Shown here in pieces: positions 1 through 64,000 of a stretch of 64,000 nucleotides of DNA. The stretch's first letter is position 1. Each line of letters begins with the position of its first letter. The stretch lies in NCBI RefSeq assembly GCF_003628755.1, contig NZ_CP029256.1, forward strand, positions 329,585 to 393,584, in the 5' to 3' direction. Both the position numbers and the translations under genes were made by a program. Below the pieces are notes generated by a model. The model did not search any database. It was not told the origin of the DNA and saw only the letters and a list, made by a program, of their open reading frames with translations. This DNA comes from Christensenella minuta (lineage in GTDB: Bacteria > Bacillota > Clostridia > Christensenellales > Christensenellaceae).

Positions 1-1458
1 CTGTTCCGCCATATTGACCGCTTTACCATGGAGGAATTTGACAAGGTGGGGACATCGTCCCTGACGACGCGTTCTACGAACGATATCCTGCAGGTACAGA
101 ATTTTACCATTATGCTGTTCCGGGTAATCATACTGGCGCCGATCATGTGCATTGGCGGCATTACGCTCGCCTTCCAGAAGAACGCGACGCTTGCGATGGT
201 GCTGGTCGTCTGTATGCCGGTTATCGTGGTATTCCTCGTGCTTGTGCTGCGCAGCGCGTTTCCGGTTTTCCGTTCGATGCAGGCGAAGCTCGACAAGGTG
301 AACCTGATTATACGCGAAAACATTACCGGGGTGCGCGTCGTGCGCGCGTTCACAGCTGAACAGCGGGAAGAGAAACGCTTTGAAGAGGCCAACGAGGATA
401 TGACGCGGACATCGACCAAATCGCAGGTGAAGGTGTCCACGCTGATGCCCCTTTTGATGCTGATTATCAATCTTGGTACGGTGGCGGTCGTTTGGTTCGG
501 CGGACAGCAGATTTCCCAGGGCGTGATCCAGGTGGGCGATATGATGGCGCTGATCCAGTATTTGATGCTGATTATGTATGCGCTGGTGATGATGTCGCTG
601 ATCTTTGCCCTGATGCCCCGCGCCAGCGTATGCGCGGAGCGCATTATGGAGGTGCTGGAAATTAAGCCTGCCATCAAGGATGCGGTGAATCCAAAAATCC
701 CGGAGAAAAAGACCGGAATTGTGGAATTCCGCGACGTGACGCTTGCCTATGGAAATTCGGATACGCCGGCGGTCTCAGGCATCAGCTTTACCGCGATGCC
801 CGGCCAGACCACCGCCATCATCGGGGCGACGGGCAGCGGGAAGTCGTCTGTGATCTGCATGATCCCGCGGCTGCGCGACCCTGTGCAAGGTACAGTTTTG
901 GTGGACGGCGTAGACGTGCGGGAATACGACCTTGACGCGCTGCGCAAGCGAATCGGTTATGTGCCGCAAAAGTCGAACCTGTTTGCGGGGACGATCCGCT
1001 CTAATATCGCTTTTTCCAACGAGGATATGAGCGACGGGCAGGTGGAGCGCGCCGCGCGGATCGCCCAGGCGGACGACTTTATTTCCAAAAAGGAACTGGG
1101 GTATGACGATCCCGTCGCAGAAGGGGGAACCAACGTATCCGGCGGCCAGCGCCAGCGCCTTGCAATCGCGCGCGCCATGGCGACGAACGCGAATATCTTC
1201 GTGTTTGACGACAGCTTTTCGGCGCTGGATTTCAAAACCGACGCAGCCGTACGGCGGGCGATCCGGGAAAGTACGCAGGATGCGACCGTCATTATCGTGG
1301 CCCAGCGGGTGGGTACGATCATGAATGCGGACAAAATACTGGTAATGGACCAGGGAAAAATAATCGGGGAAGGAACGCACGAAGAGCTGCTCCGAACTTG
1401 CGGCATCTATGAGCAGATCGCCAAAACACAGCTGGCTGGGGGAGGTGAGGAGGAATGA
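1..1458 (+). CDS. ABC exporter half-transporter, degenerate-site subunit (5' partial)
   Basis: The reading frame is open from base 1 through the first in-frame ATG at 28, so the gene starts outside the window. The visible part holds the C-terminal half of a type-I exporter membrane domain with several hydrophobic helices, followed by a nucleotide-binding domain. That domain has Walker A GATGSGKSS, signature VSGGQRQRLAIARA and a switch His replaced (IIVAQRVGTI instead of AHR). Walker B reads FVFDDSFSALD, with Asp where the catalytic Glu should be. This is the usual degenerate site of heterodimeric exporters such as TM287/288 or BmrCD. The stop overlaps the next gene by 4 bp (ATGA), so the two are made together and probably form one drug or lipid exporter. 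The substrate cannot be read from sequence. Confidence 0.93.
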   Translation: MFRHIDRFTMEEFDKVGTSSLTTRSTNDILQVQNFTIMLFRVIILAPIMCIGGITLAFQKNATLAMVLVVCMPVIVVFLVLVLRSAFPVFRSMQAKLDKVNLIIRENITGVRVVRAFTAEQREEKRFEEANEDMTRTSTKSQVKVSTLMPLLMLIINLGTVAVVWFGGQQISQGVIQVGDMMALIQYLMLIMYALVMMSLIFALMPRASVCAERIMEVLEIKPAIKDAVNPKIPEKKTGIVEFRDVTLAYGNSDTPAVSGISFTAMPGQTTAIIGATGSGKSSVICMIPRLRDPVQGTVLVDGVDVREYDLDALRKRIGYVPQKSNLFAGTIRSNIAFSNEDMSDGQVERAARIAQADDFISKKELGYDDPVAEGGTNVSGGQRQRLAIARAMATNANIFVFDDSFSALDFKTDAAVRRAIRESTQDATVIIVAQRVGTIMNADKILVMDQGKIIGEGTHEELLRTCGIYEQIAKTQLAGGGEEE

Positions 1459-3320
1459 GCAAGCAATCGCCGAAAAAGAATTCAACCGCAAAACGGCTGA
1501 TCGGCTATTTTAAGCCGTACAGGAAAAAAGTGGTCTTCCTTTTGATCTGCGCGATCGTGGGCGTTGTATTCCTGATCACCGGTCCGCGCGTCCTCGGGAC
1601 GGCAACGAACGTGATTACCATGCGCGCGCAGTATAACCAAACGGGCGTATTGAACCTCGACGTCAATAACCCCGAGCTGGCGGGTATCGGGGAAATCCGC
1701 GAGAATGTCGATGCGGAGGGAAACTACGCCGGACCTCCTCTTAAAGAGGGGGAGATGCCGGTGCTGAAGATGGTGCTGATGATCCTCGTCGCCATTTACG
1801 GGCTTTCCGCATTCTTTACATACCTGCAGCAGAAAACCACGGCGCAGGTCGCACAGCGGGCGATGTTTGACCTGCGGGAAAATGTGGACAAGAAGATACA
1901 AAAGCTTCCGCTGAATTATTACGATACGCACACGCACGGGGATGTGCTATCCCGCACGACGACGGATATCGAAACGATATCGACTTCGCTCCAGCAGATC
2001 ATGACGCAGCTTTTGACGGCGATTTTTACGATCATCGGCATCGTGGTCATGATGTTTACCCTAAACTGGCAGATGGCGCTGATCGCGCTCGTCGTGCTTC
2101 CGGTGGCGCTGTTCGTTTGCTCGCGTATCGCGAAGAAATCACAGGCGTTTTTCAAGGGCCAGCAGGAGGGCCTTGGGGCCGTCAACAGCTATGTGGAGGA
2201 GCACTACGCGGGACACGACGTATTGAAGCTGTATGGCGGGGAGGACCGCGCGGAACACGAATTCGATGAAATGAACGATACGCTCAACGAGGACGCGCGA
2301 CGCGCGCAGTTCGCGTCTTCCATCATGATGCCCGCCACCAACCTGGTGGGAAACCTGGGGTACGTGGGCATCTGTATCCTCGGCGGCCTCCTGACAGCGG
2401 GCGGCTCGCTTACCATCGGCGCGATCCAGGCGTTCCTGCAATATATGCAGCAGTTTACACAGCCCATTATCCAGACATCCAATATTGTCAACATGATGCA
2501 AAGCACCCTTGCCGCGGCCGACCGCGTGTTCGGGTTCCTGGATGAACCAGAAATACCGGAGGAGCGGGAGAACGCCGTTCATATTGAAAAAACAGAGGGG
2601 CATATTACCTTCGAGCATGTGAAATTCGGGTATTCGCCCGACCGCATTTTGATTACCGACATGAACGCGGAAATAAAGCACGGGCAAAAGGTAGGGATTT
2701 GCGGGCCGACCGGCGCCGGAAAAACGACGCTCATCAACCTGTTGATGCGTTTTTACGACCTCAATGGCGGGGCGATCAGGATCGACGGGACAGACACTAC
2801 TGACATGACGCGCCAAAATGTGCGCAGCCTGTTTGGGATGGTGCTGCAGGATACGTGGCTGTATTCGGCCAGCATTCGCGACAATATCCGTTACGGGCGG
2901 CCGGAAGCGACGGACGAAGAGGTGGAGGAGGCGTGCCGGATGGCAAACGCCGATTATTTCATCCGCACCCTGCCGGAAGGCTACGATACCGTGATTGACG
3001 AGAGCGCGGGGAATCTTTCCTCCGGGCAAAAGCAGCTGCTTACGATCGCGCGCGCGTTCTGCGCAAATCCGCAGATATTGATTCTGGACGAAGCGACAAG
3101 CTCCGTCGACACGCGTACGGAAAAGCTGATGACGGACGCGATGAAAAAGCTGACGGAGGGGCGGACCAATTTCCAAATCGCCCACAGGCTGTCCACCATC
3201 TTTGACGCGGACCTGATTCTTGTTTTGAAGGACGGCGACCTTGTGGAGCAGGGAACGCACGACGAGCTGATGAAGACGGGCGGCGTGTATGCCGCACTGT
3301 ACAACAGCCAGTTCTCGTAA
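1455..3320 (+). CDS. ABC exporter half-transporter, catalytic-site subunit
   Basis: 621 residues: a six-helix exporter membrane domain with a large insert after the first helix (about residues 45-95), then a nucleotide-binding domain. It has Walker A GPTGAGKTT, signature NLSSGQKQLLTIARA (LSSGQ for LSGGQ), Walker B ILILDEATSSVD with the catalytic Glu, and switch His in QIAHRLSTI. The partner encoded immediately upstream has the degenerate site, so this subunit supplies the hydrolysing Walker B of the heterodimer. Start ATG overlaps the upstream stop; GGAGGTGAGGAGGA precedes it. A strong terminator follows 15 bp after the stop. Family is an MdlB/EfrB-like multidrug exporter; substrate unknown. 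Confidence 0.95.
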   Translation: MSKQSPKKNSTAKRLIGYFKPYRKKVVFLLICAIVGVVFLITGPRVLGTATNVITMRAQYNQTGVLNLDVNNPELAGIGEIRENVDAEGNYAGPPLKEGEMPVLKMVLMILVAIYGLSAFFTYLQQKTTAQVAQRAMFDLRENVDKKIQKLPLNYYDTHTHGDVLSRTTTDIETISTSLQQIMTQLLTAIFTIIGIVVMMFTLNWQMALIALVVLPVALFVCSRIAKKSQAFFKGQQEGLGAVNSYVEEHYAGHDVLKLYGGEDRAEHEFDEMNDTLNEDARRAQFASSIMMPATNLVGNLGYVGICILGGLLTAGGSLTIGAIQAFLQYMQQFTQPIIQTSNIVNMMQSTLAAADRVFGFLDEPEIPEERENAVHIEKTEGHITFEHVKFGYSPDRILITDMNAEIKHGQKVGICGPTGAGKTTLINLLMRFYDLNGGAIRIDGTDTTDMTRQNVRSLFGMVLQDTWLYSASIRDNIRYGRPEATDEEVEEACRMANADYFIRTLPEGYDTVIDESAGNLSSGQKQLLTIARAFCANPQILILDEATSSVDTRTEKLMTDAMKKLTEGRTNFQIAHRLSTIFDADLILVLKDGDLVEQGTHDELMKTGGVYAALYNSQFS

Positions 3321-3335
3321 GCGCCCCAAAGGAAC

Positions 3336-3367
3336 AAAACCGGTATCCCGCAAGGGGTACCGGTTTT
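3336..3367 (+). terminator. Rho-independent terminator after the ABC exporter pair
   Basis: AAAACCGGTA and TACCGGTTTTT arms close a short GC-rich loop, ending in a T run. The A-rich left flank means it can also serve argG arriving from the other strand (argG stop at 3393). Confidence 0.85.
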
Positions 3368-3392
3368 TGCTATCGCAGAGAATGATAGGGGA

Positions 3393-4616
3393 TCAGATTT
3401 CTTTGTCTTTGAGCGCGAGGGCGCGCACCTTGAGCGGCAGGCCGAACAGGTTAATGAAGCCCTCCGCATCCTTGTGGTCGTATACCTCGTCCTCGCCGAA
3501 GGTGGCGAACTCTTCGCTGTACAGGGAGTAGGGGGACTTAAGGCCGACATGCGTGCAGTTGCCCTTATAGAGCTTCATACGCACCGTCCCGGTGACCGTT
3601 TTCTGCGTTTCGGCCAAGAATGCCGCCAGCGCTTCGCGCAGCGGGCAGAACCATTTGCCGTCATATACGAGCTCCGCGTATTTCGCGGCCACGCCTTCCT
3701 TGTAATGCATGGTATCTTTGTCGAGCGTCAGCATTTCGAGTCCCGCATGCGCCGTATAGAGGATGCGTCCACCGGGGTTTTCGTATACGCCGCGGCTTTT
3801 CATGCCCACGAGACGGTTTTCCACCAGGTCGTCGATGCCTACGCCGTTTTCCGCACCAAGCTCGTTCAGCTTGGCGACAAGCTCGACCGGGCCGTATTTT
3901 TGTCCGTCGATGGAAACGGGGATGCCCTGTTCAAATTCGATAGTGAAATAACATGGCTTATCCGGCGCTTCTTCCGGCGTTTTGCAGATCATATAGAGGT
4001 CGTCCTTGGGTTCGTTCCACGGGTCTTCGAGGTCGGAACCTTCGTGCGAAAGATGCCAGATGTTGGCATCCATGCTGTAATTGTGCTCCTTATCTACCGG
4101 GACGGGGATGTTGCGCGCCTGTGCGTATTCGATCTCTTCCTCGCGGGATTTGATATCCCAGATACGCCAGGGGGCGATGATATCGATTTCCGGGGCAAGC
4201 GCCTTTACGGTAAGCTCGAACCGCACCTGGTCGTTACCTTTGCCGGTCGCGCCGTGGCAGATAGCGTCCGCACCCACTTCTTTGGCAATCTCGACCAAAC
4301 GCTTTGCGATGACCGGACGTGCAAAAGAGGTGCCGAGCAGGTATTTTCCTTCGTATACCGCGCCCGCCTGCATTGTCGGGTAGACATAATCGGTGATAAA
4401 TTCTTCCGTGAGGTCTTCGATATATGCATCCGACGCGCCGGTATTGATGGCCTTTTCGTACAGACCGTCAAGCTCTTTGCCCTGCCCGACGTTGCCGCAT
4501 ACCGCGATTACGTCTTTTACGCCGTAGGTTTCCTTGAGCCACGGAATGATGATGGAGGTATCGAGACCACCGGAATACGCGAGAACTACCTTGTTATACT
4601 GTTTCTTTGCATTCAT
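3393..4616 (-). CDS. argG: Argininosuccinate synthase
   Basis: 407 residues from the ATG at 4616, the usual length for ArgG. It joins citrulline and aspartate with ATP to give argininosuccinate in cytosolic arginine synthesis. The N-terminal [11 protein letters not shown] is the N-type ATP pyrophosphatase P-loop; [13 protein letters not shown] and [13 protein letters not shown] are further family signatures. A longer frame begins 13 codons upstream, but AAAGGAG sits correctly for the 4616 ATG. No argH or other arginine gene is next to it. The promoter carries a double ARG box, so repression by ArgR/AhrC with arginine is expected. Confidence 0.97.
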
Positions 4617-4662
4617 GACAAAACTCCTTTTCCGCGCACCCAAGGTGCGTTGCATTCATTTG

Positions 4663-4701
4663 ATATTCATAATTATACATAAAAATGAATAATTATGCAA
4701 T
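4663..4701 (-). promoter_or_regulatory. argG promoter overlapped by tandem ARG boxes
   Basis: On the minus strand TTGCAT (4700-4695) and TATAAT (4677-4672) are 17 bp apart. Two 18-bp AT-rich dyads, ATATTCATAATTATACAT (4663-4680) and AATGAATAATTATGCAAT (4684-4701), are separated by 3 bp. That is the spacing known for paired ArgR operators. Each box covers one promoter hexamer, so bound arginine repressor would block RNA polymerase directly. Confidence 0.8.
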
Positions 4702-4746
4702 AGGGAATTTGTAAAAAATACAAACTTTTTTATTTCCAGCGCAAAA

Positions 4747-4775
4747 TTGCGAAAAAAGAAGTAATCATGTATACT
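4747..4775 (+). promoter_or_regulatory. Promoter of the ruvC operon
   Basis: TTGCGA, 17 bp, then TATACT. The predicted transcript begins near 4782, downstream of the first in-frame ATG at 4767. This rules out that ATG and supports the ruvC start at 4815. Confidence 0.7.
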
Positions 4776-4814
4776 GTATTTAACTCGGAATGTTCTGCAA
4801 AAGGAAAGGTGAAA

Positions 4815-5318
4815 ATGATTGTACTCGGTATTGACCCCGGCCTTGCAACAGTGGGCTATGGTGTGATAAGCTGTGACGAAAAGGTAAGGCTGAAATTGAT
4901 TGATTACGGCACGATCCTGACGGAGGCGGGCGAGCAGTTTCCGGTCCGCTTAAAGCAGATTAACCACGGGATCGCCCAGTTAATCGATATGTACCGGCCG
5001 GATTCGATTGCGTTTGAAGAATTGTTCTTCAACAAGAACGTGACGACGGCGATCAGCGTCGCGCAGGCGCGCGGGGCGGCGCTTGTGGCAGCGTCTGAAC
5101 GGACGGAGCAGCTTTACGAATATACGCCCTTGCAGATCAAGCAGGCGGTGGTGGGATATGGACGGGCGGATAAAAACCAGGTGCAGATGATGGTAAAGAC
5201 GATCCTGTCCCTAAAGGAAGCACCGAAGCCGGACGACGCGGCGGACGCGGTGGCGGTGGCGATTTGCCATGCGCACAGCGCACACACGGCAGGGATACTT
5301 AACACAAAGATCAAGTAA
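4815..5318 (+). CDS. ruvC: Holliday junction endonuclease RuvC
   Basis: 167 residues starting MIVLGIDPGLATVGYG, the conserved RuvC N-terminus with the first catalytic Asp in GIDPG. FEELFF carries the catalytic Glu, and the C-terminal DDAADAVAVAICH carries the last acidic residues. RuvC resolves Holliday junctions after RuvAB branch migration. The start was chosen at 4815 because AAGGAAAGGTG precedes it and the promoter lies over the upstream ATG. First gene of a ruvC-ruvA-(lipoprotein)-ruvB-queA string. Confidence 0.96.
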   Translation: MIVLGIDPGLATVGYGVISCDEKVRLKLIDYGTILTEAGEQFPVRLKQINHGIAQLIDMYRPDSIAFEELFFNKNVTTAISVAQARGAALVAASERTEQLYEYTPLQIKQAVVGYGRADKNQVQMMVKTILSLKEAPKPDDAADAVAVAICHAHSAHTAGILNTKIK

Positions 5319-5355
5319 GGCGCGCAGGCCTCTGGAATTGAAGGAGTAAACATCT

Positions 5356-5943
5356 ATGTATGCATATATAGCAGGGGAAGTCGTACAGAAGGCGGCGGCC
5401 TATGCGGTGATCGACGTGGGCGGCGTGGGCTACCAGATATTTACGGACACGTTTTCCCTGAACTCGATCAAAACGGGAGAGAAAGCAAAGCTGTATACCT
5501 ATCTTAAGGTAGCGGAGGACGATATGACCCTTTACGGGTTCCTGACGCAGGAGCAAAAAACGATGTTCGAGAAGCTGCTGTCGATCAGCGGGATCGGTCC
5601 GAAAGCGGCTGCGTCCGTGCTTTCGGTCATGCGGGTGAACGATATCGCCGCAGCTGTGATTTCAAACGACGATAAGGCGTTTACCAATGTGCCGGGGATT
5701 GGCAAGAAAACGGCACAGCGGCTTGTGCTGGAGCTGAAGGAAAAGGTGGACTTCGAGGATGCGGTGGGCGCCGGCGTGGACATGGCGGAATTTTCGCAGG
5801 ATGCGGCGGCGGAAGCGGCCGCGGCGCTTGCGGGGCTCGGATATAACCGGCAGGAGGCCGTTGCCGCGGTCGCTGCGGTGCGGGGCCTTGGAGATACGGC
5901 GGAGGAGCTTGTGGCCCTTGCGCTGAAGAGAATAGGAAAATAA
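5356..5943 (+). CDS. ruvA: Holliday junction branch migration subunit RuvA
   Basis: 195 residues, normal for RuvA. An N-terminal OB fold (MYAYIAGEVV...) is followed by two helix-hairpin-helix motifs (ISGIGPKAAASVLS and VPGIGKKTAQRLVLEL). A C-terminal three-helix domain (LAGLGYNRQEAVAAV) is the part that contacts RuvB. The protein binds the four-way junction as a tetramer and recruits the RuvB motor. It lies 37 bp after ruvC with its own AGGAG site. Confidence 0.97.
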   Translation: MYAYIAGEVVQKAAAYAVIDVGGVGYQIFTDTFSLNSIKTGEKAKLYTYLKVAEDDMTLYGFLTQEQKTMFEKLLSISGIGPKAAASVLSVMRVNDIAAAVISNDDKAFTNVPGIGKKTAQRLVLELKEKVDFEDAVGAGVDMAEFSQDAAAEAAAALAGLGYNRQEAVAAVAAVRGLGDTAEELVALALKRIGK

Positions 5944-5970
5944 CCCGAAAACAGAAAGGAACAGAAAACG

Positions 5971-6465
5971 ATGAAAAAGATACTGACCGTACTGATGGCG
6001 GCAATATTGGTTATGGCGCTCGCGGCCTGCGCCGCGCAGCCCGCGGCGGAAGAGCCCGCGCAGATCGCGAATCCGTGGAGTACGGTTGCGGACGCGGCGG
6101 AAGCGAAGGAAAAAACAGGCCTTACGATGAGCGCGCTGCCCGAAGGAGCGGCGGACGCCTCCTATTCCGTATTGGAAGAAGATAAAATTGCACAGGTGAT
6201 ATTCACATGGAACGGCGATGAATATACGTTCCGCATGGCACCCGGAACGCAGGAGAACCTTGCGGGAATGTATGTGGAATTTGATACCACGGAAGAAATG
6301 TCATGGGAAGATTATCCGTATACCATCAGCTATACTGAAGGCAAGGAAGGCATGAGCGAGTGGCACGATACGCTTGCGGACGCAACCTACACGGTGACAA
6401 TGTCCGGGGGGGCCACGAAGGAAAAGCTGGCGGAGGTGTCCGAAGCGCTGATCCCGGCGGGCTGA
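5971..6465 (+). CDS. Predicted lipoprotein of unknown function between ruvA and ruvB
   Basis: 164 residues. MKKILTVLMAAILVMALAAC is a lipoprotein signal with lipobox LAAC, so the mature protein should be anchored outside the membrane at that Cys. The remainder is acidic and soluble-looking (TFRMAPGTQENLAGMYVEF, WEDYPYTISYTEG), with no motif I can name. It begins 28 bp after ruvA with AGAAAGGAA as ribosome site, so it is probably co-transcribed with ruvCA. The role has no evident link to recombination; the position may be incidental. I do not recognise the family. Confidence 0.8.
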   Translation: MKKILTVLMAAILVMALAACAAQPAAEEPAQIANPWSTVADAAEAKEKTGLTMSALPEGAADASYSVLEEDKIAQVIFTWNGDEYTFRMAPGTQENLAGMYVEFDTTEEMSWEDYPYTISYTEGKEGMSEWHDTLADATYTVTMSGGATKEKLAEVSEALIPAG

Positions 6466-6737
6466 GTTTATCCCGAAAGGGCGGAGCAAAGGGAGCGTCC
6501 CGGAATGCGGCAGGCTTAGCGCTGTTGATTTCAAGGGGCCGTCAGAAACAAGCAGGGTTTCCGCGCGCCGGCATGCGCGGGGAATTAAGTTAGAGCGGGA
6601 AAAAACGGGAGACAAACCGTCGGGAAGGCCGAGCCGTGGGCGATGGCCCGGTTGTGGCGGTTCAGAGGTTCTTTTGTAAAGCAAACAGAACCCTGCGGTG
6701 TGTTTTCCCGAAGTGACCGAAGGGAGCGCCATAGGGT
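6466..6737. other. 272-bp intergenic stretch before ruvB, no gene recognised
   Basis: GC-rich sequence with small dyads (CGCGCGCCGGCATGCGCG near 6560) and two copies of AAGGGAGCG (6489 and 6719). No frame has a convincing start and no T run follows a stem, so it is not a clear terminator or promoter. It separates ruvA/lipoprotein from ruvB, which are usually adjacent. Confidence 0.5.
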
Positions 6738-7775
6738 ATGGAAGAAGAGTCCCGTATTGTTTCGGGAATGAAAATGAATGAAGACGTGACTGCGGATGTG
6801 ACGCTGCGTCCGCAGTCGCTCGGGGAGTATATCGGGCAGGATAAGGTCAAGGAAAAAATGGCGGTCTTTATCGAAGCTGCCAAAAAACGCGGGGAAGCGC
6901 TGGACCATGTGCTTTTATACGGCCCGCCCGGCCTTGGGAAAACGACGCTGGCACATATTATCGCACAGGAGCTGAACGTCAATATCCGCATAACATCCGG
7001 ACCGGCAATCGAGCGTCCGGGAGACCTCGCGGCGCTGCTGACGAACCTTTCCGATAAGGACGTGCTGTTTATTGACGAAATCCACCGCCTGAATTCCAGT
7101 GTGGAGGAGGTGCTTTATCCGGCGATGGAGGATTACGCGCTGGATATTATCCTCGGGAAAGGACCGTCCGCACGGTCGATGCGCATCGACCTGCCTCGTT
7201 TTACGCTGGTGGGGGCGACAACGCGCGCGGGGATGCTGACCTCGCCCCTGCGGGACAGGTTCGGGGTCATGGGCCGTTTGCAGATGTATGACACCGATCA
7301 GCTTAAAACGATCGTAAAGCGCTCCGCAAGGATATTGGAGATCGAGGTAGATGAAGAAGGCGCGGCGGAGATTGCGCGGCGTTCCCGCGGGACCCCGCGT
7401 ATCGCCAACCGGCTTTTGCGCCGCGTGCGCGATTTTGCGGATGTGAGGGCGGAAGGCATCATTACAAGGGATGCGGCGGATCAGGGGCTGAAGCTGCTGG
7501 AGGTCGATGAACTCGGGCTTGATAATTCCGACCGTTTGATCCTTGACGCGATCATTACAAAATTTGGCGGCGGGCCGGTGGGCCTCGACACGCTTGCGGC
7601 GACCACGGGTGAGGAATCGGGCACGATCGAGGATGTGATCGAACCTTTCCTTTTGCAGCTTGGTTTTATCCAGCGGACGCCGCGAGGACGCTGTGCGACG
7701 GAAAATGCATACCGGCATATGGGACTCCCGCTGCCGAAGAATATTGATAGCAAGGGGCAAACCCGGCTCTTTTAG
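6738..7775 (+). CDS. ruvB: Holliday junction branch migration motor RuvB
   Basis: 345 residues. The start [10 protein letters not shown] resembles known RuvB N-termini. Walker A is [10 protein letters not shown] (residues 61-70), Walker B is FIDEIHR, sensor 1 is [11 protein letters not shown] and the arginine finger region is PLRDRFG. The C-terminal winged helix ([11 protein letters not shown]) binds DNA. RuvB is the hexameric AAA+ motor that pumps DNA through the RuvA-bound junction. queA follows 14 bp downstream, a common order. Confidence 0.97.
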
Positions 7776-7789
7776 CTGGAGCGGACACT

Positions 7790-8809
7790 ATGAAGACATC
7801 TGATTTCGATTACAATTTACCTGAAGAACTGATTGCACAGACTCCGATCGAGCCGCGAGACCATTCGCGGCTTCTTGTATACGACCGGGAAACGCAGGAG
7901 GTCAGCCACCGGCATTTTTACGATGTGACCGATTACCTGAAACAAGGGGACGTGCTCGTTTTAAATGAAACGAAGGTCCTTCCCGCCCGTTTGTACGGGA
8001 AAAAGAGGGGGACGGGAACGGATTTTGAATTTTTGCTGCTAAAGCGCCTCAAGCTTGACGTTTGGGAAGCGATCATGCGTCCGGGCAAAAAGCTGAAGCC
8101 GGGCGGATGGGTGGATTTTGGCGGCGATCTCTGTGCGGAGCTACTTTGCAAAAAGGAAGACGGCGTATGCGAGGTGCGCTTCCGGTATGACGGTGTGTTT
8201 GAAGAATTGCTCGACAAGTACGGCAACATGCCGCTTCCGCCATATATCACAAAGCGCCTCGAACGGAAGGAACGTTATCAGACAGTATACGCAAAAGAGG
8301 ACGGCAGCGCCGCCGCACCCACGGCGGGCCTGCATTTTACGCCGGAGTTGCTGGATAAAATTGAGGGAATGGGCGTTACGGTCGTGAAAATATTGCTGCA
8401 TGTGGGACTAGGTACGTTTCGTCCGATGAAGGAGGAAACGGTAGAGGAACACGTGATGCATTCAGAGTATTACAGCGTAAGCCCGCAGGCGGCGGAGACC
8501 ATTAATGCCGCCAAGCGGGAAGGAAGGCGTGTGATCGCCGTGGGGACAACCTCGGTTCGCACCCTTGAAAGCGCGGCAAGGAACCGTCTCGTGCAGGCGG
8601 GGAGCGCGGATACGGATATTTTTATTTATCCGGGTTATGAATACCAGATTGTGGATGCGCTGATTACCAATTTCCACCTTCCGAAGTCTACGCTGATTAT
8701 GCTCGTAAGCGCGCTTATGGGCAGGGAAGCGACACTTGACGTCTACCGGCAGGCCGTGGAAGAGCGTTACCGGTTTTTTAGTTTTGGCGACGCAATGATG
8801 ATCGTATGA
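7790..8809 (+). CDS. queA: S-adenosylmethionine:tRNA ribosyltransferase-isomerase
   Basis: 339 residues matching QueA throughout: [64 protein letters not shown] and [17 protein letters not shown]. It transfers the ribosyl part of S-adenosylmethionine to preQ1 in tRNA, giving epoxyqueuosine at position 34. Tgt, which installs preQ1, is encoded at 25477, apart from this gene. Co-oriented with ruvB and close enough for one transcript. Confidence 0.97.
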
Positions 8810-8818
8810 GGAAACGTT

Positions 8819-9625
8819 ATGAAGTTATGGGCCGTTTATTTCAGCGCGACGGGTACGACCAAAAAGATCGTCACCGCTGTTGCCCGGGTACTTGGCGAAC
8901 GCCTTGGGGCGGAAAAATATGAATTTGATTTCACGCTGCCTGCCGCGCGGCGCGGATGGCCGGAGTTTAAGCGGGAAGATATCGCCGTGTTTGGTATACC
9001 CGTCTATGCGGGCCGCGTACCAAACGTATTGCTGCGGTACTTGGATACGGTTGCCGGGAACGGCGCGCTTGCCGTACCCGTCGTTTTATACGGGAACCGT
9101 AATTTTGACGATGCGCTGGCGGAACTGCGGGACATTCTCGTAAAGGACGGATTCATGCCCGCCGCTGGTGCGGCGTTTATAGGTGAGCATGCGTTTTCCC
9201 GCAGGCTTGCAAAGGGACGGCCGGATGAAAAGGATATGGAACGCGCAAAGCGGTTTGCGGAGAAGATATTTACCAAACTGGAGATGGGAACCGTTTCCGG
9301 CCCGGAGATTCCGGGAATACCGTTCCCTTACCGGGGATATTATATGCCGCGCGACGGGGAAGGGAACCCTATTGATATCCGCAGGGTAAAACCACGGACT
9401 GCGGACTGCTGCGGCGGATGCGGAATCTGTGTGGATGTGTGTCCGATGGGCAGTATTTCCCGTGAAAATGTGCGGGAATGCGGCGGAATCTGCATCAAAT
9501 GCGGCGCGTGCGTGAAGGCATGCCCGAAGCACGCGAAATATTTTGACGACGAGGGCTATCTGTGTCATTTGCACCAGCTTGAGGAAGGACTTAAGGACCG
9601 GCGGGAACCGGAGCTATTTTTATAA
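8819..9625 (+). CDS. EFR1-type flavodoxin/ferredoxin fusion protein
   Basis: 268 residues. An N-terminal flavodoxin-like domain has the FMN phosphate loop YFSATGTTKKI (about 8-18) and GIPVYAGRVPN. The C-terminal part has two 4Fe-4S clusters, CGGCGICVDVCP and CIKCGACVKACP. This layout is the EFR1 family common in Clostridia, probably an electron carrier between flavin and iron-sulfur partners. It starts 9 bp after queA and may be the tail of that operon. Its redox partner is not evident. Confidence 0.9.
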   Translation: MKLWAVYFSATGTTKKIVTAVARVLGERLGAEKYEFDFTLPAARRGWPEFKREDIAVFGIPVYAGRVPNVLLRYLDTVAGNGALAVPVVLYGNRNFDDALAELRDILVKDGFMPAAGAAFIGEHAFSRRLAKGRPDEKDMERAKRFAEKIFTKLEMGTVSGPEIPGIPFPYRGYYMPRDGEGNPIDIRRVKPRTADCCGGCGICVDVCPMGSISRENVRECGGICIKCGACVKACPKHAKYFDDEGYLCHLHQLEEGLKDRREPELFL

Positions 9626-9640
9626 AACGGGGGAAGGATT

Positions 9641-10123
9641 ATGTTTGGGCATTTGGGATTTTCATATGTGGGACTTATTTTTCTTGTTTTGCTTATCGTT
9701 CCCAATATTCTATGGAGCAGGAATCCGCCCGAAGATTACGACAACAGCTTTGAACACGGTATTTTGATGCTGCTGGAGCGCATTGGACAGGTTGGCTGTT
9801 TTCTGTGCGCGCTGATGTTCAGCGATTTCAATTTTGCGCCCTTTACACCGTGGACGTTATGGCTGGTTTTTGCTTTCGCGGCGATGGCGCTCTACGAATT
9901 ATGCTGGGTGCGGTATTTCAAAAGCAGACGGCGGGCGCGGAATATGTACCGCAGCTTTTATGGAATTCCCGTTCCGCTGGCGACGCTGCCCGTAGCGGCC
10001 TTTGTGTTGCTGGGCGTTTACGGGAAAATAATCTGGATGATCCTGTTTTCCATCATCTTCGGCGTGGGGCATATCGGAATCCATTTACAGCATGCGGAGG
10101 TATGCGGGGTAAAATTAAAATAA
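9641..10123 (+). CDS. Small integral membrane protein, unknown function
   Basis: 160 residues with four or five hydrophobic segments (about 7-25, 47-60, 66-86, 107-125, 129-148) and a basic patch KSRRRARNMYRS between the third and fourth. GGGGGAAGG precedes the ATG, 15 bp after the EFR1 gene. The cluster of histidines near the end (GHIGIHLQHAEVC) could bind metal, but this is not a recognised signature. I do not recognise the family. Confidence 0.75.
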   Translation: MFGHLGFSYVGLIFLVLLIVPNILWSRNPPEDYDNSFEHGILMLLERIGQVGCFLCALMFSDFNFAPFTPWTLWLVFAFAAMALYELCWVRYFKSRRRARNMYRSFYGIPVPLATLPVAAFVLLGVYGKIIWMILFSIIFGVGHIGIHLQHAEVCGVKLK

Positions 10124-10161
10124 AAAAAGGACATGCGGTTCATTCAGCGCCTGTCCTTTTT
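10124..10161. terminator. Bidirectional terminator
   Basis: AAAAAGGACA and TGTCCTTTTT arms with a 20-nt loop sit just after the membrane-protein stop and just before the stop of the convergent yeiH gene. Both sides give a T run. Confidence 0.75.
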
Positions 10162-10171
10162 ACTGACGTTT

Positions 10172-11188
10172 TTACCAGATGCCGAGGAGGTGCTGCATAC
10201 CGAGGCTTACGGCGGCAATACCGATCCAGCAGACGAGCCCCATGAAGATCGGCTTTCCGCCTGTCCTGACCAGCTTTACGATATGGGTATTGAGGCCGAT
10301 GGCCGCCATTGCCATGATAATGAAAAACTTACTGAGTTCCTTGAGCGGGCCGGTGACGAACGCCGGAAGATTGAATATCGTTGTGACGACCGAGGCAAGG
10401 ACAAAGAACAGGACGAACCAGGGAAATATTTTTTTAAAGCTGAATGCGGTACCGGCCGCCGCGTCCAGCTTTTTTTCTTTGCGCGTACGCACGAAGGCCA
10501 GTACCAGGGTGATTGGAATGATCGCGAGGGTGCGCGTGAGTTTCACGATTGTCGCCTGGTCAAGCGTATTGCTGCCGTGAATTCCGTCCCACGCGGCGGC
10601 TGCGGCCGTGACGGAGGAGGTATCGTTGATGGCCGTACCCGCAAACAGGCCGAACCCTTCGTTCGAGAGGCCAAGCGCGCCGCCGAGCGTTGGGAAAATG
10701 AGCGCGGCGATGACATTGAACAGGAAGATGACAGAGATGGACTGGGCGATCTCCTCGTCGTTCGCGCCGATAACGGGGGCGGTGGCTGCGATGGCGGAGC
10801 CGCCGCAGATAGAGGAGCCTACGCCGATCAAAGTGGAGATGCGCGAAGGCATTTTCATGGCGCGGTACAGGATGAATGCGAGAATAAGCGAGGTGGAAAT
10901 CGTGGAAATAATAATCGGCAAGGACTGTGCGCCTAGCCGCAGGATCTCCGCCAGATTCATACCGAAGCCGAGGAGCACCACCGCCCATTGCAGGATCTTC
11001 TTGGAAGTGAAGTTGATTCCCGGCTGGAGGACCTCCTTCCGTTTTATCAGGAGAGCCAGGAGCATGCCGGTCAGGATCGCAAACACCGGCCCGCCGACCA
11101 CGGGCAGAAGTTTGCCGAGAAAAAATGCGGGAATGGCGATCAAGAGGCACAAAATGATCCCCGTCCAGTTCGTTCTTAAAAATTTCAT
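10172..11188 (-). CDS. YeiH/UPF0324-family membrane transporter
   Basis: 338 residues, about ten membrane helices. Family features include [50 protein letters not shown] and [17 protein letters not shown]. Members are annotated as putative sulfate or sulfite exporters, with little direct evidence for the substrate. It is divergent from a LysR-type regulator with a 134-bp AT-rich gap between. That pairing is typical of YeiH with YeiE/CysL-like regulators and suggests control by that gene. Confidence 0.92.
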
Positions 11189-11322
11189 ACCATTAACCTG
11201 CCTTAACTATAGATAAAAATTGTAAATACAAATATCATTATACTAGTTTAGCTGATAATTTAAAATTATATATATTTATATAATGATAAATATATGTTAT
11301 TATATATAAAAGGAGGGATATC
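11189..11322. promoter_or_regulatory. Divergent yeiH/lysR control region with inverted repeat
   Basis: Very AT-rich gap. A perfect 15-bp dyad ATAATTTAAAATTAT (11255-11269) has the T-N11-A form that LysR regulators bind, and overlapping AT palindromes follow up to the AAAAGGAGGG ribosome site. Which hexamers are used as promoters cannot be decided by eye. Confidence 0.45.
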
Positions 11323-12216
11323 ATGCTCGATTTTAGGATGGATACGTTCCTGATGGTGTGTGAGACCATGAATTTTACGCGCGCCGCGGAACGGCTCAAT
11401 ATTACCCAGCCGGCCGTATCGCAGCATATCCGTTTTCTGGAGGACTATTACGGCGCGAAGTTGTTTGCGTATCAGGGAAAGAAAATGGAGATCACGGAGG
11501 CGGGACGGCTTTTGCAGAGCGCGGGGCTTACCATGAAACATGACGTGATGTCTTTAAAGGAGGAGATGGGCGGCCTAGGAGACGGGGAAAGCCTTCGTTT
11601 CGGCGTCACGCTTACGGTGGGGGAATTTGTGATTCCCGAGCCTGCCGCGCGCTATCTGGCGAACCATCCGGAGGCAGCTTTGCGGATGGACGTATCGAAC
11701 ACCAAGGAGCTCCTGCGGAAGCTCGACGGCGGCGAGATCGATTTTGCGCTGGTAGAGGGCAATTTTGCCAAAAGCGAGTACGAGCACCTTGTCTATGCGA
11801 CGGAACCGTATATCGCCGTATGCGGGGCGGACCATGCGTTCAGGACGGAGGTGCATAAGATAGAGGACCTGACCGGGGAGCGGATCATTGTGCGGGAAGC
11901 GGGATCGGGCACACGGGAGATATTGGAACGGTATCTCGAGGGGCGAAACCTTATGCTGGAAGACTTCGGGAATTTTGTCGAGGTCAGCAATATCGATGCG
12001 ATCAAAACACTTGTCGGGAAAAATTGCGGGATTACGTTCCTGTATGAAGCGGCGGTGCGCAGAGAGCTATGCGAAGGCACTCTGAAAAAGATTCCGCTGG
12101 AGGAGTTTTCCCTCACGCACGACCTGACCTTTATCTGGCGTAAGGGGAGCGTGTTTTCCGAAAATTACAGGAAAATATTCCTTGAATTGCAGGAAGCTCC
12201 GGGCGCTGCGGGCTGA
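11323..12216 (+). CDS. LysR-type transcriptional regulator
   Basis: 297 residues. The N-terminal winged helix (MNFTRAAERLNITQPAVSQHIRFLEDYYGAKLF) is followed by a two-lobed LysR substrate domain with a hinge near residue 95 and a typical REAGSGTREILERYL second-lobe motif. It resembles the CysL/YeiE group. It probably controls the divergent yeiH-type exporter through the dyad in the gap. The inducer is unknown; sulfite or another sulfur compound is an inference from the family. Confidence 0.92.
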   Translation: MLDFRMDTFLMVCETMNFTRAAERLNITQPAVSQHIRFLEDYYGAKLFAYQGKKMEITEAGRLLQSAGLTMKHDVMSLKEEMGGLGDGESLRFGVTLTVGEFVIPEPAARYLANHPEAALRMDVSNTKELLRKLDGGEIDFALVEGNFAKSEYEHLVYATEPYIAVCGADHAFRTEVHKIEDLTGERIIVREAGSGTREILERYLEGRNLMLEDFGNFVEVSNIDAIKTLVGKNCGITFLYEAAVRRELCEGTLKKIPLEEFSLTHDLTFIWRKGSVFSENYRKIFLELQEAPGAAG

Positions 12217-12272
12217 ATGGAAACGCGGGCAGGACGAGCGGCCCGGGAAGAAAGAAATAGAGAGATTTGCGG

Positions 12273-12320
12273 TTGACTTCAACCTTTGTTTCCGTTATTA
12301 TAAAATAAATGAAACGTTCA
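12273..12320 (+). promoter_or_regulatory. Promoter and possible operator of the LacI-fusion gene
   Basis: TTGACT (12273-12278), 17 bp, TATTAT (12296-12301). A LacI-type dyad TGAAACGTTCA (12310-12320) lies at the expected transcription start. Read on the other strand it is TGAACGTTTCA, sharing the core AACGTTT with a dyad upstream of the transketolase operon at 14968. Autoregulation is therefore likely. A 135-nt leader follows with no clear structure. Confidence 0.6.
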
Positions 12321-12456
12321 AAAAGTAATCAAATGATTGAAAATAACGAAGAATGTTTTAAAATAAGGAAAATATGCCGGATTTGGCGCTCTGATTGATT
12401 TTGAACAAAATGAGCAAAATCATTAATCGGCCGAAGGCGAACGGTGAGGGAGAGGT

Positions 12457-14736
12457 ATGCCAGAGACATTTCAGGGGAATCAGGACAAGGAGCGGAAGCT
12501 GGAACGGCACAAGATTGCGACCATGCGCGACGTCGCGCGGCTTGCCGGCGTATCTCAAGGCACGGTTTCAAACGTTCTGAATGGTGTGAAGGGCGTAAGC
12601 AGCGATAAGATAAAGCGCGTGGAAGCGGCGGTGAGGGAGCTTGGATATGAGCAGAATGCCCTCGCCAAAAACCTGAAGACCAGCAAAAACGGAAATACGA
12701 TCTATGTGGTTTTTCCCAATCTCAACGAACCGGAGTTTGAAGAGATATTCGATGCGGTAACCCGGATGGCGGAAGAGCGCGGTTTTTCCCTGAACGTATT
12801 TGTGTGCAGCGAGCTTCCTTACCGGGAGAAGCAGATATTGAACCAAGCGCGGATGTTCAACGCAGATGGAATCCTGCTGATTACCTGTCAACCGGAAAAC
12901 GAGCGGTTGTTCCAGAAGCTGGAGAAGGGCGGGCACCGCGTTGTAGGGATGCTCCGCAAAATTGAAAACTGCGGCTTTGTCGGCATTGACGTCAGGGAGG
13001 TCCTGATAAAAAATATCAACAGGCAGATCGGCTGCGGGATCAAAAGGATTGCGATGCTGACGGGACCGCGGGAATATTCTTTCGATACGGCCTGCGTCGA
13101 CGCGTACCTGAACGCCTTGTTTTCCGCCGATATCGAGATCCGCAACGATTATCTGCTGACTACCGAATATGACAAGGAAAGCGCGATGCAGCAGGCGGTC
13201 CGCCTCCTGAACCTCGAGGAAAAGCCCGAAGCGATTTATGTGACGAGCGAGGTTTTGGCGGAAGGAGTGCGCAAAGCGGTTGCGCTTACAAGCATTGACG
13301 GGAAAGATATTCCCAAATTGATTATCATGAAGAGCAGGCGGTGGACGGACACGCCGGCGGCAAATGAGGAAAGCATGATCCTTCCGTATGGGAAGATGGG
13401 AAAGATGGCGTTCGAGATGCTGGCGGGGCTGATTGGAAACCCGAAAGGAGGCGCCGAAGAGCGTCTTATAAAGCCGGAGGAAAAGCAGGAAGAGCTGTTG
13501 AAGCTGCAAGCCGGAAAGCCGCGGCAAGGACGTGTGCGGGTTCTTTTGCCGAACAACCATGCGGGCCGCGCGGTGAAATATCTGTGTAATGATTTTACGA
13601 GGAGCACGGGGATTGGGGTGCAGGCAGACCTGATAAATTACCGTGGAATGCTCGATGAAATCTGGAGGAGCAGCGACGGGAAATATGATGTGTTCGCCCT
13701 TGACGTGCCGTGGGTCAAAGAACTTGTGGTGGAGGGCTGCCTTGAACTGCTGGAGGATTATATCGGAGACGCTTCCCAGCTGCGGGAAAGGTTTCCGGGA
13801 CAGATATTCGACGCCTATTCGCTGATGAACGGCCGGGTGTGGACGCTGCCCTTTAGTTTTACGACGCAGCTGCTGTTTTACCGCAAGGACCTTTTCGAGA
13901 AGCTGAAGAACCAGCGCCTTTATTTTGAGTGGTATAAGGAAGAGCTGAGGGTTCCGACGACATGGGAAGAATATAATAAGGTGGCCCGCCTGTTTACCCG
14001 GAAATTCAATCCGGATTCCGACACCCTTTACGGGACCTCGCTGTCCGGAAGGGTACCCACCGGAGCGACGAGCGAATATCTGCCGCGCATATGGGCGCAG
14101 GGGATCGACCTTTTCAATGGCGAGACGGCGATCAATGACCGCGAAAAAGCGGTGTATGCGTTGGAAAACTATATTGAATGCTATGATTATGCCCATCCTG
14201 ACGCACCGGACTGGTGGTGGGATGACGAGGCGATGGATTTCTGCCAGGGAAATTCCGCAATGATGGTGCAGTATTCCGACCAGGTGACTATCCTGCGGGA
14301 CAGGAATATATCGCGCGTTGTCGGCAAGGTGGGATACGATGTGGTCCCGGGGAACGCTTCCCTGTTCGGGGGATGGTCTATCGGGATGAACAGTCATTCC
14401 AAGGAAAAGGCGGCGGCGTATGAATTCATCAAATGGGCGGCTTCGGAGCGGATGTCGGTGGTGAACGCCGTATTGGGACGGATCATTCCGTATACGAGCA
14501 TTTGCGACAGTACGGAACTTCTGAACCTGTATCCATGGCACAAGGAGACGTTCGAGGTATTTCAAGATGCGAAAAAGCGCTTTGCGCCGAATACGGCGGA
14601 TGGCAGGTGTATTTCGGAAAATGTATTTGAAAAGATCATTGGCAGCACGGTAAATGAGGCGATTACGAAAAAATGCACGGCAAAAGAAGCGGTTGACAGG
14701 ATGGATACGGAGATTGGGAAGATTTACCTGAGATAA
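12457..14736 (+). CDS. LacI-family regulator fused to a family-1 solute-binding domain
   Basis: 759 residues, over twice the size of a LacI regulator. Residues about 22-75 are a LacI helix-turn-helix (MRDVARLAGVSQGTVSNVLNG) with hinge helix. About 80-345 is a periplasmic-binding-type ligand domain (DGILLIT, GFVGID, MLPYGKMGKMAFEML-like end). About 360-759 is a second binding domain of the extracellular solute-binding family 1 type (RVRVLLPNNHAGRAVKYL, YDVFALDVPW, LPFSFTTQLLFYRKDLFEKL, WGIGMNSHS-like GGWSIGMNSHSKEKAAAYEFIKWA). There is no signal peptide, so both sensor domains are cytosolic. It precedes the sugar operon starting at 15076 and probably controls it. One long protein could read two ligands; this is inference. 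Confidence 0.9.
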   Translation: MPETFQGNQDKERKLERHKIATMRDVARLAGVSQGTVSNVLNGVKGVSSDKIKRVEAAVRELGYEQNALAKNLKTSKNGNTIYVVFPNLNEPEFEEIFDAVTRMAEERGFSLNVFVCSELPYREKQILNQARMFNADGILLITCQPENERLFQKLEKGGHRVVGMLRKIENCGFVGIDVREVLIKNINRQIGCGIKRIAMLTGPREYSFDTACVDAYLNALFSADIEIRNDYLLTTEYDKESAMQQAVRLLNLEEKPEAIYVTSEVLAEGVRKAVALTSIDGKDIPKLIIMKSRRWTDTPAANEESMILPYGKMGKMAFEMLAGLIGNPKGGAEERLIKPEEKQEELLKLQAGKPRQGRVRVLLPNNHAGRAVKYLCNDFTRSTGIGVQADLINYRGMLDEIWRSSDGKYDVFALDVPWVKELVVEGCLELLEDYIGDASQLRERFPGQIFDAYSLMNGRVWTLPFSFTTQLLFYRKDLFEKLKNQRLYFEWYKEELRVPTTWEEYNKVARLFTRKFNPDSDTLYGTSLSGRVPTGATSEYLPRIWAQGIDLFNGETAINDREKAVYALENYIECYDYAHPDAPDWWWDDEAMDFCQGNSAMMVQYSDQVTILRDRNISRVVGKVGYDVVPGNASLFGGWSIGMNSHSKEKAAAYEFIKWAASERMSVVNAVLGRIIPYTSICDSTELLNLYPWHKETFEVFQDAKKRFAPNTADGRCISENVFEKIIGSTVNEAITKKCTAKEAVDRMDTEIGKIYLR

Positions 14737-14751
14737 CGGAACGCGTAATGG

Positions 14752-14780
14752 CCGTTTCCCTTATGGGAAACGGTTTTTTT
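14752..14780 (+). terminator. Terminator after the LacI-fusion gene
   Basis: CCGTTTCCC, loop TTAT, GGGAAACGG, then seven T. It isolates the regulator transcript from the following sugar operon, which has its own promoter. Confidence 0.92.
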
Positions 14781-14816
14781 GTTACAAGAAAAAATTAAAA
14801 TTCAAAAATAAAATTA

Positions 14817-14845
14817 TTGACACGTTACAAAAATTATTGTAATAT
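14817..14845 (+). promoter_or_regulatory. Sugar-operon promoter with embedded dyad
   Basis: TTGACA (14817-14822), 17 bp, TAATAT (14840-14845). A dyad TTACAA-N6-TTGTAA (14825-14842) sits between and over the hexamers, where a bound repressor would exclude polymerase. It differs from the AACGTTT dyad downstream, so a second regulator or a second mode may act here. Confidence 0.6.
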
Positions 14846-14967
14846 AAACTTACAACAAAGGCCAGCAGCCTTTTAAAAGCAATAAACCCCAATATAAAAA
14901 GAAAAATCAATAATAAAAAGACTGAATAAAAGCAAATAAAAATTATTTTGATACGATACAAATATAT

Positions 14968-14980
14968 TTTAACGTTTAAA
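14968..14980 (+). promoter_or_regulatory. Possible LacI-family operator upstream of the transketolase operon
   Basis: TTTAACGTTTAAA: arms TTTAA and TTAAA around CGT. The core AACGTTT is shared with the dyad at the regulator's own promoter (12310-12320, reverse strand). It lies in the leader, about 120 bp after the promoter, so it would act as a roadblock or through looping. Confidence 0.45.
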
Positions 14981-15075
14981 TATATGCGGACAAATGGCGT
15001 GCCGGGATGACCGTCCCGCATACGGATGGACGCAAATCAAAAAATAAACGGCAATCGGCGGAGGGAGAGGACGCG

Positions 15076-15903
15076 ATGGAGACGCAACGACAAAAATACT
15101 TGGAGGACAAGGCGTGGAAAATACGGAAAACCGGGCTTGAAATGGTGAAGGAAGCAAGGTCCGGGCACATAGGAGGCGCTTTTTCCCTTGCGGAAATTAT
15201 GGCGGTGCTCTATTTTGAAAAAATGAAGATCGACCCGGAAAACCCGCAATGGGCAGAACGGGACCGGCTGGTACTTTCCAAGGGGCACGCTACGGTGGCA
15301 CTGTATCCAACGCTTGCCCTGAGGGGATTTTTTCCGGCAAAGCGGCTGAAAACGTTCCGCAAGATCGACGGGTCGCTTTCGGGGCACGCGGAAATGAGGA
15401 ATGTCGAAGGAGTGGATATGTCGACCGGATCGCTGGGCCAGGGGTTCTCGGCGGCGGTCGGGATGGCCCGGGCCGCGAAAATGACGGGAAACGGATGCAC
15501 GGTCTATGCAATTTTGGGAGACGGGGAAATTCAGGAAGGCCAGATATGGGAAGCGATGATGTATGCGGGAGCGCATGGGCTCGATAACCTGGTGGCTATA
15601 CTGGACTGCAATAAGGTGCAGCTTGACGGTACGGTAAAGGAGGTGCTGGATACAGGCGACCTCAAGGCGAAATTTGAAAGTTTTGGAATGCATACGCAAA
15701 GAATCGACGGACATAGCGTGCGGGAGATCGCGCAGGCAATCGACGCGGCAAAGGAGACGCGGCAAAAGGCGCACATGATTATTGCGGATACCATCAAAGG
15801 TAAAGGGGTTTCCTTTATGGAAGGCAAAAATCAGTGGCACGGAAAAACGCCGAGCGATGAAGAATTTGAGCAGGCTTTTGCGGAATTGGAAGCGAGGAGC
15901 TGA
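15076..15903 (+). CDS. Transketolase, N-terminal (thiamine-binding) subunit
   Basis: 275 residues from the ATG at 15076, chosen because GGAGGGAGAGG lies 5 bp before it; an upstream ATG at 15007 has no such site. HIGGAFSLAEIMAVLYF, RDRLVLSKGHATVALYPTLA, DMSTGSLGQGFSAAVGMA and ILGDGEIQEGQIWEA (the GDG...N-type thiamine diphosphate motif) identify the first half of transketolase. The second half is the next gene. Split transketolases are common next to sugar transporters in Firmicutes. The pair moves two-carbon units between pentose and hexose phosphates. Confidence 0.95.
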   Translation: METQRQKYLEDKAWKIRKTGLEMVKEARSGHIGGAFSLAEIMAVLYFEKMKIDPENPQWAERDRLVLSKGHATVALYPTLALRGFFPAKRLKTFRKIDGSLSGHAEMRNVEGVDMSTGSLGQGFSAAVGMARAAKMTGNGCTVYAILGDGEIQEGQIWEAMMYAGAHGLDNLVAILDCNKVQLDGTVKEVLDTGDLKAKFESFGMHTQRIDGHSVREIAQAIDAAKETRQKAHMIIADTIKGKGVSFMEGKNQWHGKTPSDEEFEQAFAELEARS

Positions 15904-15907
15904 GGGG

Positions 15908-16846
15908 ATGAAAGGAAAAATTTCTACAAGGGACGTATATGGAGACACGCTAAAGGAGATCGGAGCGGATGAAAGAGTTGTCGTGCTGGATGCGGACGTG
16001 AGCACCTGTACTATGTCATGTATGTTTGGGGAAGCTTACCCGGAACGGTTTTTTAATGTAGGAATCGCCGAAGCGAACATGGTTGGTATGGCAGCCGGTA
16101 TGGCGGCGTTTGGGCTTAAGCCCTTCGTGAGCTCCTTCGCGATGTTCATAGCGGGCAGAACGTTTGACCAGATTCGCAATTCGGTGGCATACCCGGGGCT
16201 CAATGTGAAGCTGATCGGTACGCACGCCGGACTTATCGTGGGTGAAGACGGAGCGACCCACCAGTGCCTGGAGGATATGGCACTGATGAGGAGCATCCCC
16301 GGGATGGTGGTCATTTGCCCGGCGGACGGAAATGAAACAAGGCAGGCAGTGCTTACGTTGAACCAGTATGAAGGACCTGCATATCTTCGGATCGGCCGGG
16401 CAGCCGTAGAAACGGTTACCGACTTTGAGGCGTATTCATTCGAGATCGGGAAAGCGGTGGAAATGCGTCAGGGAAGCGACCTTACCGTTATTGCCTGCGG
16501 GATCACCGTGGGCAAGGCTCTCGAGGCGGCGAACATATTAGCGGGGGAAGGCGTGCGGACAAGGGTGCTCAATATGCATACGATCAAGCCGATCGACCGG
16601 GAAGCGGTCGTGGCGGCGGCGCGGGAGACCGGGGCGATCGTAACGGCGGAAGAGCACAACGTTATGGGAGGCCTCGGCAGCGCGGTCAGCGAGGTCGTGG
16701 GCGAATGTTGCCCGGTGCCGGTGCTTAAGGTCGGCACGCAGGACACCTTCGGGCGTTCCGGAAACGCAGACCGGCTGCTGGAGATGTACGGAATCAGCAC
16801 CGGCGCGATCGTAAAGAAGGCAAAGGAAGCTTTGGAACTGAAATAG
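15908..16846 (+). CDS. Transketolase, C-terminal subunit
   Basis: 312 residues from the ATG at 15908, four bases after the previous stop, with GAGGAGC over the end of the upstream gene. It contains the pyrimidine-binding domain (PERFFNVGIAEANMVGMAAGMA, where Glu is the catalytic contact to thiamine) and the C-terminal transketolase domain (LRIGRAAVETV, VLNMHTIKPIDREAVV). It forms the active enzyme with the subunit encoded just upstream. A dedicated copy in a pentose operon suggests that the pathway yields a pentose phosphate. Confidence 0.95.
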   Translation: MKGKISTRDVYGDTLKEIGADERVVVLDADVSTCTMSCMFGEAYPERFFNVGIAEANMVGMAAGMAAFGLKPFVSSFAMFIAGRTFDQIRNSVAYPGLNVKLIGTHAGLIVGEDGATHQCLEDMALMRSIPGMVVICPADGNETRQAVLTLNQYEGPAYLRIGRAAVETVTDFEAYSFEIGKAVEMRQGSDLTVIACGITVGKALEAANILAGEGVRTRVLNMHTIKPIDREAVVAAARETGAIVTAEEHNVMGGLGSAVSEVVGECCPVPVLKVGTQDTFGRSGNADRLLEMYGISTGAIVKKAKEALELK

Positions 16847-16861
16847 ATGGAAGGAAATGCA

Positions 16862-17344
16862 ATGAAAACAATAAAAGCAGAGAAATTGACGCGGGAAGCG
16901 TTCTGGGAATTTGGCACCTATGTGAATATCACAGAGCCGGAAGGAAACAGCCTGGGAGATTTTTTCAACGATAAGGGCCTGTTCCCAGTCTCCGGGGATA
17001 TGCCGGTCGCCTTCTCGCCGCTCCTGCTGCACGGGGCGGATGAAATGGTCGTTACGATGGCGGAATACCATAATACGACGGGAGAGGGCATTATTGCCAT
17101 GGACGATGATATCGTGATCCATGTGGCGCCGCCGACAGGGGCGCCGGTTCCCGGTTCGACACGGGCCTTTATCGTTCCAAAAGGGACGATGGTGATCTTG
17201 AAAACGGGCGTATGGCATTTTGGAGGTTTTCCGCTCCACAAGGACGCGGGACATGTATTGATCGTTCTTCCGGAACGCATTTATAAAACGGATTGCTGTG
17301 TGGTGGAGTATGCAAAGGAAAACCACATCAAAATCGAATTGTAA
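16862..17344 (+). CDS. AllA-like (ureidoglycolate lyase fold) cupin protein
   Basis: 160 residues from the ATG at 16862 (GGAAGGAAA precedes; an ATG five codons earlier has a poorer site). The C-terminal half reads TRAFIVPKGTMVILKTGVWHFGGFPLHKDAGHVLIVLP and then CCVVEY. This resembles the bicupin ureidoglycolate lyase AllA (RAFI...VNYHRNVWHHPLF...NCDVE). A purine role is unlikely in this operon; a sugar-acid or keto-sugar reaction is more plausible. The run is one gene within the transketolase-ABC-kinase operon. Function is not established. Confidence 0.65.
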   Translation: MKTIKAEKLTREAFWEFGTYVNITEPEGNSLGDFFNDKGLFPVSGDMPVAFSPLLLHGADEMVVTMAEYHNTTGEGIIAMDDDIVIHVAPPTGAPVPGSTRAFIVPKGTMVILKTGVWHFGGFPLHKDAGHVLIVLPERIYKTDCCVVEYAKENHIKIEL

Positions 17345-17369
17345 AAACATTTGGAATGGAGAAGGAATT

Positions 17370-18155
17370 ATGAGCACAAAAAATGTAATGGAGCAGTTTT
17401 CCCTGAAAGACAGGACGGCGATTGTTACCGGCGGCGGGCAGGGCCTGGGCAAGTCTATGGCGATCGCCCTTGCCCAGGCGGGAGCGGACATCGTGATCGC
17501 CGCCCGGCGGGTCGAAACGGCGCTTGCGACGCAGAAGCTGATTGAGCAGGAGGGCGTGAAATGCACCGTAATCAAGGGCGATATGCGCAACGAGGACGAT
17601 GTGAAAACCATGGTCGCCCAGGTAATGGATGAATACGGAAAAATCGATATCCTGTTCAACAACGCAGGGACATGGCTCGGCGACGACGCGGAGAAAGTGA
17701 CCACGGAGGACTGGAAAGAGGTCATTGACGTTAACCTTACGGGACCGTTTATCGTCTCGCGGGAGGTTGGCAAGGTGATGCTTCAGCAGGGCAAGGGGAG
17801 CATCGTGAACATCGGCTCTATGTCCGGCTTGATCGTCAATACGCCGCAGAACCAATGCGCGTACAACGCCTCCAAGGGCGGACTTATCATGCTGACTAAG
17901 TCTATGGCGACGGAATGGGCGATGCGCGGTGTGCGTGTGAACGCGCTTTGCCCGGGATACATGCGCACGGAAATGAGCGAAGACCGCTACCAGCGCAAGG
18001 ATCCGGCAATCGAACGCTGGTTCTCCATGACGCCCATGGGGCGATCTGGGCAGACGGACGAGCTGATGGGGATCGCGGTCTACCTGGCGTCGGACGCGTC
18101 CAGCTTTGTGACGGGCGCCGTATATCTCGTGGACGGCGGCTATACGGCATGGTAA
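17370..18155 (+). CDS. Short-chain dehydrogenase/reductase
   Basis: 261 residues from the ATG at 17370 (GGAGAAGGAATT precedes; the frame extends upstream without a site). It is a classical SDR: TGGGQGLGKS nucleotide loop, NNAGT, catalytic Ser in IVNIGSMSG, YNASK catalytic Tyr/Lys, and VDGGYTAW at the end. The acidic/basic end of beta-2 reads IAARRVE, which hints at NADP(H) but is not decisive. Together with the ribulokinase-like gene it probably oxidises a polyol or reduces a keto-sugar. The substrate is not identifiable from sequence. Confidence 0.93.
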   Translation: MSTKNVMEQFSLKDRTAIVTGGGQGLGKSMAIALAQAGADIVIAARRVETALATQKLIEQEGVKCTVIKGDMRNEDDVKTMVAQVMDEYGKIDILFNNAGTWLGDDAEKVTTEDWKEVIDVNLTGPFIVSREVGKVMLQQGKGSIVNIGSMSGLIVNTPQNQCAYNASKGGLIMLTKSMATEWAMRGVRVNALCPGYMRTEMSEDRYQRKDPAIERWFSMTPMGRSGQTDELMGIAVYLASDASSFVTGAVYLVDGGYTAW

Positions 18156-18220
18156 GCCGGTTAAAAAAGAAAAAATTTTAGCTAAAACGCTAAATAAATA
18201 AAAAATGGAGGAAAATCATT

Positions 18221-19213
18221 ATGAAAAAATTTTCACTGATCGCTGTGGCCCTGTTCATGGCAATCGCACTTGTTGCCTGTTCGGCAGTCACGACAGATTC
18301 ACCGGCAGCTGCTGAACCGTCCGCTCCGGCTGAACAAAGCACGGAAGCTTCCGCAGAGGCGCCGGCGGCGGAGGGGGCGATCAAAATAGGCGTTTCCGTG
18401 GCGGACCAGTCTAACCCGTTCTACATTGAAATACTGGACGGCATGGAATCCGCAGTCCAGGGCGACGACCAGCTGATCGTAATGGACGCCGGGTTCGACG
18501 CGGCAAAGCAGATCACAGACATCGAGGACATGATCCAGCAGGGCGTCAGCGTTATGATGATCGACCCTGTGGACTCGAACGGAATCCAGGCTTCGCTGAA
18601 TGCGTGCAAAGCGGCGGGCATTCCGGTTGTATGCTATAACTCGCCGGTCGACGATACGAGCCTCGTGGCGAGCACGGTTGCAACGGACAACTTCATGGCG
18701 GGCCAGCTGATCGGCGAGGCGCTTGGAAAAGCGCTTGAAGGCAAGGGACAGGTCGTGATGCTGACTTACAACGTGGCCCAGGTTTGCGCGGACAGGGCGA
18801 ACGGCTTCAAGGACGCGCTCTCCAAATATCCCGACATCGAAATCGTTGAAGAGCAGGAAATCCAGCCCGGCGTCGATACGGCAATGCCGGTGATGGAAAA
18901 TATGCTGCAGGCGTATCCGGACCTTACGGGTGTGTTCGCACTCAACGATCCTTCGGCAATCGGCTGCGCGGCGGCCGTTGACAGCGCGGGTAAGCTCGGC
19001 CAGATCAAGATCGTGGGCGTAGACGGTTCCGAAGACGGAATGGCCGCAATCAAGGAAGGCAAGATGTTTGCGTCGGCTTCCCAGGATCCGGTTGAAATCG
19101 GCAAGCAGAGCATCGAGATTGCGTACAAGGTAATCGCGGGTGAAACGGTAGAAGCGGACATCAAGGTCCCGAGCGCGCTGGTTACGGCCGAGACGATGGA
19201 AGCGGGAGAATAA
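18221..19213 (+). CDS. Sugar ABC transporter substrate-binding lipoprotein (RbsB type)
   Basis: 330 residues. Lipoprotein signal MKKFSLIAVALFMAIALVAC, then an Ala/Pro/Glu-rich linker to about residue 50. A type-I periplasmic binding domain follows (KIGVSVADQSNPFYIEILDGME, GVSVMMIDPVDSNGI, VACDN-like VATDNFMAG, FALNDPSAIG, KIVGVDGSEDG). It captures a pentose or similar sugar outside the membrane for the ATPase and permease downstream. GGAGG lies before the ATG. Gene order SBP-ATPase-permease matches ribose-type systems. Confidence 0.95.
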   Translation: MKKFSLIAVALFMAIALVACSAVTTDSPAAAEPSAPAEQSTEASAEAPAAEGAIKIGVSVADQSNPFYIEILDGMESAVQGDDQLIVMDAGFDAAKQITDIEDMIQQGVSVMMIDPVDSNGIQASLNACKAAGIPVVCYNSPVDDTSLVASTVATDNFMAGQLIGEALGKALEGKGQVVMLTYNVAQVCADRANGFKDALSKYPDIEIVEEQEIQPGVDTAMPVMENMLQAYPDLTGVFALNDPSAIGCAAAVDSAGKLGQIKIVGVDGSEDGMAAIKEGKMFASASQDPVEIGKQSIEIAYKVIAGETVEADIKVPSALVTAETMEAGE

Positions 19214-19240
19214 TTCAAATTCCAGGATACTGAAAATATC

Positions 19241-19295
19241 GAGGGTAAAGGGGTGTGCCGCTGTCCGTCCACGGTATGGCGGCACCTTTTCCCTC
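19241..19295 (+). other. Intercistronic stem-loop between binding protein and ATPase genes
   Basis: GAGGGTAAAGGGGTGTGCCG and GGCGGCACCTTTTCCCTC can form a long imperfect stem with a 17-nt loop. No T run follows, so it is more likely an mRNA-stabilising or partial-termination hairpin that keeps binding-protein expression above that of the ATPase, as in many sugar operons. Confidence 0.6.
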
Positions 19296-19359
19296 TATGC
19301 TTTGCAAAACATATGAAGCATATGGAAGATTTCGACTGATTGCTTTATGGAGGGCAGGT

Positions 19360-20880
19360 ATGGAAAATGAATACTATCTGGAAATGTCGGGCATCAGTAA
19401 GACATTTCCGGGCGCTAAGGTGCTTGACAGCATTGAATTCAATGTGAAGGCCGGCGAAGTGCGTGCCCTGATGGGCGAGAACGGCGCGGGAAAATCGACC
19501 TTAATTAAAATATTGGGCGGGATCTATGACATGGACCCCGGACAGGGAACGATCCGGATCAACGGGCAGGAAGCCAAAATCAATACGGTACAGGATGCAC
19601 AGCATTACGGAATTGGTATCATCCACCAGGAAATCAGCCTCGCGGAGAACATGTCGATCGCGGATAACCTCTTTATGGGGAAAGAAATCAAGGGCGGAGC
19701 GCTTTTGAACGACCGGGAAATGGTTCGCAGGTCGCAGGCGGTCCTGGAAGAGATGGGGCTGGGCGTCGACGCACGTACAAAGGTGCGGGACCTGAGCATT
19801 GCGAAACAACAGATGGTGGAGATCAGCAGGGCGCTGCTGTCGAACGCCAGGATCATCGTGATGGACGAACCGACTTCTTCTTTGACAAAAACAGAGATAG
19901 ATCAGCTTTTTTTGCAGATAGATAAACTGAAAAAATCAGGGATTGCCATTATTTATATCTCTCACAGGATGGACGAAATTTTTGAAATAGCGGATTCTAT
20001 TTCCATTTTGCGGGACGGAAAAATGATTGGGACGGATACGGTGGAAAATCTGACGCAGGACAAGGTAATCAGCATGATGGTTGGCCGCGAGCTTTCGGAG
20101 ATTTTCAAACGGGACGGGAAAATAGATGTGGGCGAAGTTTGCCTGGAAGTCAAGCATTATTCCAACAAGAAAATTAACGATATTAATTTTTCCCTGCGGA
20201 AAGGGGAAATCGTCGGGTTTGCCGGCCTTGTAGGCGCGGGACGGACTGAGCTTGCCAGGGCGATCTTTGGGATCGACAAGGTGGATTCCGGGGAGCTTTA
20301 CATAAACGGCGAACTGGTGAATATTCAAAATACACAGGATGCGATCAGGCATGGCATCGGGTATGTTCCTGAAGACAGGAAAACGGAAGGGCTGTTCCTG
20401 ATGCACACAATCAAATACAACACCTCTATCGTCGTGCTGGATAAATTCATCAAGAATGTAGGCGTCAACAAAAAATATGAAAACGAGCTGACCGGAAAGT
20501 ACGCGGACGCCCTCTCTATCAAGATGACGTCTCCGGAACAAAAGGTGCAGTTCCTTTCCGGCGGCAACCAGCAGAAGGTGGTCCTTGGGAAATGGATGGC
20601 TGCCGACCCGGATATTTTTATCCTCGACGAGCCGACGAGGGGCGTCGACGTTGGCGCGAAGGCTGAAATCTACCAGCTGATCTACGGACTTGCCAAGCAG
20701 GGAAAAGCCGTTATGCTGATTTCCTCTGAAATGGAGGAGATCATCAACCTCAGCGACCGGATCGTCGTTATGCACGAAGGTTCGGTGACGGGAGTGCTTG
20801 ACAATAACGAAACATCAAGGGCAAGGCAGGAAGAAATTATGTGGTTTGCTTCGGGAGGGAAAGAAAATGCAAAAAATTAA
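19360..20880 (+). CDS. Sugar ABC transporter ATPase (RbsA/MglA type)
   Basis: 506 residues from the ATG at 19360 (AGGGCAGGT precedes it; the frame runs on upstream without a ribosome site). Two fused nucleotide-binding domains. The first has GENGAGKST, DLSIAKQQMVEISRAL and IIVMDEPTSSL. The second has the typical altered Walker A GLVGAGRTE, LSGGNQQKVVLGKWM and IFILDEPTRGVDVGAK. It powers import through the permease encoded next. It overlaps that gene by 14 bp. Confidence 0.96.
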   Translation: MENEYYLEMSGISKTFPGAKVLDSIEFNVKAGEVRALMGENGAGKSTLIKILGGIYDMDPGQGTIRINGQEAKINTVQDAQHYGIGIIHQEISLAENMSIADNLFMGKEIKGGALLNDREMVRRSQAVLEEMGLGVDARTKVRDLSIAKQQMVEISRALLSNARIIVMDEPTSSLTKTEIDQLFLQIDKLKKSGIAIIYISHRMDEIFEIADSISILRDGKMIGTDTVENLTQDKVISMMVGRELSEIFKRDGKIDVGEVCLEVKHYSNKKINDINFSLRKGEIVGFAGLVGAGRTELARAIFGIDKVDSGELYINGELVNIQNTQDAIRHGIGYVPEDRKTEGLFLMHTIKYNTSIVVLDKFIKNVGVNKKYENELTGKYADALSIKMTSPEQKVQFLSGGNQQKVVLGKWMAADPDIFILDEPTRGVDVGAKAEIYQLIYGLAKQGKAVMLISSEMEEIINLSDRIVVMHEGSVTGVLDNNETSRARQEEIMWFASGGKENAKN

Positions 20881-21850
20881 TGAAAACAAGATTGGAGCCG
20901 GCTCGAACCCGGTCGTCGTCTTTTTCAAAAATAACATGGGCATACTGATTGCGCTGCTTGCGCTTTGCGCGGTTTTGTCTATCGCGACGGACTCGTTTTT
21001 AACGGCAAATAACCTGCTTACCGTACTGCGGCAAATATGCATCAACGCATTCCTTGCGATCGGCATGACCTTTGTGCTGATTATCGGCGGGATTGACTTG
21101 ACCGTGGGCTCGGTGGTCGGGGCGAGCGGCGTTGCGGTGGTTATGCTGATGGAAGGCGGCGTTGAGATCGCTCCGGCGATCATCGTGGCGCTCCTGTTCG
21201 GAGCGGCGATCGGCCTGATAAACGGCACGATCATCGCTTTCACGGGCATGCCGCCTTTCATCGTGACGCTTTCTTTGATGGGATCGCTGCGCGGGCTGTG
21301 TTACCTGATTACGGATGGGCGGTCCGTGGCCTCGAAAAACGAATTGTTTACGGTGATTGGCAACGGTTACCTGTTTGGAATCCCGATCCCGATCTATATC
21401 CTTGTCGTGACCGCGGTCGTGATGTCGATCCTGCTTTACAAGACTAAATTCGGCAGGCGGATGTATGCGGTGGGCGGAAACGAGAATGCGGCGCGTTTTG
21501 CGGGCATCAAAATCAAGGGCCTTACGGTCCGCGTTTATATGATTTCCGGTATCCTTTCAGCGCTTGCGGGCATCGTGCTTGCATCCCGGATGTATTCGGG
21601 CCAGCCGACGGCAGGCAACGGATATGAAGCGGACGCCATCGCTGCGGCGGTGCTGGGCGGTACGAGTTTCAACGGCGGGATCGGGACGATCGGCGGGACG
21701 ATTATCGGCGCGCTGGTGATCGGAATACTCAGCAACGGCCTGAACCTGCTCCATATCTCGTCTTATGTACAGATGATTATCAAGGGACTGGTTATCATCT
21801 TGGCCGTAGGTTTTGATATCCTCAAAAACAGGAAGATGGCAAGACAATGA
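20867..21850 (+). CDS. Sugar ABC transporter permease (RbsC type)
   Basis: 327 residues from the ATG at 20867 inside the end of the ATPase gene (GGGAGGGAAAG is its ribosome site). About nine or ten membrane helices. Family motifs are GMTFVLIIGGIDLTVGSVVG, GLINGTIIAFTGMPPFIVTLSLMGSLRGL, GGNENAARFAGI and LGGTSFNGGIGTIGGTIIGAL. A single permease gene implies a homodimer, unlike the two-permease system at 53783. Its stop overlaps the kinase start (ATGA). Confidence 0.95.
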   Translation: MQKINENKIGAGSNPVVVFFKNNMGILIALLALCAVLSIATDSFLTANNLLTVLRQICINAFLAIGMTFVLIIGGIDLTVGSVVGASGVAVVMLMEGGVEIAPAIIVALLFGAAIGLINGTIIAFTGMPPFIVTLSLMGSLRGLCYLITDGRSVASKNELFTVIGNGYLFGIPIPIYILVVTAVVMSILLYKTKFGRRMYAVGGNENAARFAGIKIKGLTVRVYMISGILSALAGIVLASRMYSGQPTAGNGYEADAIAAAVLGGTSFNGGIGTIGGTIIGALVIGILSNGLNLLHISSYVQMIIKGLVIILAVGFDILKNRKMARQ

Positions 21851-23490
21851 TGGAAACGCCCATGAGCGGAAGAAATTATGTGCTGGGGGCGGATTTTGGC
21901 AGCGATTCGGTGCGCGCGGTGGTAGTGGACCTTGCGGACGGCTCTATGTGCGCGGAAGCCGTATGCACATACCCAAGGTGGGACGATGGTTTGTACCAGA
22001 TGCCAGAGGAAGGGATTTTCCGGCAGCATCCGGCGGATTACCTCGAAGCGCTGGAAACGGTTGCCGCGGAAGCGCTTGGAAAGGCCGGGGACGGAGTGCG
22101 AAGGGCGGTACGGGGAATCGCGGTGGATACCACCGGCTCGACGCCGTGCCCTGTCGACCGGGCGGGAACTCCTCTTGCGCTTACAAGGGGCTTTGAAGAA
22201 GAACCCGGAGCGATGTTTCATCTGTGGAAGGACCGCGCGGCGGCAAGCGAAGCGGGAGAAATCAACCGCGTACTCTCTGACTGGCATGGACTGGATTATA
22301 CCAAGTACCAGGGCGTCTATTCCAGCGAATGGTATTGGGCGAAGATACTGCGCACCAGCCGCTTGTCGGAAAAAATACGGGAGGCCGCATTTAGCTGGGT
22401 CGAGCATTGCGACTGGATTACGGGAGAACTTGCCGGCAATACGGACCCGCTGACGATGTACCGATGCTCGTGTGCCGCCGGGCATAAAGCGCTGTGGCAC
22501 AGCGAGTGGAACGGACTTCCGGATGCGGAGTGCCTTGGATCGCTGGATCCGGCGCTGAAAAAAAACGCCCTTAATTTTGGCCGGAACGTGCGGCCGGCGG
22601 GGACGAAAGTTGGTACGCTGTGCGAAAAATGGGCGAAGAGGCTTGGCCTGCCGGCGGGAGCGGCCGTGGGCGGATGCTCGTTTGACGCGCATGCCGGCGC
22701 GGTGGGAGCGGGGATCTGTGAGCGGGTCCTCGTCGCCAATCTTGGGACCTCCGCCGTCGACATGATGATAGAGCGGGCGGAGCGCCTGCGGGACAGGCGG
22801 ATGACCTACGCCTGCGGGATGGCGGAAGATTCGATCCTTCCCGGGTATATGGGGATTGAAGCGGGGCAGTCTGCCTTTGGCGACGTATACGCATGGCTGA
22901 AACGGTTCCTGATATGGCCAAGCGAGCAGTTTGGGGATGAAAAAACGAGAAGGGAACTGTCGGAAAAGCTGCTCGGAGAATTGACGAGGCAGGCGGAGGC
23001 TCTCGATGCAGGGAGCGCGCTGCCCGCGCTCGACTGGTTCAATGGCAGGCGCTATCCGTATGCGGATGAATTTGCACGCGGAGCGATCGCGGGGCTTTCC
23101 CTTGGAACTGAGCCGCCGCAGGTGTTTCAAAGCCTTGTTTTCGCCACGGCGTTCGGTTGGAAGCGGATTGTTGACAGCCTGAGCCGGGAAGGGCTTGCCA
23201 TTGAAAAAATAATCGCCGTCGGGGGGATTGCGCAGAAATCCCCCTATGTGATGCAGACGATGGCGGATGCGCTGGAACGTCCAATTTCCGTTTCGGCGTC
23301 AGCGCAGGCCTGTGCCCGCGGTGCTGCGGTATTTGCGGCGGTGGCATGCGGGGCATATCCCGATATGTTTACGGCGCAGAAGGCGATTTGTGAAGGATAT
23401 GTGAGCGAATATATCCCCGATGCCGCGCGGAAAGGCAGTTACGCGGAGGCGTTCCGGCGGTATTGCCGTCTTGGGGAGAACGCAGGATGA
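21847..23490 (+). CDS. FGGY-family kinase, ribulokinase-like
   Basis: 547 residues. The N-terminal phosphate loop is LGADFGSDSVRAVVVD; VDTTGSTPCPVD, GVYSSEWYWAKIL, CSCAAGHKALWH, GIEAGQSAFGDVYAW and GGIAQKSPYVMQTMADAL are ribulokinase (AraB-type) features. It phosphorylates a ketopentose, most likely a ribulose, giving the substrate of an epimerase or of transketolase. Last gene of the 15076-23490 operon; no epimerase accompanies it. A second family member at 57127 is clearly a different gene. Sugar stereochemistry cannot be set from sequence. Confidence 0.9.
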   Translation: MMETPMSGRNYVLGADFGSDSVRAVVVDLADGSMCAEAVCTYPRWDDGLYQMPEEGIFRQHPADYLEALETVAAEALGKAGDGVRRAVRGIAVDTTGSTPCPVDRAGTPLALTRGFEEEPGAMFHLWKDRAAASEAGEINRVLSDWHGLDYTKYQGVYSSEWYWAKILRTSRLSEKIREAAFSWVEHCDWITGELAGNTDPLTMYRCSCAAGHKALWHSEWNGLPDAECLGSLDPALKKNALNFGRNVRPAGTKVGTLCEKWAKRLGLPAGAAVGGCSFDAHAGAVGAGICERVLVANLGTSAVDMMIERAERLRDRRMTYACGMAEDSILPGYMGIEAGQSAFGDVYAWLKRFLIWPSEQFGDEKTRRELSEKLLGELTRQAEALDAGSALPALDWFNGRRYPYADEFARGAIAGLSLGTEPPQVFQSLVFATAFGWKRIVDSLSREGLAIEKIIAVGGIAQKSPYVMQTMADALERPISVSASAQACARGAAVFAAVACGAYPDMFTAQKAICEGYVSEYIPDAARKGSYAEAFRRYCRLGENAG

Positions 23491-23584
23491 ATCAGGGCGA
23501 AACGGGTGAGGATATGCGGAGGGGCTGGACCTGCGGCCGGGAAGAAAGACCGACTGCTCCCTACTTAGAATAAAAAAGACCGAT

Positions 23585-23616
23585 CCGGCAGGCAAGAGCC
23601 GGCCCCTGATTTTTTT
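23585..23616 (+). terminator. Probable terminator after the ribulokinase operon
   Basis: CAGG...CCTG and CCGGC...GCCGG arms compete in the same short stretch, followed by ATTTTTTT. It is weak but well placed before the next promoter. Confidence 0.5.
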
Positions 23617-23634
23617 CGGCAGGCGGAAAAGGCC

Positions 23635-23663
23635 TTGACGGCCCGGCCTGCGGATGGTATAGT
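23635..23663 (+). promoter_or_regulatory. Promoter of the ABC-F leader transcript
   Basis: TTGACG, 17 bp, TATAGT. Predicted start near 23670, followed within a few bases by the AGAGGAGG site of the leader peptide and about 240 nt of leader before the ABC-F gene. Confidence 0.8.
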
Positions 23664-23691
23664 AGCGGTAATAAAAAGAGGAGGCAGTTTG

Positions 23692-23712
23692 ATGCGCAAT
23701 ATTTCTTGCTAA
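23692..23712 (+). CDS. Hexapeptide leader ORF (MRNISC) for ABC-F attenuation
   Basis: ATG CGC AAT ATT TCT TGC TAA, with a strong AGAGGAGG site 7 bp upstream. Its last codons, ATTTCTTGC, are exactly complementary to GCAAGAAAT at 23764-23772. A ribosome stalled by an antibiotic on this ORF would keep that pairing from forming and change the downstream fold. Short upstream ORFs of this type control ABC-F and methyltransferase resistance genes in Firmicutes. Function inferred from position, ribosome site and pairing. Confidence 0.65.
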   Translation: MRNISC

Positions 23713-23819
23713 AGACATTTTATGTTGGGAGAAAGGGATGCTTTGCATTCGTGGTTTCCCGTGCAAGAAATTACGTTTCAGGATTGCCGGCAGAGTAAGA
23801 ATTGTTTGCGGTACCTATG

Positions 23820-23857
23820 ACCTGCAGGAAAATAACGTATTTTCCTGCAGGTTTTTT
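23820..23857 (+). terminator. Leader terminator (attenuator) before the ABC-F gene
   Basis: A perfect 15-bp stem, ACCTGCAGGAAAATA with TATTTTCCTGCAGGT, loop ACG, then six T. It lies inside the leader, about 60 bp before the ABC-F start and downstream of the hexapeptide ORF. It would stop transcription unless an alternative fold or translation-dependent event prevents it. Confidence 0.85.
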
Positions 23858-23915
23858 CGTATTGGTCCGGTCTTTGCTGCAGGAGGGAACGGACGCCCGG
23901 AGGAGGGTGATGGCA

Positions 23916-25394
23916 ATGTCGCAAATCAGCGTGAACGACCTGTCGTTTTGCTACGACGGCAGCTGTGATATGATTTTTGAACATGTTTCCTTTCAGGTCG
24001 ATACGGACTGGAAGCTGGGCTTTACGGGACGAAACGGCTGCGGGAAGACTACTTTTCTGAAGCTGCTTATGGGAAAATATTCATACGGCGGTACGATTTC
24101 GAGCGCCGTAAAGTTTGAGTATTTTCCGTTTGAAAATGCCGACCCATGGGAATTTACAGGGAACGTCGTAAGCGGGATATGCCCGGCTATGGAAGAATGG
24201 CAGATTTCCCGGGAACTGAACCTTCTCGAAGTGCGGCAGGACGTTTTGCGGCGGCCGTTTGGAACGCTGAGCAACGGCGAGCAAACCAAGGTGCTGCTGG
24301 CGGCGTTGTTCCTGAAGGAAAACAGCTTTTTGTTGCTCGACGAGCCGACCAACCACCTCGATGCGCGGGCGCGTGATACGGTGGCCGGGTACCTGCGCCG
24401 GAAAAAAGGATTTATACTCGTGTCGCACGACAGGAATTTCCTGGACCTGTGTGTCGACCATATTTTAGCGATCAACCGGACAAACATTGAATTATTAAAT
24501 GGGAATTTTTCCGCATGGCTCACGCATAAGGAAAAACGGGATGCCTACGAGCTGGAACGGAACAATCAACTGAAAAAGGAGGTCCGCAGGCTGTCCGGGA
24601 CCGCCCGGCAGAAAGCGGAGTGGGCGGAGCAGGCGGAGCGGTCCAAGAAAGGGCAGCGTGTTGCCGGGCTGCGGCCGGACCGGGGGTATATCGGCCGCAA
24701 GGCCGCGAAAATGATGAAGCGGGCAAAGGCGGCGGAGGTGCGTACGGCAAGGGCTGCGGAAGAAAAGGCGAAGCTGCTGAAAAATATAGAAAGGACGGAC
24801 AAGGTGGTTGTGCGGCCGCTTGCGTTTCACGCGCAGCGGCTGGCGGAGCTGAAAGACGTCCGCATCCGGTATGGAGGCAAGGAAATCTGCGGGCCGGTCG
24901 GCTTTTCCGTGGAGCGGGGAGAGAGAATCGCCCTGGTGGGGAAAAACGGCAGCGGAAAATCAAGCGTCCTGAAGCTGATAAGCGGGGAAAAGATCGACCA
25001 TGGCGGAATGCTTTTTACCGCATCGGGACTCGTCGTCTCTTACGTTCCGCAGGACCCGTCCTTCCTGAAGGGTCCGCTTGACGCGTATGCGGAGGGAAGC
25101 GGGATTGACCGGACCTTGTTTCTGACGCTGCTGCGCAAGCTTAACTTTACGCGGGAACAATTTGAAAAGGATATGGCGGATTTCAGCGCCGGACAGAAGA
25201 AAAAGGTCGTGCTTGCAAGGAGCCTCGCCGAACGGGCGCACCTTTATATTTGGGACGAGCCGCTCAATTATATCGATGTACTGTCGCGCATGCAGATCGA
25301 GCGGCTGATCTGCGAATGCACGCCCACCATGCTGTTTGTGGAGCACGACGGCGCATTTGTGCAAAATATTGCGGACAGGTTTGTAAGCCTGTAA
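23916..25394 (+). CDS. ABC-F ribosome-protection protein (Lsa/CplR-like)
   Basis: 492 residues from the ATG at 23916 (GGAGGAGGG at 8 bp; the frame extends upstream through the attenuator, which is not coding). Two ATPase domains without membrane helices: TGRNGCGKTTFLKL, LSNGEQTKVLLAAL, FLLLDEPTNHLDA, and VGKNGSGKSSVLKL, FSAGQKKKVVLARSL, YIWDEPLNYID. The basic helical linker at about 225-310 (RRLSGTARQKAEWAEQAERSK, KAAKMMKRAK) is the arm that enters the ribosomal exit site to displace drugs. The start MSQISVNDLSFCYDG resembles Lsa proteins (lincosamide, pleuromutilin, streptogramin A). The drug range is not predictable here. Confidence 0.88.
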   Translation: MSQISVNDLSFCYDGSCDMIFEHVSFQVDTDWKLGFTGRNGCGKTTFLKLLMGKYSYGGTISSAVKFEYFPFENADPWEFTGNVVSGICPAMEEWQISRELNLLEVRQDVLRRPFGTLSNGEQTKVLLAALFLKENSFLLLDEPTNHLDARARDTVAGYLRRKKGFILVSHDRNFLDLCVDHILAINRTNIELLNGNFSAWLTHKEKRDAYELERNNQLKKEVRRLSGTARQKAEWAEQAERSKKGQRVAGLRPDRGYIGRKAAKMMKRAKAAEVRTARAAEEKAKLLKNIERTDKVVVRPLAFHAQRLAELKDVRIRYGGKEICGPVGFSVERGERIALVGKNGSGKSSVLKLISGEKIDHGGMLFTASGLVVSYVPQDPSFLKGPLDAYAEGSGIDRTLFLTLLRKLNFTREQFEKDMADFSAGQKKKVVLARSLAERAHLYIWDEPLNYIDVLSRMQIERLICECTPTMLFVEHDGAFVQNIADRFVSL

Positions 25395-25473
25395 GTTTTT
25401 TGATAAAATGGAACGGACGAAGTTGGAAAAACGCGCAAAAGCCCGGAAAAGCGGGATTCGGCGAGCGAGGTAA

Positions 25474-26586
<1,113 letters not shown>

Positions 26587-26599
26587 AGCGAAATAATGG

Positions 26600-26628
26600 T
26601 TGACTTGCGCGTGCTTTACCGATATTAT
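26600..26628 (+). promoter_or_regulatory. Promoter of yajC
   Basis: TTGACT, 17 bp, TATTAT in the 82-bp gap after tgt, giving yajC its own transcript start near 26635. Confidence 0.7.
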
Positions 26629-26668
26629 AAATATTAGTGATTTTTGAATTTGAAAGGCGGTAAAAAGT

Positions 26669-27073
26669 ATGCCAGTAAGTGATGGTGGCGCGACAAGCGC
26701 AGCCGGTTCCAGCAATATGATGATGATGCTCTTCCCGATCCTGCTGATCGTGGTGTTCATCGTACTGATTATTGTTCCGAACAAGAGGAAAGAGAAACAG
26801 TTTAAAAACATGCTCGGCAATTTGCGCGTGGGCGATATGATTAAGACGATCGGCGGCTTCTATGGTAAAGTCGTTATGATTAAAGAGGACCTCGTGACCA
26901 TCGAGTGCGGTCCGGACAAGACGAAGCTGGTGCTTTCGAAGGGGGCGATCGCTTCTGTGGAGAGCTTTGAGGAAGGAAAGGAAATTCCGGAGAAGACAGA
27001 CGCCAAGAAGGACGACGCCAAGAAGGACGACGCCAAAGATTCTTCCGAAAAGACCTCAAAAAAAGGGAAATAA
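26669..27073 (+). CDS. yajC: Preprotein translocase accessory subunit YajC
   Basis: 134 residues. One membrane helix (about 18-38) is followed by the conserved KRKEKQFKNMLGNLRVGDMIKTIGGFYGKVVMIKEDLVTIECGPDKTKLVLSKGAI domain. YajC associates with SecDF-SecYEG. The C-terminus is a low-complexity tail with the repeat AKKDD three times, ending in KKGK; this tail is longer than usual and likely disordered in the cytosol. Confidence 0.95.
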   Translation: MPVSDGGATSAAGSSNMMMMLFPILLIVVFIVLIIVPNKRKEKQFKNMLGNLRVGDMIKTIGGFYGKVVMIKEDLVTIECGPDKTKLVLSKGAIASVESFEEGKEIPEKTDAKKDDAKKDDAKDSSEKTSKKGK

Positions 27074-27074
27074 C

Positions 27075-27103
27075 TTGAGTTTCGGGATGCTGTGTGGTAC
27101 AAT
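27075..27103 (+). promoter_or_regulatory. Promoter of the SCIFF peptide gene
   Basis: TTGAGT, 17 bp, TACAAT starting right at the yajC stop. The SCIFF ATG at 27137 has a GAGGGAGG site. Confidence 0.7.
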
Positions 27104-27136
27104 ACACGGGTAAAAGTTTCGAGGGAGGAATTTCTG

Positions 27137-27280
27137 ATGAAGCACATTAAGACGGTAACCAAGAGCAATCTGAAGGATACGTTGCGTACGGGCGGCTGCG
27201 GGGAATGCCAGACGTCATGCCAATCGGCCTGCAAAACGTCGTGCACGCTCGCAAACCAGAAGTGCGAAAAGAAAAACTGA
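27137..27280 (+). CDS. scfA: SCIFF ranthipeptide precursor (six Cys in forty-five)
   Basis: 47 residues from the ATG at 27137, start MKHIKTVTKSNLKDTLRTGG. The C-terminal half has six cysteines in the SCIFF spacing (CGEC, SC, AC, SC, KC). SCIFF is the near-universal clostridial precursor in which a radical-SAM enzyme installs thioether links from Cys to a nearby residue. The maturase gene follows after a terminator, the normal layout giving more precursor than enzyme. The biological role of mature SCIFF is still not settled. Confidence 0.95.
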   Translation: MKHIKTVTKSNLKDTLRTGGCGECQTSCQSACKTSCTLANQKCEKKN

Positions 27281-27298
27281 TTTTTTTAGAGTAATGAG

Positions 27299-27329
27299 GT
27301 GGCGGCATGTGACAATGCCGCCATTTTTT
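27299..27329 (+). terminator. Terminator between SCIFF precursor and maturase genes
   Basis: GGCGGCAT, loop GTGACA-like, ATGCCGCC, then six T. Partial readthrough would explain lower maturase than precursor expression. Confidence 0.85.
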
Positions 27330-27412
27330 CATGTACGGCATCCGGCCGGAGCGCACGTTTTCCAAAGCGTGCGCGGCAGAAAAATGCGAATGCGTTTTAA
27401 GAAGGGGAAATA

Positions 27413-28747
27413 ATGGTTCATTTAATAGAGTTTTGCGGGAAGTATGCGGCGCTGGACGTGGAATCCGGGTCGGTGCACGCGATCGATAAGACCGCAATGA
27501 GCGTGCTTACATTTAAAAATGCGGGCAAGACAAACGAACAGATCGTAAACGACCTGGGGGAGGAAGCGCGCGAGGCGCTGGATGAGATCGAGGAGCTCGA
27601 GCGGCAGGGCCTTTTATATTCGGAATGCGAAATCAGCGGCGAAAACGCGCAGTTTAACACACCTGTGATTAAAGCGCTGTGCCTGCTTGTTGCGCAGGAC
27701 TGCAACCTCCGGTGCTCTTACTGTTTTGCGGACACCGGGGAATACCACGGGGCGCGGGCGCTGATGGATGCGGAGACGGCAAAGGCGGCAATCGATTTTT
27801 TGATCGGGCATTCCGGCGGGCGCAGGAACCTCGAGGTTGATTTTTTCGGCGGCGAGCCGCTGATGAATTTTGATGTTGTGAAGCAGACCGTGGAATACGG
27901 AAGACAGCAGGAAAAGGCGCATGGCAAGAATATTCGCTTTACGCTGACGACAAACGCCTACCATGTGACGGACGAGATGGCGGATTTTATCAACAAAGAG
28001 ATGAAAAACGTAGTCATCAGTATTGACGGGCGAAAAGAGATACACGATAAGATGCGTAAAAACGTCGCCGGAAAAGGCAGCTACGACAGGGTGCTGGAAA
28101 ATGCGCGCAAGATCGTGGACGGGCGCAAAGGTCAGGAATACTATGTGCGCGGTACCTATACGGCGGAAAATCTTGATTTTTCAAACGACGTATGCGCAAT
28201 TGCTGATGCGGGCTTTGACCAGATTTCCGTGGAACCGGTGGTAACGGGCGAGAGCTATGCAATCAGGGCGGAGCATATTCCGCAGCTGAAACATGAATAT
28301 GAGATTCTGGCGCGCGAATACCTGAAGCGGGAAAAGGCGGGACGGGGATTCAATTTTTTCCATTTTATGATCGATCTTAATTCAGGTCCGTGCCTGAACA
28401 AGCGGCTCCGGGGATGCGGGGCGGGAAGCGAATATTTGGCGGTGACGGCCGACGGTAACCTTTATCCCTGCCACCAGTTTGCCGGTATGGAGGATTTTTA
28501 CATGGGCAACGTCCATGATGCGGATGTGGACCAGGGAATCAAAAAGATGTTTATGGATACCCATGTTTTCACCAAAAAAGGATGCAGCGAATGCTGGGCG
28601 AAATATTATTGCTCGGGCGGGTGTGCGGCAAACGCATACCATTCCACCGGGGATATCAGGAAGCCATATGAAATTGGCTGCGAGACGGAAAAAAAGCGGA
28701 TCGAGACCGCGATAGCGATCAAGGTTTTCGAGGAGGACTTACTATGA
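27413..28747 (+). CDS. scfB: SCIFF radical-SAM maturase with SPASM domain
   Basis: 444 residues. An N-terminal peptide-binding region (RRE-like, about 1-80) precedes the radical-SAM motif CNLRCSYC (about 98-105), with FFGGEPLMN following. The C-terminal SPASM domain has auxiliary cluster cysteines (GPCLNKRLRGCGAG, YPCHQF, CSECWAKYYCSGGC). It forms the thioether bonds of SCIFF, as CteB does. The final ATGA overlaps the start of the carbonic anhydrase gene, so the two share a transcript. Confidence 0.96.
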   Translation: MVHLIEFCGKYAALDVESGSVHAIDKTAMSVLTFKNAGKTNEQIVNDLGEEAREALDEIEELERQGLLYSECEISGENAQFNTPVIKALCLLVAQDCNLRCSYCFADTGEYHGARALMDAETAKAAIDFLIGHSGGRRNLEVDFFGGEPLMNFDVVKQTVEYGRQQEKAHGKNIRFTLTTNAYHVTDEMADFINKEMKNVVISIDGRKEIHDKMRKNVAGKGSYDRVLENARKIVDGRKGQEYYVRGTYTAENLDFSNDVCAIADAGFDQISVEPVVTGESYAIRAEHIPQLKHEYEILAREYLKREKAGRGFNFFHFMIDLNSGPCLNKRLRGCGAGSEYLAVTADGNLYPCHQFAGMEDFYMGNVHDADVDQGIKKMFMDTHVFTKKGCSECWAKYYCSGGCAANAYHSTGDIRKPYEIGCETEKKRIETAIAIKVFEEDLL

Positions 28748-29265
28748 TTACAAAGGTAAAAGGGAAAACGCCGCAGATCGACGCAACGGCTTTCGTACAT
28801 AAAAGCGCGGTGGTTGCGGGCGATGTTATATTGAAGGAGAATGCGAGCGTCTGGCCGTGTGCAGTCGTGCGGGGAGACATCGGGCAGCCGATTTTGATAG
28901 GGAAAAATTCCAATGTGCAGGATAACAGTGTGCTGCATACCAACGATGAAGAGCCGCTTGTGATCGGCGATAATGTTGTGGTGGGGCATAATGCGAATCT
29001 GCATTCCTGCGAGATCGGGGAGGGGTCCCTGATCGGCATCGGCGCGGTGGTGCTGGACGGCGTTAAGATCGGGAAGAACTGCCTTGTGGCGGCGGGGGCG
29101 CTTGTAACGCCGAACAAGGAATTCCCGGACGGAAGCATGATCATGGGGTCGCCTGCCAAGGCGACGCGGACGCTGGGGCAGAAGGATATCGATTATCAGC
29201 GCAGCCTCGTAGAGCATTATGTAAACGAAGCAAAAGAATATCTGGAGACGGAAGAAGAACAGTAA
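28744..29265 (+). CDS. Gamma-class carbonic anhydrase family protein
   Basis: 173 residues forming a left-handed beta-helix with hexapeptide repeats (e.g. VVAGDVILKENASVWPCAVVRGD). Metal-binding His appear in NSVLHTN, VVVGHNANLHSCEIG (HxxxxH). It belongs to the YrdA/PaaY/CaiE group, trimeric zinc proteins that may hydrate CO2 or act on thioesters. It overlaps scfB by 4 bp, though a functional tie to SCIFF is not known. Confidence 0.93.
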   Translation: MITKVKGKTPQIDATAFVHKSAVVAGDVILKENASVWPCAVVRGDIGQPILIGKNSNVQDNSVLHTNDEEPLVIGDNVVVGHNANLHSCEIGEGSLIGIGAVVLDGVKIGKNCLVAAGALVTPNKEFPDGSMIMGSPAKATRTLGQKDIDYQRSLVEHYVNEAKEYLETEEEQ

Positions 29266-29273
29266 AACCGGGG

Positions 29274-29308
29274 AAAAAAGCGGCGGCCTTCTGGCAGCCG
29301 CTTTTTTT
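29274..29308 (+). terminator. Terminator after the gamma carbonic anhydrase gene
   Basis: AAAAAAGCGGCGGCC and GGCAGCCGCTTTTTTT arms around TTCT with one mismatch. Confidence 0.85.
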
Positions 29309-29321
29309 GGTGCGGCAAAAC

Positions 29322-29350
29322 TTGCACAGAAGCGTATTTTTCGTTATACT
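29322..29350 (+). promoter_or_regulatory. Promoter of putP
   Basis: TTGCAC, 17 bp, TATACT, about 45 bp before the putP ATG. Confidence 0.7.
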
Positions 29351-29395
29351 AAATAAATCAATTGTTTCATTTCATATCGAAAAAGGGGAATTTGT

Positions 29396-30886
29396 ATGGA
29401 GTTTGATTGGGGCGTAGTTATCTCTTTTATTGGCTATTTTGTCTTTGTTCTGCTGATCGGGTTTTATTTTTATAAGAAATCATCCAACCTTTCAGATTAT
29501 ATGCTCGGCGGCAGGGGGCTCAATCCGGCGGTGACGGCGCTTTCCGCGCAGGCATCGGACATGAGCGGGTGGCTCCTGATGGGGCTGCCGGGGGCGCTGT
29601 ATCTTTCCGGTATGAGCGAGGTATGGATCGGGGTCGGCCTCGCTGTGGGCGCATACTGCTCATGGCTGGTCGTTGCCAAACGCCTGCGCCAGTATTCCTA
29701 TGTGGCGGGCGATTCAATTACGGTTCCGCAATTTTTTGAAAACCGCTTTAAGGATGAAAAAGGCGTCCTTCGCCTGATTAGTTCAGCGGTTATTCTGGTC
29801 TTTTTTACTTTTTATGTAGTCTCGGGATTTGTATCCGGCGGGACGGTATTTACGGCGGTCTTCCCCGGGATGGATTACCAGGCGGCGATGATTATCTGCG
29901 CAGCGGTCATCATTGTTTATACGTTTATGGGCGGATTTAAGGCTGTGTGCTGGACGGACTTCTTTCAGGGCATGCTGATGCTGGTGGCGATTTTTGTCGT
30001 GCCGCTTGCCGCTATGGGTAAGCTTGGCGGGCCTACGGAGGCGGTAAACGCGGCGAACAACATTGCGCCCGGGTTCCTCGACCCGTTTACCAATACGGAC
30101 GGCACGCCGCTTTCGCCGATGGTGCTGATCTCAAACCTTGCATGGGGCCTCGGTTATTTCGGTATGCCGCATATTATCATCCGCTATATGGCGATCAAAG
30201 AACCGCGCATGATAAAGACCTCGCGGAGGATTGCCACGGGATGGATCGTACTTGCGCTTGCGGGCGCTGTGATGGTGGGTATCATTGGCCGGGTGTACCT
30301 CGGCGATATGTTCACGGATGCGGCGGGCGCGCAGACCGTGTTCCTGGTGATGGCAGGGAAGCTCTTTGTGCCTGTAATCGCGGGCATTCTGCTTTCGGCG
30401 ATTCTTGCGGCCGTTATGAGCACGGCGGATTCCCAGCTGCTGGTTGCGTCTTCGGCGATTACGGCTGATATTTATGAGAAATTTACAAAGAAAAAACCTT
30501 CCGAAAAGAAATTGATGTGGATCGGGCGAATCGGTGTGATTATTATCGCGGTGATCGCGGCTGTGCTTGCACGCGATCCGCAGACCTCTATCATGTCGGT
30601 CGTTTCCTTCGCATGGGCGGGCTTCGGCAGCGCTTTCGGTCCGATCGTGCTACTTGCGCTGTTCTGGAAACGGACGACGGCGAGAGGCGCGATTGCCGGG
30701 ATGGCGACCGGATTCGTGATTTCGATCCTGTGGAACCAGCTGTGGGCTGGACCGACAGGGCTGTATGAGATCGTGCCCGGCTTCCTGCTTGCGCTGGCGG
30801 TTTGCGTCATCGTGAGCCTGTTGGATAAAAAACCTTCTGCCGATATCGAAAAGGAATTCGAGGAAGCAAAAGTGAGCGAAGCGTAA
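29396..30886 (+). CDS. putP: Sodium/proline symporter
   Basis: 496 residues, about 13 membrane helices of the SSS (solute:sodium symporter) family. LGGRGLNPAVTALSAQASDMSGWLLMGLPGALYLSG, KRLRQYSYVAGDSITVPQFFENRF and ILAAVMSTADSQLLVASSAITADIYEKF (sodium-site Ser residues) match PutP. It imports proline with sodium as nutrient or osmolyte. It has its own promoter and terminator; no proline catabolic gene is adjacent. Confidence 0.95.
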   Translation: MEFDWGVVISFIGYFVFVLLIGFYFYKKSSNLSDYMLGGRGLNPAVTALSAQASDMSGWLLMGLPGALYLSGMSEVWIGVGLAVGAYCSWLVVAKRLRQYSYVAGDSITVPQFFENRFKDEKGVLRLISSAVILVFFTFYVVSGFVSGGTVFTAVFPGMDYQAAMIICAAVIIVYTFMGGFKAVCWTDFFQGMLMLVAIFVVPLAAMGKLGGPTEAVNAANNIAPGFLDPFTNTDGTPLSPMVLISNLAWGLGYFGMPHIIIRYMAIKEPRMIKTSRRIATGWIVLALAGAVMVGIIGRVYLGDMFTDAAGAQTVFLVMAGKLFVPVIAGILLSAILAAVMSTADSQLLVASSAITADIYEKFTKKKPSEKKLMWIGRIGVIIIAVIAAVLARDPQTSIMSVVSFAWAGFGSAFGPIVLLALFWKRTTARGAIAGMATGFVISILWNQLWAGPTGLYEIVPGFLLALAVCVIVSLLDKKPSADIEKEFEEAKVSEA

Positions 30887-30901
30887 GGCTATTGTGAAAC
30901 A

Positions 30902-30938
30902 AAAGGCGGGTCCGCGCGTAAAGGGCCCGCCTTTTTTT
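30902..30938. terminator. Bidirectional terminator between putP and the pirin gene
   Basis: AAAGGCGGGTCC and GGGCCCGCCTTTTTTT with one mismatch around a 9-nt loop, lying between the two convergent stops. Confidence 0.85.
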
Positions 30939-30951
30939 ATGCCAGGAACTG

Positions 30952-31794
30952 TTATTTGTGTTTGATAAACGTACCGTCCTGCAATTCGGAAAACGCTTCG
31001 TCGAGTTCGTCCGGCGTATTCATTACGATGGGGCCGCCCCATGAGACCGGTTCTTTGAGCGGTTTCCCGGCAAAATAGGCGAAACGGACTCCGTCGGGAC
31101 CGGCGTGCACGGTGAATTGATCCCCGTGGCCGAACAGGGCCGCGGTTTTTTCCGGGATAAGCTGCTTGCCATCCCCGAAGCGCGCGCTTCCCTCGAAGAG
31201 ATACACAAATACATTTTTTTCGGCATCTGTTGGAAACGCGAGCGTCCCGCCGGGAGCGACCGCAACGTCGAGCAGGTCGGCCTTCACGTAACCGCCCTGC
31301 GCCCGGCCATCCTGGCCGTCGAAGGACCCGCCGATGATACGCACGGTCGCGCTGCCGCGTTCGACTGCGGTAATCATATCCTCTGTGATATCGAAATACT
31401 TAGGCTCCGTCATTTTATCTTTTCGGGGAAGGTTAATCCAAAGCTGGTAGCCAAGCATGCGGTCCGCAGCCTGGGGCATCTCCTGGTGGAGCACGCCGCT
31501 TCCGGCCGTCATCCACTGGCAGCCGCCGTCACAAATACTCCCTTTATTGCCCATGCTGTCGCTGTGTTCGATACCGCCGTGAATCAGATAAGTCACGGTT
31601 TCGATCCCACGGTGCGGATGCCAGGGGAACCCCTTGATATAATCGGCGGGATTTTTGGAATCGAACGCGTCGAGCATGAGGAACGGATCGAAGTCCTCCA
31701 CGTCGCGTCCAGAGATGACGCGCACTAAATTCACGCCCGCTCCATCCTGTGTATGGATCCCTGTTACGGTTTTTATGATATTTCTGTCTGCCAT
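30952..31794 (-). CDS. Pirin family protein
   Basis: 280 residues, two cupin domains. The N-terminal metal site is recognisable: FPWHPHRGIETVTYLIHGGIEH and QWMTAGSGVLHQEMP supply the His/His/His/Glu set. Bacterial pirins such as YhhW show quercetinase-type activity, but the physiological substrate is generally unknown. Divergent from a nucleoside hydrolase gene; GGAGCGAT-like site precedes the ATG at 31794. Confidence 0.94.
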   Translation of the reverse strand: MADRNIIKTVTGIHTQDGAGVNLVRVISGRDVEDFDPFLMLDAFDSKNPADYIKGFPWHPHRGIETVTYLIHGGIEHSDSMGNKGSICDGGCQWMTAGSGVLHQEMPQAADRMLGYQLWINLPRKDKMTEPKYFDITEDMITAVERGSATVRIIGGSFDGQDGRAQGGYVKADLLDVAVAPGGTLAFPTDAEKNVFVYLFEGSARFGDGKQLIPEKTAALFGHGDQFTVHAGPDGVRFAYFAGKPLKEPVSWGGPIVMNTPDELDEAFSELQDGTFIKHK

Positions 31795-31886
31795 AATATC
31801 GCTCCTTTCGAGTTATGCTATTAATAAACGGTTTTCCCACCCGCTTACCATATTTTGCGGTATACTGGATGGGAGGAGGGAAAGCA

Positions 31887-32810
31887 ATGAAACGGAATAT
31901 TATTATCGACTGCGATCCTGGCCACGACGACGCGGTGGCACTTGTGCTTGCGGCGCGGGCGGCAGGCCTCGCGCTGATGGGTGTGACGGTGGTGGCGGGC
32001 AATAGCGGACTTGCGAACACCGTGCGCAATGCGCTCAACATACTTGCTTTTGCGGGGGCAAAAGACGTACCTGTGTACGCCGGATGTGGGAAACCGTTGG
32101 AACGGGAATTGCTGAACCAGTCCGGCGAGAGGATACATGGTAAAGACGGACTGGGGGACTACCGGTTTGATGCGGAGGCGGAGCGGCCGCAGGAAAAGAA
32201 TGCTGTAGACTATCTGGCGGAGACATTGAATGCCGCAAAAGAGAAGGTTACGCTCGTGTGCCTCGGACCGCTGACCAATATTGCGGCGGCGTTCCGGCAA
32301 TGCCCGGAATGCAGGCGGAATGTGGAATGCCTCGTAATTATGGGCGGGGCGGTGTACGTACCGGGCAACGTTACGCCCGCGGCTGAATTTAATTTCTATG
32401 TGGACCCTGAGGCGGCGGAAATTGTGATGTCGAGCGGGTGTAAAATCTATTTGCATCCGCTTGACGTGACGATGCGCGCTTTATTCGGGAAGGAAGAGAT
32501 CGAAGCGCTCCGATGTTCAACAAGCAGGCTGGCGCAGTTTGTGGGGAGTCTGCTCGCGCTATATGCGGGGACCTACGAGCGTGAGCTTGGATTTTATGCC
32601 TGTCCGGTGCATGACGCACTGTGCATCGGCGTACTGGTGGAGCCCACACTGGTGGAGTATGAAAATACCGCAATCGGCGTCCTCACTGCGGGAGAGATGG
32701 CTGGGAAATGCGTGCCCGGTGCTGCCGGAGGGAACACATGGTTTGGCACGAAGATCGACAGCGGGAGATTTGTGAAGCTCGTGACAGATATGGTTTCGGC
32801 GGAAGAATAA
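31887..32810 (+). CDS. Inosine/uridine-preferring nucleoside hydrolase family
   Basis: 307 residues from the ATG at 31887 (GGGAGGAGGG precedes; the frame extends 24 codons further upstream without a site). IIIDCDPGHDDAVAL is the calcium-binding signature; LGPLTNIAAAF, MGGAVYVPGNVTPAAEFNFYVDPEAA and VHDALCIGVLV complete the family. It cleaves the N-glycosidic bond of ribonucleosides for base and ribose salvage. Specificity is not clear from sequence. Confidence 0.95.
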   Translation: MKRNIIIDCDPGHDDAVALVLAARAAGLALMGVTVVAGNSGLANTVRNALNILAFAGAKDVPVYAGCGKPLERELLNQSGERIHGKDGLGDYRFDAEAERPQEKNAVDYLAETLNAAKEKVTLVCLGPLTNIAAAFRQCPECRRNVECLVIMGGAVYVPGNVTPAAEFNFYVDPEAAEIVMSSGCKIYLHPLDVTMRALFGKEEIEALRCSTSRLAQFVGSLLALYAGTYERELGFYACPVHDALCIGVLVEPTLVEYENTAIGVLTAGEMAGKCVPGAAGGNTWFGTKIDSGRFVKLVTDMVSAEE

Positions 32811-32878
32811 TTTGTTTGGTTTGGGGAAAATGCCTTATATATATACCATCAGGCAAAGGAAAAGGATGGTGTGATATC

Positions 32879-33172
32879 ATGACAGAGAAATATTTTTTGG
32901 GATTTCAGGAAGTTCCTTTTGGAGAGTTCCAGGATGCGCGCGCAAAGGCGGAAGAAAAGGGATATACGGTTGCCGCGGAGCGCGAGGAAAATGGATACCC
33001 GGAATATGAACTGAAAAATGGAGATGTAATCCGGGGCGATAAGCAGGGCGGTTTTAACCGGATGGAAGGCGGAGAACCGCAGGAGAGATGGAGCGTCGGT
33101 ACGGTAAACCAGTATTCGCAGGGAGAAGCGATGGGGACCGGAGACGTGGCTTTCTTTATGCCAGCGAAATAG
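32879..33172 (+). CDS. Small hypothetical protein (97 residues)
   Basis: The ATG at 32879 follows AAAGGATGG; the frame upstream reads back into the nucleoside hydrolase and is not convincing. The protein is polar and soluble (MTEKYFLGFQEVPFGEFQDARAKAEEKGYTVAAEREENGY, then VGTVNQYSQGEAMGTGDVAFFMPAK), with no signal, helix or Cys pattern. A good terminator follows, so it is likely a real gene. I do not recognise a family. Confidence 0.75.
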   Translation: MTEKYFLGFQEVPFGEFQDARAKAEEKGYTVAAEREENGYPEYELKNGDVIRGDKQGGFNRMEGGEPQERWSVGTVNQYSQGEAMGTGDVAFFMPAK

Positions 33173-33181
33173 ACTGGAAGA

Positions 33182-33216
33182 AAAAACTCCCGCGTTTCTT
33201 TTGCGGGAGTTTTTTA
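33182..33216 (+). terminator. Terminator after the 97-residue protein gene
   Basis: AAAAAACTCCCGC and GCGGGAGTTTTTT arms around a 9-nt loop. Confidence 0.9.
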
Positions 33217-33228
33217 TGCAGAAAAGGA

Positions 33229-33257
33229 TTGTGTATTTCAAAAAAATCTGATAAAAT
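33229..33257 (+). promoter_or_regulatory. Promoter of tRNA-Pro
   Basis: TTGTGT, 17 bp, TAAAAT ending 23 bp before the tRNA 5' end. Confidence 0.6.
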
Positions 33258-33280
33258 ATTATGGTGTCAGAAATAAATGT

Positions 33281-33357
33281 CTGGGTGTGGCTCAGCTTGG
33301 TAGAGTACCTGAATGGGGTTCAGGGGGTCGGAGGTTCAAATCCTCTCACCCAGACCA
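33281..33357 (+). tRNA. tRNA-Pro (GGG anticodon)
   Basis: 77 nt with CCA encoded. Acceptor CTGGGTG/CACCCAG with discriminator A; D stem GCTC/GAGT; anticodon stem CCTGA/TCAGG around ATGGGGT, giving GGG at positions 34-36; T stem GGAGG/CCTCT with TTCAAAT loop. It reads CCC and CCU proline codons. Its 3' end is repeated at 34962-34973, marking it as an integration site. Confidence 0.95.
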
Positions 33358-33358
33358 A
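33347..33358 (+). repeat. Left attachment-type repeat (tRNA-Pro 3' end)
   Basis: CACCCAGACCAA, the last acceptor-stem strand, discriminator and CCA of tRNA-Pro plus one A. Identical to 34962-34973. Confidence 0.75.
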
Positions 33359-33366
33359 ACGACAAT

Positions 33367-33403
33367 AATCCGAACCTTTCTTTATAAAAGAAGCGTTCGG
33401 ATT
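33367..33403. terminator. Stem-loop just inside the left end of the island
   Basis: AATCCGAAC and GTTCGGATT arms with a partly paired AT loop, then TTGTTGTTT. It may end the tRNA transcript from the left and the nuclease transcript from the right. Confidence 0.6.
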
Positions 33404-33477
33404 TGTTGTTTATACTGCTCGATTTTAATTTCCCCCCAAATAGCCACAGTATGTTATTTAGAATGAAAATTTTTTGA

Positions 33478-34662
33478 TCAACTAATATGCAATATGCTAT
33501 CTGTTATATCGATATGATCTTTTTCACCACGAGCTAACAAATACTTATCACCTTGTTGTCGGATAACAATATGCCAGTACATCCGTCCATTGTTATCCGT
33601 TATCCACATCTTACTTAAGTATTCCAAAAATTTATTATACTCGAACATAAAGACTAAATCAGAGCTCCCGCAGCCAAAACAAATATATGCTTTTTTATAC
33701 TTGCTTAACGACTCTTTTTGCGATGGGTGGAAAGCAAACCAGTAACTTCCATTCTTATCTGTTCCATGGTTCTTTGAAACTGCACAAGTTAATCCGATAC
33801 CTTTTTCTGAGTTGTCAAACAGTGTTCGCATCCTTTTTTTGAAAGGTATTCCCATTTTCTTTTGTATGACCGAGATACATGCATCGTGGAATGCTACCGG
33901 TTTTTGCTTATCCTTTTGTTCAGGATTAGAAGAATGTTGTATTATTTCAGAAACCGATCCCTCAACAACCTGTGAATCACGCCCAGCAATAAAAATTGTA
34001 TCGATCAGATAATCTAATCGAGTAAACTCCATAGGTTTTAGCACTTGACATATATGCTCAAAAGTAGCTTCGTCATCCAATAGCTCTTCCTTTAAATGCA
34101 ATAGCTTTAATAGAGCATCTGTACTGATTAAGCGTATATCCCAAGCGTGCTTTGAGCCCCGAATTTGCGCCTCCAGTCCTCCAGTGTCTTTTCTACCAAC
34201 GACCATCAATATAGATGATCGATTACTTTGAATTTTATCTGACTTTATTAACTTTTGTCTATATTCCGCAATGGTATCAATATTTATGGAATAAGTATCT
34301 GTAGTCTTAACTTCAATAACTATATCATGATCTTTCGATAGCCATAAACCATCAAATCCGATCGAGTCCTTTTTGCCTCTATAGAGTCCGTGTTCCACGC
34401 TAAAGCCCAATCTTTTGCCCAGCTCATTTACCAGATCTTGAAGAGCATATCCTGAGAAATCAAAAGGCAGTGACAAACACTCTTCGATGTAGATTTCGAT
34501 TTGTTCTGTTGGCAATAGATCAAAAAACTCTCTCATTTCTTGACAGGTTCGGCTATTATCCATCAACTTGCCTTCGCCAGAAAAAGACAATATTTGCGCT
34601 AAACTTTTACTCTCAATCGTTTCTTTATCTCGTTTCCAAATATCAGCAATAGTTTCTGCCAT
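33478..34662 (-). CDS. Predicted PD-(D/E)XK nuclease, solitary defence-gene candidate
   Basis: 394 residues from the ATG at 34662 (CAGGAGAAG precedes; the frame runs 33 codons further without a site). Residues about 95-135 read HGLYRGKKDSIGFDGLWLSKDHDIVIEVKTTDTY. Asp in GFDG followed by EVK is the restriction-endonuclease-fold catalytic pattern. The C-terminal half (about 235-394) is unassigned and contains CFGCGSS and alternating hydrophobic strands that could be a target-recognition or regulatory domain. AT-rich codons unlike the neighbours indicate recent transfer. No methyltransferase or helicase is nearby, so a type IV-like restriction or abortive function is possible but unproven. Confidence 0.75.
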   Translation of the reverse strand: MAETIADIWKRDKETIESKSLAQILSFSGEGKLMDNSRTCQEMREFFDLLPTEQIEIYIEECLSLPFDFSGYALQDLVNELGKRLGFSVEHGLYRGKKDSIGFDGLWLSKDHDIVIEVKTTDTYSINIDTIAEYRQKLIKSDKIQSNRSSILMVVGRKDTGGLEAQIRGSKHAWDIRLISTDALLKLLHLKEELLDDEATFEHICQVLKPMEFTRLDYLIDTIFIAGRDSQVVEGSVSEIIQHSSNPEQKDKQKPVAFHDACISVIQKKMGIPFKKRMRTLFDNSEKGIGLTCAVSKNHGTDKNGSYWFAFHPSQKESLSKYKKAYICFGCGSSDLVFMFEYNKFLEYLSKMWITDNNGRMYWHIVIRQQGDKYLLARGEKDHIDITDSILHIS

Positions 34663-34961
34663 CTGGCTTCTCCTGTTTTGTGAATGTTTTAGCAAATAGA
34701 ATAGAATTATTTTAATTATAACATATAAAAAGGCAAAACATGTATAATTATCTTTTTGCAAAGCATAAATTATAGAAAAATGAAGTTAACAATCAAATTA
34801 TTAGGTAGATATAATGCTAGTTTAGGATTTTTTCTTTTTTGCACCTTGTTTAGCGCATAGTAATCTCGTTTCTCAAAAAAGATTGATTCTTAGGGTAAAT
34901 ACTGCTTTTTGTTGCTGGAAAATCCCTTTGTTATGAGCTTTTTGCGTGGATGCTGTATCGC
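34663..34961. other. AT-rich non-coding end of the island
   Basis: About 300 bp with no plausible gene on either strand. The nuclease promoter must lie here; TATAAT-like hexamers are too frequent in this composition to choose one. Confidence 0.5.
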
Positions 34962-34973
34962 CACCCAGACCAA
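34962..34973 (+). repeat. Right attachment-type repeat (copy of tRNA-Pro 3' end)
   Basis: CACCCAGACCAA, identical to 33347-33358, but preceded by TGTATCGC rather than the T-arm of a tRNA, so it is a detached 3' end and not a second tRNA. Confidence 0.75.
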
Positions 34974-34974
34974 G

Positions 34975-35009
34975 AAAACCGCTCAACCGATAGGGTTTGA
35001 GCGGTTTTT
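34975..35009. terminator. Terminator-like stem-loop at the macrodomain gene end
   Basis: AAAACCGCTCAA and TTGAGCGGTTTTT arms. The macrodomain gene's last codons and stop (NRSNPIG) are encoded within it on the minus strand. It was probably also the original terminator of tRNA-Pro. Confidence 0.75.
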
Positions 35010-35783
35010 ATTTAGATTTTTGTAAATGTTAAAATCCATATCCTTAAAAACATTGAACACGATCCTATCTATCGAAGCCGTGTTTTGCCTTAGATAGTCT
35101 TTTACTGTCTGTACTGCAATCTCTGCGGCTTCTTTATTCGGGAAGTGAAATTCGCCTGTGGAAATACAGCAAAATGCAATACTATTCAATTTATGTTCGG
35201 CGGCTATATCAAGACATGATTTATAGCAGGCCGCAAGCAGGCCGCAATCTTCCTGTGTCAAATCGCCGTGAATGATTGGGCCAACGGTATGAATCACATA
35301 TTTGCTGGGCAGGTTATAGGCGCTCGTGATCTTTGCGCTGCCTGTCGGCTCTGCGTGTTTTTGCTTCTGCATGATGTCAAAGCAATTCTGCCGAAGCTGT
35401 ACGCCCGCTGCCGTGTGAATGGCGTTGTCAATACAACCGTGGCAAGGGATGAAGCAACCCAAAAGCTGGCTGTTAGCGGCGTTTACAATCGCGTCAACTG
35501 CAAGCCGGGTAATATCACCTTGCCAAAGGTACAACCTATCGTCCGATGGACAGGGAGGTATATCTTCCAGCCTGACACTGCCTTTCGCTTTTGTTTCTTC
35601 CTGCAGGAAAGCATCCTGTACAGAAAGAAATTCCTCTGAAACAGGTTTGGGCGGCCGAATATTCACAAGCGAACGCAATAACGCCCGTTTTTGTGCGTAG
35701 CCGTTAGGAATTTGTATATCCTCTGCCGGGTGTTCATGCACAAGATAATCCAGCATATAATCAAGACGTTTTGCCTGTTCCAT
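34983..35783 (-). CDS. Zn-type macrodomain protein-ADP-ribose hydrolase
   Basis: 266 residues from the ATG at 35783 (GAAGGAGGACATC precedes; the upstream frame lies inside the sirtuin gene). An N-terminal helical extension (1-80) precedes the macrodomain. WQGDIT (87-92) and NAANSQLLGC (101-110) bind ADP-ribose; PCHGCIDNAIHTAAG (113-127) is the Cys-His-Cys zinc signature of the macrodomain class encoded with SirTM sirtuins; the second loop is CISTGEFHFPNKEAA. It should remove ADP-ribose that the sirtuin adds. The start overlaps the sirtuin stop by 23 bp, implying translational coupling. Confidence 0.93.
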   Translation of the reverse strand: MEQAKRLDYMLDYLVHEHPAEDIQIPNGYAQKRALLRSLVNIRPPKPVSEEFLSVQDAFLQEETKAKGSVRLEDIPPCPSDDRLYLWQGDITRLAVDAIVNAANSQLLGCFIPCHGCIDNAIHTAAGVQLRQNCFDIMQKQKHAEPTGSAKITSAYNLPSKYVIHTVGPIIHGDLTQEDCGLLAACYKSCLDIAAEHKLNSIAFCCISTGEFHFPNKEAAEIAVQTVKDYLRQNTASIDRIVFNVFKDMDFNIYKNLNKNRSNPIG

Positions 35784-36645
35784 AATGATGTCCTCCTTCA
35801 CAGCGTAGTAATGTGCGTATGGCAGGTGCAATATCTTCCGTGAAAGCAACCGTGCGCCGTATATTTTCCTTTGCACCGTTCGGATAATCCCGATTGAACC
35901 TGACAAGGGTTGCATCCACATTCTGATATGTGATCTGCTCAAAAGGAAAACGGATAATGCCCGGTGTATTATAGCCGACGCCAAGCTCTAACAGCACGAG
36001 TTTTTTATCCAGTACTTTTTTGATGTAATCGCTGTACCTCGTATGGTTTTGGCGCCACACTTCATTCTCTACAAAGTATTCGTCTTTCCGCACATGCACG
36101 GACATATCCCCGCCGCATATCGGACACTTCGGAACAAGGCTAGATGGTATTTTCAGATCAACAGCATTCTCTATCATTTCACGCACAGCGGCTTCATTTC
36201 GGTATAGCTTACTGTGGCATCCTTTGGCGCATTGGAAAAAGCCGTAATCGCCCTGTATGGCGAAAAACCTTTCCATGGAAAACCCCGCTTTTTCAAACTG
36301 TGCGTCCACATTCGTTGTGATAACGAAATAGTCCCTGTCTTGTATCAGTTTAAGCAATTCCTTATATAATGGCAGGGCAGGAACGTCCCATCTGTTAGCG
36401 GCAATATGCCGCGCCCAATACGCCCATAGCTCTTCCTGTGTCTTATATGGGTAGAAGGTTGCCGAATACATATCTTCCACTCCATACTTTTTGATAAAGT
36501 CGGCAAATTGTTTTTCAAACCGCTCACCGGAATAGGATAATCCCGCCGAAGCGGATAGCCCCGCGCCCGCGCCTATCAAAATATATTCCGCATTTTGCAC
36601 CGCCTTATATGCCCGTTCCAGCCTTTTGCCGTAATCATTTTTCAT
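35761..36645 (-). CDS. SirTM-type protein-ADP-ribosylating sirtuin
   Basis: 294 residues from the ATG at 36645 (a TTG two codons upstream is an alternative). NAD loop GAGAGLSASAG (25-35), TTNVD (110-114), and a zinc ribbon C139/C143/C174/C177. The residue that is the catalytic His in deacetylase sirtuins is Gln131 (AIQGDYGFFQC). This His-to-Gln change is known for SirTM enzymes, which transfer ADP-ribose to protein and do not deacylate. In pathogens the partners are a lipoylated GcvH-like carrier and LplA2; neither is present here. The macrodomain gene overlaps its end. The target protein is unknown. Confidence 0.93.
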   Translation of the reverse strand: MKNDYGKRLERAYKAVQNAEYILIGAGAGLSASAGLSYSGERFEKQFADFIKKYGVEDMYSATFYPYKTQEELWAYWARHIAANRWDVPALPLYKELLKLIQDRDYFVITTNVDAQFEKAGFSMERFFAIQGDYGFFQCAKGCHSKLYRNEAAVREMIENAVDLKIPSSLVPKCPICGGDMSVHVRKDEYFVENEVWRQNHTRYSDYIKKVLDKKLVLLELGVGYNTPGIIRFPFEQITYQNVDATLVRFNRDYPNGAKENIRRTVAFTEDIAPAIRTLLRCEGGHHYGTGKTS

Positions 36646-36899
36646 CTGCAAACCCTCTGTATATCACTGCTCCTGCCAAACAAGCCTCTTTGCAGTTCCC
36701 GCAGGGAAGACAATTTCGTTGTTCAATTTGTACGGGATATCCATACGGATACAGCTTGGATTGCGGTTTTCCGAGGCAATCCTTTGCCATTTCTGTTATC
36801 GCCGCATACCCGTTGTGGGTAAGCTGTGCATGGAAATCCTTACCCTTTAAGGTTACAAAGTACAGCTTTTCATAAAATAAAGATCAATGGCTTTTTCAT
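36635..36899 (-). pseudogene. Frameshifted small Cys-rich gene before the sirtuin
   Basis: ATG at 36899 has a GGGAAAGGAATAC ribosome site but stops after MKKPLIFIL. Removing one base in the TTTT run near 36878 (minus strand) opens a continuous frame of 87 residues ending at 36635, inside the sirtuin start. The predicted product has HAQLTHNGYAAITEMAKDC and, near the end, CLPCGNCKEAC, a CxxCxxCxxxC pattern that could hold a 4Fe-4S cluster or zinc. It is either a true frameshift, a sequencing error in a homopolymer, or a recoded gene. Its place in the sirtuin operon makes it a candidate ADP-ribosylation target or redox partner. Family not recognised. Confidence 0.6.
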
Positions 36900-36931
36900 G
36901 TTGTATTCCTTTCCCTGCGGATATATTGTCC

Positions 36932-37567
36932 TTACCCGCCGACAACGGTAAAACGCTCTTTGATATGCTCGCCATTTTCGATTTCGTCCACCATAGCAAT
37001 CGCGTAATCCGCGTAACTGATTTCACTTTGTCCAGCGGAATTGACAAGCAGTTCTTCGCCGCCTGCCCTGTACTTGCCGGTGCGCGCGCCTTCCGCATCA
37101 AAATTCGCGGATGGGCTGATATATGTCCAGTTCACATCATTGCGGGTTTTGAGTTCATTAAACGCCGCGCACATGTTTATTGCAAGGGGTTTGAACGTGT
37201 CCGGGAAGTCCGGTGTGTCCATGACGCGGGTAGTGTGCTGTGGGTCAACATACAGGCCGCCCGCGCCGCCAACGACGAGCAGGCGGTTGGGTTTGCCGCT
37301 CAAAACATCCGCAAGGTGCATGAGCGATGTTTTATGCTGCGGTAAATCTTTTTCCGCCCATACGCCGAAAGCGTCAACAATCGCGTCATAGTCCTTCAGA
37401 TCGTCGTAGGTAAGGGCCAAAATATCTTTTGTCATTTTTTGAGCCTGCGCGGGTACATCCTTTGAAGCATCCCGCACGATTCCCGTTACCTTGTGGCCCC
37501 GCGCAAGGGCTTCCTTTGTTATAACACTACCCGATTTTCCGCTTGCTCCGATTACTGCAATTTTCAT
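36932..37567 (-). CDS. NAD(P)H-binding oxidoreductase (SDR-like, NmrA/YwnB type)
   Basis: 211 residues. MKIAVIGASGKSGSVITKEALARGHKVTGIVRD is an atypical-SDR nucleotide loop GASGKSG; LLVVGGAGGLYVDP and the C-terminal SYADYAIAMVDEIE match the YwnB/azoreductase-like group. It lacks the YxxxK pair of classical SDRs. Divergent from an HxlR regulator; such pairs respond to quinones, diamide or aldehydes. First gene of the minus-strand set leading to the sirtuin and macrodomain, with only 33 bp before the Cys-rich small gene. Confidence 0.9.
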   Translation of the reverse strand: MKIAVIGASGKSGSVITKEALARGHKVTGIVRDASKDVPAQAQKMTKDILALTYDDLKDYDAIVDAFGVWAEKDLPQHKTSLMHLADVLSGKPNRLLVVGGAGGLYVDPQHTTRVMDTPDFPDTFKPLAINMCAAFNELKTRNDVNWTYISPSANFDAEGARTGKYRAGGEELLVNSAGQSEISYADYAIAMVDEIENGEHIKERFTVVGG

Positions 37568-37644
37568 TTTCGAATCCTCCTTAAATTTTCGGCTTGCTTT
37601 TTCCTGTCGATAACATTAGAATACGGATATAAGGCAATATTGTA

Positions 37645-37675
37645 AAGTAAGCACTTTAAAGTACCGTAGTTACTT
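37645..37675. promoter_or_regulatory. HxlR-type operator region
   Basis: Two overlapping-style dyads, AAGTAAGCACTT (37645-37656) and AAGTA-N7-TACTT (37659-37675), in the divergent gap. The TACT...AGTA form resembles YodB/HxlR operators. Placement suggests simultaneous control of the regulator and the oxidoreductase-sirtuin operon. Confidence 0.55.
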
Positions 37676-37720
37676 TATGGTGACTATTGCGCAACAAAGC
37701 AATTTGGAAGGTGTGATGAT

Positions 37721-38044
37721 ATGAAAAAAGATTTGCCTGCTTGCCCTGTGGAAACCACTCTTTTATTTTTGGGGGAAAAATGGCGCGTACTTATACTGCG
37801 GGATTTGATGGAAGGTACAAAACGTTTCGGGGAGTTGCGAAAGTCTGTAAGCGGCATTTCCCAAAAAGTATTGACTTCTAATCTACGAGCCATGGAAGAA
37901 GGCGGCATTGTGAAACGCAAAGTCTATGCGGAAGTACCGCCGCGCGTGGAATATTCGCTAACGGAAACGGGAAAAAGCCTGCAACCAGTTTTGGATTCTA
38001 TGACAGACTGGGGTATGATGTATAAGGCGGAGAATGGAGTGTAA
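37721..38044 (+). CDS. HxlR-family transcriptional regulator
   Basis: 107 residues, a single winged helix-turn-helix. CPVETTLLFLGEKWRVLILRDLMEGTKRFGELRKSVSGISQKVLTSNLRAMEEGGIVKRKVYAEVPPRVEYSLTETG is the complete HxlR signature. Cys8 in the N-terminal CPVE is the position used by YodB-type members to sense electrophiles or disulfide stress. Likely represses the divergent oxidoreductase gene and possibly the sirtuin pair. A terminator follows at 38185. Confidence 0.95.
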   Translation: MKKDLPACPVETTLLFLGEKWRVLILRDLMEGTKRFGELRKSVSGISQKVLTSNLRAMEEGGIVKRKVYAEVPPRVEYSLTETGKSLQPVLDSMTDWGMMYKAENGV

Positions 38045-38184
38045 ATACAAAAAAGCGATTGGGTTATTCTTCAATCATTCCGTTTGATTTCTGTAAATAC
38101 TGCTTATCTGCTGCAAGAAAAATCTATTATGTATTCCCTGGTTTTGCAGAATATACACTTGCATCGTGCTATATACTATGATTT

Positions 38185-38217
38185 GGGAGAGTCCTTAAAG
38201 GGCGCTCCCGTTTTTTT
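38185..38217 (+). terminator. Terminator between the HxlR and ku genes
   Basis: GGGAG and CTCCC outer arms with inner CCTT/AAGG pairing, then seven T. The remaining gap to ku (38218-38296) is AT-rich and must hold the ku promoter; I cannot choose hexamers with confidence. Confidence 0.8.
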
Positions 38218-38296
38218 CCCGCTCCGCAAAAAAAACTTTATAAAAGCCGAAACGGGTTATATATGTATGTATCATGAAAGCAAAGGAACTGATCGT

Positions 38297-39085
38297 ATGG
38301 CAAAAACGCAACGCAGCGCTATCTCATTTGGGCTGGTGCATATCCCTGCGGAACTATATACTGTTGTGCAGGATAACGATATCCATTTCAATCAATTGGC
38401 AAAGGATAATCATGAAAGGGTCCGGTATAAAAAAACGTGCCCTTCCTGCAAACGGGAACTGACCAGCAACGACATCGTGAAGGGGTTCGAGTATGAAAAG
38501 GGCAAATATGTTGTCATAACAGATGACGATTTTGAGAAAATCAAGACGGAAAAGGACCGGTCGATCCAAATTATGTTTTTTACCGATTTTGGAAAAATTG
38601 ATCCGATTTATTATAACAGGTCCTATTATGTCCTGCCGGAAAAAGGTGGGGAAAAAGCATTTGAACTCCTTCGCGAGGCGATGTACGAAGAAAAGAAAGC
38701 GGCCGTGGGGAAGACTGTGCTGGGGAACAGCGAAACGCTGCTGGTGCTGCTTCCGCAAAAAACGGGGATCCTCATGGAAACCTTATTTTATGCCGATGAG
38801 GTGAAGGATATCCCCAGAGAATTACCTAAAACGAAGGTGGGCAAGGCGGAGCTTGACATGGCAAAGCAGCTGATTGAAACCATGAATGGGGAATTCAGGC
38901 CGGAGCAGTATCAGGACGGGTATCAGCAGAAGTTGAGAGAACTGATTGAGAAGAAGATCGAAGGACAGGAGATTGTAGCGCCGGGAGAGGAGAAGGAAAG
39001 CAATATCATCGATCTTATGGATGCGCTCAAGGCCAGCCTTGGAAAAGACGGACAAAAAAACGCGAAAAGGGCGACGGGAAAATAA
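38297..39085 (+). CDS. ku: Non-homologous end-joining protein Ku
   Basis: 262 residues from the ATG at 38297 (AAAGGAAC site; about 70 further upstream codons lack a ribosome site and cross a terminator). MAKTQRSAISFGLVHIPAELY is the typical Ku start; KKTCPSCKRELTSNDIVKGFEYEKGKYVVI and the dimerisation core follow. The basic tail after GEEKES (SLGKDGQKNAKRATGK) is usual for bacterial Ku. The homodimer threads onto DNA ends and recruits the ligase complex. Stop and ligase start share one base. Confidence 0.97.
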   Translation: MAKTQRSAISFGLVHIPAELYTVVQDNDIHFNQLAKDNHERVRYKKTCPSCKRELTSNDIVKGFEYEKGKYVVITDDDFEKIKTEKDRSIQIMFFTDFGKIDPIYYNRSYYVLPEKGGEKAFELLREAMYEEKKAAVGKTVLGNSETLLVLLPQKTGILMETLFYADEVKDIPRELPKTKVGKAELDMAKQLIETMNGEFRPEQYQDGYQQKLRELIEKKIEGQEIVAPGEEKESNIIDLMDALKASLGKDGQKNAKRATGK

Positions 39086-40047
39086 TGGACGTATTTGAAG
39101 GCAAAGCACTGAGGCCCATGCTTATTGGAAAAGAAGGCAGGCCGTTTGACAGCGGCGATTACTTGTACGAGCTTAAATTCGACGGGGAGCGGTGCCTTGC
39201 TTATTTAGACGGCAGCGGCACCACACTTGTCAACAGGCAGGGAGGAAAGGTGCTGCAGAAAGTACCTGAGCTCGCTTCGCTCCACAGGCAGGCCAGCCAA
39301 AAGTGTATCCTGGACGGAGAACTGGTTGTGGCGGAGAGCGGGATATCCGGTTTCGAGCAGATGAAACAGCGCTGGCTGACATCCAACAAGGCGAAGATAG
39401 AAATATTGTCAAAGAAAGTTCCCGTTACTTTCATCGCCTTTGATATTCTTTACTTGCAAAACGATATGTTGATGGACCGGGAGCTGCTGGAAAGGAAAAT
39501 ATTGCTTGAAAAAGCGCTTGTGGAAAACGAACGCCTGTCGGTCTCGAAATATATTGAAAAGCGCGGAACCGAATTTTTTGAATTAGCCAGCCGGAAAGGG
39601 CTGGAAGGGATTGTCGGCAAAAAAATGGACAGCAAGTATTATCCCGGCAGGCGAACGGCGAACTGGATCAAAATAAAAAACATACAGGATGATGATTTTG
39701 TCGTATGCGGCTACTTAAAAAAGCTGAATCACATTATAAGCCTTGTGTTGGGGCAGTATGGTCCAACAGGCAGGCTTTTATATATGGGACGCGCAACGCT
39801 CCGCGAATCGCAGGAAGATTTCTCGGTGATAGAAGGACAAAAGAGAACAGAACGGCAGCCCTTTGAAGAAAAATTACCGGACGGGATGCGAAATATAGTC
39901 TGGATCGAACCGAGACTGGTATGCAGGGTGGAGTTTCTGAACCGTACGCCGGGCGGCGGCATAAGGCAGCCTGTATATAAGGGACTTAGGCTGGATAAAA
40001 AACCGAGAGAAGCGGTTTTGCCAGCACCGCGGAGTTCGCGTGGATAA
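39085..40047 (+). CDS. ATP-dependent DNA ligase domain protein (LigD ligase part)
   Basis: 320 residues. YELKFDGER places the adenylated Lys at residue 31; VNRQGGKV, LDGELVV, FIAFDILYL, GLEGIVGKK and NWIKIKN are ligase motifs Ia to V, and an OB domain with FLNRTPGGGIRQPVYKGLR ends it. It corresponds to the ligase module of LigD as a stand-alone protein. It would seal nicks after end processing by the phosphoesterase-polymerase protein encoded 20 bp downstream. Confidence 0.95.
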   Translation: MDVFEGKALRPMLIGKEGRPFDSGDYLYELKFDGERCLAYLDGSGTTLVNRQGGKVLQKVPELASLHRQASQKCILDGELVVAESGISGFEQMKQRWLTSNKAKIEILSKKVPVTFIAFDILYLQNDMLMDRELLERKILLEKALVENERLSVSKYIEKRGTEFFELASRKGLEGIVGKKMDSKYYPGRRTANWIKIKNIQDDDFVVCGYLKKLNHIISLVLGQYGPTGRLLYMGRATLRESQEDFSVIEGQKRTERQPFEEKLPDGMRNIVWIEPRLVCRVEFLNRTPGGGIRQPVYKGLRLDKKPREAVLPAPRSSRG

Positions 40048-40067
40048 AAATAAGGAGAAACGGCCTT

Positions 40068-41543
40068 ATGGATAAAGCGTTGGAAGAATATAACCGGAAA
40101 CGGCGATTTGGCCGAACGGGCGAACCGGAAGGGAAGACTGCGCCGAAACGGCCAAAACAGCTCCGGTTTGTAGTGCAGCATCATATCGCAAGCAGGGATC
40201 ATTACGATTTTCGTTTGGAATGGGACGGTACGCTCAAAAGCTGGGCCGTGCCCAAAGGACCGTCGTATAACAGCCATGATAAGCGGCTGGCTGTACAGGT
40301 GGAGGATCATCCTCTGGAATACCGCAATTTTGAGGGAACGATCCCCCAGGGCCAATATGGAGGCGGGACCGTGATGATTTGGGATGAAGGTATTTGGCAG
40401 CCCTTGATGGATCCGGCAGAGGCCTTTGCCGCCGGCTCTCTTAAATTTACGCTGGAAGGGAGCAGATTGAAAGGAAAATGGGCGCTTGTCAGGATGAAGC
40501 CGAAGCCCGGCGGGAATGGCCGGAACTGGCTGCTGATTAAAGAAAAGGACCGGTTTGAAAACGTTTATGATGCCGGCCAATTCCTGACCAGCATCAGGAC
40601 AGGGCGGACGATGCCGGAGATAGGAGCGGCCAGCAAAATGAAAGAACAATACGGGAGCATCCCGGAAATCGAGAAAGAAGCGGTGGGTAAAAAAGAAATA
40701 ACGGAGGATGTGAGGATAACGCATCCTGAAAAAGTTCTTTATCAGGAGGACGGTATTACAAAAGGAGACATCGTGCAACATTATTCCAGAGCGGCGGACC
40801 GCATGCTTCCCTATGTGAAGAACAGGATATTAAGCACGGTGCGCTGCCCCGGAGGGATTGCAAAAGCCTGCTTTTTTAAAAAGCATCCCGCAAATGAACG
40901 GGGGATTTTCACGGTTTCCCTGACCGGGAACGGCGGCGAACCGGAAGAATATTATTATGTAACGGATCGAAAGGGATTGCTGTCAGAGGTGCAAATGAAT
41001 ACGCTCGAGTTCCATACCTGGGGAAGCCGCGTCGAAACGCTGGAGAAGCCTGACGTTATGGTGTTTGACCTGGATCCGGACGAAGGGCTGGATTTGGAAA
41101 AAACCAGAACGGGAGTCCGGGATCTAAAGAGTTTGCTGGACCAGCTTGGACTGAAAGCCTATCTTAAAACAAGCGGCGGGAAAGGATACCACATCGTCAT
41201 ACCTTTCAGGCCTGCGGCCGACTGGACCGCCTTCCATGAATTTGCCCGCAGAACGGCGAAGACAATGGAAGCAATGAGGCCCGGTCGTTATACGAGCAAT
41301 GTCAGGAAAGAACAGCGGAAGGGCCGTATCTTTATCGATTGGATTCGCAACGGAAGGGGAGCCACGAGCGTTGCTCCCTATTCGGTGCGGGCCAGGAAGG
41401 GCGCTCCCGTTTCCACGCCGATTTTTTGGGAAGAGCTTGACGCGGTCGCTCCGAACGGCATTACAATAGAGGGCGCGGCAGAAAGACTGGAACGCGAAGA
41501 CCCGTGGGAGGGTTTTTTTGAAAATGACCAGCAGCTGAAATGA
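40068..41543 (+). CDS. ligD: LigD-type 3'-phosphoesterase plus polymerase protein
   Basis: 491 residues. Phosphoesterase domain first (about 30-175): FVVQHHIASRDHYDFRLEWDG, KGPSYNSHDKRLAVQVEDHP, GQYGGGTVMIWDEG. Then the archaeo-eukaryotic primase-type polymerase (about 215-480): THPEKVLYQEDGITKGDIVQHY, VMVFDLDPDEGLD with the metal-binding DxD, KTSGGKGYHIVIP, IFIDWIRNGRGATSVAPYS. It trims 3' ends and fills gaps, often with ribonucleotides, during Ku-dependent joining. Together with the separate ligase it equals a three-domain LigD split in two. Confidence 0.95.
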   Translation: MDKALEEYNRKRRFGRTGEPEGKTAPKRPKQLRFVVQHHIASRDHYDFRLEWDGTLKSWAVPKGPSYNSHDKRLAVQVEDHPLEYRNFEGTIPQGQYGGGTVMIWDEGIWQPLMDPAEAFAAGSLKFTLEGSRLKGKWALVRMKPKPGGNGRNWLLIKEKDRFENVYDAGQFLTSIRTGRTMPEIGAASKMKEQYGSIPEIEKEAVGKKEITEDVRITHPEKVLYQEDGITKGDIVQHYSRAADRMLPYVKNRILSTVRCPGGIAKACFFKKHPANERGIFTVSLTGNGGEPEEYYYVTDRKGLLSEVQMNTLEFHTWGSRVETLEKPDVMVFDLDPDEGLDLEKTRTGVRDLKSLLDQLGLKAYLKTSGGKGYHIVIPFRPAADWTAFHEFARRTAKTMEAMRPGRYTSNVRKEQRKGRIFIDWIRNGRGATSVAPYSVRARKGAPVSTPIFWEELDAVAPNGITIEGAAERLEREDPWEGFFENDQQLK

Positions 41544-41567
41544 TGGGGATCGCGCCGGGGAAGAATA

Positions 41568-41621
41568 CCATATTAATTTAGAAGCAGCCGCCTTAAGGCG
41601 GCTGCTTCTAAATTAATATGG
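41568..41621. repeat. 54-bp perfect palindrome
   Basis: Two 25-bp arms (41568-41592 and 41597-41621) are exact reverse complements, and the TTAA between them is itself palindromic. The outer part is AT-rich (CCATATTAATTTAG) and the inner part GC-rich (AAGCAGCCGCC). The right arm encodes the last codons and stop of the 44-residue membrane peptide gene. There is no T run on either side, so it is not a standard terminator, although it would halt or stabilise transcripts. Confidence 0.9.
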
Positions 41622-41742
41622 CAATAAACCACCACAGCATGAGGGCAATGCCGATCAGGAATAGCCACCACAGCACCTTTAGCTTGACGATAAGCCATAT
41701 AAAGGCAATAATCAAAATGAGCGGTATGATAATCAAAAGCAT
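41608..41742 (-). CDS. 44-residue hydrophobic membrane peptide
   Basis: ATG at 41742 with GGGAGGTG 6 bp upstream, a near-ideal ribosome site. The product MLLIIIPLILIIAFIWLIVK continues into LKVLWWLFLIGIALMLWWF, i.e. two short membrane segments separated by KLK, almost without polar residues. An overlapping frame of 80 residues is a shadow without a ribosome site. Could be a small membrane modulator or a type I toxin-like peptide; no antisense RNA promoter was identified. Function unknown. Confidence 0.65.
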   Translation of the reverse strand: MLLIIIPLILIIAFIWLIVKLKVLWWLFLIGIALMLWWFIAILI

Positions 41743-41759
41743 AAATGCCACCTCCCTGT

Positions 41760-42252
41760 TGTTTTGGTATGGAATACATAACCATATATGATCCCGGGAA
41801 ACAGAAATCCTGCATAGGCGCGGCGCTGCGGAAAGGGAGGACGGCCCCGGGCCGGTTTGCTATACGGAACTGAGGCAGTCAATATGAATTATGGCGGATA
41901 TGCATCCGGCAGCCTTGATGTGTGGAAAGGCCTTTTACACCGTTTCTACACATAGTTCAACGTCTTTGCAGGATTGCCTCAATTTGCGTAAACTGACCGG
42001 TTGGGTTACAATGTACCTATAGTAAGGCAGGAAAGATGACGGCCGCGCATACGGAAGTGGCCCGGGGTCTTATGCTTGGCTGGTGAAGGCTCCATGAAAT
42101 GTTTCGCCCGGGAACGGTGAAAACGGGTGGGCCGGAAGCTGTAGGCGCGCGGGAGTTGTATCTGCGCGCAAGCGGGAAGACTTTATATAAGTGGGGTTGA
42201 AAAAAGAGGCGGCTTTTGACCCGTTCCTGAAAGGATAACTGAGGAGCATGCG
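41760..42252. other. 490-bp gap with a structured leader before the Hpt gene
   Basis: No gene visible. A possible promoter is CTGACC (41993), 19 bp, TATAGT (42018), which would give a leader of about 220 nt. The leader contains GCGCGC-N13-GCGCGC (about 42146-42170) and CGCCCG paired with CGGGTG around GGTGAAAA. This looks like a folded RNA. It does not match the c-di-GMP (GEMM) or cobalamin consensus well enough to name. Confidence 0.4.
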
Positions 42253-42606
42253 ATGACGATAGAAGAATGCTATACCAAATTGGAGTCGGACTACAGGGAA
42301 ATAGTCCGCCGCCTTGGAAAGGAAGAACGTGTGAAAAAATTTTTATCCCTTTTTCCTGAGGATGAGAGCTATCCCGCCCTTTGTGCCGCATTGGAAGAAG
42401 GACGGGGAGAAGAGGCGTTCCGGGCGGCCCATTCGCTGAAAGGAATTTGCATGAATCTGGGGATCGAAAGATTATACCGGATGGCGGACGTTCTTACGGA
42501 GGAGCTGCGGGACAGGAAGATTACAAAAAAGGCCGAGACGCTTTTTGAACAGGTGCGGAAGGAATATGTGCGAACGGTGGCATATATCCGGAATTTAACA
42601 ATATAG
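42253..42606 (+). CDS. Histidine phosphotransfer (Hpt) domain protein
   Basis: 117 residues, all helical. AAHSLKGICMNLG places the phospho-accepting His at residue 60, the Hpt signature. It would pass phosphate between the hybrid kinase encoded two genes downstream and a response regulator such as the next gene. GAGGAGC-type site before the ATG; 16 bp to the next gene. The three form one signalling operon. Confidence 0.9.
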   Translation: MTIEECYTKLESDYREIVRRLGKEERVKKFLSLFPEDESYPALCAALEEGRGEEAFRAAHSLKGICMNLGIERLYRMADVLTEELRDRKITKKAETLFEQVRKEYVRTVAYIRNLTI

Positions 42607-42622
42607 AAAGAACTCATGTGGA

Positions 42623-44668
42623 ATGAAAAAGAAAAAATTGATCCTGATCGTGGATGACGCGGAAATGAACCGCGCGATGCTGGCGGATATTCTGGCAGCG
42701 GAGTATGAGATCATCGAAGCGGGGGACGGCGTGGAAGCGATTGAGATTCTGCAGCGCAGGCATTACGAGGTGTCTTTGGTTCTGTTGGATATCGTTATGC
42801 CCCGGATAGACGGCTTTGAGGTCCTTGCGGTGATGAACAAAAGCGGCTGGATCACCCAGATTCCAGTAATTACGATCTCTTCGGAGACCGCTTCTTCCTA
42901 CATTGACCACGCCTACGATTTGGGAGCCACCGATTATATCAGCAGGCCCTTTGACGAAAAGACGGTCCAACGGCGGGTCCGTAACACCATTATGCTTTAT
43001 TCCAAGCAAAAAACGCTTGAAGACATGGTGACGGAGCAGATCGTGGAGAAGGAACGGAACAATTTTCTGATGGTGGAGATATTATCCAATATCGTTGAGT
43101 TCCGGAATGGAGAATCGGGCCTGCATGTGCTTCATATCCGCACCCTGACGGAAATGCTGCTCAGAAAGCTGGCGGAAACGACCGACCGGTATTCGCTTCC
43201 GGCGGCACGGCTTGCCCTGATCGTCAATGCTTCCGCATTGCACGACATTGGGAAAATTTCGATACCGGAAGAAATACTGAACAAACCCGGACGGCTGACC
43301 CCGGAGGAATTCGAGGTCATGAAAACGCACAGCGCCATTGGAGCGCAGATCATGGAGGATGCGCTCCAGCGCCACCATGAGGACTTGATACAGGTAGCTT
43401 ACAATATTTGCCGGTGGCATCATGAACGGTACGACGGGCAGGGGTATCCCGATGGACTGCGGGGGGAGGATATCCCGATTGAGGCGCAGGTGGTGGCGCT
43501 TGCGGACGTATACGACGCACTGACTAGCCTTAGGGTGTATAAGCCGCCTTATTCGCACGAAACTGCCCTGCGGATGATTTTAGGCGGGGAATGCGGCGCG
43601 TTTAACCCGCTTTTGCTGCAATGCCTGCAAGCGATGGGGCCGCGCCTGACGGAGGAGCTTAAGATCCGTTCCCTCGATACCGTATCGGAAGTAAATATAC
43701 AGGAGTTATCCAACCAGATGATTGCGGACGGGCAAGTTTCGAGCCGCACCCTCTCGCTGTTGGAACAGGAGCGGACAAAATACCAGTTTTTTGCCTCTAT
43801 GTCGAAAGAAATTCAATTCGAGTACAGCTGCAGGACAGATATACTTACTATATCGGAATGGGGCGCGCAGCAGTTAGGCCTCGGGACTCTGATCGAGCAT
43901 CCGGAACGGAACGTGGACCTGCAAGAGGTTTTGCTGCCGGAGGCCTATCAGGACCTGAAAAGACGCCTGCGCGGCGCTTCGCCGCACTATCCGATTGTAA
44001 ATAACATCTATTGCCTTCATGTGAAGGGAGAAAACCGCTGGTATAAGGGGGTCGCGCGGCCCCTGTGGGAAGAAGAGGATCCGGAAAAGATAATTGGAGT
44101 GATTGGGAAGTTCATTGATGTTCATGAGGAACAGACGAAGCTTGTGAAGCTGAAAAGGCAGGCTGCGCAGGATTCGCTGACCGAGCTTAACAACCATTCG
44201 GCCGCCAGACAGGTTATCTGCAAAGAATTGGCGGAGTCCGGAAAGCATTCTGCCGTAATGCTGTTCGATTTGGATGATTTTAAAGAGGCAAACGACCAAT
44301 ACGGACATATGTTCGGCGATGAGGTGCTGAAATATGTATCGAGAAAAGTACGGAAATGTATGCGCAAGAGCGACATCGCCGCGCGTGTCGGAGGAGATGA
44401 ATTCCTGATGTACCTGGAGTATGAGGGGGATATTGAAGGGGTCATCCGGCGCATATTCAATACCCTACAGGGAAGGTATAAAACATTTGGCATATCTGTC
44501 AGCATGGGAATCGCGCTCGCTCCGGAAAATGGAGTGGAATATGATGTGCTGTTCCATGCGGCCGACCAGGCGCTCTATGCGGCAAAGAAAGCGGGAAAGA
44601 ACCGGTACTGTTTTTACGACGATTCCCTTAAAGGGCTTCTGAGCGTGCTGTCCCCGATGGATCATTGA
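42623..44668 (+). CDS. Response regulator with HD-GYP, PAS and GGDEF domains
   Basis: 681 residues. REC domain 5-125, phospho-Asp56 in LLDIVMP; the usual switch Lys is Arg108 (ISRPF). HD-GYP domain about 150-345 with HD at 207-208 and HHERYDGQGYP at 266-276, the c-di-GMP phosphodiesterase signature. PAS-like region about 385-505. GGDEF domain 515-675 with intact RVGGDEF (588-594) and the RxxD product-inhibition site at 581-584, five residues before it. The protein should both make and destroy c-di-GMP under phosphorelay control. No membrane helix. Confidence 0.95.
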   Translation: MKKKKLILIVDDAEMNRAMLADILAAEYEIIEAGDGVEAIEILQRRHYEVSLVLLDIVMPRIDGFEVLAVMNKSGWITQIPVITISSETASSYIDHAYDLGATDYISRPFDEKTVQRRVRNTIMLYSKQKTLEDMVTEQIVEKERNNFLMVEILSNIVEFRNGESGLHVLHIRTLTEMLLRKLAETTDRYSLPAARLALIVNASALHDIGKISIPEEILNKPGRLTPEEFEVMKTHSAIGAQIMEDALQRHHEDLIQVAYNICRWHHERYDGQGYPDGLRGEDIPIEAQVVALADVYDALTSLRVYKPPYSHETALRMILGGECGAFNPLLLQCLQAMGPRLTEELKIRSLDTVSEVNIQELSNQMIADGQVSSRTLSLLEQERTKYQFFASMSKEIQFEYSCRTDILTISEWGAQQLGLGTLIEHPERNVDLQEVLLPEAYQDLKRRLRGASPHYPIVNNIYCLHVKGENRWYKGVARPLWEEEDPEKIIGVIGKFIDVHEEQTKLVKLKRQAAQDSLTELNNHSAARQVICKELAESGKHSAVMLFDLDDFKEANDQYGHMFGDEVLKYVSRKVRKCMRKSDIAARVGGDEFLMYLEYEGDIEGVIRRIFNTLQGRYKTFGISVSMGIALAPENGVEYDVLFHAADQALYAAKKAGKNRYCFYDDSLKGLLSVLSPMDH

Positions 44669-44684
44669 ATAGGGGAGAAGGATT

Positions 44685-47078
44685 ATGAAGGAACAAAAAA
44701 GTGATATCCCGGTCAAGGGCTACGAATACGATACCCTGATGAATATGCTCCATGTCAGCGTGAGCAAGCATTTGCTGGACGAACATTTTACGATGGTTTG
44801 GGCGAACGATTTTTATTATGAAACGATAGGTTACCCCAAAGAGGAATATGAGGCGTTATTCCACAACCGTCCTGATCTTTATTATGCGGAGGAACCAAGA
44901 CTCTGGAATGAGCTTGTTGGCGCCGTGATGCAGGCGATCGGGGAAGGACGGAACGGATACAGCATCGTGACGAGGATGCGGCGGAAAGGCGGGGAATACC
45001 GCTGGATACAGATTGCGGCTACCTTTGTGGACGAGTATATCGACGGATACCAGGTGGCCTATTCCGTAATGACGGACGTTGATGATGTGATGCGGATAAA
45101 ACAGGAGCAGTCGGTCACTTACGACAACCTGCCGGGTTTCGTTGCCAAATACAAAGTGGAGAAAGACCTCCACTTTACCCTGATCGAAGCGAACGGCCGT
45201 TTTTTGGATTTTTTCGGCAAGGACAGCTGGAAAAATGAGGAGTATTCCGTATCCCGGGAAAATGTGGAGCGGAACATAAAAGCATTTGAAGCGCACCGCG
45301 AGGAACTGCTGGCGGGCGAGCCGGTACATTTTATGGTAAATATGCGCAGCTGCAGCGGGAAGGAAGCGTGGCTCCAGATTAACGCCGATTGCGTCGACTG
45401 GCAGGGCGGCGATCCGGTGTATCTCGTTATTTATATTGACGTTACGGACGAGACGGAATTGCGCGAGATGCAGAAAAAACTTGAGAGGCAGGCAGAGGAA
45501 CTGCGCTGCGCGCTGAGGCAGGCAGAGGAAGCAAGCAGAGCGAAGTCGGATTTCTTTTCCCGGATGTCCCACGATATCCGTACGCCGATGAATGCAATCC
45601 TCGGCATGCGCGATATTGCGCTCGCCCATCTTGACGACGGGGAAAAGGTACGGGACTGCCTGAAAAAGATCGGACTGTCCGGCCAGCACCTCTTGGGGCT
45701 GATTAACGACGTTCTCGATATGTCTAAAATTGAAAACGGGGAGATGGTATTGCGCAGCGATACGGTATCCCTGCCCGAAGAACTGGAAAATATCGTTACC
45801 ATTATGCAGCCGCAGTTCAAGCAGAAAGACCAGAAATTTTCCATACGGCTTAAGGAAGTGGTGCATGAGCAATTCCTGAGCGACGCCCTGCGGCTGCGGC
45901 AGATTTTCCTGAATATCCTTTCCAACGCATACAAATTTACGCCCTGCGGCGGCAGTATTACAATGGATGTGAGGGAGACGGTCTCTGGGCAGCCGGATGT
46001 TGCGCTGTTCACGTTTGCGATTACCGATACGGGCGTCGGTATGCAGCCGGAATTCCTGACGCATATTTTCGACGCTTTCAGCCGCGAGCGGGACAGCCGG
46101 ACAGACAAGACGGAAGGGACAGGACTTGGCATGGCAATTACCGAAAAACTGGTGGAATTGCTGAACGGTAAAATCGAAGTGCAAAGCAGACCCCAAAAAG
46201 GTACGGTTTTTTGCGTGACGCTTCCGCTGAAAATAGAGGAAGCTTCTCCCTGCGGCGGCACTTTCCCGAATCTGCGTGTAATCGTGGCGGACGACGATGT
46301 GGTTATGTGTGAGTATACCGTAGAAATGCTTCGCCACCTCGGCATTTATGCAGATTGGGTGGATTGCGGGGAAAAGATGATACAAGAGGTCAGGGAGGCA
46401 AAGCGCAGGGGTGAAGCTTATGACGCCGTTATCCTCGATTGGAAAATGCCGGGGCAGGACGGGCTCCAGACGGCGAGGCGGATCCGCAGGATATGCGGAG
46501 AGGTCCCCATTTTGATTATTTCAGCGTATGATTGGAGCGATATCGAAAAAGAAGCACAGGATGTAGGGGTGAGCGGTTTTTTGACAAAGCCCGTTTTCGC
46601 ATCCACGCTGTGCAGTGGACTCCGGAAGTATGTATTGGGTGAAACGGCCGACGGGCCGGAAACGAAAGGGGCAGGCCCGCAAAGGAACTTTTCCGGGAAA
46701 CGGTTCCTGTTGGTTGAGGATAACCTGCTGAACCAGGAGGTCGCCGTTGATCTTTTGACGGACGCGGGAGCGGAGGTAGACATCGCCTGTGATGGCGAGG
46801 AGGGAGTGAGGGTGTTTGCCGGATCGGCGGAAGGGACCTATGATATGGTTCTGATGGATATCCAGATGCCGGTAATGGACGGCTATACGGCGGCGGAAAA
46901 AATACGCGCACTTGGGCGGGAAGACGCACGCGAGGTCCCTATTCTGGCTATGACGGCAGATGCTTTTGCAGAAGATATTGCGGCAGCAAAAGCAGCGGAA
47001 ATGGATGGACACCTGGCAAAGCCGCTTGACGAGAGAACACTGAAAAGAGAGATCGGAAAATACCTCTTAAAAAAGTAA
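44685..47078 (+). CDS. Cytosolic hybrid histidine kinase with two receiver domains
   Basis: 797 residues without membrane helices. PAS-like sensor regions about 20-135 and 145-260, a coiled coil about 258-290, HisKA with His296 in FSRMSHDIRTPMNAIL, and an HATPase domain (NAYKFTP, DTGVGM, GTGLGMAI). Two receivers follow, at about 530-650 (Asp585 in ILDWKMPG) and 672-795 (Asp725 in MDIQMPV, switch Lys in AKP). The two receivers and the Hpt protein two genes upstream suggest a multi-step relay to the HD-GYP/GGDEF regulator. Signal unknown, presumably intracellular. Confidence 0.95.
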   Translation: MKEQKSDIPVKGYEYDTLMNMLHVSVSKHLLDEHFTMVWANDFYYETIGYPKEEYEALFHNRPDLYYAEEPRLWNELVGAVMQAIGEGRNGYSIVTRMRRKGGEYRWIQIAATFVDEYIDGYQVAYSVMTDVDDVMRIKQEQSVTYDNLPGFVAKYKVEKDLHFTLIEANGRFLDFFGKDSWKNEEYSVSRENVERNIKAFEAHREELLAGEPVHFMVNMRSCSGKEAWLQINADCVDWQGGDPVYLVIYIDVTDETELREMQKKLERQAEELRCALRQAEEASRAKSDFFSRMSHDIRTPMNAILGMRDIALAHLDDGEKVRDCLKKIGLSGQHLLGLINDVLDMSKIENGEMVLRSDTVSLPEELENIVTIMQPQFKQKDQKFSIRLKEVVHEQFLSDALRLRQIFLNILSNAYKFTPCGGSITMDVRETVSGQPDVALFTFAITDTGVGMQPEFLTHIFDAFSRERDSRTDKTEGTGLGMAITEKLVELLNGKIEVQSRPQKGTVFCVTLPLKIEEASPCGGTFPNLRVIVADDDVVMCEYTVEMLRHLGIYADWVDCGEKMIQEVREAKRRGEAYDAVILDWKMPGQDGLQTARRIRRICGEVPILIISAYDWSDIEKEAQDVGVSGFLTKPVFASTLCSGLRKYVLGETADGPETKGAGPQRNFSGKRFLLVEDNLLNQEVAVDLLTDAGAEVDIACDGEEGVRVFAGSAEGTYDMVLMDIQMPVMDGYTAAEKIRALGREDAREVPILAMTADAFAEDIAAAKAAEMDGHLAKPLDERTLKREIGKYLLKK

Positions 47079-47145
47079 AGAGGGTATTTGTTAACAGGCA
47101 GAAGTGAAAAAGCGGTGGGAGGTCTCTCATCGGCGGACCGGAAAG

Positions 47146-47176
47146 GAACACATTTCAAAGATGCGTTCTTTTTTTT
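47146..47176 (+). terminator. Terminator after the hybrid kinase gene
   Basis: GAACACA and TGCGTTC arms (one mismatch) and a run of eight T. Confidence 0.7.
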
Positions 47177-47352
47177 AGACGGAATATTGCGACGGCCTAC
47201 CGGTATTCGGGGATATCGCTGAAGATGGGTTAACCGGGCACCAAGAAAGAGAGGGCGCCTGTGCCGGGCGAGCGGCCGAAACGACGCAAGAGGAAATAAG
47301 CGCGGAGCGGGCAGGAGGAATTTTGGAAAAGCAAAGTTTCCCGAAAAGAAAC
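47177..47352. other. Gap upstream of fructokinase, no gene recognised
   Basis: 176 bp of GC-rich sequence with a possible stem GGGCAC...GTGCC (47236-47265). No coding frame with a start and ribosome site. Confidence 0.4.
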
Positions 47353-47381
47353 TTGCGGCGGGATAGAAAAGACATTATAAT
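47353..47381 (+). promoter_or_regulatory. Promoter of the fructokinase gene
   Basis: TTGCGG, 17 bp, TATAAT, 30 bp before the ATG with its GGGAGG site. Confidence 0.7.
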
Positions 47382-47410
47382 CAAAGAAAAGGGAAGCGGG
47401 AGGCAATTTT

Positions 47411-48388
47411 ATGTATGATGTAGCGGCCATTGGAGAAGTGTTGATCGACTTTACACCCGACGGAGTGAACGATCAGGGAATTGCGCGGTTTGCGCGGAAC
47501 CCGGGCGGCGCGCCGGCGAATGTGCTTGCCATGAACGCGAAGCTTGGCGGCAGGACGGCCTTTATCGGCAAGGTGGGGCGGGATGACTTCGGAAAATTCC
47601 TGGTGGATGTCCTGAAAGGAAGCGGGATCGGAACTGAAGGCGTTTTAATGGATGCGGACGTCAATACAACGATTGCATTCGTCCAACTGAATGAATTCGG
47701 CGACAGGTCGTTTAGTTTTTACCGCAAGCCGGGAGCGGATATGATGCTCAGGGAGGACGAACTCCGGTGGGATATCATTGCGGACAGCCATATTTTCCAT
47801 TATGGATCGATCTCCTTTACGGACGATCCATGCAGGGGCGCGGCACATGCCGCGATCCGATTTGCGAAAGATCAGGGGAAGATACTGAGCTATGACCCTA
47901 ACTACAGGCCGTTTCTATGGGACGAAGAAGAGCGGGCTGTGAGGGAAATATTAAATGCGCTTCCGATGGCGGATATCCTGAAGGTATCTGAGGAAGAGAT
48001 GCTGCTCCTTACGGGAGAGAGCGACCTTGAGACTGGCGCGCGAAAGCTGCGGGAACAGGGGCCGGGACTGGTGCTCGTGTCGCGCGGCGAATTCGGGTCC
48101 TTCTATTGCGCGGAGTGCGGGACGGGGCAGATGCCGGCCTTCAAAGTTGACGTGGTGGATACCACGGGTGCGGGCGACGCTTTTCTTGGAGCAGTCCATT
48201 ACCGCCTGAGGGACCGGGATGTACAGGATATCGACCGGCTGACAAAGGAGGAGCTTGACGATATACTCGATTTTGCAAACGCGGCAGGGGGGCTTACAGC
48301 CACGAAGCGCGGGGCGATCCCGTCCATGCCTACGCTCGAGGAGATCGCGGCGTGCCGTAAAAATATACCGCGGTCGACATGTGAATAG
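47411..48388 (+). CDS. PfkB-family fructokinase
   Basis: 325 residues. ALGE-like AIGEVLIDFTPDG start, RNPGGAPANVLAMNAKLGG, FIGKVGRDDFGKFL and the catalytic DTTGAGDAFLGAV identify the ribokinase/PfkB fold; the overall pattern fits ScrK-type fructokinases. It makes fructose 6-phosphate in the cytosol. Single-gene unit with its own promoter and terminator, so it probably serves general fructose or sucrose use. 2-keto-3-deoxygluconate kinase is a less likely alternative. Confidence 0.88.
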   Translation: MYDVAAIGEVLIDFTPDGVNDQGIARFARNPGGAPANVLAMNAKLGGRTAFIGKVGRDDFGKFLVDVLKGSGIGTEGVLMDADVNTTIAFVQLNEFGDRSFSFYRKPGADMMLREDELRWDIIADSHIFHYGSISFTDDPCRGAAHAAIRFAKDQGKILSYDPNYRPFLWDEEERAVREILNALPMADILKVSEEEMLLLTGESDLETGARKLREQGPGLVLVSRGEFGSFYCAECGTGQMPAFKVDVVDTTGAGDAFLGAVHYRLRDRDVQDIDRLTKEELDDILDFANAAGGLTATKRGAIPSMPTLEEIAACRKNIPRSTCE

Positions 48389-48392
48389 AGAT

Positions 48393-48424
48393 AAAAAACT
48401 GCAGCCAATGGGCTGCAGTTTTTT
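48393..48424 (+). terminator. Terminator after fructokinase
   Basis: AAAAAACTGCAGCC, loop AATG, GGCTGCAGTTTTTT: a perfect stem with a T run. Confidence 0.92.
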
Positions 48425-48607
48425 ACGGCCGTTTAACAAGATGCGATGTACAGATGCGCGCCGCAAATGTATACCGTGCAAGGAGGAGAAATGGACGGCA
48501 GAAAGGAACAGACCCAAAGGGCTGACAGTTTCTGCGGAAGACAGGCCGTAAAGCCTGCATGGTTGCAAAGCGCATACTGCGCGAACTGGTCTATGGAAAA
48601 AAGCCGT

Positions 48608-49402
48608 TTACTCTCCGGCGTGTTCTTTCTCCTTTACATATTCATATGCGCGGTATGGATTTTGGACTTTGAAGAAACCGCCATCCACACCAATGATCTC
48701 ACCCGTGATATATCCGGCACCAGGAGAAGTCAGGAAACAAACAAGCGCAGCCGCATCTTCGCCATTCCCAAAACGCTGCAGGGCTATTTGCTTTACCTGA
48801 ACGTCGCCACGTTCCACTATCATGGAATCTGTCATATCTGTATGGATGATGCCCGGGGCGTAAGCATTTACGGTGATCCCATAGGGGGCAAGCTCACCTG
48901 CGGCTGTTTTCGTCATCATGTCAATACCAGCTTTGCTCGCTGCATAAGCGATGAGTCCGCAATCGGCGAATGTACTTGAGATAGAGGAAGCATTGGCGAT
49001 CCTTCCATAATGGTTTTTTTTCATATAGGGGATACAGGCCTGAATCATATGCAGCTGTCCTTTAAAATTGATATTAAACACGCGGTCAAAATATTCGTCC
49101 GTAATGTCTTCGATAAAACAGAAATCAAAGATGCCGGCATTATTCACCAGAATATCAATTCTGCCGTATTTATCTCCTATTTCCCGTACGGCACGCTCCG
49201 TAGAGGAGCGATTGGAGACATCGCATTGTAGAATATCTGATTCCAGAGAATAATTTCTCATTTTTTCAAGTGTTTCCTGCGCACTTTTTTCATCCGAACG
49301 ATATAGTGCAAAAACAATGTTATTTTCCCGGGCAAGGCCGATGCTGATGGCCTGTCCCATGCCGCGCGTACCACCCGTTACGATTGCGATTTTCTTTTCC
49401 AT
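48608..49402 (-). CDS. Short-chain dehydrogenase/reductase near the ROK regulator
   Basis: 264 residues from the ATG at 49402 (AAGGAG site; a GTG three codons upstream is an alternative). TGGTRGMGQAIS loop, NNAGI, SSISSTFA with the catalytic Ser region, YAASK, and IGVDGGFFKV end. A classical SDR, likely NAD(P)-dependent polyol or keto-sugar oxidoreductase. It lies divergent to the ROK regulator, and its promoter carries a dyad shared with the dehydrogenase operon at 50967, so it probably belongs to the same regulon. Confidence 0.93.
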   Translation of the reverse strand: MEKKIAIVTGGTRGMGQAISIGLARENNIVFALYRSDEKSAQETLEKMRNYSLESDILQCDVSNRSSTERAVREIGDKYGRIDILVNNAGIFDFCFIEDITDEYFDRVFNINFKGQLHMIQACIPYMKKNHYGRIANASSISSTFADCGLIAYAASKAGIDMMTKTAAGELAPYGITVNAYAPGIIHTDMTDSMIVERGDVQVKQIALQRFGNGEDAAALVCFLTSPGAGYITGEIIGVDGGFFKVQNPYRAYEYVKEKEHAGE

Positions 49403-49427
49403 GAGGGACACTCCTTAATAATTAAAA

Positions 49428-49491
49428 TACTTTTTTAAAATATATTTATTAATCTTGCGTTTATAGTAGCACTGCTTTTTTCCCATGTCAA
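49428..49491 (-). promoter_or_regulatory. SDR promoter with ROK-type operator
   Basis: Minus-strand TTGACA (49491-49486), 17 bp, TACTAT (49468-49463). An AT dyad TACTTTTTTAAAATAT (49428-49443) lies just downstream of the expected start and resembles the perfect dyad at 50899-50914. Confidence 0.6.
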
Positions 49492-49573
49492 GAAAAATTA
49501 TGTTGGCCAATCGAACTATAAATGCGTGAGGTGAATTCGTAAAAATATATGTGAAAAAAGTATCAAAAATAGG

Positions 49574-49602
49574 TTGAAATTGAAGAAAAACTGTATTATA
49601 CT
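49574..49602 (+). promoter_or_regulatory. Promoter of the ROK regulator gene
   Basis: TTGAAA, 17 bp, TATACT. A weak copy of the operator, TGCTTTTAAAAAATA (49624-49638), lies between the start and the gene and would allow autoregulation. Confidence 0.6.
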
Positions 49603-49652
49603 CGAGCTAACAGTTTTATAAAATGCTTTTAAAAAATAAGGATGGATGAACA

Positions 49653-50780
49653 ATGGAGCAAGGGAAGTCCGGAATGGACATTAAGGGGATGAACCGTAAA
49701 AAGATATACGAATTTTTGCGAAGAAGCAGGTCGGTGTCTAAACAGGACATTGTCTATGCGCTTCAGCTGAGCCTGCCCACAGTGACGCAGAATTTGCAGG
49801 AGCTGCAGGAGAAGGGGCTTCTTGATACGGCGGGAAAGATCGGGAATACGGGAGGCCGGAACGCGACGGCCTTCACCTTTATCAGCGATGCAAAAGTAGC
49901 GGTCGGAATTGATATCCAGAAACACCGTAATACGATCGTAGTTGTCGATCTGGATGGCAAGGTGATCGAAACTTTAAAGAAAAAAATAGACTTTTCGATG
50001 ACGGACGAATATTACAGCAAGCTTGGGGAAGGGGTCAGGGAAATTCTCGAAAAGACCCATACCGATCCGCAGAAAGTGCTGGGCGTTGGGATGGGCGTGC
50101 CCGGCCTGATCTCCGGGGATGGGCAGGAAGTCGTTTATGGGCGCATTTTGAACTTTACAGGGGAGACGTGTGCTAATTTTTCCAAATATATCCCTTACCG
50201 TTCTCTGCTTTATAACGACGCAAATGCGGCGGGATTTGCAGAAATCTGGTCGCTGCATAATATCAAAAATGCTTTTTATATCTGCCTAAGCAATAATATA
50301 GGCGGTTCGGTATTGTTGGACAACAAGGTATATGAAGGAGATAACCAACGCAGTGGAGAAGTTGGGCATATGACTGTAGTGGCGGATGGGCGGCCCTGTT
50401 ATTGCGGGCAATACGGATGCCTCGAAACCTATTGTTCGGCGACGGTATTATCAGATACGACGGATGGGGACCTGGGCGTCTTTTTTGAAAAATTGAAAAA
50501 CGGCGATATGGAAAGCAGGATGCTATGGGATTCCTATTTGCGGTATTTGTCGCTGGCAGTCAATAACCTGCGGATGCTGTTCGATTGCAAAATTATTATC
50601 GGAGGCTATGTAGGCTCATATATCGACGGTTATATGGAACAGCTTTGGGAAATGGTCCGCCAGCGCAATATGTTTGAGGACGATCCGGAACAGTTTTTAT
50701 TGCCATGCCAATATAAGACGGAAGCGATCGCCGCAGGCGCGGCGCTGCCTTTTGTTGCAGAATTTTTTGAGCAGATATAA
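49653..50780 (+). CDS. ROK-family transcriptional regulator (XylR/NagC type)
   Basis: 375 residues. N-terminal winged helix (NRKKIYEFLRRSRSVSKQDIVYALQLSLPTVTQNLQELQEKGLL), then a ROK sugar-binding domain: VGIDIQKHRNTIVVVDLDG, GVGMGVPGLI, YNDANAAGFAE, HMTVVADGRPCYCGQYGCLETYCS with the ROK zinc cysteines. It likely represses the neighbouring SDR and the dehydrogenase/ABC/AraBD genes until a sugar binds. Operators with TACTTT-N4-AAAGTA form lie in adjacent promoters. Confidence 0.94.
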   Translation: MEQGKSGMDIKGMNRKKIYEFLRRSRSVSKQDIVYALQLSLPTVTQNLQELQEKGLLDTAGKIGNTGGRNATAFTFISDAKVAVGIDIQKHRNTIVVVDLDGKVIETLKKKIDFSMTDEYYSKLGEGVREILEKTHTDPQKVLGVGMGVPGLISGDGQEVVYGRILNFTGETCANFSKYIPYRSLLYNDANAAGFAEIWSLHNIKNAFYICLSNNIGGSVLLDNKVYEGDNQRSGEVGHMTVVADGRPCYCGQYGCLETYCSATVLSDTTDGDLGVFFEKLKNGDMESRMLWDSYLRYLSLAVNNLRMLFDCKIIIGGYVGSYIDGYMEQLWEMVRQRNMFEDDPEQFLLPCQYKTEAIAAGAALPFVAEFFEQI

Positions 50781-50802
50781 TCTATCCGGAAATAAAAACA
50801 GC

Positions 50803-50829
50803 AGCGGAGCCGATAGGCTCCGCTTTTTT
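50803..50829 (+). terminator. Terminator after the ROK gene
   Basis: AGCGGAGCC, loop GATA, GGCTCCGCT, then T run. Confidence 0.92.
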
Positions 50830-50857
50830 ATGATTCAATACATTTAAAAATTTACTA

Positions 50858-50914
50858 TTGACTTTCTGGAAAATATAGGTATACTTTAAAATATAAAATA
50901 CTTTTATTAAAGTA
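50858..50914 (+). promoter_or_regulatory. Promoter and perfect operator dyad of the dehydrogenase gene
   Basis: TTGACT (50858-50863), 16 bp, TATACT (50880-50885). The dyad TACTTT-TATT-AAAGTA (50899-50914) starts a few bases after the expected transcription start. Related dyads precede the SDR (49428) and ROK (49624) genes. Confidence 0.7.
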
Positions 50915-50966
50915 ATTCATAAAAGAAAATTAAAAAACAAAAAGAGCAAAAGGGCGGGATGGATTT

Positions 50967-52043
50967 ATGAAAAAGATACCTGAGACAATGAAAGCGCTTG
51001 TAGCCTATGGACCCGGCGAATATAAATTGGTGACAGACTTTCCCACGCCGGATTGCGGTCCGGACGATATTATCATCAAAACAGAAGGATGCGGAATCTG
51101 CGCCGGAGATTTGAAATGTCAGCTTGGCGCCGCGCGATTTTGGGGGGACGATATACAGCCAGCCTATGTGGAGCCTCCATTTATTCCCGGACATGAATTT
51201 TTGGGGACCGTGGTAGATAAGGGTGAAAATGTGACGGAGTATGAAATCGGAGACCGGCTAACGGCGGATCAGATCGTCCCGTGCGGAGAATGCGAATACT
51301 GCCGGACAGGACGGTATTGGCTATGCGAGCCGCACAATGTATTCGGATTCAAGAATTTTCTCAATGGTGGAATGGCTGAATATGTACGCTATCCAAAGAC
51401 GGCGGTCTTGCATCGTGTTCCGAAAGGAATGCCCTTGCTTGATGCTTTACTGGTGGAACCCTACGGCTGCTCGAAGCATGCGGTGGACAGGGCGGAAATA
51501 ACAAACGAAGATTTCGTAGTGATCTCGGGCGCCGGTTCGCTCGGACTCGGGATGATCGCCTATGCAAGGATGAAAAATCCGGCGAAACTCGTCGCGCTTG
51601 ATATCTTGCCTGAGAGGCTCGAAAAAGCGGCGGAATTCGGCGCTGACGTGGTGATGAACCCCAAAGGAACGGATGTTGCACAAAAAGTGCTTGAGATGAC
51701 GGGCGGCTATGGCTGCGACGTTTACATCGAGGCGACTGGGCATCCCTCGAGCGTGCTGCAAGGCCTGAAAATGATCAGGAAGCAGGGACGCTTCATTGAA
51801 TTCAGCGTATTTGCCGGGGAAACATCTGCCGACTGGTCCATCATAGGAGACGGGAAAGAGCTGGAACTCCGCGGCTCACAGCTGAGTCCTTATTGCTTTC
51901 CTTTCGTCATCGAACATATTATGAACGGAGACCTGAAAACAGCAGGCGTCGTATCCAAAACCTTTCCGCTGGATGAATGGGAAGCAGCATTTGATTGTGC
52001 CACCGGAAAATACGGTGATTTTAAAATCGCCATTACGTTCTGA
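50967..52043 (+). CDS. Zinc-dependent polyol dehydrogenase, threitol/erythritol-dehydrogenase-like
   Basis: 358 residues of the medium-chain dehydrogenase family. Catalytic zinc ligands lie in GCGICAGDLK and PGHEF; the structural zinc site is CGECEYCRTGRYWLC; the Rossmann loop is GAGSLGLGM. The run CAGDLKCQLGAARFWGDDIQPAYVEPPF closely resembles mycobacterial L-threitol/erythritol dehydrogenases. It would oxidise a polyol to a ketose. Since AraB and AraD homologues follow in the locus, a pentitol to ribulose or xylulose reaction is also possible. Confidence 0.88.
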   Translation: MKKIPETMKALVAYGPGEYKLVTDFPTPDCGPDDIIIKTEGCGICAGDLKCQLGAARFWGDDIQPAYVEPPFIPGHEFLGTVVDKGENVTEYEIGDRLTADQIVPCGECEYCRTGRYWLCEPHNVFGFKNFLNGGMAEYVRYPKTAVLHRVPKGMPLLDALLVEPYGCSKHAVDRAEITNEDFVVISGAGSLGLGMIAYARMKNPAKLVALDILPERLEKAAEFGADVVMNPKGTDVAQKVLEMTGGYGCDVYIEATGHPSSVLQGLKMIRKQGRFIEFSVFAGETSADWSIIGDGKELELRGSQLSPYCFPFVIEHIMNGDLKTAGVVSKTFPLDEWEAAFDCATGKYGDFKIAITF

Positions 52044-52143
52044 ATTTCGGACGGGAATTTTGCGGAAGCAATCATTTGGATCGAGAAATTCAAAAATTGC
52101 CAGTTAATTAATCATATTTTATAAAAAAGATTTATAAAAAATA

Positions 52144-52172
52144 TTGACAATTTAAATTCATGATTTTATAAT
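52144..52172 (+). promoter_or_regulatory. Consensus promoter of the second sugar ABC operon
   Basis: TTGACA, 17 bp, TATAAT: both hexamers perfect. TTCATGA, a half of the palindrome at 52230, lies in the spacer at 52157-52163. About 100 nt of leader follow before the ATPase gene. Confidence 0.85.
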
Positions 52173-52229
52173 GAGGTCAACAATTAAAGCTCCATTTCAT
52201 ACAATTCAAACAACAACGTACTTCAACCT

Positions 52230-52244
52230 TTCATGAATCATGAA
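52230..52244 (+). promoter_or_regulatory. Palindromic operator candidate in the ABC leader
   Basis: TTCATGA-A-TCATGAA, a perfect 15-bp dyad about 35 bp before the ATPase start; one half-site recurs in the promoter spacer. It differs from the ROK-type dyads, so another regulator may act here. Confidence 0.5.
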
Positions 52245-52276
52245 GAAGAAAAAACTTTCCGGAGAGGGGAAAAACC

Positions 52277-53767
52277 ATGCAGACTTTTTTGGAAATCGAT
52301 CATATCAGCAAGACGTTTCCGGGAGTAAAAGCGCTCAGCGATGTTCATTTTGATATTTACCCTGGGGAAGTGCATTCCCTGGTGGGCGAAAACGGCGCGG
52401 GAAAATCTACCCTGATTAAAATTATGTCGGGGGTATATCAACCGGATGAAGGCGGAACGATCAAAATCAATGGAAAAGAAACAAAAATACATAATGCGAT
52501 GGATGCGATTCGGCAGGGAATTGCCGTTATTTATCAGGATTTCAGCCTGTTCGGCAATCTGAGCGTGGCAGAAAATATCGTTATCAATCAGATGATCGAA
52601 AAGAACCGACAGGTACTGAACTGGAAAGAGATACGTAAAAAGGCTGCGGAAGCGCTCCGGATTGTGGGCGCAGATATCAGTCCGTCAGAAACGCTGGAAA
52701 ATCTTTCAGTCGCCAAGCAACAAATGGTTGCGATCGCAAGTGCGGTGGCGCAAAAGGCACAGATGATTATTATGGACGAACCGACTTCGGCTCTATCGAC
52801 GACGGAGGTGGAAACGCTGTATGGCATTATTGAGAAACTGAAAGCGGAAAATATTGCCGTGATGTTTGTTAGTCATAAGATGGACGAATTGTTCCGGATC
52901 AGCGACCGTTTCACAGTATTCCGGGACGGCCAGTATATCAAAAGCTGTAAAAAAGAAGAAATTGACCGTGGGGGACTTATTTCACTGATGGTGGGCCGGA
53001 AGATTGAATTTGACAGCCTTGCCAACCCGGTACAAAAATCCGAGGTGGTACTTGAGGTTTCCCATCTGAGTAAAAAAGGGAATTTTAAAGATATATCTTT
53101 CACGCTTCACAAGGGAGAGATATTGGGGATCACCGGCCTTGTCGGCGCAGGGCGGAGCGAGATGGTACAGGCGCTTTTCGGCTTAAATCGGCCGGACAGC
53201 GGCACCGTGAAAATTGACGGCAGGGAAACTCATATCGATAATACATGGGGCGCCGTGGACGCAGGGATCGGATATATACCGGAAAGCAGGCAGACCCAGG
53301 GGTTGGTGCTTGATAAATCGGTGGCGGAAAACATTGCACTGCCACAGCTTAAAAAGTATACAGGAAAATTTGGTTTTGTAAACCGTAAAAAGCAAAAAGA
53401 GACAGTGGGTGAATGGGTAGAAAAGCTGGACGTGCGCCCACGCAATGAAGAACTTCTGGCGATGCAACTTTCCGGCGGCAACCAGCAGAAGGTGGTCCTT
53501 GCAAAGTGGATCGCTACGGACGCAAAAATATTGATTGTCGACGAGCCTACAAACGGTGTAGATGTGGGTGCGAAGTCTGAAATCCATAAAATATTGCGGC
53601 AGCTTGCAGATCGGGGCACGAGCCTTATCGTGATTTCGTCCGAACTGCCGGAAGTCCTTGCGGTAAGCGACCGCATCCTTGTCATGAGGCGAGGCAGAAT
53701 TTCGGGAGAATTTGTGAATAAGGACCTGACACAAGAACTTATCATGGATAAGGCAGTCGTGAGCTGA
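52277..53767 (+). CDS. Sugar ABC transporter ATPase, second system
   Basis: 496 residues, two fused ATPase domains of the RbsA/LsrA type. First: GENGAGKST, NLSVAKQQMVAIASAV, IIMDEPTSALS. Second: GLVGAGRSE (altered Walker A, normal for the family), LSGGNQQKVVLAKWI, ILIVDEPTNGVDVGAK. First gene of a four-gene importer with two permeases and a binding protein. GGAGAGGGG ribosome site. Confidence 0.95.
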   Translation: MQTFLEIDHISKTFPGVKALSDVHFDIYPGEVHSLVGENGAGKSTLIKIMSGVYQPDEGGTIKINGKETKIHNAMDAIRQGIAVIYQDFSLFGNLSVAENIVINQMIEKNRQVLNWKEIRKKAAEALRIVGADISPSETLENLSVAKQQMVAIASAVAQKAQMIIMDEPTSALSTTEVETLYGIIEKLKAENIAVMFVSHKMDELFRISDRFTVFRDGQYIKSCKKEEIDRGGLISLMVGRKIEFDSLANPVQKSEVVLEVSHLSKKGNFKDISFTLHKGEILGITGLVGAGRSEMVQALFGLNRPDSGTVKIDGRETHIDNTWGAVDAGIGYIPESRQTQGLVLDKSVAENIALPQLKKYTGKFGFVNRKKQKETVGEWVEKLDVRPRNEELLAMQLSGGNQQKVVLAKWIATDAKILIVDEPTNGVDVGAKSEIHKILRQLADRGTSLIVISSELPEVLAVSDRILVMRRGRISGEFVNKDLTQELIMDKAVVS

Positions 53768-53782
53768 GAGGGAGGACGCAAG

Positions 53783-54754
53783 ATGATAAAAAGCTTGGTA
53801 AAAAAAAGGGAGTTTACGATTTTTATGATCGTAGTCGTAATTGCGGTCGTAATTGCGATCTCAAACAGCGTCTTCTTACGGGCGGACAACATTATTGATG
53901 TGTTGAAAAGCAATTCAGTAATCGGCATTATGGCGCTGGGAATGCTGCCCGTATTGATCTCCGGCGGCATCGATGTATCGGTATCGTCTACGATTGCTTT
54001 ATGCGCGGTGATCTCAGGAAAGCTGCTTACAGTCAGCGGAGCAAATCTTTTTGCCGTGCTGGTCGTTTCGGTTGCGGTGGGAGCGGCTGTCGGACTCGCG
54101 AACGGACTTATTATTTCGAAGTTGAAAATATCCCCGATTGTCGCCACGCTTGGCACAATGTCTATCGTTCTCGGAGCGGTGCTTTATTGGACAAACGGGG
54201 AATGGATCACCAATCTGCCGGAGGATTTCAAAAATTTTGGTACGACAACCGTCGCTGGAATCCCGATTCAGGTCATAATTTTTGCCGCACTTATTGCAAT
54301 CACAGCGCTGGTTTTGAAATATACACTAGTAGGGCGCGGGGTCTATGCTATCGGCGGCAGCGCGTCCTCGGCAGTACGTGTTGGTTACAACGTAAACAAG
54401 ATACAGACATTAATTTATGTGTTTACAGGTATGACCGTAGGTCTTGCAGCGGTAGTTCATACATCGATCGTGCAGCAGGTGGATCCGAATACATTCACCG
54501 GACTGGAAATGGATGTGATCGCCTGTGTGGTAATCGGCGGAGCGAGCACTATGGGCGGATCTGGCTCTGTTACGGGAACCGTACTGGGTGTGCTGCTGAT
54601 GGCGATTATGAAAAACGGACTTATTCTTGCACGCATTCCCACTTATTGGCAGGACATCGTGGTTGGCCTGATTATCGTGGTCGCAGTTTCTATCGACGTG
54701 CTGAACAGAAATCGGGAACAAGAAAAACTCGTCCGCGTAGACGTGGAAGAATAA
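53783..54754 (+). CDS. Sugar ABC transporter permease 1, second system
   Basis: 323 residues, about nine membrane helices. IMALGMLPVLISGGIDVSVSSTIAL, GLANGLIISKLKISPIVATLGTM, AIGGSASSAVRVGYNVNKI and VIGGASTMGGSGSVTGTVLGVLLM match RbsC/LsrC-type permeases. It pairs with the following permease as a heterodimer, as in LsrACD or rhamnose and erythritol importers. Confidence 0.94.
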   Translation: MIKSLVKKREFTIFMIVVVIAVVIAISNSVFLRADNIIDVLKSNSVIGIMALGMLPVLISGGIDVSVSSTIALCAVISGKLLTVSGANLFAVLVVSVAVGAAVGLANGLIISKLKISPIVATLGTMSIVLGAVLYWTNGEWITNLPEDFKNFGTTTVAGIPIQVIIFAALIAITALVLKYTLVGRGVYAIGGSASSAVRVGYNVNKIQTLIYVFTGMTVGLAAVVHTSIVQQVDPNTFTGLEMDVIACVVIGGASTMGGSGSVTGTVLGVLLMAIMKNGLILARIPTYWQDIVVGLIIVVAVSIDVLNRNREQEKLVRVDVEE

Positions 54755-54766
54755 GGAGGCGCACAC

Positions 54767-55795
54767 ATGAAAGCGTTTAAAACCTTGAAGGAAAAGTATG
54801 CAAACGAATTGACGCTCGCATGCATTTTTATCGCAGTTTTTATCATACTGGGCATTCTCGCGCCGGATAAGTTCTTAACAGCCTATAACCTTGGCTCCAT
54901 GATGTCGCAAATGCCTGAACTCGGCCTGTTGTCGCTTGGTATGATGGCGGCGATCTTGACCGGGGGAATGAATCTCTCTATTTGCTATATTGCTTCTCTC
55001 TCCGGAATATTTGCAGCTTATGTTTTGTCGAGCGATTTTGCGGCGACAAACGTTGGAGCCGGGATCGCGGCGGCAATCGGTGTGGCGATGCTGGCCGCGG
55101 TGATAACGGGATTAATTAATGGCGGTGTGATTGCCTATATCGGCGTCGCGGCAATGCTTGTAACGCTTGGAACTATGACACTGTTTCAAGGGATTGCAAC
55201 CAATATTACCCAAGGCGGGGCAATATCCGGGTTTCCTGAAGAATTTATGGCGCTCGGAGGGGGAAACGTACTTGGAATCCCTGTTCCCATGCTTATTTAT
55301 ATCGGAGCGATCATTGCGGCCTATCTGCTTCTTGAGCGGTCCGCATGGGGATCGCGGGTTTATATGACAGGGTGCAATGAAACAGCAGCGAGATTTTCCG
55401 GCGTAAACACAAAGGCCACAGTTTTAAAGGTCTATATATTTTCAAGCGTGATGGCGGCAATTGGCGGACTGATTATGATATCACGCTATAATTCAGCACG
55501 CGTTGACTATGGCTCTTCCTATCTAATGATGAGCATTTCGGCGGTAGTCCTTGGTGGCACGAGCATTATGGGAGGCCATGGCTCTGTGATTGGAACGGTG
55601 ATTGCCGTTGGCATTATCCAGATTGTAACGACAGGGCTGAATGTACTTGGGATCAACCGCTACCTGATCGACATTATTATAGGTGCAATTCTGATTGGCG
55701 TGTTAGCAATCCGCTTCCTGAGCAAGAAGCTTTCCGACCGCAATCTTGTGAAAGCCCGGACGGTAAAAGCGGACGTGCAATCAAATACGATTTAA
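54767..55795 (+). CDS. Sugar ABC transporter permease 2, second system
   Basis: 342 residues. LLSLGMMAAILTGGMNLSICYIASLSGIF, GLINGGVIAYIGVAAMLVTLGTMTLFQGIATNITQG, GCNETAARFSGVNTKATVLKVYI and LGGTSIMGGHGSVIGTVIAV are LsrD/RbsC-family features. Twelve bases after permease 1 with AAGGAGG. The two permeases differ along their whole length, so they are not a recent duplication. Confidence 0.94.
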   Translation: MKAFKTLKEKYANELTLACIFIAVFIILGILAPDKFLTAYNLGSMMSQMPELGLLSLGMMAAILTGGMNLSICYIASLSGIFAAYVLSSDFAATNVGAGIAAAIGVAMLAAVITGLINGGVIAYIGVAAMLVTLGTMTLFQGIATNITQGGAISGFPEEFMALGGGNVLGIPVPMLIYIGAIIAAYLLLERSAWGSRVYMTGCNETAARFSGVNTKATVLKVYIFSSVMAAIGGLIMISRYNSARVDYGSSYLMMSISAVVLGGTSIMGGHGSVIGTVIAVGIIQIVTTGLNVLGINRYLIDIIIGAILIGVLAIRFLSKKLSDRNLVKARTVKADVQSNTI

Positions 55796-55849
55796 TTTCC
55801 CGAACGCTGCGGCGTTCCGAACTATCAATAAATTCAGGAGGAAATGATT

Positions 55850-56914
55850 ATGAAGAAGTTAGTGGCAATTTTGCTCGCTGCGGCTATGATGCTTTCACTC
55901 GCGGCCTGCACGGGCAGTCCAGATGCGGGCGGTGCATCCGCATCAGCGTCGGCCGAAACGCAAGCGCCTGCGGCAGATACGTCGGGTGCGGACAAAACGG
56001 CAGATGAAGCAGGCGACAGCAATTACAAGATTGCAGTTGTTCCGAAGCTCATTGGCATCCCGTATTTCACACAGACGGGCGACGGCGCCAAAGCAGCAGG
56101 CGATGAACTTGGAGTGGAGGTCATTTATACTGGCCCTTCAAAGGCGGATGCGGCGGAACAGGTAAAGATGATCGAGGACCTAATTGCACAGGGCGTAGAT
56201 GCGATTGCAGTTGCCCCCAATGATCCGGCGGCAGTCGTCCCGGCACTCGAAAAGGCAAAAAATGCAGGAATCGTATGTCTTGACTGGGACGCCCCGGTAG
56301 ACAACGAAACGTTGATTGATGCGTCTATCCACCAGATCGAAGACAAGGAATTTGCAGAACATTCCATTGATATGCTGGTCGAAGCGATGGGTGACAGTGG
56401 GGATTATGCGATCCTGACCGGCTCGCTTTCCGCACCGAACCAAAACCTGTGGATTGATTACGCAAAGACCTATGCGGCGGAGAAATATCCAAATCTAAAC
56501 CTTGTGACGGATCCGATTCCAACGGAAGAAAAACAGCAGGAAGCTTATAGTAAAACGCTTGACCTGGTTAAGGCTTACCCGGACCTTAAGGGCATTGTTG
56601 GATACGCGACGGTTTGCCCGCTGGGCGCGGCGCAGGCAATCCGTGAGAAAGGGTTGCAGGACCAGATTGCGGTTGTGGGTACGGCAGTGAAGGAGGACGC
56701 TCAGGAATTTATTGAAGACGGCTCGCTGGATATCGCATTCCTTTGGAATACGCAGGACCTTGGCGCACTCACTGTTAAAGTTGCGAAATATCTATTGGAT
56801 GGCAACGAGCTTTCAAGTGATATGACGATCGACGGATTTCCAGATATCTCGGTGGACGGCAATGTCGTATATCTCGGACCACCGGAAGACTATACGAAAG
56901 ATACCTACAAGTAA
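55850..56914 (+). CDS. LsrB/RhaS-like sugar-binding lipoprotein, second system
   Basis: 354 residues from the ATG at 55850 (CAGGAGGAA at proper distance; an ATG two codons earlier is too close). Lipoprotein signal [20 protein letters not shown], Ala/Ser-rich linker, then [53 protein letters not shown], very like LsrB and RhaS. With two permeases and one ATPase the system has LsrACDB/Rha layout. Ligand could be a tetritol, pentitol, rhamnose-like sugar or autoinducer-2; the adjacent AraBD genes favour a polyol or sugar. Confidence 0.94.
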
Positions 56915-56935
56915 TCAAAAATCAAACTGAACTGG

Positions 56936-56958
56936 GGAGGCCGAATGGTTCGGCCTCC
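56936..56958 (+). terminator. Stem-loop between binding-protein and kinase genes
   Basis: GGAGGCCGAA, loop TGG, TTCGGCCTCC followed by TTTG. Partial termination here would give more binding protein than kinase. Confidence 0.75.
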
Positions 56959-57126
56959 TTTGTATTTGGAAAAGAGAAACAGGATGTTTCCCTGGATAAC
57001 AAGGGATATATGAAAATAAATGATAAATTTTATTACAGAAGCACAAAAATCCAGTGGCGAAATAACCGTTCAGGGATTAGAATAGTAGAAAAGGGAAGTT
57101 ATAGCTTCCATCCGGGAGGGAATGAC

Positions 57127-58794
57127 ATGGGAAAATATTCGATTGGAATTGATTATGGGACGTTATCAGGCCGTGCGGTGCTCGTGGACGTTGTGACGGG
57201 GGCAGAAATCGCGTCGAGTGAAATGGCGTATCCGCATGCTGTCATGGACGAAGCGCTGCCGTCCGGGAAAAAACTGGGCGTGGACTGGGCGCTCCAGCAT
57301 CCGCAGGATTACCTCGACGTGCTGTATCATATCGTTCCGGATGTACTAAAACAGGGCGGCGTAGCTGCCGCGGATGTGATTGGCGTGGGCGTTGATTTTA
57401 CATCGTGCACCGTCCTGCCGGTGAAGAAGGATGGGACGCCTCTTTGCTTCCTGCCTGAGTATGCGGACGAACCGAACGCCTATGTGAAGCTGTGGAAGCA
57501 TCATGCGGCACAGGACAAAGCGAATATAATCACGGAAACAGCGGAAAAACGCGGGGAAAAATGGCTGGCCCGGTATGGCGGGAAAATTTCGTCGGAATGG
57601 GTGTTCGCGAAAATCTGGCAGATACTGGACGAAAGTCCGGAGGTCTATGCGGCGATGGACCGTTTTATCGAAGCGGCGGACTGGCTCGTATGGCAGCTGA
57701 CCGGAAAAGAGACGCGCAATTCCTGCACAGCCGGATATAAAGCGCTGTGGCATAAACAGGAGGGATACCCTTCCAGGGAATATTTTGCGGCACTCGATCC
57801 GCGGCTGGAGAACGTGGTGGAGGAAAAACTGGGAACGGACATCCTGCCCCTGGGGAGCCGTGCGGGCGGAATCACCCCGGAAATTGCGGAAAAAACGGGA
57901 CTTGCCGCCGGGACTGCGGTCGCTGTCGGCAATGTGGACGCGCATGTATGCGTTCCCGCGGTAAAGATCAGCGGGGCGGGCAAGATGCTTGCTATTATGG
58001 GGACGTCCACCTGTCACATGCTGCTTTCCGAAAAGGAACGGGCAGTGCCCGGTGTGTGCGGATATGTGGAGGACGGAATCCTTCCGGGATTTTATGGATA
58101 TGAAGCGGGGCAGTCGTGTGTGGGCGACCATTTTGCATGGTTTGTGGAAAACTGCGTTCCCGCAAGCTATAGGGAAGAAGCGGAGAAAGAGGGCCTTCCG
58201 ATCCAGGTTTACCTGCAAAAGCTGGCGGGACGGCAGAAAGCGGGAGAAAGCGGCCTGCTGGCGCTTGACTGGTGGAACGGGAACCGCTCGATCCTTGTGG
58301 ACGTAGACCTTACGGGAGTCATGCTCGGCATGACGCTCCAGACGAAGCCTGAGGAGATGTACCGCGCGCTGGTAGAAGCGACAGCATTTGGAACGCGTAC
58401 GATTATCGAGAACTTTGAAAAGCACGGTGTGCCTGTCGACGAATTTTATGCCGCAGGCGGCATTGCGGAAAAGAGCCCGTTTATGATGCAGGTATATTCG
58501 GACATCATCAAAAAGCCGATCCGCATCTCGGGCAGCAAGCAAGGCCCGGCACTGGGCGCGGCGATTTTTGGCGCGGTGGCGGCAGGAAGCGCCGCCGGCG
58601 GGTATGACAGCGTATTCGAAGCGGCGGAAAGAATGGGCAAGCTGAAAGACGTCTTGTATACGCCGGACGAGGAGGAGGCAAAGACATACGACGCGCTTTA
58701 TGCAGAGTATGAGAAACTCCATGATTATTTCGGACGGGGCGGAAACGACGTAATGAAAACTTTGAAAAGGATAAAAAAAGCACATGAAGGATGA
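57127..58794 (+). CDS. araB: Ribulokinase (AraB family)
   Basis: 555 residues from the ATG at 57127 (GGGAGGG 6 bp upstream; 39 further upstream codons lack a site). [100 protein letters not shown] and [17 protein letters not shown] follow AraB closely. It phosphorylates L-ribulose (and often other 2-ketopentoses or tetruloses). It overlaps araD by 11 bp. Confidence 0.95.
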
Positions 58795-59473
58795 ACTGAA
58801 ACGCAGGGTCTATGAAGCGAATATGCTGCTCCCCAAATATGGGCTCATTACCTTTACCTGGGGCAATGTATCCGAACGGGAAGGGGATGTGGTCGCGATC
58901 AAGCCGTCCGGTGTGGAATATGATGCGCTTCGGCCGGAAGATATCGTGCTTGTGGGCATGGACGGAAGCATACTGGAAGACGGCCTGAACCCGTCCTCCG
59001 ATCTTGAGACCCACCTGGAACTGTACCGTAATTTTGAAGGAGTGGCGGGGATTACCCATACACATTCGGAATGGGCGACTTCGTGGGCGCAGGCGGGGAT
59101 GGACATTCCCGCGGCGGGAACGACGCATGCGGATTATATTTACGGGGACGTGCCGTGCACGCGTGGACTTACGCCGGGCGAAATACGCGGGGCGTATGAG
59201 CTTAATACCGGCAAGGTGATCGTGGAGACCTTCGCGGGCCTTGATCCTCTGGCTGTGCCGTGCGTGCTGGTGAAAAACCACGGACCGTTTACCTGGGGCG
59301 CAAGCGCAGCGGAATCGGTGCGCAATGCAGTGGTTTTGGAGCAAATAGCCAAGATGGCGTTTGTCGGACGGACCCTTCAAGGCGGCGGCCCTGAGCGGAT
59401 GCCGCAGAGCCTGCTTGACAAGCACTACCTAAGAAAGCATGGCAAAAACGCTTATTACGGGCAAAAGAAATAA
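58784..59473 (+). CDS. araD: L-ribulose-5-phosphate 4-epimerase (class II aldolase fold)
   Basis: 229 residues, normal for Ara[52 protein letters not shown] (metal His pair), TTHADY and [10 protein letters not shown] match. It converts L-ribulose 5-phosphate to D-xylulose 5-phosphate. With AraB but no L-arabinose isomerase (AraA) in the window, the entry substrate is probably a polyol oxidised by the dehydrogenase at 50967. Some homologues act on tetrulose phosphates; this cannot be excluded. Confidence 0.94.
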
Positions 59474-59503
59474 AAAAAGCCATCCCGCCGGGATGGCTTT
59501 TTT
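59473..59503. terminator. Bidirectional terminator after araD
   Basis: AAAAAAGCCATCCC, loop GCC, GGGATGGCTTTTTT; serves araD from the left and the CpXC gene (stop 59546) from the right. Confidence 0.93.
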
Positions 59504-59545
59504 CAATACGGTTTGCATGCGGCCACCCTGTTGGGCGGACCGTTT

Positions 59546-60151
59546 TCAGCTTTCAAGCAGGCGGAAATGGTCCAGGACCCACTGCGAATCCACTGTTTCA
59601 AAATCTCCCGACTCTTCAAAATGTGGAGAGGAAAGCTCTGTGAGCATCTGGTTGTACAGCCCGAACGGTGTTTTGAGGATAAAATCGTTTCCGTCTTTTG
59701 CAAGGGCAAAAAAGCTCAGGGCTTCTTTATCCGCATCCGCGAGCAGCAATACATCCGGGTCCTTCACGTCGAACCGCTCCGGGTTTTGTTGGATCGTGAG
59801 GATTTTCAGCAATTCGATGGCCCGGTCGTCAAGGCCGCGGTTGAAAATGAGAACCTTTTCCCGGAAACTATGGGTGGAAAACACATCGCGCAGCGAATAA
59901 CCGGGCTGCGGCGCGGGCACGTCCGGGGGCAGGTCGGTAAGATCAAAGCCGCGGGGAATAAAGCGGATCATGACGCGCTTTGCGGGATCGTGATAAATGC
60001 ATGGATAAGGCAGCATCAGCTCCGCCCCACACGAAGGGCATGCCGCCCGGAAGGCTGTCAGGTCAAGGATTTTTTCCGCGCGTTCCGCCAAGGGGAAGGT
60101 TTCAAATTCAAATTGCGCCCCGCATTTGGGGCAATCAACGGTTTCTTTCAT
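59546..60151 (-). CDS. CpXC-domain zinc-ribbon protein
   Basis: 201 residues. The N-terminal zinc ribbon has CPKCGAQFEFETFPL and CPSCGAELMLPYP, the CpXC arrangement, followed by an all-alpha/beta region without recognised catalytic residues. Family members occur in many Clostridia and have no assigned function. AAAGGAG precedes the ATG. It is 28 bp downstream of the deacylase gene on the same strand and may share its transcript. Confidence 0.85.
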   Translation of the reverse strand: MKETVDCPKCGAQFEFETFPLAERAEKILDLTAFRAACPSCGAELMLPYPCIYHDPAKRVMIRFIPRGFDLTDLPPDVPAPQPGYSLRDVFSTHSFREKVLIFNRGLDDRAIELLKILTIQQNPERFDVKDPDVLLLADADKEALSFFALAKDGNDFILKTPFGLYNQMLTELSSPHFEESGDFETVDSQWVLDHFRLLES

Positions 60152-60178
60152 CAAGGCTCCTTTCCGCCGGAAATAAAT

Positions 60179-60664
60179 TCAGAGCTTGCAGCAAGTGATG
60201 GGATTCCCATGCTCCTCGATCAGCCGCCGGAGGTCGGCAAAGCTGAGAAACACGGTCGCTGTATTTTCGCACGGATGCACGCCCAGCGGCATTTCGCCTG
60301 CGAGGTCCTGATCGATCACGACCTCGACCTCCGCGTTTTTATCGTTTAGGACACCAAGCGGCGTAACCGCGCCGGGCGTGAGACCTAAGTGCTTTCGCAG
60401 GCGTTCCGCAGAGGCAAAACTCATGCGGGAACCGAGGAGCGCGCCAAGCTGTTTCAAGTCTACGGTTTTATCTTTTTGCACGCATACAAGGAAATGGCGT
60501 TTGCCGCTCCCATTGCGGAGAAACAGGTTTTTGCAGACGTTTCCGCGGCTGCAGATACCGATTTTTTCCATATCTTCAATCGTAAAGACCTCTTCGTGCT
60601 CTATCGTTTCATATGCGACGCCCTTTGCGTCGAGCAGTGCATAGACGTCTTCCTTTTTACCCAT
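60179..60664 (-). CDS. Prolyl-tRNA editing-type deacylase (YbaK/ProX family)
   Basis: 161 residues. VYALLDAKGVAYETIEHEEVFTIEDME, KNLFLRNGSGKRHFLVCVQKDKTVDLKQLGALLGSRMSFAS, GLTPGAVTPLGVLND and VDQDL are the INS/YbaK editing fold in its ProXp-ala (PrdX) form. It hydrolyses alanine wrongly attached to tRNA-Pro, acting in trans in the cytosol. tRNA-Pro(GGG) is encoded 27 kb away; no prolyl-tRNA synthetase is in the window. Confidence 0.92.
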   Translation of the reverse strand: MGKKEDVYALLDAKGVAYETIEHEEVFTIEDMEKIGICSRGNVCKNLFLRNGSGKRHFLVCVQKDKTVDLKQLGALLGSRMSFASAERLRKHLGLTPGAVTPLGVLNDKNAEVEVVIDQDLAGEMPLGVHPCENTATVFLSFADLRRLIEEHGNPITCCKL

Positions 60665-60991
60665 GGCTTAAAGTTTACGCTTTCTTCTTTATTTGCTACA
60701 AATATACCATATTCCGCAGGGAAAATCCATAAGGACAGAACTATATTGGTTCATTGTGCTTGTATAGATATAAGGCGCCGCCGGCAGGATCCTTTATAAT
60801 CCGTAATATCCGCAGGCCTTGTATTTAGAACAACGATACCAGAAAATGTTATGTAAAGCAAAGAAAGGACGGACAGGCGGACGAGACGGCAGGATTTCCA
60901 AATCAAAAGGGCACAGCCTATGACGGCTGTGCCCGGAAAGGGCGGTGGTTTTTTATGGACGCCCGCATGAAAGCACGCTGTGCGGATGCGG
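60665..60991. other. Gap between deacylase and efflux operon
   Basis: 327 bp without a recognised gene. It holds the deacylase promoter region near 60670-60740 and, at 60905-60934, the terminator of the efflux operon. Confidence 0.5.
60905..60934 (-). terminator. Terminator of the MacAB-like operon
   Basis: Minus-strand GGGCACAGCC, loop GTCATA, GGCTGTGCCC, then TTTT. Confidence 0.75.
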
Positions 60992-61663
60992 TCATTCGCT
61001 GATACGGCCGTCGCTGATGGTGATGATGCGTTTGCTTGCGCCAGCGACGTTGACGTCATGGCTGATCATCACGATCGTATTTCCGGCCTCGTTCAATTCG
61101 CGAAACAGCGCCAGGATTTCTTTACCTGTTGTAGAATCGAGCGCGCCTGTCGGCTCGTCGGCCAGCAGCAGGGCGGGCTTCGTTACAAGGGCCCGGGCAA
61201 TGGCAACGCGCTGCTGCTGGCCGCCCGAAAGTTCATTCGGACGGTGTCTGATCCGGTCCATAAGGCCTACGAGGCGGATACTACCCTCCGCCTGTTCTAT
61301 TGCTTCCGTGCGCGAAAGGCCGCGCAGCAAAAGAGGCATGATAACATTTTGCAGCGCCGTATACTGCGGGACAAGGTGATACTTCTGGAAGATGAACCCG
61401 ATCTTTTCATTGCGCAGGCGGGTGAGTTCGCCGTCGCCTTGTTCGTGCACCGCTTCGCTGTCCAGAAAATAGCTGCCCGAATCAAGCGTATCCATACAGC
61501 CAAGGATGTTCATCAGCGTAGATTTCCCGCTTCCCGAGGGACCGAGTATCGTCATGTATTCGCCCCGGTCTACAGAAAGGGTGATGTTTTTTAATACGTG
61601 CAGGCTTTCTTCGCCCACGGCATAGGATTTATTGACGCCGGCAAGCTTTAAGAAGTGTTCCAT
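60992..61663 (-). CDS. MacB-type ABC transporter ATPase
   Basis: 223 residues, one ATPase domain: LGPSGSGKSTLMNILGCMD, FIFQKYHLVPQYTALQNV, NELSGGQQQRVAIARALV, LLADEPTGALDS, MISHDVNVA. The LolD/MacB/FtsE group, working with the FtsX-type permease at 62295 and the adaptor at the right edge. Three bases after the lipoprotein gene. It powers mechanical transport of a drug, peptide or envelope component without moving it through the permease directly. Confidence 0.95.
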   Translation of the reverse strand: MEHFLKLAGVNKSYAVGEESLHVLKNITLSVDRGEYMTILGPSGSGKSTLMNILGCMDTLDSGSYFLDSEAVHEQGDGELTRLRNEKIGFIFQKYHLVPQYTALQNVIMPLLLRGLSRTEAIEQAEGSIRLVGLMDRIRHRPNELSGGQQQRVAIARALVTKPALLLADEPTGALDSTTGKEILALFRELNEAGNTIVMISHDVNVAGASKRIITISDGRISE

Positions 61664-61666
61664 TGC

Positions 61667-62269
61667 CTACTCCATAAGGGCGATGGACGAGATAGAGCCG
61701 TCCTCGTTTTGTATCACCATCAGTACATTGCCTTCTTTCAGGTCGGACATTTTGAGCTCCTGCCCGACAGAGTCGTAAATTTTGAGGCCCGCGGGGATGG
61801 ACAGCTCTTTGGTCTCGCCCGTGTATTCGAGCTCCAATTTAGGCATATCTTCCGGGCTTATCTGGACGATATTGCCGTTTGTATCTTCGGCAAAGTAACC
61901 GATGCCGCCCTCAGAGCCGCCGTCTCCCTCGCTTTCGCTTCCGCCCGCATCGCCGCTGTCTGTGATGGTGACGCTTTTGCTGCTGCCGATAGCCGCTTCA
62001 TATCCATCGGCAGCTTCGCCGCCGGTGTCCGGAACCGCGCCCTCCGGGATTACCGTGGATGTGCCGTCCCCCTCGGGCTGCTTGGCGAGGTCGAGCGTCA
62101 GGCTGTTGCCCACGAGGGATTTGACCTTGCCGTACAGGATTTCCACTGTCCGGGCATCTGTGCCTCCGGAATTTTCGGATGGGGAAGCCTCCGGTGCGGC
62201 GGGCGCAGAGCATGCCGCGAGGGAGAGGAACAATATGGCCGATAAGGCCGCCATAAGAAATTTTTTCAT
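61667..62269 (-). CDS. Lipoprotein inside the efflux operon
   Basis: 200 residues. Signal MKKFLMAALSAILFLSLAAC with lipobox. Residues about 40-70 (VEILYGKVKSLVGNSLTLDLAK) and the end (LSIPAGLKIYDSVGQELKMSDLKEGNVLMVIQ) look like small beta-barrel strands. Between them is a Gly/Ser/Glu-rich disordered stretch (SGDAGGSESEGDGGSEGG). Located between permease and ATPase genes, so probably an extracellular accessory subunit of this exporter. Family not recognised with certainty. Confidence 0.8.
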   Translation of the reverse strand: MKKFLMAALSAILFLSLAACSAPAAPEASPSENSGGTDARTVEILYGKVKSLVGNSLTLDLAKQPEGDGTSTVIPEGAVPDTGGEAADGYEAAIGSSKSVTITDSGDAGGSESEGDGGSEGGIGYFAEDTNGNIVQISPEDMPKLELEYTGETKELSIPAGLKIYDSVGQELKMSDLKEGNVLMVIQNEDGSISSIALME

Positions 62270-62294
62270 GTTTTTGTTTTCCTTTCATGTTTGT

Positions 62295-63500
62295 TTATTC
62301 ATAGTTAAGGGCGTCGATCGGTTTTAAGCGGGACGCCTTATATGCGGGGTAAAAACCGAACAGGGTACCCGTCACCACCGCGAACAGCAGCGCGATGACC
62401 TGTCCGTCGATCGTGGGCAGTACGGGGATATCGGTATAGTCCATCAGTGGCATACAGGCATAGGACAGGCCCACGCCTGCAAGCCCGCCGAACAGGCTGA
62501 TGATAACGGATTCCAGCAAAAACTGCGTCATGATATCCTTTTTGGAACTGCCGAGAGCCTTCAGGATGCCGATCTCCTTGGTGCGCTCCTTGACCGATAC
62601 GAAGAGCACGTTCATGATGCCGATACCGCCGACGATGAACACGATGGTCGCCACGGAAATGAGCAGTACGTTCATGGTGCGCGCGGACTCCATGGCCGCG
62701 TCGATACGGCTGCCCGCGTCTTCGAGCATGTAGGCGCTGCCGTCCTCAAGGATATAGTTGAGCGTGCCCTGCAGCTGCTTCATGGCGGCCTGAACATGAC
62801 CTAAATTATCCGCCATGGCGACGACCTGGGGAATGGTGTAATCGTCCCCCAAAAAGCGCTCGCCCGTGGTGAAGGGAATGAAGATCGTGTCGTCGGGATT
62901 CACACCCTGCATACCGTCGCCCTTGCGCTCCAAGACGCCGATGATCCTATACTGCTGCTCGCCGGCCTTGATGGTCTTGCCGACAGCATCCTCCGGACCT
63001 TTGAAATATTTTTGTGCCAGTCCGTCGCCGATCACGGCTACGCGGGCTTCGTTTTCCACATCCGCGTCCGAGATATTTTCCCCCTGCACGACGGCAAGGT
63101 TGTTGATCTTCTCATAGTTTTCGAGCACGCCCGTTATCTGAGAAGATACTTTCTGACCGTTGACGGTGGCATCGGCATAGTAGCTGGCACGCAGGGTGAT
63201 ATCCTGCAAATAGTTGTTTTCCTCAAGCATCTGTTCCATATCCTTGCGCGTCAGTTTAGGGAGGCTGCTCATGTCCTCGCCCGAACCGAACATTTTGCTG
63301 TAATCCGGGTTGACGTAGATGGTCTCCGCACTGAGGCCCTGGAACTGTCCGGCGATTTCCGCCTCGCCGCCCTTGCCGATGGCGATGACCATGACGATGG
63401 TGACGGCGCCCACGATGATCCCAAGAGACGTTAAAAGCACCTTGAACTTATTTTGCATCAGGTTAATCCATACGATGCGCAGTGTTTCAATCAGTCTCAT
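62295..63500 (-). CDS. MacB/FtsX-type ABC transporter permease
   Basis: 401 residues. N-terminal helix (LTSLGIIVGAVTIVMVIAIGKGGE), a large extracellular MacB periplasmic core domain about 45-265 (VVQGENISDADVENEARVAVIGDGLA, GKTIKAGEQQYRIIGVL), then three helices with VSVKERTKEIGILKALGSSKKDIMTQFLLESVIIS. It forms a homodimer with the ATPase encoded downstream. Four bases separate it from the adaptor gene upstream. Confidence 0.95.
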   Translation of the reverse strand: MRLIETLRIVWINLMQNKFKVLLTSLGIIVGAVTIVMVIAIGKGGEAEIAGQFQGLSAETIYVNPDYSKMFGSGEDMSSLPKLTRKDMEQMLEENNYLQDITLRASYYADATVNGQKVSSQITGVLENYEKINNLAVVQGENISDADVENEARVAVIGDGLAQKYFKGPEDAVGKTIKAGEQQYRIIGVLERKGDGMQGVNPDDTIFIPFTTGERFLGDDYTIPQVVAMADNLGHVQAAMKQLQGTLNYILEDGSAYMLEDAGSRIDAAMESARTMNVLLISVATIVFIVGGIGIMNVLFVSVKERTKEIGILKALGSSKKDIMTQFLLESVIISLFGGLAGVGLSYACMPLMDYTDIPVLPTIDGQVIALLFAVVTGTLFGFYPAYKASRLKPIDALNYE

Positions 63501-63504
63501 AACG

Positions 63505-64000
63505 TTAACCTTCCACGATCACGGTGTCGCCCTCGGAAAGGCCGCCGGTGATCTCGCTGACCTTGCCATCCGAAAAACCGGTCGTAATTTCCGCGTCGCG
63601 CAGGGTGCCGTCGTCGTTTCTCATCTTCACGTATTGCTTGCCGTCACGGACAAAGATCGCCTTATTGGAAAGCTGCAATACGTCCTTTTGCCGCTTGATT
63701 ACCATGGTCGCGTTGGCGCTCATACCGTCCAGCATTTCAGCGTCGTTTGGATCGACGGAGATAGTTACGTTATAGGAGACAGGGTTGCTGTCCTTAATGG
63801 GGACGAGGCTGCGGGACTGCACCCTGCCGGTGAATTTCTGGTCGCCGAAGGCGTCGAGCATAAACTCCGCATCCTGTCCTTCTTCGATTTTGCCGATGTC
63901 CGACTGGGAGACGGGAACGGTGAGTGTTTTCGTATTTGGGTCGCCGATCATGGCAACGGGAGATTCCGTCTTTGTCTCCGCGCCCGGCGCCGCGTCGAGG
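63505..64000 (-). CDS. Efflux periplasmic-adaptor (HlyD/MacA-like) protein, 5' partial
   Basis: The frame is open to the right edge beyond the internal Met at 63951, so only the C-terminal 165 residues are visible. TKTLTVPVSQSDIGKIEEGQDAEFMLDAFGDQKFTGRVQSRSLVP is the adaptor beta-barrel domain, and KAIFVRDGKQYVKMRNDDGTLRDAEITTGFSDGKVSEITGGLSEGDTVIVEG the membrane-proximal domain. It links the permease to the cell surface in the efflux complex. First visible gene of the adaptor-permease-lipoprotein-ATPase operon. Confidence 0.93.
   Translation of the reverse strand, partial: LDAAPGAETKTESPVAMIGDPNTKTLTVPVSQSDIGKIEEGQDAEFMLDAFGDQKFTGRVQSRSLVPIKDSNPVSYNVTISVDPNDAEMLDGMSANATMVIKRQKDVLQLSNKAIFVRDGKQYVKMRNDDGTLRDAEITTGFSDGKVSEITGGLSEGDTVIVEG

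Follow-up and report, generated by a model that had tools for sequence, protein, structure and literature searches.

A putative ribosome-sensing transcription attenuator upstream of Lsa-like ABC-F genes in Christensenella minuta and other Clostridia and Bacilli

Control by a short upstream open reading frame (uORF) is known for a number of ABC-F genes, among them those encoding VmlR (uORF MIN), CplR (MR[I/M]), VmlR2, LsaA (MAGN), MsrD (MYLIFM) and others; what is said below of individual systems follows the available portions of the cited papers. The vmlR leader of Bacillus subtilis carries its very short uORF within a 5' anti-antiterminator hairpin and has an intrinsic terminator, and vmlR itself is induced by stalling at initiation (PMC9226507). 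The cplR leader of Clostridioides difficile, which belongs to a clostridial ABC-F gene, likewise has its uORF in a 5' hairpin together with a terminator, and cplR is induced by lincomycin and retapamulin (PMC10201436). An upstream ORF has also been predicted for the Lsa gene lsa(A), where the consensus MAGN was found at at least 80% identity to LsaA (PMC10201436), while in the msrD leader a six-residue peptide (MsrDL, MYLIFM) and a terminator precede the ABC-F gene (PMC10314930).

We analysed a window of 64,000 nucleotides, the whole stretch of DNA under study, from the 2.97-Mb genome of a Christensenella strain. Judged from the ORFs of the window, a leader follows a carbohydrate-kinase-like ORF and precedes an ABC-F gene. 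By analogy this leader would work like those of vmlR and cplR, and the overall kind of regulator is already known. The details differ, in that vmlR is an ARE2 gene with another ORF and another sequence (PMC9226507), cplR is an ARE1 gene whose terminator also hides the Shine-Dalgarno site of the gene, and the lsa(A) consensus MAGN is unlike the ORFs described here (both PMC10201436). Unlike the leader described here, MsrDL is a macrolide sensor that undergoes peptide-specific arrest at its stop codon (PMC10314930), and the bmrCD attenuator (bmrB) is a longer ORF that contains the terminator and regulates a drug efflux pump instead of an ABC-F protein. The features of the locus are as follows.

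23635-23663, + strand: promoter-like site TTGACG-17-TATAGT from a motif scan, sigma-70-like, with TG preceding the -10
23677-23684, + strand: Shine-Dalgarno site of the upstream ORF, AGAGGAGG, read from the sequence; the purine-rich stretch is conserved in alignment A1 (below)
23692-23712, + strand: upstream ORF ATGCGCAATATTTCTTGCTAA, encoding MRNISC*, read from the sequence, with homologous ORFs at other loci
23701-23709, + strand: segment 1, ATTTCTTGC, 5' strand of the ORF hairpin (anti-antiterminator), from folds and covariation
23763-23776, + strand: segment 2, GCAAGAAATTACGT, partner of segment 1 or segment 4, from folds and covariation
23819-23853, + strand: intrinsic terminator hairpin of 15 Watson-Crick pairs and one G-U, followed by a T run; terminators also precede homologous genes
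23820-23834, + strand: segment 3, terminator 5' arm, from the sequence and the 3:4 pairing
23835-23848, + strand: segment 4, ACGTATTTTCCTGC, terminator loop plus upper 3' arm, from the sequence and family-wide 2:4 covariation
23899-23907, + strand: Shine-Dalgarno site of the ABC-F gene, GGAGGAGGG, read from the sequence
23910 (or 23916)-25394, + strand: Lsa-like ABC-F ribosome-protection protein gene, from the ORF, family models and structure relatives

A sequence-only reading of this stretch had described a promoter, a Shine-Dalgarno site, a leader ORF, a terminator and an ABC-F gene; all of these parts are present, and the layout recurs at homologous loci. Two promoter-like sites were found in a 4-kb stretch against 1.7 expected, so that a single site is not above chance; the same -35/-10 pair lies 5' of the ORF in the Christensenella leaders L010, L013, L014 and L015. 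Segment 1 constitutes the last nine sense bases of the MRNISC ORF and matches the reverse complement of GCAAGAAAT (23763-23771) base for base, and the 9-bp helix noticed earlier was therefore correct in its bases, with a gap of 53 nt and not the 55 given for it. The terminator stem-loop reads ACCTGCAGGAAAATA-ACG-TATTTTCCTGCAGGT (23820-23852), with the 15 perfect pairs that had been claimed. RNA 23670-23860 (z -5.7) and RNA 23670-23916 (z -4.8) both folded better than any of 200 shuffles, and the ORF helix and the terminator were both present in the minimum-energy folds of the two RNAs, of which the longer had been put forward as a check. At the Rfam gathering score the leader matched no family, the sole match in the window being a tRNA.

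The product of the ABC-F gene scored best against the Lsa model (NCBIfam NF000167, 684.1 bits), which is under the curated cut-off of 750, and we therefore term the gene Lsa-like; against the ribosomal protection ABC-F model NF000355 it scored 451.3 bits, over the curated cut-off of 380. Its closest solved relative was Lsa(A) (7nhk, E 3.5e-127), the next following at 7e-61, and the corresponding protein of C. intestinihominis is 84% identical to the protein of the window. According to the available text of PMC10201436, the protection conferred by Lsa proteins extends to pleuromutilins, lincosamides and streptogramin A, and the protein of the window presumably protects against the same drugs.

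Within the order, 102 of 396 genomes had Lsa-like genes at E 1e-100; at E 1e-110 the figures were 71 of 391 genomes for the class and 36 of 398 for the phylum. The layout recurs before such genes in Clostridia and Bacilli, including the mobile lsa(E). From 191 upstream regions examined, 148 yielded a Shine-Dalgarno site, a short ORF and a helix candidate; 14 of these were reassigned by hand, 21 were excluded by name as doubtful and candidates outside the offset and gap limits were also left out, leaving 124 leaders. A hairpin with a T run was detected 5' of the gene in 111 of the 124 and no terminator in the other 13; removal of redundancy left 88 leaders, of which 87 entered the energy models (L084 absent). 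The ORFs encode MRNISC, MRKISCR, MINFSCK, MFNVSCK, MYNFSC, MISVSC, MIKVSC and other peptides. Conservation of the ORF and the stem among homologous loci, on which the sequence-only reading had staked its proposal, was thus found.

The pairing of the ORF end was analysed in an alignment (A1) of 72 leaders, hand-picked for a clear element from 114 listed, in which eight pairs were predicted in the 1:2 helix. When the helix was taken as 11 pairs, 88% of the cells paired as against 45-63% in slid versions, a figure that is biased because the rows were chosen partly for pairing; the useful part is the changes on both sides, which numbered 42 cells compared with 20 in shuffles, none of 500 shuffles being as high. 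In 90 of 98 leaders the helix begins no more than 12 nt from the start-codon A, so that much of segment 1 would lie under a ribosome positioned on that codon. For vmlR, a toeprint at +16 is given in the part of PMC9226507 available.

Segments 1 and 4 resemble one another (UUUCUUGC), as do segments 2 and 3 (GCAAGAAA), and segment 2 is thus able to pair with segment 1 or segment 4 and not with segment 3. Over the 88 non-redundant leaders, the 2:4 pairing scored 19.26 within loci versus 14.62 across loci (z 12.8, 0/2000 permutations), while the control pairings 2:3 and 1:4 gave z 0.4 and 0.1 in the same leaders. At stricter redundancy limits, with 69, 53 and 35 leaders, z was 10.9, 10.0 and 7.4, relatedness among leaders being only partly removed in these permutation tests. 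The test was not circular, since segment 2 played no part in locating the terminator and the 2:4 pairing was unused in the choice of rows. The loop takes part in the helix, with a mean of 2.72 loop bases paired versus 1.27 when the loop was shuffled (p 6e-11), and with loop shuffling the helix score fell from 19.26 to 16.04. The match to segment 2 in L101 lies in the terminator loop itself, ATTTCTTG. At 73 positions of the 3' arm the 2:4 pair is Watson-Crick where the 3:4 pair is G-U or a mismatch, against 36 at which 2:4 is G-U and 3:4 Watson-Crick, a comparison that leans towards 2:4 because its helix excludes mismatches by construction. The best 2:4 helix was 5 bp or shorter in 17 of the 88 leaders, and in the window 12 of the 14 positions of segment 4 match segment 2, leaving two mismatches. 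Pairing of segment 1 with the terminator 5' arm (1:3) was also considered and rejected, its signal being weak (z 2.0-3.0). At the level of sequence, the hairpin holding the ORF end (1:2) and the antiterminator (2:4) share segment 2, and both covary. Segment 2 appears from this covariation to capture the loop and the 3' arm of the terminator rather than its 5' arm, which seems to be a new point.

These parts fit ribosome-mediated transcription attenuation of the ABC-F gene, as the sequence-only reading had supposed, although its scheme lacked the antiterminator, and we consider it likely that the leader is a ribosome-sensing transcription attenuator of the Lsa-like gene. In the absence of drug, the very short ORF would be translated and cleared, segment 1 would pair with segment 2, and the terminator (3:4) would form and end transcription before the ABC-F gene. 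A peptidyl-transferase inhibitor, most likely a pleuromutilin, a lincosamide or streptogramin A, would hold the ribosome at or near the start codon, where its footprint would hide segment 1 and leave segment 2 free. Free segment 2 would then pair first with the terminator loop, which exits the polymerase ahead of the 3' arm, and would go on to capture the 3' arm as it is synthesised, so that the terminator could not close and the gene would be transcribed. In its widest form the proposal is that toehold-capture attenuators are widespread, with segment 2 nucleating on the loop and taking the 3' arm, with the ORF serving only to park a drug-bound ribosome so that its peptide can shrink to two residues, and with lsa(E) governed in the same manner; our belief in this wider form is evenly balanced by our doubt.

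The energetics of the competing helices during transcription were modelled with a ribosome on the start codon represented by blocking positions -15 to +15, in minimum-energy models that leave out kinetics, the polymerase and pseudoknots. During synthesis of the 3' arm, 2:4 was better than 3:4 by at least 2 kcal/mol in 58 of the 87 leaders with the ribosome in place and in 1 of 87 without it; with segment 2 reversed as a control, 17 of 87 still favoured 2:4. As the loop is transcribed before the arm, segment 2 would have a head start. For the copy in the window, the advantage of 2:4 reached no more than 1.5 kcal/mol, during part of transcription, and 2:4 was worse by 11-13 kcal/mol once the hairpin was complete, whereas in the leader of the sister species (L010) 2:4 reached -7.8. 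The advantage is lost in the window because UUUUCC stands in place of UUUUCU and there is one further mismatch. The terminator 3' arm at 23838-23848 reads TTTTCCTGC, as compared with TTTTCTTGC in the sister species, a substitution that makes the terminator of the window stronger and its 2:4 pairing weaker. On these models the copy in the window is a weak example of the leader family, and it may be tightly shut, weakly inducible or in need of pausing.

A more conventional attenuator can be envisaged, in which covering of segment 1 would allow segment 2 or nearby bases to pair with the terminator 5' arm. This is the textbook arrangement, VmlR being drawn with an anti-antiterminator, an antiterminator and a terminator in the available part of PMC9226507, and in the window GUUUCC-CG-UGCA (about 23753-23766) could, by eye, pair with UGCAGGAAA of the 5' arm. 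The 2:3 pairing, however, is without locus specificity (z 0.4), as is to be expected of segments of the same sense, and we regard this arrangement as improbable. Attenuation could also be mainly translational, the ORF hairpin or the readthrough RNA hiding the ribosome-binding site of the ABC-F gene and the 23819-23853 hairpin being secondary. CplR and VmlR do unite transcriptional and translational layers, according to the available portions of PMC10201436 and PMC9226507, and the bases near the ABC-F ribosome-binding site are partly paired in the fold of the window. A reading of this kind is nevertheless hard to credit given that a hairpin with a T run precedes the gene in 111 of 124 leaders, and that segment 2 matches the terminator hairpin and not the ribosome-binding site of the gene.

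The proposal had been worded as a hexapeptide-controlled attenuator, and the peptide might indeed be the sensor if, as with MsrDL, the drug blocked release or elongation when the ribosome reached the end of MRNISC, in a peptide-specific arrest. The hexapeptide length is that of MsrDL (MYLIFM; PMC10314930, as far as its available text goes), and the Ser-Cys codons are kept in the common frame in 78 of 91 leaders with the element, which common descent could explain. Against this, a truncation count over 127 leaders found the element within the ORF in 80, an ORF that ended earlier in 12 and no motif in 35 (L079 was omitted, as a TTG start gives a full-length ORF). Thus in 12 of the 92 element-bearing leaders the ORF stops before the element (MK*, MI*, MR*, MKL*, MCI*) and the RNA element is retained, as in ATG ATT TAA TTTTCTTGC, ATG AAG TAA TATTTCTTGC and ATG CGC TAG TTTTCCTGC. 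The similar leaders L141 and L146 illustrate this, one encoding MINFSC and the other reading ATG ATT TAA followed by the same TTTTCTTGC, and in L086 and L180 the ORF would read in frame as MR-x-xSC if its third codon were not a stop. Among 83 leaders with an ORF of sufficient length, 68 have TCT as codon 5 and 75 have TGC as codon 6; synonymous codons are few, as nucleotide pairing predicts, so that the sequence of the peptide probably just follows from the pairing of the RNA. Judged from these sequences, the peptide is probably not the sensor, which seems to be a further new point; the 12 leaders that stop before the Ser-Cys codons point to stalling near the start codon, control by the hexapeptide is not supported, and we think peptide-specific arrest unlikely. 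Sensing of cysteine or serine starvation was rejected in view of the short ORFs that lack those codons and of the nature of the gene, which is an ABC-F gene. For ribosome-sensing attenuation, natural nonsense variants of the leader ORF would separate a ribosome at the start codon from the peptide sequence as the signal.

The specificity of the leader was assessed with a covariance model (R1) of the stretch from the ORF to segment 2, which gave one match in the genome containing the window. In a class-wide draw at E 1e-4, one match per genome was found in 33 of 341 genomes, and all 33 lay just 5' of an Lsa-like gene, places being compared by eye. No match away from Lsa-like genes was found at E 1e-4 in the 341 genomes, with strict filters that may lose weak ones, and this absence is the telling part because many of those genomes fed R1. 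The leaders appear to form a dedicated, covarying family that belongs to Lsa-like genes, and this too seems to be a new point. On an Enterococcus faecium plasmid, lsa(E) has the same leader (L298:440-940), with the uORF MYNFSC*, GCAAGAAAGTTAAG and a terminator in which TTTACTTTCTTGC makes up the loop and 3' arm; matching segments and a terminator are also present before a Paenibacillus urinalis plasmid gene. No clear copy was seen by eye in the upstream regions of lsa(B) or of the Priestia, Enterococcus raffinosus and Paraclostridium plasmid genes. The lsa(E) leader in L298 closely resembles the chromosomal leader of L181.

No description of this leader family was found in the literature searched, which concerned the leaders of lsa genes and antiterminators acting through a loop or by strand displacement, and the peptides MYNFSC, MRNISC, MRKISCR and MINFSCK had no match in it. 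The text on Lsa(F) in PMC13339394 is without the terms 'leader', 'attenuat' and 'uORF', and the available parts of PMC8632094 and PMC2965389 say nothing on Lsa. The leader before lsa(E) and the capture of loop and 3' arm are undescribed in this literature, which did not include Dar et al. 2016 and Vimberg et al. 2020, and priority is not established. If the proposal is true, it would explain the silence of many Lsa-like genes of gut Clostridia, and of the mobile lsa(E), until a drug arrives, and capture of the terminator loop and 3' arm by an antiterminator would have a clear example that lends itself to testing.

In L027, L141, L146, L147, L154, L299 and L300 a second small ORF lies between the terminator and the Lsa-like gene. 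These ORFs share a T-H-x-x-L-x-I stretch with inverted repeats nearby, also seen before lsa(B), and the region is possibly a second, translational attenuator. Elsewhere in the window, 5' of the leader (18221-23490), a substrate-binding protein, a two-domain ATPase, a permease and a carbohydrate kinase are encoded in a row, which from their sequences look like a sugar ABC-transporter operon. At 27092-28747 a short Cys-rich ORF (..TGGCGECQTSCQSACKTSC..) is followed by a radical-SAM-like ORF, a pair which we take to resemble a SCIFF-type peptide and its maturase.

Follow-up and report, generated by a model that had tools for sequence, protein, structure and literature searches.

The window, a 64-kb stretch covering bases 329585-393584 of the 2.97-Mb single-contig genome of Christensenella minuta (G000), contains a tRNA-Pro gene followed by a 1.6-kb interval that encodes one protein of 394 aa on the minus strand (Table 1). 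An initial annotation, made from the letters alone, had described this interval as an island without a recombinase, delimited by a repeat of the tRNA 3′ end. The ORF list of the interval bears this out: an integrase or recombinase ORF was sought between the repeats and none was found, and integration and conjugation genes are likewise missing beside the single ORF. The 12-bp repeat CACCCAGACCAA is exact and occurs exactly twice in the window, on the same strand and about 1.6 kb apart (33347 and 34962), compared with about 0.0025 chance copies per window and 3.5e-5 per 1.6-kb interval expected from base composition. The AT-rich character of the interval was also confirmed, with a GC content of 0.35 against 0.52 in the window and 0.53 in the left flank.

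A ribosome-binding site can be read ahead of the gene, and the upstream region is AT-rich. Homology to the other Christensenella genomes stops at the last base of tRNA-Pro, and the left end of the island is similar to the tRNA-Leu 3′ flank of four Christensenella genomes. A hairpin followed by a T-run (AACCGCTCAA..TTGAGCGGTTTTT) can be seen by eye 3′ of the right repeat, which agrees with the terminator stem described there, but a strict terminator scan did not list it; the left-end hairpin was also not among the listings of that scan.

For comparison we used five other Christensenella species (G001-G005, with G001 being C. hongkongensis) and twelve further family members, including G017 from another genus of Christensenellaceae, with one genome per species. 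The nuclease is missing at tRNA-Pro in all five other Christensenella species. It is absent altogether from four of the six species in the genus, and the closest copy, that of C. hongkongensis (L002), lies elsewhere in the genome, making a fixed ancestral locus unlikely. The empty-site comparison suggested by the initial annotation turned up no clean empty site with the right flank of the window among these genomes; the window and G002 realign only from 42254.

Table 1 Features of the tRNA-Pro locus (window coordinates)
Feature	Position	Strand	Basis or remark
tRNA-Pro(GGG), attachment gene	33281..33357	+	ARAGORN, Rfam
Left copy of 12-bp direct repeat CACCCAGACCAA, core at tRNA 3′ end	33347..33358	+	
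Left end: hairpin ATCCGAAC..GTTCGGAT, then T-rich tail	33367..33412	+	No P′ half-site
394-aa nuclease gene, predicted PD-(D/E)XK	33478..34662	-	ORF, alignment, fold; coordinates include stop codon
C-terminal domain, residues 254-394, PD-(D/E)XK-like fold	33481..33903	-	Structure matches, conservation
N-terminal domain, predicted catalytic, residues 1-231, D104 / E117-V-K119	33970..34662	-	Fold and invariant residues
RE, conserved right end GTAAATACTGCTTTTnGTTGC..CTTTTGTTATG..GCTGTATCGCCAYYCAGACCA, tRNA-like core at tip	34887..34972	+	~86 bp
Right copy of 12-bp repeat CACCCAGACCAA	34962..34973	+	
Probable second, older tandem unit	34973..38190	.	Bounded by decayed RE; right boundary approximate
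Hairpin after right end, start of next unit	34974..35015	+	By eye; begins AGAAAACCGCT, as does the left end of the G005 island
Decayed second RE	38088..38155	+	14.5 bits, E 0.0018 over window

The conserved right end and other tRNA-Pro loci

The right-hand repeat is the tip of a longer conserved element, here called RE, whose conservation begins with GTAAATACTGC and finishes with CAYYCAGACCA, the tRNA end. When the window RE alone was compared by BLAST with 396 genomes of the order, strong matches were confined to Christensenellaceae, namely G017 twice (E 4.2e-16 and 5e-9), G003 (4.9e-12), and G002 (1.1e-11). A sequence-only model built from six copies, the G005 copy among them, recovers each of these matches as well as the G005 copy (51.5 bits) and a degenerate copy in G003 (20.8 bits, weak by itself); the window RE, itself one of the sequences in the model, scores 82.2 bits (E 1.4e-24). 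Neither BLAST nor the model gave a convincing match beyond the family in 396 order or 391 class genomes. RE is thus found downstream of tRNA-Pro in G002, G003, and G005 and as a tandem pair in G017, a member of another genus, and it has the look of a serine-recombinase P half-site.

The DNA that ends in RE differs from genome to genome. In G002, the sequence upstream of tRNA-Pro stays collinear with that of the window as far as the final tRNA base and is unrelated beyond, and RE lies 1753 bp past the tRNA behind DUF5343 and Hypoth_Ymh (PF09509, TIGR02391) cargo that matches the PADLOC models PDC-M34A and PD-Lambda-3_B/Aga_HEPN. The G005 island spans 1726 bp, encodes an SLFN_AlbA_2/HATPase_c_4 protein, and is closed by an RE that contains deletions. 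The small islands of G000, G002, and G005 are alike in size (1.6-1.75 kb) and GC content (0.35, 0.36, and 0.34), with different cargo. Two tandem REs are present in G017, one behind an sce7726 protein and the other behind a LuxE/LuxC pair. In the remaining two species no RE was found near tRNA-Pro, which is followed by a pckA-like gene in G001 and by a different intergenic region in G004. The sequence behind RE was also informative: CGTCGGAG in G002 equals the bases directly 3′ of tRNA-Pro in G004, and GTCGTGGTGGATTCCGCGA..CCGAGCGGGTTTT, behind the RE of an island at tRNA-Leu in G003, is close to the tRNA-Val flank of the same genome. RE therefore precedes what appears to be a displaced tRNA flank.

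Several other leads on RE were set aside. Folding z-scores between -0.84 and 1.21 indicate that RE is not a single-strand hairpin of the attC kind. An exact match to CTGTATCGCCACCCAGACCA in one 81.7-kb viral contig lies in a long open region with no tRNA nearby and was attributed to chance, and matches to GTAAATACTGCTTTTnGTTGC in three near-identical viral contigs stop inside or beside an unrelated gene and miss the core, so that a phage origin was rejected in both cases. An inverted RE block upstream of a G003 recombinase (E 0.1) was not used, and an RE-like stretch near the C. hongkongensis nuclease (E 0.023), on the opposite side of the gene, was not taken as evidence.

Partial copies and shared neighbors were recorded as well. 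The middle block of RE (GCTTAAAAACCCCTTTGTTATGCG) occurs alone in a C. hongkongensis contig beside GGGAACA repeats (L148:1500-1540; G001:C39:5127-5166). A partial RE-like block in the genome of the window (L155:1501-1540; G000:C1:2900054-2900092) lies at the 3′ end of a TrkH-like gene, about 1.2 kb from tRNA-Met, and a TrkH-like gene also adjoins the G005 tRNA-Pro island. The pair of LuxE/LuxC-like acyl-protein synthetase and acyl-CoA reductase genes is found in the variable region at the G002 tRNA-Pro (L047:16145-18552) and, in another genus, within a unit closed by RE (L080:8648-11052).

Serine-recombinase islands and the proposed movement of the nuclease island

Two islands in G003 combine RE with a recombinase. 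A gene for a 575-aa serine recombinase has its 3′ end 50 bp past tRNA-Pro in this genome, with RE 107 kb further on, and the enzyme contains Resolvase, Recombinase, Zn_ribbon_recom, and DUF4368 domains (TndX/TnpX type). A second serine recombinase, 59% identical to the first, has its 3′ end against tRNA-Leu(CAG), and the degenerate RE lies 8.6 kb beyond it; no other serine recombinase of the family exceeds 44% identity to the tRNA-Pro enzyme. The left ends (LE) of the two islands are related (CGAGTGTTCTTAYAG.ATTTGA..TGTAAGAACACTC), and their tRNA genes agree at 20 of the last 25 positions. Islands of this serine-recombinase family appear to insert in Christensenellaceae tRNA genes, precisely at the 3′ CCA terminus.

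The attP sites of large serine recombinases are imperfect palindromes around the crossover. When RE, CA, and LE were joined by script, an imperfect palindrome resulted for both the Pro island (14/24, p 0.0008) and the Leu island (13/24, p 0.006), p-values that come from single-pair shuffles around a center picked after inspection and are indicative. The dyad is best centered on the CA of the tRNA CCA end, and six other registers gave no comparable match. The joined RE.CA.LE sequence thus looks like an attP with its crossover in the terminal CA of the tRNA. The RE of the window pairs equally well with the helper LE (14/24) but not with its own left flank (5/24), and the RE of G002 behaves in the same way (15/24 and 6/24), which indicates that the small islands carry one half-site. 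Accordingly, the window island has an RE half-site and no LE half-site.

We therefore propose that the window island is, very probably, a recombinase-less passenger of the serine-recombinase island family. The last 25 nt of tRNA-Pro would serve as the B half-site, and the recombinase would join attP (RE-half.CA.LE-half) to attB (the tRNA 3′ half). A helper island may have entered tRNA-Pro ahead of a stretch bounded by an older RE, and recombination between the helper attL and the distal attR could then have excised helper and passenger together for re-insertion into the tRNA-Pro of another cell. If the helper subsequently left by itself, the passenger would remain attached to the CCA end and lack an LE half-site. 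The genomes, one per species, present the end states, and each of these steps is inferred from them. The model explains exact left junctions that lack a conserved left end, tRNA-flank-like hairpins at left ends, constant right ends, and tandem units with the older REs more distal. The helper islands are known from one genome (G003), in which a tyrosine integrase was dismissed as the helper since none lies within the island. No close copy of the helper recombinase is present in G000, where the best match is 43% identical and located elsewhere, so the window island is probably immobile until a helper arrives. Hence the cargo-only, satellite-like character first suggested for it holds in that the insertion contains cargo only and its RE recurs with other, mostly defence-like cargo; the helper to which the evidence points is a serine-recombinase island rather than a phage.

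The G003 segment from tRNA-Pro to RE (G003:C1:44567-152112; L048, L142-L145, L081) is a composite of about 107 kb, inverted relative to the genes flanking the window locus. It contains several serine recombinases, VirD4/TraG-like and ParB-like genes, and, judged from the look of the sequence, a tetracycline-resistance-type ribosomal protection protein. The cargo of the tRNA-Leu serine-recombinase island includes a 751-aa protein with no Pfam family (L175:9552-11807).

The nearest parallel is found in the ssrA islands of Dehalococcoides, which lie in tandem downstream of an RNA gene, are bounded by repeats of its 3′ end, and encode DsiB, a large serine recombinase that abuts attL with its 3′ end; an integration module is missing from many of them, and accretion has been proposed for their movement (McMurdie 2011, PMC3146451). 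Those islands target ssrA with a CcrB-like recombinase and a CcrA-like partner, whereas the Christensenella islands use tRNA-Pro or tRNA-Leu and a TndX/TnpX-type (DUF4368) enzyme, and the module-less islands described here differ from them in being 1.6-1.75 kb long and in missing one attachment half-site. CIMEs are cis-mobilizable elements, which an autonomous element moves in cis. As relayed in a review (Pavlovic 2004; Bellanger 2011; via PMC5704250), they have no integration or transfer genes and ends related to those of an autonomous island, with functional attL and attR kept. The window island resembles CIMEs of that description in lacking such genes, in standing in tandem with other islands, and in sharing an attR-type end with the autonomous G003 islands. 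Unlike them, it keeps the attR-type end only, its left end consisting of the tRNA half and core with no P′ half-site. It therefore fails the strict definition, as relayed there, on attL, yet by analogy appears to work like a CIME. The G003 recombinase shares its domain architecture with the enzymes of Tn4451/Tn5397 (TnpX/TndX) and is 36% identical to TndX; an autonomous island of this type has the recombinase that the window interval lacks. The review literature places the integration sites of serine-recombinase IMEs in Firmicutes within dispensable genes and does not describe tRNA ends as targets of such elements (PMC5704250). In contrast to Tn4451/Tn5397, the G003 islands join at the CCA end of tRNA genes and leave the tRNAs intact.

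These results bear on the question of how recombinase-less islands reach tRNA sites and stay precise, and offer a concrete proposal that combines a common half-site, a named helper recombinase, and a crossover in the universal tRNA CCA end; such a crossover would allow one enzyme family to use several tRNA genes.

An alternative, which we regard as unlikely, is that the site was formerly occupied by a complete island with a tyrosine or serine recombinase, that an internal deletion then removed the integrase, and that the useful nuclease was kept in the fossil. The usual end of such islands as CIMEs (PMC5704250) fits this reading, as do the degenerate REs of the distal window copy and of G005 and the lack of a close recombinase in G000. 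However, random deletions are expected to leave LE fragments, whereas the islands of G000, G002, and G005 begin right at the CCA end and show no remnant of the conserved LE, and they are equal in size (1.6-1.75 kb) and GC despite their different cargo. Still less likely is that RE alone suffices and that units ending in RE are shuffled at tRNA-Pro by a recombinase acting in trans, in the manner of integron integrases and attC cassettes. RE is indeed the sole conserved end of the small units, whose left ends differ, and tandem arrays with one RE per unit occur in G017 and, through a decayed copy, in the window. On the other hand, RE does not fold like attC, in RE islands that encode a recombinase the palindrome is completed by a conserved LE, and large serine recombinases normally require both half-sites. 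Likewise improbable is a tRNA-anchored cassette system distinct from integrons, whose cassettes carry the hairpin-folding attC that RE is not. In such a system a trans-acting TndX-type recombinase that crosses over at the terminal CA of the tRNA would collect any RE-ended DNA at the tRNA-Pro CCA end, and the resulting arrays would hold mostly defence genes with one half-site each.

The nuclease and its likely role

The nuclease has no match in Pfam, NCBIfam, PADLOC (E<=1), or PDB sequences, consistent with the earlier view of an undescribed gene, and adds a family that is nameless in current libraries. Its relatives (38-87% identity) are found in Bacteroidota, Spirochaetes, Desulfobacterota, Proteobacteria, and two viral contigs. 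The D...EVK core read from the sequence proved to be conserved, as D104, E117, and K119 are invariant in nine aligned relatives, and an AlphaFold2 model (pLDDT 79) supports the PD-(D/E)XK assignment, with residues 1-231 matching Nt.BspD6I (Z 15.1, 178 aligned, 3.0 Å), HindIII (Z 13.9), and FokI (Z 13.4). The N-terminal half is accordingly predicted to adopt a FokI/HindIII-type PD-(D/E)XK fold. Although it shares this predicted fold (Z 13-15) and the D..ExK motif with FokI, HindIII, and BspD6I, the protein differs from them in its low identity (11-15%), lack of a methyltransferase neighbor, and C-terminal domain.

Modelled alone (pLDDT 87), the C-terminal domain resembles NhoI (Z 8.2), I-Ssp6803I (7.4), and RecU (6.9). 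The likeness to NhoI, and to the BisI family with Eco15I, is the feature that bears on a Type IV (modification-dependent) assignment. It is middling (Z about 8), and in NhoI that fold is an active catalytic domain that reads 5mC (PMC11347163), for which reason a first reading of this C-terminus as an NEco-type 5mC reader was dropped. The domain has no invariant acidic residue in the alignment, and it is therefore presumed to be the DNA-recognition part and probably not catalytic. Comparison with the C. hongkongensis copy gave a dN/dS of 0.038, with synonymous sites near saturation, indicating that the gene is maintained by strong purifying selection.

Defence genes gather at tRNA hotspots. Listing the neighbors of the homologues, as had been suggested, placed one directly behind a Type I RM operon (L009), one beside Vsr and Hypoth_Ymh (L006), and others near AAA_21 (L005) and HATPase_c_4 (L007) genes, and two of these neighboring families are also cargo of the sibling islands. 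These restriction- and defence-type neighbors, together with the sibling cargo, make anti-phage defence the likeliest role. The cargo probably acts as a solitary restriction-type DNA endonuclease directed against incoming DNA such as phage, in which the N-terminal FokI/HindIII-like domain would cleave and the C-terminal domain would choose the target. In contrast to Type II restriction-modification, no cognate methyltransferase stands alongside: none was found in the window interval or immediately beside the gene in L003-L008. The nuclease would therefore have to spare host DNA through a modified, structured, or non-host target.

The gene also occurs outside RE-ended islands, and one RE-ended unit (G017, LuxE/LuxC) carries non-defence cargo. 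The C. hongkongensis copy has a tyrosine integrase and prophage-type regulators as neighbors, and the homologues of two viral contigs (L158, L159) lie between terminase gpA and a portal-like gene, settings which suggest that the nuclease travels on several vehicles. Searches for homologues found none in phages and one weak partial match in plasmids. The terminase-portal interval is a usual place for homing endonucleases, and the C-terminal part resembles I-Ssp6803I, but a role in homing or mobility, or a phage-derived gene, in place of host defence is quite doubtful, given that the flanks show no homing-type conservation, the bacterial homologues adjoin restriction and other defence-type genes, and the sibling islands hold unrelated defence-like cargo. 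We consider the full model, helper-dependent mobility of the island with the nuclease serving in defence, to be reasonably probable. RE provides a handle for further cargo genes in this poorly explored gut family. In L158 and L159, the homologue lies behind two DNA-methyltransferase-like genes.

A probable older unit downstream

The second-best match to the RE model in the window, after the intact RE, is the decayed copy at the far end of the next unit. This unit encodes a macro-domain hydrolase, a Sir2-like (SirTM-type) protein, an NAD(P)-binding protein, and a MarR/HxlR regulator, and the decayed RE suggests that it is an earlier insertion displaced by the nuclease unit. Its macro-domain protein-ADP-ribose hydrolase (NF003163) and SirTM-type genes (34983-36651) overlap in order and form a reversible ADP-ribosylation pair. 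Immediately 3′ of the decayed RE lie genes for Ku and a LigD-like ATP-dependent ligase (38084-40047), a two-gene NHEJ set; the annotated start of the Ku ORF overlaps the decayed RE, so the real start is probably downstream.
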